A stretch of DNA of 33,357 nucleotides, taken from Lewinella sp. (GTDB lineage Bacteria > Bacteroidota > Bacteroidia > Chitinophagales > Saprospiraceae). The notes under the pieces are model-generated. The model was given only the letters and a program-made list of their open reading frames with translations. It was not told the DNA's origin and ran no database searches. The stretch lies in the NCBI GenBank assembly GCA_026421165.1, contig JAPKCQ010000008.1, positions 1-33,357 of the forward strand. Direction: 5' to 3'. The position numbers and the translations under genes are program-made. The stretch's first letter is position 1. Each line of letters begins with the position of its first letter. Of this stretch, positions 1-33,357 are shown one piece after another.

Positions 1-591
1 TACCGCCGCGCCTCTCCCGTTGGTACGCCAGTTATGGTTGACGATTTCCTGCAGCCAGGAAACCTTCAGGTAGCGGCAGGATTTATTGTTTACGGCACCT
101 CTACCATGATGGTCTATACTACTGGAAACGGGGTGAATGGTTTTACCCTCAACCCTGCCATCGGTACGTACTACCTATCTCATCCTGACATCCAAGTGCC
201 TAAAACGGGTAATATTTATAGTGTTAATGAAGGAGGCTACGTCCACTTCCCCCAGGGTGTAAAGAACTACATTAAGTACGTTCAGATGGAAGAAGGGGAC
301 CGCCCTTACACCAGCCGCTACGTAGGTAGTATGGTGGCCGACGTGTGGCGCACCATTCTACTTGGCGGCATCTACTTCTACCCGCCCAGCACGGGGAAGC
401 CCGACGGCAAGCTGCGCTTGCTTTACGAATGTAACCCCTTAGCCTTCCTTCTGGAACAGGCTGGTGGTATGGCCACCGATGGCTACCAACGAATCTTGGA
501 TATTAAGCCTACTGACATTCACCAACGGATGCCATTCTTCGGCGGGAGTAAGAATATGGTGGAAAATGCCATGACCTTTATGAAAGAGTAA
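1..591 (+). CDS. fbp: Class 1 fructose-1,6-bisphosphatase, C-terminal part (5' end outside window)
   Basis: Open reading frame continues to base 1 ([20 protein letters not shown]...); motifs [29 protein letters not shown] are typical of class 1 FBPase. Confidence 0.93.
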
Positions 592-869
592 GATTTGGTA
601 GAAAGGTGGTTAAGGGACTCGGTATAAATAGCTTACGGCTTGTGACCGCCTTATTTTTCCCTCACCAAATTTAAAAATCATTTCCGTAACTGAGGCTATG
701 CAAAGGATTTGTAAATTTAGTGGTGAAGGGAGTTCTTCGTCGTGCTCCGGCCTGACAACCATATTGCTTATTTTGGGGATGATCTTTAGGGGGTTCGGGG
801 TGCCTTCTTATAAAAAGCCGTAGAGCGAAATGCCTTACCTTAGCCCATCTACCCAAAACCACTCCGCCA

Positions 870-2069
870 GTGCCCAAAACCGATCTAAAGAAGAGAATTA
901 CTGCAGCAGCCAAAGCCGGCCTCTCCAACGCCATCGCCAACCGCCGCCACCTACACACCAACCCCGAACTAAGCTTTGAGGAACACAACACCCAGCGCTA
1001 TATCGCCGGGCAGTTGGACGGGCTGGGTATCCCGTACCGCGAAGTCGCCGGCACCGGCCTGGTTGCTGAAATACAAGGCGGACAGGGCACCGGCCCCACC
1101 GTAGCCCTGCGTGCAGACATCGACGCCCTGCCAATCACCGAAGCCAACGACGTGCCTTATCGCTCCCAAAACGAAGGGGTGATGCACGCCTGCGGCCACG
1201 ATGTACACACCAGCAGCTTACTCGCCACGGCGGGAATCCTAGCCGGGGTAAAAGACCACTTCGCAGGAACGGTCCGCCTGCTCTTCCAGCCGGGAGAAGA
1301 GAAACTGCCCGGTGGGGCGACGCTGATGATCCGCGACGGAGCCTTAAAGGATCCGGTACCGGCGGCCATCTTCGGGCAGCACGTCCACCCGCCGCTGGAA
1401 GCGGGGAAAGTGGGGTTTCGTCCGGGGATCTACATGGCCAGTACCGACGAGCTTTACCTGACGGTGAAGGGTAGGGGAGGCCACGGCGCTATGCCTCACA
1501 ATGCCGTCGATCCCATTGTTGTCACTTCTCACATCATAACGGCCATTCAGCAACTCATCAGCAGGAACACCGACCCGACACTGCCAGCCGTGATTACCTT
1601 CGGCCACATCGCCTCCGACGGTGGAGCGACCAACGTCATTCCCAACGCCGTAAGACTGAAAGGGACGATGCGCACCCTCGACGAAGCCTGGCGCAAAGAA
1701 CTTCACCTCCGGCTCGATAAGCTTGTGACCGGTATGGCCGCCGCTATGGGCGCTACCGCCGAGCTTACCATTGGCCATGGCTACCCCTTCCTGAAGAACG
1801 ATGAGGTGCTTACCCGCCACGCTTTTGAAGACGCCCGCCGTTTTCTCGGCGAAGACCGCGTCGTCGAGCTTCCCATCCGGATGACCGGTGAGGACTTTGC
1901 CTTTTACACCCATCACTTGCCCGCTTGTTTTTACCGCCTTGGCGTCGGTAGCCCAGCCCTAGGCGGTCAACGGCCAGTGCATACGGATACCTTTGATATT
2001 GATGAGGCTTGTTTGGAGACGGGTAGTGGGTTGATGGCCTGGTTGGCGGTTAGCTCAACTCGCCTTTAA
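870..2069 (+). CDS. M20 family metallopeptidase / amidohydrolase (hippurate hydrolase-like)
   Basis: 399 aa, GTG start; motifs HTNPELSFEEHNT, ALRADIDALPI, MHACGHDVHTSSLL, FQPGEE, MTGEDFAFY. Confidence 0.92.
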   Translation: MPKTDLKKRITAAAKAGLSNAIANRRHLHTNPELSFEEHNTQRYIAGQLDGLGIPYREVAGTGLVAEIQGGQGTGPTVALRADIDALPITEANDVPYRSQNEGVMHACGHDVHTSSLLATAGILAGVKDHFAGTVRLLFQPGEEKLPGGATLMIRDGALKDPVPAAIFGQHVHPPLEAGKVGFRPGIYMASTDELYLTVKGRGGHGAMPHNAVDPIVVTSHIITAIQQLISRNTDPTLPAVITFGHIASDGGATNVIPNAVRLKGTMRTLDEAWRKELHLRLDKLVTGMAAAMGATAELTIGHGYPFLKNDEVLTRHAFEDARRFLGEDRVVELPIRMTGEDFAFYTHHLPACFYRLGVGSPALGGQRPVHTDTFDIDEACLETGSGLMAWLAVSSTRL

Positions 2070-2076
2070 GCGTCCC

Positions 2077-2099
2077 CTGCACCTGCGGCCGCGCCCACC
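2077..2099 (+). repeat. Dispersed motif copy (intergenic, M20/rsmA)
   Basis: CTGCACCTGCGGCCGCGCCCACC. Confidence 0.65.
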
Positions 2100-2103
2100 T
2101 GAT

Positions 2104-2111
2104 TATCTTTG
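2104..2111 (+). promoter_or_regulatory. Putative -7 box TATCTTTG of rsmA
   Basis: Exact TAnnTTTG, 18 nt before ATG 2130. Confidence 0.5.
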
Positions 2112-2129
2112 CGCACAATTAAGAATGCC

Positions 2130-2933
2130 ATGAGTGAAAGAAAAACCCGCGCAAAAAAATCCTACGGTCAGCACTTCCTGACCAACGAGCACTATGCCCA
2201 CCAGATCGCTCATGCGCTGGAGCTGACGGGCCAGTACGACCATGTGCTGGAAGTTGGGCCGGGCCAAGGGATGCTGACCAAGCACTTACTGGAACGTAAA
2301 AAAGACTTCGAACTCACCGTCAGCGAGGCCGATAAGGATATGATCGCCCACCTGGAAGCGCACTTTCCTGAGCTCTCCGATCGCATTGTACCAGGTGATT
2401 TTCTAAAGGCCGACCTGGACGAAATATTCGCCGGAAAATCTTTCGGCCTGATCGGCAACTATCCTTATAACATCAGTAGCCAGATCATGATCAAGATGCT
2501 GGACAACTACCAGCGAATTCCCGAAATGGTGGGTATGTTCCAGAAGGAGGTGGCCGACCGGGTGATTGCGGGCAACGGCTCAAAAGTCTACGGAGTTATT
2601 GGCGTTTTGGTGCAGTGTCGCTACACTCCTTCGCTGGTGCTTAACGTCAGCCCGGGCAACTTTAATCCGCCGCCACGGGTGGACAGCGCGGTCATTCGCC
2701 TCGTTCGCCGCGACGAGCCGCTGGTGCCCGACGAGCTGTACGGCCGCTTCAAGCACATCGTAAAATCTGCCTTCGGGATGCGCCGGAAAATGCTACGCAA
2801 TAGCCTCAAATCTGCTTTTGAGGATGATCAGCTCACCGGTGAATTCTTTCAGCGGCGCCCAGAGCAGGTTTCTCTCGAAGATTTTGTAGCGCTAACCTTA
2901 CTCGACTATAATGAAAAAGATACAGATTCGTGA
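2130..2933 (+). CDS. rsmA: 16S rRNA (adenine1518-N6/adenine1519-N6)-dimethyltransferase RsmA/KsgA
   Basis: KKSYGQHFLTNEHYAHQIA, VLEVGPGQGMLTKHLL, GNYPYNISSQI. The track start at 2109 is a TTG inside the putative promoter; the ATG at 2130 (MSERKTRAKKSYGQ) is more likely. Confidence 0.95.
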   Translation: MSERKTRAKKSYGQHFLTNEHYAHQIAHALELTGQYDHVLEVGPGQGMLTKHLLERKKDFELTVSEADKDMIAHLEAHFPELSDRIVPGDFLKADLDEIFAGKSFGLIGNYPYNISSQIMIKMLDNYQRIPEMVGMFQKEVADRVIAGNGSKVYGVIGVLVQCRYTPSLVLNVSPGNFNPPPRVDSAVIRLVRRDEPLVPDELYGRFKHIVKSAFGMRRKMLRNSLKSAFEDDQLTGEFFQRRPEQVSLEDFVALTLLDYNEKDTDS

Positions 2934-3354
2934 GGCATTGATTTCGGAGATGATTGCCGTAGCTGATATGGTCCCGGAGCTTGGAGCAACGCCACGGGAG
3001 GACGCCTACCGGGAAACGATAGGGGATAAGCCTCAACTGTTTTTGCTCGCGGAAGTGGACGGCAAACCTGCGGGTTTTAAAGTCGGCTATGAACTAGACG
3101 GGTTCTGGTTCAGCTGGCTTGGCGGTGTGCATCCTGGTTTTCGCCGCATGGGAATTGCCAGGGCTTTAGCGGATAGGCAGGATGAATGGGCGCGAAACCA
3201 GGGTTATTCGCACATAACTTTCAAGACGATAAACCGGCTGCGGGGAATGCTGAAATTTGGCATTGACCGGGGCTTCAATATCATCAAAATCGATAAAGAG
3301 CCAGGAAAGCCGGAAGAGGTGGAGTACCGGATTTGGCTGCGGAGGGAATTGTAA
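2911..3354 (+). CDS. GNAT family N-acetyltransferase
   Basis: 147 aa; VHPGFRRMGIARALADRQDEWARNQGYSHITFKT acetyl-CoA binding pattern; overlaps the 3' end of rsmA by 23 nt. Confidence 0.85.
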   Translation: MKKIQIREALISEMIAVADMVPELGATPREDAYRETIGDKPQLFLLAEVDGKPAGFKVGYELDGFWFSWLGGVHPGFRRMGIARALADRQDEWARNQGYSHITFKTINRLRGMLKFGIDRGFNIIKIDKEPGKPEEVEYRIWLRREL

Positions 3355-3918
3355 TTACTCTTCATAAATCTCAATATCCTCAATCAGAAACTCTAGCACT
3401 GTGTGCGCGGGCACGAGCGTATCTCCCCGAGGATTTACCAAGCCGTCGGCACCGTAGGCGAGGGCGCTGGGGCTTAGGATGCGGATGCTGCCGCCCGGCT
3501 TCACGTTCAGCAGGGCGAAGTTCCAGGCGGGGATGAGTCCGCCGACGAAAAAGCGGAGTGGCTTGTTCCTTTTTCGGCTGTTGTCGAACTCGGTGCCATC
3601 CAGGAAATTGCCTCGGTAGTGGGCGGAGACGATGTCGCCCACTGCCAGGTTTCCATATTCACCGGGCTTAAGAATTTCGTAGAAATAGCCTTCGGGGGCG
3701 GCCACTACGTCGTAGTTCTGGTCGATGGCGCGGTTGATAATGGCGTTGCGTTCGCGTCCGGCGCGGTCGTCCGTAGGCGCGAGTTCCATGATTAAACGCT
3801 CCTCGATGGCAGACGTCATGGCAGCGTCTTTTTGGGGCGCGGCCGCAGGTACAGTGGAGGAATCGTTGCAGGCAAAGAGGGTTAGGAGGAGTAGAACCGT
3901 GATGATGAACCTAGGCAT
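3355..3918 (-). CDS. FKBP-type peptidyl-prolyl cis-trans isomerase lipoprotein
   Basis: Lipobox-like LLTLFAC at the N-terminus; VGDIVSAHYRGNFLDGTEFDNSRKRNKPLRFFVGGLIPAWNFALLNVKPGGSIRILSPSALAYG typical of FKBP. Confidence 0.9.
   Translation of the reverse strand: MPRFIITVLLLLTLFACNDSSTVPAAAPQKDAAMTSAIEERLIMELAPTDDRAGRERNAIINRAIDQNYDVVAAPEGYFYEILKPGEYGNLAVGDIVSAHYRGNFLDGTEFDNSRKRNKPLRFFVGGLIPAWNFALLNVKPGGSIRILSPSALAYGADGLVNPRGDTLVPAHTVLEFLIEDIEIYEE
3834..3853 (-). repeat. Dispersed motif copy (inside FKBP lipoprotein linker)
   Basis: Minus strand TGTACCTGCGGCCGCGCCCC, encodes ...VPAAAPQ.... Confidence 0.6.
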
Positions 3919-3935
3919 AGAGATTGGTATTTTCG

Positions 3936-3943
3936 CAAATATA
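3936..3943 (-). promoter_or_regulatory. Putative -7 box TATATTTG of the FKBP lipoprotein gene
   Basis: Exact TAnnTTTG on minus strand, 17 nt before the start codon. Confidence 0.5.
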
Positions 3944-4040
3944 ACGGCGCTTACTTCCGGTAGGGTTCTGGAAGGATGTTTTGCTTAACGAGGGGTGGAC
4001 CGCAGGTCTACCCGGAATCCTCGGGAACAGGTTAAAGCTT

Positions 4041-4754
4041 TTAAAACAAGCCATCCGCCTCCGCAAAGATTAGAAGTAAATCTGCCTCCCGCTTTGGCTT
4101 GAGCTTCTCTGCCTTCATGAATTTTTTGAGTGCCGAAGGGTGGCCGAGGTCTTCGGCCAGGTTTTTCGGAGTTAGCTTAAGGGTGACGAACTCGCCGTCC
4201 ACCATAGCATAGTGAAGAGATTTGGCACTGAAGCGACGCAGCTTGAGGGTTTGCCCTGGTTTTTCGACGACTTTCTCGTCGTTGATCACATTATAAATCT
4301 GGGTGGCGATGATGTTCTCGCCCTGGAAGATGACCCGGGCGTAGCTTTTGCGGAATTTCATGTTTATACCGCGGGCGTAGATGTGATTGGCTCCTTCGGG
4401 CTGGACTACTTCCACGCGCAGGAAATTATTACCGTTTAACTCTCGTAACACACCTTCGTGGTAAAACTCAAACTGGCTGGAGAAGCCGTTGTAGTTGGCG
4501 CTGTCAAGGGGGTAGGGATGCATCGCTGCGTCGAAGAGTTGAACCTGGCCGAAGTCTTTATAGCGGTAAGGTGTTCCCCTTACGCCTGGGTATCGCTTAG
4601 TGTCTACCGTCCGGCTAGCTCTGAGGAGGTAGTTGAAGTCTCCTGCTATTTCTGTGGCGCTCCGTTCGTCATTTGGAGCCGGTTTATAATCCTGGGCTGA
4701 TAGGGAAAGCCAGCAACATACCATAAAGAGGGAGAGTATCGTTTTCAGGGTCAT
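4041..4754 (-). CDS. Secreted/periplasmic protein of unknown function
   Basis: 237 aa with a clear signal peptide (MTLKTILSLFMVCCWLSLSAQ); no family recognised. Confidence 0.75.
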   Translation of the reverse strand: MTLKTILSLFMVCCWLSLSAQDYKPAPNDERSATEIAGDFNYLLRASRTVDTKRYPGVRGTPYRYKDFGQVQLFDAAMHPYPLDSANYNGFSSQFEFYHEGVLRELNGNNFLRVEVVQPEGANHIYARGINMKFRKSYARVIFQGENIIATQIYNVINDEKVVEKPGQTLKLRRFSAKSLHYAMVDGEFVTLKLTPKNLAEDLGHPSALKKFMKAEKLKPKREADLLLIFAEADGLF

Positions 4755-4785
4755 AGTTCACTTATTGAATCTGTAAATTTACGTT

Positions 4786-5439
4786 ATGAGACGCTTGCTC
4801 CCCATAATAACGCTTTCGATCCTGTTTTTGTACGCCTGTGGCGACGGATTAGAAATGAAGGAAGAAACCGACGCCCTTGGCTTTCGCCTGGAATATAAGC
4901 TTGATCCCGAAACGGGGTTGAAGCAGGGAGTTCAGCGCCAGTTCGACCCCCAGGGCCGGCTTACCATGGCAGAAAACTATCTCGACGGTATGCTGGAAGG
5001 CAAGCGCCGCATCTACACTCCCGAAGGCAAGGTAATCGTTGAGGAGAACTATAAAGCCGACGAATTTGATGGCGACTACATCACTTACGATTCCACTGGC
5101 GTAATTTCCGGAAAGGGGCAGTACCTCGACGGGGCCATGAACCGCGCCTGGTACCGATTTTACCCGAACGGCAAGGTGAAAGAGGCCGTCACTTTTGTCG
5201 ATAATTCCGAAAGCGGACCCTTCCGGGAATGGTACGAAAGCGGCCAACCTAAAGCCAGCGGCGCGTACATCAACGGCGATAATGAACACGGTAACCTTCA
5301 CCTCTACGCTGAATCTGGCGAGCTGGAGCGGGTTCTGAATTGTAATGAAGGGGCCTGCACTACGGTCTGGACCTCGGACTCTACGGGCGCCGTGCCGCAG
5401 GGAGTGGACATGACTATGCCGGATATATTGGTCAAGTAG
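4786..5439 (+). CDS. YwqK/MORN-repeat-like lipoprotein
   Basis: Lipobox FLYACGDG; repeated 'G.....Y...G.....' units (YLDGMLEGKRRIYTPEGKVIVEENYKADEFDGDYITYDSTG..., FREWYESGQPKASGAYINGDNEHGNLHLY). Confidence 0.8.
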   Translation: MRRLLPIITLSILFLYACGDGLEMKEETDALGFRLEYKLDPETGLKQGVQRQFDPQGRLTMAENYLDGMLEGKRRIYTPEGKVIVEENYKADEFDGDYITYDSTGVISGKGQYLDGAMNRAWYRFYPNGKVKEAVTFVDNSESGPFREWYESGQPKASGAYINGDNEHGNLHLYAESGELERVLNCNEGACTTVWTSDSTGAVPQGVDMTMPDILVK

Positions 5440-5613
5440 CCAGGCCATAGAGCTCGACAGTCGAGTTGAGCTAACACCCTTTCTTTGCTTCTCAACTTTC
5501 CAAGCACCCGCGCACCGTCGCCCCCAAAAGCATAACTGTAAGCCTCCCGACATCCGATCAGAGCCACGTTTGACCGCTAAGTATCGTCTAACCGTCGTAC
5601 CTTGCCTCCCACG

Positions 5614-6666
5614 ATGAAAAACTATCTTTTCCTCTTAATTTTTGCCTGTTCGTCCGTCCTGAGTGCTCAGGTTGGCGGCATCTCCGCCTACGAATTTCTC
5701 AACCTGCCCAACTCGGCTACCGTTGCCGGAATGGGAGGGCACCACATTGCCCTGATGGACGATGACCTGAGTCTGGCCACCCGTAACCCCAGCTTGCTTA
5801 ACCCGCTGATGCACCAACGCGCAGCCATCAGCCACGCCTTTCATCCGGCCGGTATCAGCAACAGCTCACTCGCCTACGGACACCATAGCGACAAACTCAA
5901 ACTCACCTTCCAGGGAGGTCTCCAGTACGCCAGCTACGGCGGAGACCTGGTGCGGCGCGACAATACCGGACGGGACATTGGTACTTTTTCCGCTTCCGAT
6001 TTCGCCCTGCACGCCGGCGTAGCCCGCTCCTTCGATAACCGGCTGAGCATTGGTGCCAACCTCAAAGTGGTTTCTTCCCAACTGGCCGGCTACAACAGCA
6101 TTGGCCTAGGCATGGATCTCGCCGTTCATTATAAAGATACTTCTGGCCTCTTCGGCATCACTTTTCTGGCCCGTAATGCCGGTCGTCAGATCAGTAAGTA
6201 CGACGACGCGAGCGGGTTTGAACCACTGCCCTTCGAGCTTCAGATCGGTATCAATAAACAACTGCGCTACCTGCCTTTCCGTTTCAGCGTTATTTACCGT
6301 TACCTCGACCGTTGGAACGTGTTGTTCGACGATCCGGACACCGAAAACGAATCCATCTTCCTGGCCTTCGGAGAAGAAGAAACACAGCGGGGCCCCGGCG
6401 CCGTCTTGGTCGATAACCTGGCCCGCCACATCGTACTCAACGGCGAACTGATGATCGGTAAAAACAGAAACCTTCGCCTTCGGGTCGGCTACAACCATGG
6501 TCTGCGCCGCGAACTAAGCCTTACCGACTTTCGCAGCGGTGCCGGCTACACCTTCGGCTTTGCTTTCCGTACGAAACGCTTTTCCGTTGCTTACGGACGG
6601 ACGACTTACCACCTTGGTGGTGGCGTTAACCAACTTGGGCTTGATTTTGGCCTGGGGAAGAGGTAA
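5614..6666 (+). CDS. porQ: Type IX secretion system-associated protein PorQ
   Basis: Signal peptide; GGISAYEFLNLPNSATVAGMGGHHIALMDDDLSLATRNPSLLNPLMHQRAAISH and a beta-barrel-like C-terminus (HLGGGVNQLGLDFGLGKR). ATG at 5614 preferred over TTG at 5602. Confidence 0.88.
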   Translation: MKNYLFLLIFACSSVLSAQVGGISAYEFLNLPNSATVAGMGGHHIALMDDDLSLATRNPSLLNPLMHQRAAISHAFHPAGISNSSLAYGHHSDKLKLTFQGGLQYASYGGDLVRRDNTGRDIGTFSASDFALHAGVARSFDNRLSIGANLKVVSSQLAGYNSIGLGMDLAVHYKDTSGLFGITFLARNAGRQISKYDDASGFEPLPFELQIGINKQLRYLPFRFSVIYRYLDRWNVLFDDPDTENESIFLAFGEEETQRGPGAVLVDNLARHIVLNGELMIGKNRNLRLRVGYNHGLRRELSLTDFRSGAGYTFGFAFRTKRFSVAYGRTTYHLGGGVNQLGLDFGLGKR

Positions 6667-6731
6667 GTTAGATCGTTGTACTACTGTCGGGCACGTGCAG
6701 TAGAAACGTGGCTCAGCACGGGCTGCCTGCA

Positions 6732-7208
6732 TCAGTCAGGATTATCCACTTTCTGAAAGTCCGCCAACATTCCCCGCGTAGTATCATTCATCCGTGCCTG
6801 AAAGAAGGCTGACCAGCCAAGGAGTAAGCCGTTGAGGCCAAGTGCCTGCCGCGCCCACCGCCAAAGGTTAAAGGTATCGGTGTGCTTCACGATTTTGCCG
6901 TCCTTGATGATAAACTCGGCGTGGACTTCGTTGACGACCATTCTTCTTCTCGGGCCGTAGTTGTAGCGTGCCATCCAGTTGGCAGAGGCTTTTTCTCCGT
7001 TGGCCTGGACATCGCCGAAGGAGACTTCGGTTGCTCCGCCACCCCGGGCCATCAGCATCCGCCACATGTCGTGGGCGTCTTTGCCTTCGAGGCGGCCGAA
7101 GGCGGGATCTTCGAAAACTACGTCGGGGGCGTAGCAGGCTGCCATGCCTTTAGGGTCTTGGTTGGCGAAGGCTTGGTAGAAGGTGGTGATGATTTCGGTA
7201 TTTGTCAT
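6732..7208 (-). CDS. NTF2/SnoaL-like domain protein
   Basis: 158 aa; ITTFYQAFANQDPKGMAACYAPDVVFEDPAFGRLEGKDAHDMWRMLMARG ... FIIKDGKIVKHTDTFNLWRWARQALG. Confidence 0.85.
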   Translation of the reverse strand: MTNTEIITTFYQAFANQDPKGMAACYAPDVVFEDPAFGRLEGKDAHDMWRMLMARGGGATEVSFGDVQANGEKASANWMARYNYGPRRRMVVNEVHAEFIIKDGKIVKHTDTFNLWRWARQALGLNGLLLGWSAFFQARMNDTTRGMLADFQKVDNPD

Positions 7209-7245
7209 AACATAATTTTGGGGTAAGGTAAGTACTCGGGCAGAA

Positions 7246-10161
7246 TTAGGCTGACCAACTCCGAAGTAAAACTTCCGCAGTACTTAAAGCCCGCACGCTA
7301 AGCAAGTCTTTAACCTGGTGCCGGCAGCTGGTCCCCGCTGCCACCACTACTGTCTCCTTTGATAAATCCCGCAGGTGGCGCAGCAAGGATTCTTCGGCGA
7401 TGGTTTTGCTCAGTTCGTAGTGCTCAGCTTCGTAGCCGAAGGAACCGGCCATACCGCAGCAGCCGCTGTCGAGCAGCCTGACGTTGAAGTTGGCGGGCAG
7501 GGAAAGCGCGGCGGCACATTTAGAGGCATCTCCCAGTGCTTTTTCGTGGCAGTGGACGTGGAGTACCAGATCGACGGTCTCGGGGCCGAAATCTTCCGGC
7601 CCCAGCCGTCCGGCACTGAACTCGCGGTATAGGAATTCGTCGAGGGTAAAAGTGTGTTTAGCAATTTCGTGGGCCTTTTTGGCCATGTCGCCGCGCAGCA
7701 ATTTTGGGTATTCATCGCGGAAGCTCAGGATAGCGCTCGGTTCGATACCGACGAGTGGCTTGTCGGTAGATACCAAGGGAGCGAAGGTGTCAACGTTTTT
7801 AGCTGCTCGGTCCTTTGCTTCCATTAGTAAGCCCTTGCTGAGGTGGGCGCGGCCGCTGGTGGCGTGTTTTGGCCAGTTTATTTGGTAGCCTAGTTTTTCG
7901 AGAAGTTGGATGGTGGCTTCACCAACTTGCACGTCCTGGAGGTTGGTAAATTCATCGCCGAAGAGGTTTAACTCGTTGGCTGATTCTTGCGTAGCCTGGC
8001 CTGGCCGGCGAGCGTGCCACGACCGTAAACTCTGGGCTGGAAACTCGGGTAGGCTGCGTTCCGAGGCGATGCCCACAAGGCGCTTCATAAGCGGGCCGGC
8101 TAGTTGGAGACCAAGGTTGGCAAGTCTTGGAACCCGCCCACCGATTCCGTACAACACCTCATTGGCAGCAATAAGCCGCGTACGGAGCGATCGTTTACCG
8201 CGTTGATGAAGGTATTCCGCCTTCAGGTTAGTCATGTCCACCGAGCTGGGGCATTCTGAGGTGCAGGCTTTACAGCTCAGACAGAGGTCTAGTGCCTCGT
8301 GGAGCGCGGGGTGGGCGAACGGATCGTCGTGCTGGTTACGGGTAAGGACTTCCCGCAGGGTGTTGGCGCGGCCGCGGGTGCTGTGTTGTTCTGAATGCAG
8401 GGCGCGGTAAGAGGGGCACATCGCTCCGCCGGAAAGCTTACGACAATCTCCTGAGCCATTGCATTTCTCTGCTGCGCGGAGAAAGCCGCCGTCGGAACTC
8501 CAGTCGAGCAGGGTAGGGTAGTCTGGCGTTGCTGCATCGGCCTCATAGCGCAGGCCTTCGTTCATGGGTGGCGCTTCCACGATTTTGCCTGGGTTGAGGA
8601 GGTTGTCGGGGTCGAAGGCGTGCTTGAGGTCAACGAGCATCTGGTAGACCTCGGGCCCGAGCATATCGGGAAGGAACGGCGCCCGCACCCGCCCGTCGCC
8701 ATGCTCTCCGCTGAGGCTGCCGCGGTATTTTTTCACCAGGGCGGCCACGTCGCGGGTGATGTTGAAGAAGTCTTCTCTGCCAGCCGTTGTTTTGAGGTTC
8801 AGTACTGGCCGCAGGTGAATCTCTCCGGCGCCGGCGTGGGCATAATACACGGGGTTTTGCTGGTAGAGGTGCATGAGCGCTTCTACTTCGTTGATGTAGT
8901 CTGCGAGGTCTTCGATGGCGACGGCGGTGTCTTCGATGCAGGCGACGGCTTTGGCGTCTCCGATTATGTTGCCGAGGATGCCGAGGCCGGCGGAACGGAG
9001 GTTCCAGGCCTGGTCCGAACGCTCCGCTCCCAATAGCATTGTGGTGGCGGTCATCGTCCCCGCCAATGATGGTTCGGTGCTTAGTTTAGCGTCCATTTTG
9101 CTGGCCAGCTTGGCTGCTGCTTCGTTGGTTTTTGCTCGGAATTCGACGAGGAGCAGGGCGCGTGGGTCTTCCCAAACGAAGTCTGCGTTTTTGGCCTGTT
9201 CGGGGTTGGTGCGGGCGAGGCGGAGGATGGTGTCGTCCATCAGCTCACACATGAACGGTTGGTGGCGCATGGCGACCTGGGTGGCACGCATGGCGGCGTC
9301 GATGGTTTTGAAGTGGACGGCAGCAACGGCCCTGCCCTGCGGTGGAAGCGGCAGGATGTTGAGCTTCAGGCGGGTGGTGAAGGCGAGTGTTCCTTCGGAG
9401 CCAGCGAGGAGTGGTAGCAGGTTATAGTTGGGCCCATTTTGGCTCGCCAGCAGGTCCAATGCGTAGCCGGTATTGCGGCGGCTGACGGTTTCTTTCGGAA
9501 AAGCGTACTTGATGCGCCGACGATTATCTTCATCCCCGAGCAAATTAGCAAGGTGGGATTGGATGCGGATGAGCCGACCGTCTGGTTTTTGCGCTTTTAA
9601 AACCTTCCCCTGCACCTGCGTTCCCGCCTCTAAATCATGCACGGAGGCATCAGCCAATACTATCCGTGCGCCGCGCACATGCTCCCGCGTAGAACCTACC
9701 GTGATGCTGGTACTACCGCAGCTATTGTTGCCAAACATTCCGCCCAGCGTGCACCGGTTTGCCGTGCTGGTGTTGGGTCCGAACCAGTAGCCGAGCGGGG
9801 CTAAAGCCGCGTTGAGCTGGTCGCGGATCACCCCCGGCTCTACCACGACGTAGTTTTCCTGAATGTTGATCTCCAAAATTTTAGTCAGGTACTTGCTAAC
9901 GTCCACCACCAATCCTGCTCCGATGGCCTGGCCCGCAAGGCTGGTGCCGCCAGCCCGTGGTGTTACGGCAATTTTGTGCTTTGCGGCAAAGCGAATACAA
10001 GCCACGACGTCCGCCTCCGAACGTGGGAAAGCGACGGCCAACGGCAGCTCCCGGTACACGCTGGCGTCGGTGGCATAGAGGATGCGGTGGGCTTCGTCGG
10101 TTTGGAGCTTGCCGGACAATGCGGCAGCCAGATCGGCCCAGGGAGGAGAAATTAGTAGCAT
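7246..10161 (-). CDS. FAD-binding and (Fe-S)-binding domain oxidoreductase (GlcD/D-lactate dehydrogenase plus 4Fe-4S plus CCG domains; YdiJ-like)
   Basis: 971 aa; TPRAGGTSLAGQAIGAGLVVDVSKY, GGMFGNNSCGS, GSEGTLAFTT, SGEHGDGRVRAPFL; CLSCKACTSECPSSVDM; C-terminal HCHEKAL..., LDSGCCGMAGSFGYE. Confidence 0.93.
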   Translation of the reverse strand: MLLISPPWADLAAALSGKLQTDEAHRILYATDASVYRELPLAVAFPRSEADVVACIRFAAKHKIAVTPRAGGTSLAGQAIGAGLVVDVSKYLTKILEINIQENYVVVEPGVIRDQLNAALAPLGYWFGPNTSTANRCTLGGMFGNNSCGSTSITVGSTREHVRGARIVLADASVHDLEAGTQVQGKVLKAQKPDGRLIRIQSHLANLLGDEDNRRRIKYAFPKETVSRRNTGYALDLLASQNGPNYNLLPLLAGSEGTLAFTTRLKLNILPLPPQGRAVAAVHFKTIDAAMRATQVAMRHQPFMCELMDDTILRLARTNPEQAKNADFVWEDPRALLLVEFRAKTNEAAAKLASKMDAKLSTEPSLAGTMTATTMLLGAERSDQAWNLRSAGLGILGNIIGDAKAVACIEDTAVAIEDLADYINEVEALMHLYQQNPVYYAHAGAGEIHLRPVLNLKTTAGREDFFNITRDVAALVKKYRGSLSGEHGDGRVRAPFLPDMLGPEVYQMLVDLKHAFDPDNLLNPGKIVEAPPMNEGLRYEADAATPDYPTLLDWSSDGGFLRAAEKCNGSGDCRKLSGGAMCPSYRALHSEQHSTRGRANTLREVLTRNQHDDPFAHPALHEALDLCLSCKACTSECPSSVDMTNLKAEYLHQRGKRSLRTRLIAANEVLYGIGGRVPRLANLGLQLAGPLMKRLVGIASERSLPEFPAQSLRSWHARRPGQATQESANELNLFGDEFTNLQDVQVGEATIQLLEKLGYQINWPKHATSGRAHLSKGLLMEAKDRAAKNVDTFAPLVSTDKPLVGIEPSAILSFRDEYPKLLRGDMAKKAHEIAKHTFTLDEFLYREFSAGRLGPEDFGPETVDLVLHVHCHEKALGDASKCAAALSLPANFNVRLLDSGCCGMAGSFGYEAEHYELSKTIAEESLLRHLRDLSKETVVVAAGTSCRHQVKDLLSVRALSTAEVLLRSWSA
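9609..9628 (+). repeat. Dispersed motif copy (inside FAD/Fe-S oxidoreductase, CDS on minus strand)
   Basis: CCTGCACCTGCGTTCCCGCC, antisense encodes AGTQVQG. Confidence 0.55.
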
Positions 10162-10207
10162 ACAAGAACAGGCTTATTCGGGCTGTACCTATCCATTACA
10201 AAAGGCT

Positions 10208-11545
10208 TTACTGTACGGACAGTGTGTCTGAAAGAATAGACGGAACGGTGATAACTGGAGAGATCGGATGGGTGATATTGTAATGCACCGTTGCGGCTAC
10301 GAAGGCGAAGACCGCAACGATAAGGCCGAAAAGGAAGACGTTATAGCAAACGCGCAGAAACTGATATTTTTTGGCGAGCACGACGCCGAGGTAGTATAGG
10401 TCGCGCGTCATCGAGGAGTAGAGAAAGTCTTCATCCCTGATCATTTCCATCATGCCGTAATGAAAATCATCGATCGGCATATTGTAGAAATTACCGAAGA
10501 AAAGGAGGTTACTGCGGCGTGCCTTGATGTCTTCCATGCTGCTTTTGCCCTCCGTCACTTTCGGCCGCGTAGCCTGGATGGCGTAGAACAGAGAACCGAG
10601 GCAAACACCAACGAGGATGACGGTAGGCATGACCAGGTGGGGATTCTTGTCGAGGCTCGGAAAGAGGTTCGCCGCCGAAATACTGAGGATGATGGCGTTG
10701 ACCGAGAGCATGATGTTGGCCTTGTTATCGGCAATGCTGCTCAGGTTTACGTGGGTGCGGTAGGTGGCCCGGTACATGGTCTCTACGCCACGGCCCGGTT
10801 TAAAATCGGGTTCTTTTTTTTGCCCCGCTTTTGCCACTGCTTTCTTAAGCTTTTTAAGCTTTTTTTTACGCTGTTTCGCGTCTTCTAACTCTTCGAGGTT
10901 GGTGGGCGTCTGGTCGGGGAAAAGGGCCTTTTTCCGTTTGTAAAGTTGCTTTACGTGTTTGCTCTTGCGTTCGCCGAACATTTCGCGTGCGGCCTCGGTG
11001 TGGTATTCATGGTTGAGCATGAATTCGAGTTCGAAATCGATCCACTCCTGATCGGACATGATCATATTGCGGGTGATGGCAAATTCCTGACGGACCCGGC
11101 CGCAACGGTCCCAGTAACTTAGGTCACCGAGGTGGCTGAGGTCGGCGTCGGCTACGATTTCTTCCAGGAAAGTGCGGGGTTGCTGGGGCATTCTGGTTGC
11201 TCGGATACAGCCGGCAATATTGTTGATAAGGTCCTTGTTGGTTACTCCCTGAGAGGCAAGCCAGTCGGTCGCGTTATGTACGCCCCGCTCTTCGTGATCT
11301 TCCCAGCCCTGCGCGTAGCCCGTATCATGAAACCAGGCGGCGAGGACGATGGCCAGGCGGTCGTCTTTGCTTACTTCGTAATGGTCGGCTAATTCCTTTG
11401 CCGCTTCCACGACCGCACAGGTGTGCTGGAAGTTGTGGTAAACGAAATGGGGCTTGATCTCGTCCTGGATGTATTTCTCCGTGTGTGCCTCTACGTCTTT
11501 AAGCAGGGTATCGGTTTCTGCGACTTTATTCATGTTGAGGTGCAA
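10208..11545 (-). CDS. HD-domain phosphohydrolase fused to a Pycsar-effector-like (PycTM/DUF5706) transmembrane domain
   Basis: N-terminal HD signature: YHNFQHTCAVVEAA, AAWFHDTGY, HEERGVHNA, ADADLSHLG. After a Lys-rich linker, TMYRATYRTHVNLSSIADNKANIMLSVNAIILSISAANLF and two hydrophobic segments plus a C-terminal TM match the DUF5706/PycTM pattern. Confidence 0.85.
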   Translation of the reverse strand: MHLNMNKVAETDTLLKDVEAHTEKYIQDEIKPHFVYHNFQHTCAVVEAAKELADHYEVSKDDRLAIVLAAWFHDTGYAQGWEDHEERGVHNATDWLASQGVTNKDLINNIAGCIRATRMPQQPRTFLEEIVADADLSHLGDLSYWDRCGRVRQEFAITRNMIMSDQEWIDFELEFMLNHEYHTEAAREMFGERKSKHVKQLYKRKKALFPDQTPTNLEELEDAKQRKKKLKKLKKAVAKAGQKKEPDFKPGRGVETMYRATYRTHVNLSSIADNKANIMLSVNAIILSISAANLFPSLDKNPHLVMPTVILVGVCLGSLFYAIQATRPKVTEGKSSMEDIKARRSNLLFFGNFYNMPIDDFHYGMMEMIRDEDFLYSSMTRDLYYLGVVLAKKYQFLRVCYNVFLFGLIVAVFAFVAATVHYNITHPISPVITVPSILSDTLSVQ

Positions 11546-11668
11546 GTTAAGAATATAGATTGATAGCTATGACAGATTGATATATTAAGTAGGTAAGCCG
11601 CACTGGCGAAGCGAGCATCTACAATATCCCGTGCGGTAGCTTTTCTCAGTCTACCTTCTATTCATCTA

Positions 11669-12052
11669 TTAAAGCTTCTGCTCCACCTCAAGCAAATCTT
11701 CTTCCCGGACGGAAGGGAACCACTTAACGATTTGCTCTCGGGCTTGCGCGCGAACGTCGTCGTTAATGTAAGCGGCCACCAGCACGAGGCAGAGGCCTAG
11801 GAAGCCGATATCGTCGGTGTATCCAATAATTGGGGTAAGGTCAGGGAGCACATCAAGCGGGTTGATGAGGTAGCCGAGAACGCCGACGATGGAGCGTTTG
11901 GCCCAGGCTGGGGTTTCCTGGCGCCTGAAGGCGTAATAAAGTAGCAAAGCGGAGTAGACCGTCTTAACGCCAGCAGCGGAAGCGAAGCGGCGGAGCTTGC
12001 CCCAAAAGGCAGATTCGCTAAAAAAGCGTCGGTATTTGTTTAGTTTTGTCAT
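11669..12052 (-). CDS. DUF1232 (YkvA-like) membrane protein
   Basis: 127 aa; LYYAFRRQETPAWAKRSIVGVLGYLINPLDVLPDLTPIIGYTDDIGFLGLCLVLV. Confidence 0.9.
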   Translation of the reverse strand: MTKLNKYRRFFSESAFWGKLRRFASAAGVKTVYSALLLYYAFRRQETPAWAKRSIVGVLGYLINPLDVLPDLTPIIGYTDDIGFLGLCLVLVAAYINDDVRAQAREQIVKWFPSVREEDLLEVEQKL

Positions 12053-12232
12053 CCTTACCGTAGTTTGGTTGGACTAAGATAACGTCTGAGGTGTCAGTTT
12101 AGGTTCATACGGCGTTCGGCGAGCTTTATCTTCTAGTAGTTGACGAAGGGCGTACTCGGAGCTAGGGTTCCTCGATTTTTGTTGTACTATGACCTAACTT
12201 AGCCCCCGTATTCAAACCAAACCGGCTACTCT

Positions 12233-14254
12233 ATGCGTCTTCACGTTACGGCTTTCATCTTACGCTTTCTCACTTCATTGTTTTTACTTGGCGTGGCTTT
12301 TGCCTGCGTACCACCTTCCGAAAACGAAGAGGTAGAAGGTGTAATCGTAGACTTAAACGATCCGGTCAGCCGTCTGATCTACGAGCATCAGAACGCGCGC
12401 AACGCCGATAGCCTACTGGTGTACCTAAGCCACGACAACGCCAGCTACCGCTACCTGGCCACTCGTGCTTTTGGCAGCTTTCCGAATATGACCGATGCGG
12501 CTGTCGATGCCCTGTCGGCACAACTTGGTTGCCGCAATGAACTGATCCGCGAGGCGGCTGCTTATGCCCTTGGCCAGTCCGGCCTTGCCCGCGCGGCAGA
12601 CACGCTGACAGCGGCTTTTGATGCTGATGGCATGTACCGCGCTTTTAACGCCGAACTGCTTGCCGCTGTGGGCAAAACAGGAGACAGCAAGCTGCAAGGC
12701 AATATCAGTAAAATAACAACCTATAAAACTTCGGATACCTTGCTCGTGGCTGGTCAGGCTTGGAGCTTGTACTATTTTGCCCGTAGGAAAATTCAGTCTC
12801 CGGCCGGAGACCAGCGGATGCTCGACCTGATTCAGGACAATTCTGCCCCGATCGAGGCGCGTCGCCCAGCAGCATTCTTTCTCCAGCGCTTCAAGGTAAC
12901 GGCGGACTCCGCTACGAACCGGGGCCTGCGGGAGTTGTTGCGAACGAATACCGACCCTGATATCCTGATGGGCGTGGTCCGTACCATCGGTAGACAAGAG
13001 GAGCCCGCTGGCCGGGTGGCACTGTTACGTGCTTTAAGACGTCAGACGGACTGGCGGGTACGCACTGAGATAATCCGTGCGCTTTCCGCTTTTGACTACG
13101 CAAGCGTCCGGGAACCAATAGTTGGAAGCTTGAAGGATGATCACCCGTTGGTTCGCCGTACTGCCGCTGAATTTCTGCGCGATAATGGTTTGGATACTGA
13201 CGCCACCTTCTACCGCCAGCTTGCCCGTGACTCTACTCAGAATGACGTTCGGTACGTTCTCTACGCGGCGGCTCAGCGGCACCTGCCGCTGTACTTTGCC
13301 GATTACCGGGGCTTCCTCAACTATGACTTACAGCAGGCCTACGCGAAAACAACCAATGCCTACCAGCTAGCTGACATTCTCAGCGCCCTGGCGGAATACC
13401 CCTGGAACTATCGTAATGTTTACGAGCTCTATCAGAAGACCGATAAGCCCGCCGTCCGCAGTGCTGCCGCAGAAGCCCTCCGTACCATTAGTAACCGGGA
13501 AGATTTCAATATTTTCTTCAAGAAAAGCAGCCGAAGAGTTCGCTATGATTTGTCTATCTACTTTCGTGAAATGATTTACAGTACAGAGGTGGGGCCTGCT
13601 TACGCTGCTGCAAGTGCGCTGCAAGATCAAGCAGATGTTTATCGCCCTTTTTATACCGAGCTTGACTGGATGAATACTGCCCTGCTTGGCTTTCAACTTC
13701 CACGTGATATTGAGGGCTACCGTGCGGTAGATGGTGCCCGTTCCGCCCTCGCCGGAGAGCAGGCTCCGACGCCCTTTGTCGCTGATGGTCCCGCGAAAAC
13801 CATTGATTGGAACATCATCGGGACCGACGCTGGCCAGGAAGTAAGTATTCGCCTTCCCGGAGGCCGGGTGGTATTGAGACTGTGGCCAGACATGGCTCCG
13901 GCAACGGTCTCCAGCTTTCTTGAATTGGTGAAAGCTGAATACTATAACGGTAAAGTATTTCACCGCGTAGCACCTAATTTTGTTGCCCAGGGTGGCGGGC
14001 CGCTGGGAGATGGCTACGGTAGCGAAGAGTTCCGTTTGCGGACGGAGACGCCAGGTGCCCGTTGGGACCGCCCCGGCCTTATCGGGATGGCCAGCGCAGG
14101 TAAGGATACCGAAGGTGTTCAGTTCTTCATTACCCACCGGGCAGCGCCGCATTTAGACGGCGGCTATACCATTTTTGGGGAAGTCGTCGAAGGGCAAAAG
14201 GTGCTGGATGGCGTTACCATTGGGACGGTTATTGAGCGGGTGGAACTTAGATAG
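12233..14254 (+). CDS. HEAT-repeat protein with C-terminal cyclophilin-type peptidyl-prolyl isomerase domain (lipoprotein)
   Basis: Lipobox-like LLGVAFAC; repeated HEAT-like helices; C-terminus VVLRLWPDMAPATVSSFLELVKAEYYNGKVFHRVAPNFVAQGGGPLGDGYG...GLIGMASAGKDTEGVQFFITHRAAPHLDGGYTIFGEVVEG is cyclophilin. Confidence 0.9.
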   Translation: MRLHVTAFILRFLTSLFLLGVAFACVPPSENEEVEGVIVDLNDPVSRLIYEHQNARNADSLLVYLSHDNASYRYLATRAFGSFPNMTDAAVDALSAQLGCRNELIREAAAYALGQSGLARAADTLTAAFDADGMYRAFNAELLAAVGKTGDSKLQGNISKITTYKTSDTLLVAGQAWSLYYFARRKIQSPAGDQRMLDLIQDNSAPIEARRPAAFFLQRFKVTADSATNRGLRELLRTNTDPDILMGVVRTIGRQEEPAGRVALLRALRRQTDWRVRTEIIRALSAFDYASVREPIVGSLKDDHPLVRRTAAEFLRDNGLDTDATFYRQLARDSTQNDVRYVLYAAAQRHLPLYFADYRGFLNYDLQQAYAKTTNAYQLADILSALAEYPWNYRNVYELYQKTDKPAVRSAAAEALRTISNREDFNIFFKKSSRRVRYDLSIYFREMIYSTEVGPAYAAASALQDQADVYRPFYTELDWMNTALLGFQLPRDIEGYRAVDGARSALAGEQAPTPFVADGPAKTIDWNIIGTDAGQEVSIRLPGGRVVLRLWPDMAPATVSSFLELVKAEYYNGKVFHRVAPNFVAQGGGPLGDGYGSEEFRLRTETPGARWDRPGLIGMASAGKDTEGVQFFITHRAAPHLDGGYTIFGEVVEGQKVLDGVTIGTVIERVELR

Positions 14255-14382
14255 TAATGTAGCCGTTACCGCATGCGATAGGCGTTTTATTGCTGGTCCA
14301 TTAAACAGACACTACATCAAGACGCGGCTAAGGGGGTACCGGAACGGTTTCCCGGAAGAGGTAGAATGTGATTCAAAAATAA

Positions 14383-14409
14383 GGCCGCTCCACCAGTGGT
14401 GAAGCGGCC
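14383..14409 (-). terminator. Putative Rho-independent terminator of the glucosaminidase-like gene
   Basis: Near-perfect hairpin GGCCGCTTCACC-ACT-GGTGGAGCGGCC on the minus strand, followed by TTATTTTTG, located just 3' of the gene ending at 14441. Confidence 0.8.
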
Positions 14410-14440
14410 CGGGGGAAACCACTTAGAGAAAACTCTTTGT

Positions 14441-15241
14441 TTACAATCTGTCAAGATTAAACCGCTCAACAATATCCATAAGCTTATCGGCCAATTGGCG
14501 GTCTGAGCTGTAGGAGGTTTTGGCGAGTGCGGCGACCCATTGTTGGTAGTTGACGGCGTTGTCGGCTAGTTCGGGGAAGCGTTTGTTGACGACCTCGGAG
14601 TGGGCGCGCCAGTTCATCCAGGCGTTTTCGAAGTAGCGGCCTGAGGTGATGGTGCCGAAGTGATTGTTATCACGTTTGGCGGAGGTGCCCTGTCCAGCGT
14701 CGCTATTAAGAATGGCGAGCGCCATGGCTGCAGGAGCCGGAATATTGAATTTTTGCTCCTCTCCCTGAGCGACCTTCTCGAAGCGGTTGACGTAGGCACG
14801 GACCTGGGCTGCGTCGAGGTTGTTCACGTCCCAGGCTGTGTTTGTAGTGGCGGTGCTTATTTGTTTGTTACTGACGGGCATGCCGCTTATACTTGCGGTA
14901 GAGGTGCTGCTAGAGGTCTGCCCATCACCTTTTACGGCGGAGTGGCGGCCATCACTTTTACCGATGGCGAAGCCTTCTTTGCCTACGCTGAGGGTGAAAT
15001 CTACCTGCTTTTGCGTGAAGATGAAGGCAGCGATTGCCATCAGGCCGAGGCGAAACCAACTGAGGCGGAAGTGTTGCATCCATACCGGCGGGATGTATTC
15101 TGTCTGGCCAGCTTTATGACGCAGGGAGGTGAACAGTTGGCTGATGCGGGCCAGAAGGCGGCGCCAGAGGAGATTCCAGTCGATAGATATGGCGTTATTG
15201 TTGCCACGGCGTGGTGCCGGAGTGGAGGAAGGAGAAGGCAT
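14441..15241 (-). CDS. Glucosaminidase (GH73-like) domain protein, membrane anchored; possibly degenerate catalytic site
   Basis: 266 aa; internal TM (FRLGLMAIAAFIFTQ); FNIPAPAAMALAILNSDAGQGTSAKRDNNHFGTIT...WMNWRAHSEVVNKRFPELADNAVNYQQWVAALAKTSYSSDRQLADKLMDIVERFNLDRL. Confidence 0.8.
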   Translation of the reverse strand: MPSPSSTPAPRRGNNNAISIDWNLLWRRLLARISQLFTSLRHKAGQTEYIPPVWMQHFRLSWFRLGLMAIAAFIFTQKQVDFTLSVGKEGFAIGKSDGRHSAVKGDGQTSSSTSTASISGMPVSNKQISTATTNTAWDVNNLDAAQVRAYVNRFEKVAQGEEQKFNIPAPAAMALAILNSDAGQGTSAKRDNNHFGTITSGRYFENAWMNWRAHSEVVNKRFPELADNAVNYQQWVAALAKTSYSSDRQLADKLMDIVERFNLDRL

Positions 15242-15287
15242 AACACTTTACTTTTTTGCAACTTACCACTGATTGTAGTGGCGGTTA

Positions 15288-15295
15288 CAAAAGTA
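15288..15295 (-). promoter_or_regulatory. Putative Bacteroidota-type -7 box (TACTTTTG)
   Basis: Matches TAnnTTTG on the minus strand, about 46 bp upstream of the start at 15241. Confidence 0.35.
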
Positions 15296-15362
15296 AGTTA
15301 TTTTGTTTGTTTATTCAAGTTCTTTTATCTTTTGTTTTAAATTTGAAAAGGCCCATTAAAAA

Positions 15363-15396
15363 GTTGCGCCATTTCCCCAGTGGGAAACAGCGCAAC
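15363..15396 (-). terminator. Putative Rho-independent terminator of the DUF805 gene
   Basis: Minus strand GTTGCGC-tgTTTCCC-actg-GGGAAAtg-GCGCAAC followed by TTTTTAATG. Confidence 0.85.
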
Positions 15397-15446
15397 AAGA
15401 ACAAATATGAATAGTAGGTGGGAATGGGTTAAGGGAAGGATGAATT

Positions 15447-15851
15447 CTAGACGATTTGGTCATCGGGGTAAGTGTCCGATAAGGTGCTTTCTGTGTTGTT
15501 GATACCGTACTTGGGGCTATTCCCATAGTTGTTGGTATCCACATCGCTGTCTTTGATGTACCAGTAAAGGAGTACGAAGAGACCGATGCCGGTAAGGCCG
15601 ATCAGTTGCCACCATCCGCTGCGGTTTACGTCGTGTAGGCGGCGGGTAGATACGGCCAGGGAAGGAATGAAAAATGCTATTTTTAGCATGTTTTCAAGGA
15701 CTTCGTTTCCGAATATAGTCTGATCCCAGAAGGAGGCGATACTGCTAAACACAACGGTCACTAGTACGAAACCCCAGAACTCAGCACGGCGGCTACGGCC
15801 ATGGAGTTTGAAGCTATTGTTGAGGGTAAGGATGAAGTCTTTCCAGATCAT
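15447..15851 (-). CDS. DUF805 family membrane protein
   Basis: 134 aa; SFKLHGRSRRAEFWGFVLVTVVFSSIA...IPSLAVSTRRLHDVNRSGWWQLIGLTGIGLFVLLYWYIKDSD. Confidence 0.92.
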   Translation of the reverse strand: MIWKDFILTLNNSFKLHGRSRRAEFWGFVLVTVVFSSIASFWDQTIFGNEVLENMLKIAFFIPSLAVSTRRLHDVNRSGWWQLIGLTGIGLFVLLYWYIKDSDVDTNNYGNSPKYGINNTESTLSDTYPDDQIV

Positions 15852-15951
15852 GAGGTGGGGTTATTTATTATTGATAGTGCAAATATGAGCCCCGCGGGAA
15901 CGGGTACAAAGTTTGATCGACGAGAGCAAGGCGGTAGACGACGAGTTGGAG

Positions 15952-15967
15952 CGTTAGACGTTAGACC
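15952..15967. repeat. Heptamer-type repeat (CGTTAGA)2
   Basis: CGTTAGACGTTAGACC; same family as the TCTAAC(G/T) units at 16121-16165 and 16793-16812. Confidence 0.6.
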
Positions 15968-16035
15968 CTGAAGTTTCAATAAACAGATGGGGTATAAATT
16001 GAGGCTTAGAAAAACTTTGCTCCTTAAAGGCGTTC

Positions 16036-16058
16036 TTTGCACCTGCGTTAGCGCCCAC
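16036..16058 (+). repeat. Dispersed motif copy (intergenic, upstream of engB)
   Basis: TTTGCACCTGCGTTAGCGCCCAC. Confidence 0.7.
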
Positions 16059-16120
16059 TAAGTAGTAGCCGCGAAGCGAAATGAAAGACCCATAACGCGC
16101 GGTAGCCTTAACGACCTAAA

Positions 16121-16165
16121 AGTCTAACGAACCAACGGTCTAACTTCTAACTTCTAAAGGTCTAA
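16121..16165. repeat. Degenerate heptamer repeat tract (TCTAAC-type) directly upstream of engB
   Basis: AGTCTAACGAACCAACGGTCTAACTTCTAACTTCTAAAGGTCTAA contains five TCTAA units, partly with 7-nt spacing. Confidence 0.65.
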
Positions 16166-16167
16166 TC

Positions 16168-16788
16168 ATGTCAGACATCGTTACCTCCAAATTTTCCAGT
16201 TCGCACGCCCAGATCGAGCAGGCACCCAAGAGCGACCGTCCCGAATTTGCGTTCATCGGCCGCTCCAACGTGGGCAAAAGTAGCCTGATCAACATGCTTT
16301 GTCGCCGCAAGGAAATGGCCCGCACCTCCGGCACCCCCGGCAAGACCCAGTTGATTAACCTATTCATGATCAACGAAAGTTGGTACCTGACTGATCTGCC
16401 GGGCTACGGCTACGCCAAGCGCAGCAAGAAGACCCGCGCTAAATGGGAACGCCGCACCGAAGACTACTTCAGCAACCGCCACCAGATGCTCTGCGCCATG
16501 GTGCTTATCGACTCCAACGTACCACCGCAAGATATCGATCTCGACTTCATCAACTGGCTCGGCGAGCATGGCGCACCCTTAGTGGTCATATTCACCAAAA
16601 CCGACCGTAAGAAGTCCCGCGACGGTGGCTCTGTGGAGGAGTTCAAAGCCAAACTTCTTGAAACCTGGGCCGAACTTCCTAAGATTTTCATCACTAGCGC
16701 ATTAAAGGAAACCGGCCGGCAGGAACTGATTGACTTTATGGAGGAGGCGCTTGAGGATGTGCCCTGGCCGTTTAACCAGGTTAAGTAG
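16168..16788 (+). CDS. engB: Ribosome biogenesis GTP-binding protein YihA/YsxC (EngB)
   Basis: 206 aa; FIGRSNVGKSSLINMLC, DLPGYGYAKRSKKTRAKWERRTEDYF, IFTKTDRKK, ITSALKETGRQEL. Confidence 0.95.
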   Translation: MSDIVTSKFSSSHAQIEQAPKSDRPEFAFIGRSNVGKSSLINMLCRRKEMARTSGTPGKTQLINLFMINESWYLTDLPGYGYAKRSKKTRAKWERRTEDYFSNRHQMLCAMVLIDSNVPPQDIDLDFINWLGEHGAPLVVIFTKTDRKKSRDGGSVEEFKAKLLETWAELPKIFITSALKETGRQELIDFMEEALEDVPWPFNQVK

Positions 16789-16912
16789 TAGGATAGACCG
16801 TTAGAAGTTAGCGCGATTGCCCTGAACGTTAGGCTCTCTGGTTATTGGTTCTTACCGCTATTAAGTTATCTTGCGGCTGGCCCTGCATAAATGACGCCTT
16901 AACAGACTAACT

Positions 16913-18055
16913 ATGTCCTTACTGGATGCTCCTTACCGTTTCAATAGTCTGCAGAAAAGCCTGCTGGCCATTGCCGGTCTGATGCTCTTCCTCGCCGCTT
17001 GGTGGCTGCTGGCCGAACAGCTGTCGGTGCAGGCGCCCGTAGGTTATGCGAACTCCCGAATGCCGTCGAGCCTGAGTACTGACCCGGACTCCATCTCTCT
17101 GCGCAACGAGCTTATCCTTAAAGACTCCATCGCATTTGCCGATGCCCGGGATTTCAAAAAGGTCTATCCGTTGCTCGCACCGCCGCTGAAGGTCTTCGGC
17201 GCTTTTCCAGGCCTGGTCAGTCCGCCAGACGGATCGATCAACAAAAGCCTGATTACTCACGCCCGCGTATCTGTTTGGCGTAACCTTCAGGGCTACTTCT
17301 GGGCGGTATTCTTAGCCTTGTTAATAGGCATACCGATTGCGATTAGCCCAATTGCCAAGGCTATGTTCAGCCGCCAGATTGATACTCTGCGCTACGTGCC
17401 GCTTACTGCTTTGACGCCTTTGTTTCTGATCCTCTTTCGTCCGGAATCTTCCGAAGCCATGAAGGTCAGCTTTCTCGCCTTTGGTATTCTTGTTTACTTG
17501 CTCCCGGTTGTAATGCAACGTTTGTGGGAAACAGAAGACGTGTACCTGAAGACGGCTTATACCCTTGGTGCTTCGGACTGGCAGCTCGTCAAATCGGTCT
17601 ACGTCCCCGCCGTACTTAGCAAACTCATCGATGACATCCGGGTGTTAACGGCCATTAGCTGGACCTATATCATCATTGCGGAAGTGTACTACCGGGACGA
17701 TGGCCTCGGCTCGCTGTCTTATATTCTCGGCCGCCAGGGTAACGTCGCTGGTGTATTTGCGGTACTGATCACCATCGTCATCATCGGCTATTTTCAGGAC
17801 CAACTCTTCGCCTACATGAACCGCCGGCTTTTTCCTTACCGGGATGTGAAGTCCGTTACCCCTGGCCTGAAGGAAACGCGAACTGGCTTTCTCATCATCC
17901 TCGGGGTGGTGATGGCTTACCTGCTGGTTACCGCATTTACGGGTAGCATCCCGATTGTCGGCCTGATCGTCGGGGTGATCGTCGTCGCTGCCGTGCTGAT
18001 GATCATTTACGGGGAGGTACGTTTACGGACTGCTAAACCTGAGCCCACCACCTGA
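16913..18055 (+). CDS. ABC transporter permease, NitT/TauT type
   Basis: 380 aa; RVSVWRNLQGYFWAVFLALLIGIPIAIS; EAA-like loop YLKTAYTLGASDWQLVKSVYVPAVLSKLIDDIR; two additional C-terminal TM segments. Confidence 0.9.
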   Translation: MSLLDAPYRFNSLQKSLLAIAGLMLFLAAWWLLAEQLSVQAPVGYANSRMPSSLSTDPDSISLRNELILKDSIAFADARDFKKVYPLLAPPLKVFGAFPGLVSPPDGSINKSLITHARVSVWRNLQGYFWAVFLALLIGIPIAISPIAKAMFSRQIDTLRYVPLTALTPLFLILFRPESSEAMKVSFLAFGILVYLLPVVMQRLWETEDVYLKTAYTLGASDWQLVKSVYVPAVLSKLIDDIRVLTAISWTYIIIAEVYYRDDGLGSLSYILGRQGNVAGVFAVLITIVIIGYFQDQLFAYMNRRLFPYRDVKSVTPGLKETRTGFLIILGVVMAYLLVTAFTGSIPIVGLIVGVIVVAAVLMIIYGEVRLRTAKPEPTT

Positions 18056-18124
18056 CCCCTGAGGGGGCGAATCGTTTTAACTCCGGACGCAGCATCGAGC
18101 GGAGCCCGGGGATAACCCAGAACC

Positions 18125-18937
18125 ATGCCAAACTTCGAAGACACTAAGTACGAAAATATCATTGAGCTCCGCAACGTAAGCCAGAGCTACGATGGCGGTA
18201 ACAACTGGATCATCAAAGGATTCGACTTCCTCGTGGAAGACAAGCCTGCTCAGGGTCAGTTCGTCGTCATCCTCGGCGCGTCCGGGGCGGGCAAGAGTAC
18301 CGTTCTGCGCTATATTGCCGGCCTCCAGCGCCCCACCGAAGGCACCGTACTCGTGAAAGGTAAGCCGGTTGATGAAGCTCCCCGCGTAGGTATGGTCTTC
18401 CAGCAATACTCCAGTCTGCCGTGGCGGACGGTACTGGAGAACGTTGCCCTGCCACTGGAATACCAAGGCGTGGACCCGAAGGAGCGCGAATCTCGCGCCC
18501 TGGAAATGATCGAACTGGTCGGTCTAGCCGGTCATGAGCAAAAGTTTGCGCAGTACCCCACACTTTCCGGTGGCCAGCTGCAGCGCATTGCCATCGCCCG
18601 CAGTCTCATCGCTAACCCCGATATCCTGTTGATGGACGAACCCTTCGGCGCACTAGACATCAATACCCGTCTCCAGATGCAGGACCTACTGATGGATATA
18701 TGGCACCGCATTCACCCAACCATTGTCTTCGTTACCCACGACATTCCCGAAGCCGTCTATCTGGCCGACGATATCTATATGATGAAGCCTGCACCGAGCC
18801 GCTTTACCGAGCACGTGCACGTTGATTTACCGCTTAACCGGGACCGGGAGACTAAGCGTACGCAGAAGTACATCGATCTGGTACGGTTGGTGGAAGACAA
18901 AATGATTGCGATCACCAGCAGTCAAACAGTCATATAG
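18125..18937 (+). CDS. ABC transporter ATP-binding protein (nitrate/sulfonate/taurine-type)
   Basis: 270 aa; Walker A GASGAGKST, signature LSGGQLQRIAIARSL, Walker B ILLMDEPFGALD, VTHDIPEAVYLADDIYMM. Confidence 0.94.
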   Translation: MPNFEDTKYENIIELRNVSQSYDGGNNWIIKGFDFLVEDKPAQGQFVVILGASGAGKSTVLRYIAGLQRPTEGTVLVKGKPVDEAPRVGMVFQQYSSLPWRTVLENVALPLEYQGVDPKERESRALEMIELVGLAGHEQKFAQYPTLSGGQLQRIAIARSLIANPDILLMDEPFGALDINTRLQMQDLLMDIWHRIHPTIVFVTHDIPEAVYLADDIYMMKPAPSRFTEHVHVDLPLNRDRETKRTQKYIDLVRLVEDKMIAITSSQTVI

Positions 18938-19014
18938 TCGCTACCGCCTCTCCCGCTACGCTGTCGGTTAATTGATAGTTGTTTTTTTGAACTGCCGCTT
19001 ACTTGGTATAGTAA

Positions 19015-19035
19015 GCCGTAGCCGTAGGTGCAGAG
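19015..19035 (-). repeat. Dispersed motif copy, diverged (intergenic)
   Basis: Minus strand CTCTGCACCTACGGCTACGGC. Confidence 0.4.
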
Positions 19036-19146
19036 AAAAGGGTTAAAGCCCGCCGGTAAGCCCTAGATGTCAGACCTCCGACCAACTTTGCCTGTTTTAC
19101 GGTGGAGATGAGGGTAAGTTTTACCCACAGTTGCCTTCGCGCAAAT

Positions 19147-19154
19147 TACCTTTG
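19147..19154 (+). promoter_or_regulatory. Putative -7 box TACCTTTG upstream of the TonB-dependent receptor gene
   Basis: Matches TAnnTTTG; about 140 bp upstream of the start at 19296. Confidence 0.45.
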
Positions 19155-19240
19155 CCTCGAATCTAGCAAACATTCGGGATTTGATTTTTGACCATCGCTT
19201 ATTTCCAAACTGGCAACGCATACAACGTTGGCCATTCAGG

Positions 19241-19279
19241 AATCAAGAATCGAGAATCGAGAATTAAATGTCGAGAATC
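19241..19279. repeat. Heptamer tandem repeat (AATCGAG-type)
   Basis: AATCAAG AATCGAG AATCGAG AATTAAATGTCGAG AATCC, ending 17 bp before the ATG at 19296. Confidence 0.7.
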
Positions 19280-19295
19280 CTAACGCTCCAGCCAC

Positions 19296-21626
19296 ATGAG
19301 GAACTTCTTCCTTTTTTCCCTTCTTTTTCTTTCCACCTTACTCTCCGCTCAGTCTGCAATAATCCGCGGTAACATCTTTGATGGGGATACTGGCGAGCCT
19401 ATTGCTTTCGGTACCGTACAGTTACTCGGCCCCGACGGACTAAACAAGGGTGCTAATACGGACATCGATGGGTTTTACACCTTCGGTAACCTGCCAGTCG
19501 GCGACTTCAAGCTGATCGCTACTTACATTGGTTACGACAGCATCGCGTTTGACATCAACATCGCCGTGGTGAACGAGATTGAGTACAAGCGAATCAATAT
19601 GAAGTCCGGCGGCATAAAGCTGGAAACCGTAAGTGTAAGCGCGCGGCGTGAGCAGGCTCGGTCCGACGTGGCGGTGTCCAAGGTAACCTTCAGCGGCGAG
19701 CAGATCATGTCTCTACCCGCTACGGGTGGTGAGCCGGATATTGCGCAGTACCTGACCGTTCTTCCCGGTGTAGTTAGCACGGGCGACCAGGGCGGCCAGC
19801 TCTACATCCGTGGTGGTAGCCCGGTGCAGAATAAGCTGCTGCTGGACGGAATGACGATTTACAACCCCTTCCACTCCATCGGTTTGTTTTCCGTTTTCGA
19901 GACGGAGGCTATCCGTTCGGCTGATGTGTACACTGGTGGCTTCAACGCCCAGTACGGTGGCCGGGTCTCCGCCATCGTAGACATCAAAACGCGCGAAGGC
20001 AATAAGACTGACTTTGGCGGCCTGATCTCCGCCAGTCCCTTCCAGGCGAAGGTTCTGCTGGAAGGACCGATCAAAAAACTGGATCCTAACACTGGCGGCA
20101 GCATCAGTTTCTTGCTTACTGGCAAGCGCAGCCTTCTGGCGGAGACGAGCAAGAGCCTTTACGGTTACGCTGTACAGGACAACTTCTTTAACCTCAGCGA
20201 TACGGCTTCTGTGCGGGGAGAAGACATTGGCCTGCCTTATAACTACCAGGATCTTTACGGTAAGATCAGTATGGTGGGCGGCAACGGTTCTAAGCTCAAC
20301 CTTTTCGGCTTCAACTTCAGCGACGACTTCGCAGTGCCTAACTTGGCAAGATTACAATGGACTAATAACGGCGGCGGTGCCAGTTTCAACATCGTACCGC
20401 CCAGCAGCAACGTCGTGATCGACGGTGTGGTGAGTGCTTCCGTATACGATGTGGCGCTGCAGGAACAGTCCGGTGATCCGCGAAGTAGCCAGATTTCTAA
20501 CTACACGGCCCAGTTAACCTTTACTTATTTTGGTGGGGATACGGAACTGGCTTACGGTTTCGATTTCAACGCACTGAACACCAAGTTTTCCTTCGTCAAC
20601 CCGCTCAACATTACTTTCAGTCAAGCAGATTTCACCTCGGAGCTGAACGCTTTCGCCAAGTACAAGCGGAAGATTGGAAAACTGATCATTGAGCCAGGTT
20701 TCCGGGTTCAGTACTACGCTACTCAGAGCGCCATTTCCCTGGAGCCACGGCTGGGGTTAAAACTCAACGCCACCGATAAGCTTCGCATCAAAGCAGCGGG
20801 TGGTCTTTACAGCCAGAACCTGATTTCCACTCAGAACGACCTAGATATTGTCAACTTCTTCAACGGTTTTCTCGTCGGTCCTGATCGTCAGTTGTTTGAA
20901 TCAGACGGCGTAACGCCCACCAGCGATAATCTGCAGAAAGCCGTCCATGCTATCTTTGGCGTCGAGTACGACGTCAATGAAAGGCTCACGCTAAACGTGG
21001 AAGGTTATTACAAAGGCTTCAACCGCCTGATCGAGTTGAACCGCAACAAGCTTCGCGCCAGTGATCCCGACTTCGTCACCATTGAGGGCCTTGCTTACGG
21101 TGGAGACATCTCTGCCGAATACCGTTACGGTCGTATCCTGCTGGCCGGCAACTACAGCCTCGGCTACGTTACCCGCACGGATGCCGTTTCTGAATACCCA
21201 ACGAGCTTTGATCGCCGCCACAACATCAACGCTTACGGTACCTACGTTTTTGGAAGAGACAACGCCTTTGAGTTTGGCTTCCGCTACAACTTTGGCTCGG
21301 CCTTCCCCTTCACCCAAACGCAAGGCTTTATCGAGGAGCCTGACCTGAGCTCCCGCCCGGTACTGCCCAGCATCTTTACCGGTAACGGAGCCCTGGGTGT
21401 ATTGCTTAGCCCCGACCGTAACGGCGGTCGCCTGAGCGACTTCCACCGTCTGGACCTGAGCCTGAAGCGCGAGTTCGAATTCGGAGGAAATGCCCGTATG
21501 GAAGTAACGGCCAGCGTTACCAACAGCTACAACCGTGAGAACATTTTCTATGTGGATCGGGTCAGTAATGAGCGGGTTAATCAGTTGCCTATTCTTCCTT
21601 CTTTGGGAGCTACTTTTTACTGGTAG
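19296..21626 (+). CDS. TonB-dependent receptor with N-terminal carboxypeptidase-regulatory-like domain
   Basis: 776 aa; signal peptide; IIRGNIFDGDTGEPIAFGTVQLLG...GADTDI-type CarboxypepD_reg domain; plug QYLTVLPGVVSTGDQGGQLYIRGGSPVQNKLLLDGMTIYNPFHSIGLFSVF; barrel C-terminus ending in aromatic (LGATFYW). Confidence 0.94.
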   Translation: MRNFFLFSLLFLSTLLSAQSAIIRGNIFDGDTGEPIAFGTVQLLGPDGLNKGANTDIDGFYTFGNLPVGDFKLIATYIGYDSIAFDINIAVVNEIEYKRINMKSGGIKLETVSVSARREQARSDVAVSKVTFSGEQIMSLPATGGEPDIAQYLTVLPGVVSTGDQGGQLYIRGGSPVQNKLLLDGMTIYNPFHSIGLFSVFETEAIRSADVYTGGFNAQYGGRVSAIVDIKTREGNKTDFGGLISASPFQAKVLLEGPIKKLDPNTGGSISFLLTGKRSLLAETSKSLYGYAVQDNFFNLSDTASVRGEDIGLPYNYQDLYGKISMVGGNGSKLNLFGFNFSDDFAVPNLARLQWTNNGGGASFNIVPPSSNVVIDGVVSASVYDVALQEQSGDPRSSQISNYTAQLTFTYFGGDTELAYGFDFNALNTKFSFVNPLNITFSQADFTSELNAFAKYKRKIGKLIIEPGFRVQYYATQSAISLEPRLGLKLNATDKLRIKAAGGLYSQNLISTQNDLDIVNFFNGFLVGPDRQLFESDGVTPTSDNLQKAVHAIFGVEYDVNERLTLNVEGYYKGFNRLIELNRNKLRASDPDFVTIEGLAYGGDISAEYRYGRILLAGNYSLGYVTRTDAVSEYPTSFDRRHNINAYGTYVFGRDNAFEFGFRYNFGSAFPFTQTQGFIEEPDLSSRPVLPSIFTGNGALGVLLSPDRNGGRLSDFHRLDLSLKREFEFGGNARMEVTASVTNSYNRENIFYVDRVSNERVNQLPILPSLGATFYW

Positions 21627-21767
21627 GCTTCTCTGCACGTTTACAGTCACTACCGGATAAGGTTTCGGCCATTTTGAAGAGCATGGCGCGCACAGGTGTA
21701 ATGGTATGCGATAGGGTTTTGTAAAACAGAACCAACTAATTCTACTAATAGCTGCATCTACTTTCGT

Positions 21768-23507
21768 ATGAAAGTAGATTACCTCATTTGCATCTTACTA
21801 TTTCCCTGTATTGTCTTTGCCCAAAAGCCACAGACAGTTTTACTCGACCTTAATTTTGATGAAGTTGCTGATGACGGGCAGTCACCAGCCTCCTGGCGCT
21901 GTAGTACTAAGGGGTACTCGTTGAAATTGGACGCTAATACTACTTACACGGGTGAATACGCCTTATTAATGGAGGCAGGAGAGGCGCCGGAAGCCGAGTT
22001 TGGTAACACGATGAAAAGCTTCCCCGCCAGCCTGGTGGCCGGAAAGCGGATTACCTACAGTGCCATGATCAAATCTGCTGAAGTCGCCGACGGCTACGCA
22101 GGGATATGGTGGAGGGCTGAAGGGGATATCGACGTGTTATCTTTTGGCAGTAGTAAGTCGCAGTTCGATCCATCCGGATTAGACTGGGCCCAACACTCAA
22201 TCACGCTGGACATACCGGAGGAGGCGGAAAGGGTTTACTTCGGAATGATCCTTAGGGGCGGTGGGAAAGCATGGTTCGACGATCAGGTCGTCACGATTGA
22301 CGGCGAGCCGTATGAAGAAGAGGTAGAGGCTTTTCACCCGCTTACCGCCGATCAACGGACGTACCTCCAGGACCGAATCATTCCATTGCACAGCTACGAC
22401 CCGGAAGACGCCCGAACCGACGACCTTGCCGCATTGATGAAGCTTATTGGTCCGGCAAGCGTGGTAGGACTGGGGGAGTCTACCCACGGATCGAGCGCTA
22501 TTTTTCAGCTGAAACACCGGATTTACAAGTACTTGGTGAGGCAAGCTGGGTTTACCCAATTCAGCATCGAGGCAAACCTCCCCGAGGCGTATGCCACCAA
22601 TGGTTTTATCCGTGAGGGTAAGGGTGAAGCATCCGATTACCTGCGGAGTATGCAATTCTGGACTTGGTATACCGAAGAGGTAGCGGAATTATTGACCTGG
22701 ATGAAGAGCTATAACGAAACTCAGGGAATGCCACTGTATTTTTCAGGGTTTGATATGCAGCACTTTGAGGGGCCGGCGGCGGAACTCCATAAATTACTCC
22801 CGCCCTCCGATACCGCTCTTCTGGGGAAAATTGTTGATGAACTGGACTTCGCCCAAACACAGGCCCGGGAGGGTAGACAGCGCCATAAATCGTTTTCTCC
22901 GCTGCAGCACGAATGGCTGGCTACTAAAATTGGGCATCTTCGCTCCCGTCTCCCCGATTTGCTCCCCGATGCACAAAAGCTTGACTGGGGGATGGTGAAC
23001 CTACGGTTATTGGAACAATACCTGACGCTAGATTACGAAACCAGAGATAAGTACATGGCCGAAAATGTGCAGCATATCCGCCAACAAGGTCCTGGTGGAA
23101 AAATGGTTCTATGGGCACACAATGGCCACATTGAGCAAACTGGAGGGCACCTGGGCCAACACTTGGATGAAGCGCTGGGCGAGGACTATCTCTCCATCGG
23201 CTTTGCCTTTTATGACGGAAAGTACTCTGCCGTCGGCTCGGATGGCTTAACTACCTATCCTGCTCAAACGGCGCCATTGGGTACCTACGAATATCTTTTC
23301 CATGAATTGGATGCCCCCATCTTCGCATTGGACCTTCGGCAGTTAGATCGGAACGAGCCACTGCTAGGAGACTTGGCCAGGAAAATGGATTTTCGGGCCA
23401 TCGGCTCCACCAAACGACAGCAAGAGTTCGCACCGACATCTCTGCTGGATGATTTTGATATTTTGATTTTTATTGATCGTACTGAAGCTACGCGCTTGTT
23501 GAGGTAG
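21768..23507 (+). CDS. Secreted erythromycin esterase-family (Ere-like) hydrolase with N-terminal beta-sandwich-like domain
   Basis: 579 aa; signal peptide; VVGLGESTHGSSAIFQLKHRIYKYLVRQAGFTQFSIEANLPEAYATNGFI...QFWTWYTEEVAELLTWMKSYN...MVLWAHNGHI. Confidence 0.9.
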   Translation: MKVDYLICILLFPCIVFAQKPQTVLLDLNFDEVADDGQSPASWRCSTKGYSLKLDANTTYTGEYALLMEAGEAPEAEFGNTMKSFPASLVAGKRITYSAMIKSAEVADGYAGIWWRAEGDIDVLSFGSSKSQFDPSGLDWAQHSITLDIPEEAERVYFGMILRGGGKAWFDDQVVTIDGEPYEEEVEAFHPLTADQRTYLQDRIIPLHSYDPEDARTDDLAALMKLIGPASVVGLGESTHGSSAIFQLKHRIYKYLVRQAGFTQFSIEANLPEAYATNGFIREGKGEASDYLRSMQFWTWYTEEVAELLTWMKSYNETQGMPLYFSGFDMQHFEGPAAELHKLLPPSDTALLGKIVDELDFAQTQAREGRQRHKSFSPLQHEWLATKIGHLRSRLPDLLPDAQKLDWGMVNLRLLEQYLTLDYETRDKYMAENVQHIRQQGPGGKMVLWAHNGHIEQTGGHLGQHLDEALGEDYLSIGFAFYDGKYSAVGSDGLTTYPAQTAPLGTYEYLFHELDAPIFALDLRQLDRNEPLLGDLARKMDFRAIGSTKRQQEFAPTSLLDDFDILIFIDRTEATRLLR

Positions 23508-23513
23508 GGAGAA

Positions 23514-23532
23514 GGCGGGGCCGCAGGTGCAA
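23514..23532 (-). repeat. Dispersed motif copy (intergenic, 3' of Ere-like gene)
   Basis: Minus strand TTGCACCTGCGGCCCCGCC. Confidence 0.6.
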
Positions 23533-23714
23533 GGTGGGGTGATTTAAGCGCAGTCGGCCCATGAGCAAAGAGGTGCTCTTAAGCTGAACTCGGGAACTCT
23601 TCGTACTTTCGCCTTTAAGGGGCGGTAAGTAAATAACGCGACAATCACTTGTTCTTGATCAGCGTAGCTATTATTTATACTTCCTAAGCGAATTACCGAT
23701 TCCCGACTTACTGT

Positions 23715-26210
23715 ATGGCAAAAAGAAAAGCGAAAAACCCGAACCAGCTCGGTCTCAAAATGGGACTGAACGACGAACGCATCCCGAAACTTTTCGGTTT
23801 GCTCTTGCTCTTTATTGCTGTCTATCTCTTTGTCGCTTTTACCTCCTACCTCTTTACCTGGAAGGTAGACCAGGACCGGGTGCTGCGCTTCAGCTGGAAG
23901 CTGCTACTGAACGACGGGCCTACGGTAGACAACTGGCTGGGCCGGCTGGGTGCTTTCCTTTCCAACTTCTACATGTACTTTCTTTTCGGGCTGCCGAGCT
24001 TTGGAATTGTATACCTGCTTTGGCAACTGGGGATGAACCGCCTGCGGCGTCAGAGCATCAAACCGATGGGCGCATTGTTCGTGAAGGTTATGCTGGCTGT
24101 TGTCGGTTTTGCGGTGCTGCTGGAGTTTACGATTGGTAAGGTCTGGCAATTTCCGGTGGGTGGTGCGGTTGGCCAATACCTCGTAAGTCACCTGACCGGT
24201 GTGCTGGGGAGCTTCGGCGTTATCCTGTTATTGGTTGCGTTGTTTGGTTTGTACCTAGTGTTTGAGGCGCGGATTGATTTCAACGGCTCACCGCGGCAGA
24301 TTGGTAATGACATCCGGGACCACTTTTCCGAGCGGATTCGCTTTCGGGGAAAGGAGCGGCCTGAACGCTTCGAACCGAAGATTAAGGCGGATTTCACCGA
24401 GCCTCAAAAACCTTCCACTGAACCTGCGTTAGCGCCTAGAAACAAGCCGAGCATATCCCTAAGCCCGGGAGATGGCTCCGATTTTGAAGTCGATGGCCCA
24501 GCTACGCTTTCCGAGAAAGGCATTGAACAAGTGCCTGGCGAGCAAACCGAGTTGCCACTTGAAGCAGTTGGTGATCTCACCCTCGTAAGCCACGACCCTC
24601 TGGCCGCCGGCGACGCTAACCTAACGATTATTGACGGCGATGAAGGGATCGACACCAGCCTGGCCGTAACCGCTGAAAACGAGGACCACTCTGAGCCTTA
24701 CGACCCGACCCTAGACCTGCCGAACTACGTACCGCCACACGCTGCTTTGCTGCGGGAGCTTGAATCTGGTAAAGCTGAAGTTGATCGATCTGAACTGGAA
24801 GCAAACAAAGACCAGATCATCGAGACTTTATTAAACTACAAGATCGAGATAACGAAGATCCGCGCCACCATCGGGCCAACGGTAACACTGTACGAAATTG
24901 TACCCGCGCCCGGTGTCCGGATCTCCAAGATCAAGAACCTGGAAGACGACATTGCCCTGAGCCTTGCCGCCCTCGGTATCCGGATCATCGCGCCGATCCC
25001 AGGTCGTGGTACCATCGGTATTGAAGTACCGAATAAGAATCCGCAAATGGTCTCCATGCGCGAGGTGATCGAGAGCGAGAAGTTCCGCACGGCGAAGATG
25101 GACTTACCGCTGGCCTTGGGTAAAACGATTAAGAACGAAGTGCTTGTTGCTGACCTTGCCAAAATGCCTCACCTTCTGGTGGCCGGCGCAACGGGCCAGG
25201 GTAAATCGGTAGGTATCAACTCGATCATCATGTCGCTGCTCTATAAAAAGCACCCCAGCCAGGTGAAGCTGGTGATGATTGACCCGAAAAAGGTGGAACT
25301 CTTCCCCTACGCCAAGCTGGAGAGCCACTTCTTGGCCTTTCTTCCGGGGCAAACCGAGCCGATTACGACCGAGACGACCAAGGTGATTCACATCCTGAAC
25401 AGCCTCTGTATCGAGATGGACCAGCGCTACGACCTGCTTAAAAAAGCCTCGTCGCGGAACATTAAGGAGTACAACGAGAAGTTTGTAGCCCGCCGCCTCA
25501 ACCCTGAAAAGGGACATAAGTTCTTACCCTTCATCGTACTGATTATTGACGAATTTGCCGACCTGATCATGACGGCCGGTAAAGAAGTGGAGATGCCGAT
25601 CGCGCGCCTAGCGCAGCTCTCCCGCGCCGTAGGTATTCACCTCGTTATCGCTACCCAGCGCCCGTCGGTGAACATCATTACTGGTGTGATCAAAGCAAAC
25701 TTCCCCGCGCGGATAGCCTATAAGGTTACCGCTAAGGTGGATTCACGGACCATCCTTGACGCCGGTGGTGCAGACCAGTTGATTGGGCGGGGAGACATGC
25801 TGCTAAGTAACGATGGCGACGTAGTTCGCCTCCAGGGTGCCTTCGTCGATACCCCCGAAGTGGAAGAGGTTATCAACTTTATTGGCAACCAGCGTGGCTA
25901 CGTAGAACCCTACCTGCTGCCAGAATACAATACCGACGAGGAAATGGCTGGCTCCGGCTCGCTCTCTTACGCCGACCTCGACGATATGTTTGAGGATGCT
26001 GCCCGACTGATTGTCAGCCAACAACACGGCTCAACTTCTATGATTCAGCGCCGCTTGAAACTCGGCTACAACCGTGCTGGCCGCATTGTTGACCAGATGG
26101 AGCAACTCGGCATTGTTGGCCCAGCCCAAGGCTCTAAGCCCCGGGAAGTACTTGTGTACGATGAGCAGGAGCTGATCCGGTTTATTGATGACCTACGTAA
26201 TAGAGGGTAG
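23715..26210 (+). CDS. ftsK: DNA translocase FtsK/SpoIIIE
   Basis: 831 aa; N-terminal TMs; PHLLVAGATGQGKSVGINSIIMSLLYKK, VMIDPKKVELFPY, IVLIIDEFADLIMTAGKEVE, LAQLSRAVGIHLVIATQRPSVNIITG; C-terminal gamma winged helix. Confidence 0.96.
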   Translation: MAKRKAKNPNQLGLKMGLNDERIPKLFGLLLLFIAVYLFVAFTSYLFTWKVDQDRVLRFSWKLLLNDGPTVDNWLGRLGAFLSNFYMYFLFGLPSFGIVYLLWQLGMNRLRRQSIKPMGALFVKVMLAVVGFAVLLEFTIGKVWQFPVGGAVGQYLVSHLTGVLGSFGVILLLVALFGLYLVFEARIDFNGSPRQIGNDIRDHFSERIRFRGKERPERFEPKIKADFTEPQKPSTEPALAPRNKPSISLSPGDGSDFEVDGPATLSEKGIEQVPGEQTELPLEAVGDLTLVSHDPLAAGDANLTIIDGDEGIDTSLAVTAENEDHSEPYDPTLDLPNYVPPHAALLRELESGKAEVDRSELEANKDQIIETLLNYKIEITKIRATIGPTVTLYEIVPAPGVRISKIKNLEDDIALSLAALGIRIIAPIPGRGTIGIEVPNKNPQMVSMREVIESEKFRTAKMDLPLALGKTIKNEVLVADLAKMPHLLVAGATGQGKSVGINSIIMSLLYKKHPSQVKLVMIDPKKVELFPYAKLESHFLAFLPGQTEPITTETTKVIHILNSLCIEMDQRYDLLKKASSRNIKEYNEKFVARRLNPEKGHKFLPFIVLIIDEFADLIMTAGKEVEMPIARLAQLSRAVGIHLVIATQRPSVNIITGVIKANFPARIAYKVTAKVDSRTILDAGGADQLIGRGDMLLSNDGDVVRLQGAFVDTPEVEEVINFIGNQRGYVEPYLLPEYNTDEEMAGSGSLSYADLDDMFEDAARLIVSQQHGSTSMIQRRLKLGYNRAGRIVDQMEQLGIVGPAQGSKPREVLVYDEQELIRFIDDLRNRG
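24421..24436 (+). repeat. Dispersed motif copy (inside ftsK linker)
   Basis: AACCTGCGTTAGCGCC, encodes EPALAPR; identical over 15 nt to the engB-upstream copy. Confidence 0.65.
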
Positions 26211-26321
26211 GTTAGACTTTCAGGGTCGCCGGGCGTTGGAGGTGGAAATTACCAATATCCAGCATAAGCCAGCACATAAAAAGGACAATACCAACTCGTC
26301 AACGTAAGTTTACAACTCAGT

Positions 26322-27644
26322 ATGAATTTACCCCTATTCCTTGCCCGTAACGTAGCCAAGGGCGGCACGAAATCAATTTCCCGGACCATCATCGGTATTG
26401 CGGTGGCAGCGGTGGCTATCTCTATGGCTACGATGGTGCTGGCCAGTGCGCTCATCTTTGGCTTCAAGGCGGAGATTTCTGATAAGATCTTCGGTTTTTG
26501 GGGGCATGTTCACATTACAGCGGACGCTGCCAGTTACCGTATTCTGGACAGCTACAACTATCCGATCTCCAATAAGCAGGATTTTTACCCGAGCCTGGAC
26601 ACTACCGGCCGCATTACCCTGGAAGCCTATAGTGGCGGACTCGGCGAAAAGGCTGGAGAGCAAACCACTACGAATGGCGGTATCGACCACATCCAGCAGT
26701 TCATCGTTTTACCGGGGGTGGCTTCTGTTTATCAGGAAGGAGAGCGGCTGCCGGTGCAGGAAGCACTCATCCTGAAGGGTATTGCTGAAGATTACGACTG
26801 GGAAAATTTTGGCCGCTACCTTATTGAAGGAGAACGGCTTGAAGTGACACCCGATAGCACCAGCCGCGGCATCATCATCAGCAGCATTACCGCCAAGCGG
26901 ATGCAGGTCGGGCTAGGTGACCGGGTAGACTTTACCTTCATCGATCGGACGCTGCAGGAGCGGCCCCGCAAATTTACCGTCACCGGTATCTACAAAACCG
27001 GCCTCGAAGAGTACGACCGGCAATTTGCGCTGGTAGACATCAAGCAACCCCGTGCGCTCCTCGGCTGGGAAGACGACCAGGTGGGCGGCTTTGAAGTCAC
27101 CATCGACGACCTCGATGACCTGGAAGCCATCAGTGGCTATATTCATTACCAGGTATTACCGCAGGATCTTTACGGCGAAAGTATCCGGAAGAAAATCCAT
27201 ACGCTTTTTAGCTGGCTGGACATTCAGGACTACAACTGGGCGCTCATCCTTACCCTCATGGTGATCGTGGCGATCATCAACATGATGACGGCACTGCTCA
27301 TTCTCATTCTGGAGCGCACCAACATGATCGGTACGCTCAAGGCACTGGGGCAGAGCAACTGGAGCATCCGTCAGATTTTTCTGTACTACGCCGCTTTCAT
27401 CATCGTGGTCGGGTTGTTGCTCGGCAACGCCATCGGGCTGCTACTGTGCTGGGCGCAGAAGACCTTTGAATTTGTGAAGTTGGACGAGGAGTCTTATTAC
27501 TTATCAGTCGCACCAATTGATGTGGACTGGATGACGGTAGCTGGGCTGAACGTAGGTACTTTCCTGATCACGCTTGTGTTTTTGGTGGTGCCTTCTTACC
27601 TCGTAACGAGGATTGATCCGGTTAAGGCTATTCGGTTTAAGTAA
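26322..27644 (+). CDS. FtsX-family / LolC-LolE-like ABC transporter permease
   Basis: 440 aa; four TM architecture; ILILERTNMIGTLKALGQSNWSIRQIFLYYAAFIIVVGLLLGNAIGLLLC; ends VPSYLVTRIDPVKAIRFK. Confidence 0.88.
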   Translation: MNLPLFLARNVAKGGTKSISRTIIGIAVAAVAISMATMVLASALIFGFKAEISDKIFGFWGHVHITADAASYRILDSYNYPISNKQDFYPSLDTTGRITLEAYSGGLGEKAGEQTTTNGGIDHIQQFIVLPGVASVYQEGERLPVQEALILKGIAEDYDWENFGRYLIEGERLEVTPDSTSRGIIISSITAKRMQVGLGDRVDFTFIDRTLQERPRKFTVTGIYKTGLEEYDRQFALVDIKQPRALLGWEDDQVGGFEVTIDDLDDLEAISGYIHYQVLPQDLYGESIRKKIHTLFSWLDIQDYNWALILTLMVIVAIINMMTALLILILERTNMIGTLKALGQSNWSIRQIFLYYAAFIIVVGLLLGNAIGLLLCWAQKTFEFVKLDEESYYLSVAPIDVDWMTVAGLNVGTFLITLVFLVVPSYLVTRIDPVKAIRFK

Positions 27645-27668
27645 GGGGCGCGGCCGCGGGATGCAAAG
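27645..27668 (-). repeat. Dispersed motif copy (starts directly after permease stop codon)
   Basis: Minus strand CTTTGCATCCCGCGGCCGCGCCCC. Confidence 0.55.
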
Positions 27669-27719
27669 AACGTTGGTTGCCGGTTTTTAAGCTGGCAACT
27701 ATACCACCGTTGGGAACAC

Positions 27720-27783
27720 GAGGTAAAAACACCTGCCCGTACGGGCGATCGGTGGGATCGCTGGCGCGAACATATTTTACCTC
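27720..27783. repeat. Nested inverted repeat in a convergent intergenic region
   Basis: Perfect 9-bp arms GAGGTAAAA (27720-27728) / TTTTACCTC (27775-27783) enclosing palindrome CCCGTACGGG (27736-27745) and a GCGATC...GATCGC dyad. Confidence 0.75.
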
Positions 27784-27809
27784 AAGTGACCGATAGTAGT
27801 ATAACCGAG

Positions 27810-29063
27810 TTACGGATACAGCGTATAGCGGCTTCGCATCACCCGGTAATCCGCCAGCTCTGCAGCCCAACCCGCCCGGATGGCTTCAGCGGAATCTCCG
27901 GCAATGATGCGCTTGCGAAGTTCATCGGTACCGGCTAGGAGGTCGAAGAAGTCGGGCCTGGTAAAGAAAGTCATGTCCTGATCGTTAAGGTCATTGTAGG
28001 CGTTGACGAGGTAATCTAGTTGGAGGGTAGGCCGGTGTGCGGCGGCGGTGGGCATCAGCGTCAGGTCAAAGCCGCGGCAGAGTTGGCCTTTCAGTTTCGG
28101 AGCGGCGCTGCCCGGGCCAGGAGTTGGCGTGAAGCGGATGTCTCCGGCGGAGAACTTCGGATGGCCGTAGAGTTGGAACTGTTTCCGGGTGCCCCGACCT
28201 ACGGAAACCGCTGTCCCCTCGAAGAAACAGAGGCTGGGGTAGAGGTAGATGCTGCGGTTGTTAGGCAGGTTGGGCGATGGGGCGATGGGAAGTAGGTAGG
28301 GCTGGTTGTGGGCATAGTTCTTCATGGGGATGACCGTAAGGTTGGCCTGCTTGCCGCCGGGAATCCAGCCTTCGCCGTTAACCATGCGGGCGAATTCTCC
28401 TACCGTTAGGCCGTGGGCAACGGGAATGGGAGCTATGCCCACAAAACTACTGAACGCGGGCTTCAGGACGGGGCCGTCGATCAGGTGACCGTTGGGGTTG
28501 GGGCGGTCGAGTACCATTACCTGTTTGCCGTGGGTGGCAGCGGCTTCCATGACGTAGAAGAGGGTGGAGATGTAGGTGTAGAAGCGGGCGCCTACGTCTT
28601 GGATGTCGAAGAGAATGACGTCGATGTCGGCAAGGTCCTGAGCGGAGGGCTTTTTGTTTTTACCGTAAAGGGATTTGATGGGTAGCCCGGATTGCTGGTC
28701 GACACCGTCTTTGATGCTGGCTCCGGCGTCGGCTGCTCCGCGGAAGCCGTGCTCGGGGGCGAAGATTTTTACCAGCTTGAGGCCCATGCTTTGCAGGCTG
28801 TCTACAAGGTGCGTGTCGCCGATGGTGGAGGTTTGGTTGACGAGGAGGGCGATGCGTTTGCCGCTTAGTTGGGGGAGGTAATCAGCAGTTTCCCAAGCAG
28901 CCGGGCGCAGCTCGGTAGGATCCTGTGGAGCGTTGTTTGCCTCACTTTGCTCCTTGGTCTGTTCGCTTTGCACCTGCGTTTGCGCCGCATTAGAAGTGCC
29001 GTTGTTGCCACAATTTGCGGTAAGTGCTGCGAGAAAAACAGAAAATATTAGTACCTTGGCCAT
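27810..29063 (-). CDS. namZ: DUF1343 lipoprotein, exo-beta-N-acetylmuramidase NamZ-like
   Basis: 417 aa; lipobox-like ALTANC; GKRIALLVNQTSTIGDTHLVDSLQSMGLKLVKIFAPEHGFRGAADAGASIKDGVD, IDVILFDIQDVGARFYTYISTL, VMVLDRPNPNGHLIDGP, LCFFEGTAVSVGRGT. Confidence 0.92.
   Translation of the reverse strand: MAKVLIFSVFLAALTANCGNNGTSNAAQTQVQSEQTKEQSEANNAPQDPTELRPAAWETADYLPQLSGKRIALLVNQTSTIGDTHLVDSLQSMGLKLVKIFAPEHGFRGAADAGASIKDGVDQQSGLPIKSLYGKNKKPSAQDLADIDVILFDIQDVGARFYTYISTLFYVMEAAATHGKQVMVLDRPNPNGHLIDGPVLKPAFSSFVGIAPIPVAHGLTVGEFARMVNGEGWIPGGKQANLTVIPMKNYAHNQPYLLPIAPSPNLPNNRSIYLYPSLCFFEGTAVSVGRGTRKQFQLYGHPKFSAGDIRFTPTPGPGSAAPKLKGQLCRGFDLTLMPTAAAHRPTLQLDYLVNAYNDLNDQDMTFFTRPDFFDLLAGTDELRKRIIAGDSAEAIRAGWAAELADYRVMRSRYTLYP
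28966..28986 (+). repeat. Dispersed motif copy (inside NamZ lipoprotein linker, CDS on minus strand)
   Basis: CTTTGCACCTGCGTTTGCGCC, one mismatch over 21 nt to the engB-upstream copy; antisense encodes AQTQVQS. Confidence 0.7.
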
Positions 29064-29113
29064 CCTACTAGTAATTTAATCTTTTAGTACTGTCCCGCCA
29101 TCTCTTTCAACTC

Positions 29114-30526
29114 ATGAAGCAAAAGGAATACGCAATCATAGACGTGGAAACAACGGGTGGTAAAGCCAGCCGTTGTCGTGTTACCGAGATCGGGATTGTG
29201 GTCTTTGATGGTGAAAAGGTAATCGAAACTTACGAGACGCTGATAAATCCTGAAACCTGGATTCCTGCCGGGATTGTAGAGTTGACCGGGATTACCCAGG
29301 AAATGGTGAAAACCGCGCCGAAGTTTCAGGAGGTCGCCAAGCGCATTATTGAGCTGACGGAAGGCCGCATCTTCGTGGCGCACAACAGCCGCTTCGATTA
29401 TGATTTTATTAAGGAAGAGTTCCGCCGCCTCGGCTACACTTATACCCGCAAACAACTGTGTACCGTTCGGTTGACGCGTAAGACTTATCCGGGCCTGAAG
29501 TCCTACAGTCTGGGCAATCTGGTTAAGCACTTCGGTATCCAGCTGGACAATCACCACCGCGCTCTGGCCGACGCTACGGCGACCACTGAGCTATTAAAAT
29601 TCTGCCTTGCCGGACCGGACTCGGCAGAAGAGGTGCAAACGCTTGTAAATCGCGGCATCTCCGCCACCAAGTTGCCTCAAAACATGCAGCTGGAGCAGAT
29701 TACGAACCTGCCCGAAGAATGCGGCGTCTACTATTTTCATGATGCGGACGGAGGCGTTATTTACGTCGGTAAAAGCATCAATATCCGCAGCCGGGTATCA
29801 CAACATTTTAACGACCGGACGGGAAAGGGCAAGCTCATCGCCCGCCAGGTAGCCGACATTACCTACGAGCTGACCGGCTCGGAACTGGTCGCCCTGCTGC
29901 ACGAAAGCGAGGAAATCAAACGGCTGCAACCCAACATCAACCGGGCACAACGGCGAAGTAAATTCGACTACGCCATTATCTCGAAGCTGAATAAGGATGG
30001 TTACCGCTGTTTCGATATTGTGAAGAACACTGCTCAAGTGAGAAAAGAGGAAGATGTGATCAGCGAATTTCCGACCCTAAGCCGGGCGAAAGGGCGGTTG
30101 AATTTTGTCAGGAAGCACCTCGAGCTCTGCGGCATCTTCACCAAGCTGAACTCCGGAAAAATCTGCTTCTACTACCACCTGAAGCAATGCCGTGGTGCCT
30201 GCTGTAACGAAGAGTCTCCGGAAGACTACAACGAGCGTGCAGGGGATGCCCGTCTCCTCCTCCGCAACGTCTTCGATTACGACTTCCTCCTCTTTGACCG
30301 CGGCCGGACGCACGACGAAGAAGCCGTGGTGCTGGTACAAGAGGGTAAGTACCGGGGCTACACCTACGTCTCCAAAACCGAAACGCTCGGCGTCGAGGAA
30401 ATTGTGGAACGGGTGAAGTGGCTGGAGTCACATCCGGATACTGCGCGGATTATCCAGCGGTATGTTTCTGAGAAGGGGGGGCGGATGGTTGATTTGGCTA
30501 GTGGTAAGCGGAAGAGTTTGGTATAA
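29114..30526 (+). CDS. DnaQ-like 3'-5' exonuclease fused to GIY-YIG (UvrC N-terminal/Cho-like) nuclease
   Basis: 470 aa; YAIIDVETTGGKASRCRVTEIGIV, FVAHNSRFDYDFI, HHRALADATAT (DnaQ ExoI-III); then LPEECGVYYFHDADGGVIYVGKSINIRSRVSQHF (GIY-YIG). Confidence 0.92.
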   Translation: MKQKEYAIIDVETTGGKASRCRVTEIGIVVFDGEKVIETYETLINPETWIPAGIVELTGITQEMVKTAPKFQEVAKRIIELTEGRIFVAHNSRFDYDFIKEEFRRLGYTYTRKQLCTVRLTRKTYPGLKSYSLGNLVKHFGIQLDNHHRALADATATTELLKFCLAGPDSAEEVQTLVNRGISATKLPQNMQLEQITNLPEECGVYYFHDADGGVIYVGKSINIRSRVSQHFNDRTGKGKLIARQVADITYELTGSELVALLHESEEIKRLQPNINRAQRRSKFDYAIISKLNKDGYRCFDIVKNTAQVRKEEDVISEFPTLSRAKGRLNFVRKHLELCGIFTKLNSGKICFYYHLKQCRGACCNEESPEDYNERAGDARLLLRNVFDYDFLLFDRGRTHDEEAVVLVQEGKYRGYTYVSKTETLGVEEIVERVKWLESHPDTARIIQRYVSEKGGRMVDLASGKRKSLV

Positions 30527-31753
30527 CTACCGCCGAATAGCCTCAACCGGATCAAGCGAAGCCGCCTTCTGCGCTGGATAAGTACCAAAAACAACCCCAA
30601 TCAGCACGGCAACAACGGAAACTACGATCACGGTATTCAACGAAAATACCGCCCGGAACTCCAGGTCATCCACTACCATATTGAGGATCGGCGCGGCGAT
30701 GAGGGCCACGCTCATACCAAGCAATACACCGAAGAAACTACCAATGGCAGAAATGGCTACGGCCTCGGAAAGGAACTGCTTGATGATGGTACGGCGGTTC
30801 GCGCCGACGGCTTTGCGTACCCCGATTTCGGGCGTCCGTTCGGCGATGGACATGAGCAGGACGTTCATTACACCCACGCCACCGACGACTACGGCGATGC
30901 CGATGAGAAAGCCCATTACCCAACGGAAGACGGTGATGCCCTCTGCCAATTGTTCGAGGTAGCCGGTATAGGTGGATGTCTTGACGGCATCCTCAATAGC
31001 CGGATAGTGGTTTTTAAACCAGGCGTTGGTGAATTCCTCGGCGTCGAGAACGTTGTTGACGTCGGCCAGCGCGATGTTGAGGGTAGGGTAGGGAGTAGGT
31101 GCGTTCGCGAGGGTGTACATGGTGGCGAGGGGGAAGGCTACGCCTAGGTTTTCTTTGTCGTCGTTGCTTACGATACCGACGACCTCTAGTGAATCACCGA
31201 AGAAGTGGACGTGTTGCCCCACAGCGCTCATGATTACTCCGTCTTCGCCGACGATGCGGCGGGCGACGTTTTCGTCGGCCATTGCGATGCGTGCACCGGC
31301 TGATGCTTCCGCTTCGGTAATCCAGCGCCCGTGGAGGAGAATACTGTCGGGAACTGGCTCCAGCATAGGTAACGTAAAGGCCTGGATGCGCAGTCCCATC
31401 TTGGTGCTGTCCGGTGTGTAACCGATGGAGGATGTATTATAGGTAAGCTGGGCGGTGGCTTCGTACGGCAGAGAATCGAGCAACTCAGCAACGGTGGCTT
31501 CATCGAATTTGACGACGGTGTCACGTTCGGTGTAGATGCCGTCGATCCGGGTGCCGGTATTTGCCTGTACGATGAGGTTCTCCAGGGAGCTTCTGTCGGA
31601 GATCATCTCCTTGGCGTACAACTCCAGCCCGTCGATCATCGACAGCATGGCCACCAGTGCACCAACGCCGATGATAATGCCGAGGACGGAGAGGAAGGTC
31701 TGGAAGAAATTGGTGCGGAGGTTGCGGAATACTTCGGAGAAGGCGGAGAACAT
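30527..31753 (-). CDS. MacB-like / FtsX-family ABC transporter permease
   Basis: About 408 aa from MFSAFSEVFRNLRTNFFQTFLSVLGIIIGVGALVAMLSMIDGLELYAKEMI to DPVEAIRR; GGVGVMNVLLMSIAERTPEIGVRKAVGANRRTIIKQFLSEAVAIS. ATG at 31753 preferred over the upstream ORF start at 31876. Confidence 0.92.
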   Translation of the reverse strand: MFSAFSEVFRNLRTNFFQTFLSVLGIIIGVGALVAMLSMIDGLELYAKEMISDRSSLENLIVQANTGTRIDGIYTERDTVVKFDEATVAELLDSLPYEATAQLTYNTSSIGYTPDSTKMGLRIQAFTLPMLEPVPDSILLHGRWITEAEASAGARIAMADENVARRIVGEDGVIMSAVGQHVHFFGDSLEVVGIVSNDDKENLGVAFPLATMYTLANAPTPYPTLNIALADVNNVLDAEEFTNAWFKNHYPAIEDAVKTSTYTGYLEQLAEGITVFRWVMGFLIGIAVVVGGVGVMNVLLMSIAERTPEIGVRKAVGANRRTIIKQFLSEAVAISAIGSFFGVLLGMSVALIAAPILNMVVDDLEFRAVFSLNTVIVVSVVAVLIGVVFGTYPAQKAASLDPVEAIRR

Positions 31754-31831
31754 GGGGGAAGTGGTGTTTTGGATCGTTGGGAATGCCTCTGCAAAGTGGC
31801 TTTGAAATAATGTGTAATTACTTTTTGTCGA

Positions 31832-31871
31832 CCGACGGCACGGGTTTACCGACCACCCGTATCTTCGTCGG
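31832..31871. repeat. Nested dyad (operator-like) overlapping a putative promoter
   Basis: CCGACG (31832-31837) / CGTCGG (31866-31871) enclosing ACGGGT (31840-31845) / ACCCGT (31855-31860); TATCTTCG -7-like element at 31860-31867. Confidence 0.55.
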
Positions 31872-31888
31872 ACCAAAACCGAGCTAAC

Positions 31889-32452
31889 GTGCGCCTTCTT
31901 CTCCTCCTTTTATTTCTGTACTCTTCAGTGCTTACGGCACAGGAAATTGTTTATCCAGCTGATAGCCTGACGACCATAGCCGCTATTCCGCGGGATGCCG
32001 TGAAAATTCCACGGGGCAAGGCAAGTGGCCCGAATGCGCGCCTGCAGTATGCTATATACCGTAATATTCGCTACCCTAAGTCTGCTCTTACCGGCGGTAC
32101 AAGTGGGAAGATTATCGTCTACGGTGTAGTAGAGTCCACGGGGTATTTCCGAATCGATAGCGCCAGCTTATTTCAAGAGCAAGGCTTGGTCGTAATCGTA
32201 GATACCACTGCGCAACTTGTAATCGACGACGTATCCCTCGGTTCCGTTAACGAAATAAGCGTGGTGAAAAAGAAGATCAAGGTTGATGATTTTCCGAAGA
32301 AATGGTCGGTGGCTCAGCGCGACCTGGTGCGGGAGGCATTACGTATCTCTTCGGAACTGCCAAACTTTAAGCCCGCTACCATTGACGGCCGGCCAGTAGC
32401 TTCCCGTATGGAGTTGCCGGTAGAGTTTAAGAACTTGGGAAGTCGGTTTTAA
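31889..32452 (+). CDS. Secreted protein with TonB C-terminal-like domain
   Basis: 187 aa, GTG start, signal peptide MRLLLLLLFLYSSVLTAQ; AIYRNIRYPKSALTGGTSGKIIVYGVVESTGYF ... ISSELPNFKPATIDGRPVASRMELPVEFKN resembles TonB_C strands. Confidence 0.7.
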   Translation: MRLLLLLLFLYSSVLTAQEIVYPADSLTTIAAIPRDAVKIPRGKASGPNARLQYAIYRNIRYPKSALTGGTSGKIIVYGVVESTGYFRIDSASLFQEQGLVVIVDTTAQLVIDDVSLGSVNEISVVKKKIKVDDFPKKWSVAQRDLVREALRISSELPNFKPATIDGRPVASRMELPVEFKNLGSRF

Positions 32453-32457
32453 CCGGT

Positions 32458-32919
32458 TTAAGTCGACGGAACAAACAGCATCGACCGGTGGGGAATACCG
32501 TCTTCGTCGTAAACATCACCGATGCCTTTGAAGCCAAGGCTCGTGTAGTAGTCGCCCAAGTGGGCCTGGGCACCAATCTTGACGGTTTGCTCGCCATAGT
32601 GCTCAAAAAGTACGCGCAGGGATTCTCGCATCAGTGGCCGGCCAAGTCCTTTACCCCGGGCGAAAGATGCTGTGATGACCCTGCCGATGCTGGCGAACTC
32701 AGGGTAAGAGGTGCCTTTTGGCACAATACGGGTGTAGGCGGCGAGGCGGCCGTCTTCCGTCATTCCCAGTAGGTGGACGGCTTGCTGGTCCTTGTCGTCG
32801 AGGTCCTGGTAAACGCAGTCTTGTTCCACTACGAATACTTCGGCGCGTAGGCGCAGTAGTTGGTATAGTTGGTCGGTGGTTAGCTGTGCGTAGGGGATGG
32901 CGTGGTAGCTTAGTTCCAT
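32458..32919 (-). CDS. GNAT family N-acetyltransferase, ElaA-like
   Basis: MELSYHAIPYAQLTTDQLYQLLRLRAEVFVVEQDCVYQDLDDKDQQAVHLLG...IGRVITASFARGKGLGRPLMRESLRVLFEHYG; start at ATG 32919 (or 32928) rather than the track start 33075. Confidence 0.88.
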   Translation of the reverse strand: MELSYHAIPYAQLTTDQLYQLLRLRAEVFVVEQDCVYQDLDDKDQQAVHLLGMTEDGRLAAYTRIVPKGTSYPEFASIGRVITASFARGKGLGRPLMRESLRVLFEHYGEQTVKIGAQAHLGDYYTSLGFKGIGDVYDEDGIPHRSMLFVPST

Positions 32920-32936
32920 AGTGTGCATTATTTTTT

Positions 32937-32957
32937 GGCGCGGGCGCGGGTGCAAAA
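32937..32957 (-). repeat. Dispersed motif copy (immediately upstream of elaA-like gene)
   Basis: Minus strand TTTTGCACCCGCGCCCGCGCC. Confidence 0.5.
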
Positions 32958-33196
32958 TGATCTTTTGAGCGTCCGGCTTCTTTCTTGCGATTGCTCTGGG
33001 AGGCTGGCGCTGCAATATCTCACAAAAAACATGTTTCTTATCGGTACGTTTAATGCTCAGCGAATAATTACGCATCTCTCCCCCCGAGCAGTATCAAATA
33101 GTACCTGAGATTGAGTCGCGTTTATCGGTTGCGGATGCGCTGGAGCGGGAGATTGGGGTGGCTTTTTTTGGGGGAGTTGGTTTGATTGCGGGGGGT

Positions 33197-33354
33197 TAGG
33201 GTCTCAAAGCGGCCCCTCTTTTCCGCTGGCGTAGCGCGGAGAGGAGGGGTTCTTTGAGCGCCTGGGTGTTTAGTGTTTAGTTGGCCCGGGCGCTCAAAGA
33301 ACCTCCATCCTTCGCTCGCTACGCGCGAAAGATGGAGGCCGCTTTGAGACCCTA
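33197..33354. repeat. 158-bp compound inverted repeat made of two inverted hairpin-bearing halves
   Basis: 18-bp perfect outer arms TAGGGTCTCAAAGCGGCC (33197-33214) / GGCCGCTTTGAGACCCTA (33337-33354); 15-bp perfect inner arms GGTTCTTTGAGCGCC (33248-33262) / GGCGCTCAAAGAACC (33289-33303); each half carries its own hairpin. Confidence 0.9.
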
Positions 33355-33357
33355 GGG

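Follow-up and report, generated by a model that had tools for sequence, protein, structure and literature searches.

What is the compound inverted repeat at the end of this Lewinella contig, and what could account for it? The window, that is the whole stretch of DNA analysed, comprises all 33,357 bases of contig C372 in a draft genome of 4.5 Mb and 485 contigs, and the repeat (33197-33354, 158 bp) stops 3 bases short of its right end. We regard it, with good confidence, as a REPIN/BIME-like doublet, in which two inverted REP-like hairpins lie beside a gene for a REP-associated tyrosine transposase (RAYT) on the adjoining contig.

An Inverted Pair of Hairpins at a Contig End

The repeat had been described in a first-pass annotation, and its coordinates and sequence are confirmed, as are the 18-nt outer arms, which are perfect inverted copies, and the arms next inside them (GGTTCTTTGAGCGCC), which also match. 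The head-to-head unit of ~66 nt proposed there is better drawn as two inverted units of ~67 nt each with a spacer between them. Both were recognised in the sequence and by the covariance model R1, unit 1 at 33199-33265 on the plus strand (61.5 bits) and unit 2 at 33286-33352 on the minus strand (70.6 bits). Unit 1 consists of the foot GGGT, the helix strand CTCAAAG, an extra C, a variable stem and the apex GCGTAGC, followed by the partner strand CTTTGAG, another extra C and the foot GCCTGG. Unit 2 has the inverse orientation, another inner stem and the apex GCGTAGC. The interiors of the two halves are unlike each other in sequence, and each half retains its pairing, with computed folds of -44.2 and -35.2 kcal/mol, as had been claimed. 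The entire repeat also folds as a single long hairpin (-112.9 kcal/mol), so both suggested folds, two side-by-side hairpins or one long one, are available. A central 7-nt tandem had been pointed out as well; TGTTTAG indeed occurs twice in the spacer (33266-33285), but it is not conserved among the other unit pairs read. Likewise, the shared core GCGTAGCG is present, but as one case of a family-wide apex of the form C-GNA-G or C-GNNA-G.

Two further features lie beyond what the annotation recorded. The repeat runs up against the contig end, and the window closes with 37 nt (33321-33357) identical to nucleotides 1-37 of contig C379, which continues with another copy of the window-end sequence and so contains a tandem duplication with a period of ~46 nt. 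An ORF of 214 amino acids (L005:85-729), the RAYT gene, starts 48 nt beyond the 37-nt stretch common to both contigs, and radA comes after it. The left neighbour of the repeat is a GNAT acetyltransferase gene on the minus strand (32458-32919, the core of ORF 32458-33075; Pfam PF13673, 9e-12), which has orthologues in 19 of the 21 Lewinella genomes. In three relatives this gene lies near radA: the two adjoin directly in G006, have one other gene between them in G014, and are separated by a different Y1-type transposase gene in G002. Because of the 37-nt end identity and the GNAT-radA synteny in relatives, C372 and C379 probably adjoin, the support for this junction being an overlap that falls in repeated sequence, plus the synteny. 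Given this adjacency, the RAYT gene with its hairpins was very probably inserted into the GNAT-radA interval. The interval has apparently been taken twice, by RAYT here and by the Y1-like gene in G002; the latter (L243) bears an NHVH motif and is flanked by GCCGACTTCAGTCGGC palindromes.

A Family of Units in Lewinella

A first search pattern (GGGTCTY..RGCG + CTY..RGCGCC), which fixed the constant letters and left the interior and, largely, the helix middle free, detected 16 units, which are distributed over 8 of the 21 Lewinella genomes. A second pattern (GGACCTNNNAGCG...CTNNNAGCGTCC), in which the helix triplet nnn was wholly free, added more than 110 units in 11 genomes. Because the reversed controls of both patterns gave 0, the family is far beyond chance. 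The covariance model R1 found units in 15 of the 21 genomes, with copy numbers per genome that are lower bounds, since no more than 150 candidates were scored in each: at least 18 in the window genome (E<=0.01), at least 77 in G002, at least 85 in G031, at least 95 in G003 and at least 123 in G013. Matches to the family amount to roughly 500 altogether. Further copies, the first thing that the annotation had proposed to look for, thus exist. In a 120-genome sample of the order, R1 matched only in G000 and G002; the sample lists three Lewinella genomes, to which these two belong, and no unit was found in its non-Lewinella genomes. The units are mostly extragenic, 31% of them lying inside ORFs vs 86% for random positions.

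The units share a common anatomy. At the foot, GGGT pairs with GCCC, or GGAC with GTCC. Inside the foot is a 7-bp helix, in which CT-nnn-AG pairs with CT-n'n'n'-AG, and an extra C follows AG on both strands; above this helix, the upper stem may have any sequence and a very variable length. In 21 long units the nearly invariant columns are GG, CT, AGCG, apex (C)GNAG, CT, AGCG and YCC, part of which was fixed by the search patterns and is hence not independent evidence. Integron attC sites were considered and dropped, as the constant ends, in our reading, misfit GTTRRRY.

Some copies are arranged in tandem. Half-units are repeated at L005:1-83 and L066:1250-1587, with periods of about 46 nt and 32 nt, and look as if replication had slipped at hairpins. 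A tandem array of units with a period of ~168 bp occupies G013 C14:4091847-4092905 (L263), in a genome without a RAYT of the clade described below.

Association with One Clade of RAYT Genes

A RAYT (Y1_Tnp) gene was another feature that the annotation had suggested looking for, and the ORF on C379 bears the marks of one. It scores 25 bits against Pfam Y1_Tnp (PF01797), above the 23-bit cut-off, and 19.9 bits against NCBIfam NF047646 (REP_Tyr_transpos), below the curated cut-off of 80 bits. All 44 sequences compared share H72 and H74 (the HUH histidines) and Y143 (the catalytic tyrosine); the consensus motifs are NHFH and YIHxNP, and the protein of the window genome has DHFH and YHHRNP. A sequence search of the PDB with this protein gave nothing meaningful, whereas a fold search with the predicted structure (pLDDT 92) did match, best with the E. 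coli TnpAREP-REP complex (4er8) and next with the TnpA proteins of IS608 and ISDra2 (2vjv, 2xo6).

A profile search delimited a tight RAYT clade of ten genes in seven genomes (E below 1e-84), the best E among the other Y1 genes of the genus being 1e-26. With the covariance model, units adjoin all ten clade loci, counting the locus of the window genome itself via the split contig and L118 weakly (E 0.02); the 20 other Y1_Tnp loci of Lewinella have no units beside them. The seeds of the model include units of the G031 C6 and G031 C8 loci and of the window, and none from L102, L103, L104, L105, L106, L117 and L118. The units found by pattern show the same contrast, with 20 in 34 kb around clade RAYT genes vs 0 in 65 kb around other Y1_Tnp genes. 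They often stand directly before or after the RAYT coding sequence, and every RAYT is accompanied by a unit subfamily of its own, for example CTCAAAG in the window genome, CTCGGAG at one and CTTGGAG at the other RAYT of G031, and CTCGAAG-GT at G002 C33.

At the level of genomes, all seven with a clade RAYT have units, and all six without units lack a clade RAYT. Eight genomes have units and no clade RAYT, so that unit presence does not track the presence of the enzyme; two of the eight (G003 and G009) are incomplete. RAYT presence was rejected as a full explanation of copy number, because one of the eight is G013 with its high count of units. Outside Lewinella, a distant RAYT in Dokdonia sinensis (L136) is flanked on both sides by compound inverted repeats, CCTCGCAGGTC...GACCTGCGAGG nested within CAGACCTACAAGG...CCTTGTAGGTCTG, which recall the doublet architecture.

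Doublets Nested in MITEs

Some doublets are enclosed by larger elements. Those of G009, G002 and the window genome (C103) lie within elements with the terminal repeat CAGGGCAATCGCAAG, whose target duplications fit best at 10 bp and are perfect in two G009 copies; no convincing target duplication was seen for the G002 copy L262. Loci of this family are window 32961-32998, L259, L260, L261, L336, L385 and L391, and the terminal repeat occurs in 13 of the 21 Lewinella genomes (1 mismatch allowed). At 32961-32998 the window holds a half remnant, in which CTTTTGAGCGTCCGG (a unit 3' end) precedes CTTGCGATTGCTCTG; the latter represents the family's right terminal repeat, which is matched at C372:32984-32998 with 1 mismatch. 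In a second MITE family (G031: L330-L333, L337 and L338; terminal repeat CAYACTACTGGACATTTTC), near-identical doublets form the interior of 184-bp elements whose terminal repeat starts with CACACTACTGGAC; 9-bp target duplications are present in five of six, four of them perfect and one with a mismatch. Moreover, copies of one doublet occupy unrelated sites in G009, G002 and G031, there inside MITEs. Because doublets sit inside MITEs with target duplications, part of their spread is hitch-hiking: several dispersed doublets were spread by another transposase. The cognate transposase of the CAGGGCAATCGCAAG family was not found, and on contig C13 of the window genome, where two MITE-like ends are 1.45 kb apart, no transposase was recognised among the ORFs.

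These nested copies are the main support for an alternative in which the doublets are MITE interiors moved by a DDE transposase via the outer terminal repeats, the adjacency to RAYT being secondary and the hairpins being passengers or aids to DDE transposition. We consider it unlikely, including what it says of the hairpins. No such terminal repeats are seen at the window pair or at the units flanking RAYT genes. The units occur in two unrelated terminal-repeat families, where the hairpin anatomy is the constant part, and a CAGGGCAATCGCAAG element encloses either a doublet of RAYT-type hairpins or hairpins of an unrelated kind (GGCCGAG/CTCGGCGG type); unrelated hairpins are also found inside the CAGGGCAATCGC elements of G018 and G005. 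Finally, movement as MITE interiors leaves unexplained why units adjoin every clade locus and none of the other Y1_Tnp loci.

Probable Selection on a Folded Single Strand

The annotation had claimed selection on structure, and the test of covariation across copies that it called for gave a strong signal. All three nnn pairs form in 101 of 118 units, nearly all of which had been found with the triplet left free, whereas permuting the triplets (2000 permutations) gave a mean of 45 fully paired units and a maximum of 58, and permuting within genomes a mean of 63 and a maximum of 75. Nine different kinds of fully Watson-Crick triplets occur among the 118 units. In alignment A2, 99.5% of the cells pair, and covariation is 0.507 vs 0.222 when shuffled and at most 0.20 with the partner slid; the signal collapses when the partner column slides by one. 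Both sides have changed in 58 cells, where 15 were expected. For the GGAC-type units in A2, the terminal GG was confirmed in six and L211 has GA, which leaves the counted pairs unaffected. Copies therefore exist and their pairing is kept, where the annotation had allowed for a lack of copies or for changes that break pairing.

The apex is similarly constrained. Among 107 distinct interiors, 87 have a GNA or GNNA loop near the centre closed by C-G or T-A (GNA in 73, counted when closed by at least two Watson-Crick pairs, and GNNA in 14 more), compared with a mean of 14 and a maximum of 23 in shuffled interiors. The corresponding motifs of the reverse strand are rare (TNC in 2 and TNNC in 2), and the features of the unit therefore sit on one strand. 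According to PMC4686876, which cites Hirao and Yoshizawa, GNA and GNNA loops combined with G-C pairs give DNA mini-hairpins of extraordinary stability, whatever the base N. Of the 14 GNNA loops, 12 have C or T as their third base, unlike RNA GNRA loops. Because the one-strand apex fits DNA mini-hairpins and the GNNA bases misfit RNA GNRA, we infer that selection acts on single-stranded DNA in folded form.

The same loops bear on whether the repeat is a structured RNA or a transcriptional element, such as a bidirectional terminator, an mRNA stabiliser or an attenuator of the RAYT gene. The strong hairpin potential, the mostly extragenic positions and the frequent flanking of RAYT coding sequences would suit such a function, and REPs elsewhere have side roles of this kind (PMC3733652, PMC6006769). 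We nevertheless hold it to be quite improbable, as the loop bases point to DNA, no T-run is seen 3' of the hairpin in the window sequence, and an Rfam scan of 32800-33357 gave no match near the gathering score, its matches (microRNA precursors and SRP) being at chance level and far below the gathering scores. Mobile DNA is also a better fit for dispersed inverted pairs. Of the readings that the annotation had left side by side, REP/BIME-like element, structured RNA or hairpin recognised by a transposase, the mobile hairpin is thus supported and the RNA has become less likely. Chance or an assembly artefact at the contig end, for example a fold-back chimera, is rejected as having a negligible probability: the repeat does lie at the very end of its contig and all three Y1_Tnp genes of this assembly are near contig ends, but the halves differ inside, which is unexpected of a fold-back, and the same architecture recurs within long contigs of independent genomes, e.g. 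the 4.17-Mb contig of G013.

A Model for Recognition and Spread

The unit family is real, under selection, strand-specific and tied to one RAYT clade. The RAYT presumably recognises and moves the units. When the DNA is single-stranded, e.g. as lagging-strand template, each unit would fold into a hairpin, which the RAYT would bind via features independent of the stem sequence, namely the GNA/GNNA apex and the 7-bp CT-nnn-AG helix, both strands of which are followed by an extra C. Cutting and rejoining close to the foot could then copy or move units or doublets. Since nothing but pairing would matter, compensatory changes would let the upper stem and the middle three base pairs of the helix drift without constraint on their sequence. 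Many other pairs would additionally spread as passengers within DDE-type MITEs.

More tentatively, it is quite possible that this RAYT reads shape and not sequence, in the form of a helix with extra Cs and an ultra-stable GNA/GNNA cap, and, as part of the same proposal, that the 7-bp helix is pseudo-symmetric and the guide tetranucleotide has been dispensed with. If this is true, the stem of a unit can drift while recognition by a shape-reading RAYT is kept. The family, with its roughly 500 model matches, amounts to a natural experiment, in which evolution has varied almost every stem position, and the constant parts (CT...AGC on both strands, the GNA apex and the foot) directly predict the protein contacts. 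The REP recognition experiments that we found in the literature deal with three systems from Proteobacteria, each of which has a GTAG foot (PMC8266576). The units also argue, at the level of sequence, for selection on single-stranded DNA in its folded form, and hairpin doublets are seen carried inside DDE-type MITEs.

Comparison with Known Systems

The closest parallels are the REP/BIME/REPIN and RAYT systems of E. coli, Pseudomonas and Stenotrophomonas (PMC2817692, PMC3116915, PMC3733652, PMC8266576). As in these, the Lewinella units are short imperfect palindromes, dispersed and mostly extragenic, often in inverted pairs, and their recognisable features are on one strand. Two inverted units occur as one unit of spread, both in the window pair and in G009, G002 and G031. 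The gene on C379 encodes a Y1_Tnp domain with the HUH motif and the catalytic tyrosine, and cognate units of a specific subfamily flank the Y1 HUH transposase genes of its clade. Unpaired bases within the stem are shared with E. coli REPs, and preservation of the palindrome by compensatory change with those of Stenotrophomonas, from which it is already known (PMC2817692). Canonical REPs have a GTAG or GTGG foot (PMC2817692, PMC3733652), whereas the Lewinella foot is (A)GGRYCT on the 5' side and most often CCGG on the 3' side, with no GTAG/GTGG (or CGTC). Because this guide tetranucleotide is missing, we call the units REP-like and not canonical REPs. They also differ in having a constant 7-bp helix, each strand of which is followed by an extra C, an upper stem that varies freely in sequence and widely in length, and a GNA/GNNA apex; in the open-licence literature we found no description of a two-extra-C helix, of a GNA/GNNA apex rule or of a freely drifting stem.

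Two other kinds of element share part of this picture. The ends of IS200/IS605 elements (IS608, ISDra2) are likewise hairpins of single-stranded DNA that have extrahelical bases and are recognised by a Y1 HUH transposase, as would be the case here, and the fold matches 2vjv and 2xo6 belong to them; the Lewinella system differs in having no IS ends and no multi-copy identical transposase gene, and its units vastly outnumber the gene. As in MITEs, many doublets lie inside terminal inverted repeats with 9-10-bp target duplications, whereas the window pair and the units adjacent to RAYT genes have neither.

Among the TnpAY1 proteins, the Lewinella RAYT appears, from its sequence, to resemble subclass 2.6 (Bertels group 5), which is mostly found in Bacteroidetes and has the motifs NH[LIV]H and YIH[QN]NP and flanking 'atypical secondary structures' that are weaker and have no GT[AG]G foot (PMC6006769). 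Its more distant relatives, in other Bacteroidota and Chloroflexi, have simpler flanking palindromes, e.g. ACCTGTCAGGTTTTGAAAACCTGACAGGT. The likeness to subclass 2.6 extends to the phylum, the tyrosine motif near YIHxNP, NHFH/DHFH as the HuH motif, the lack of a GT[AG]G guide, and hairpins that flank the gene and have copies elsewhere; in contrast to the structures of that subclass, which are called weaker (PMC6006769), the Lewinella hairpins are strong.
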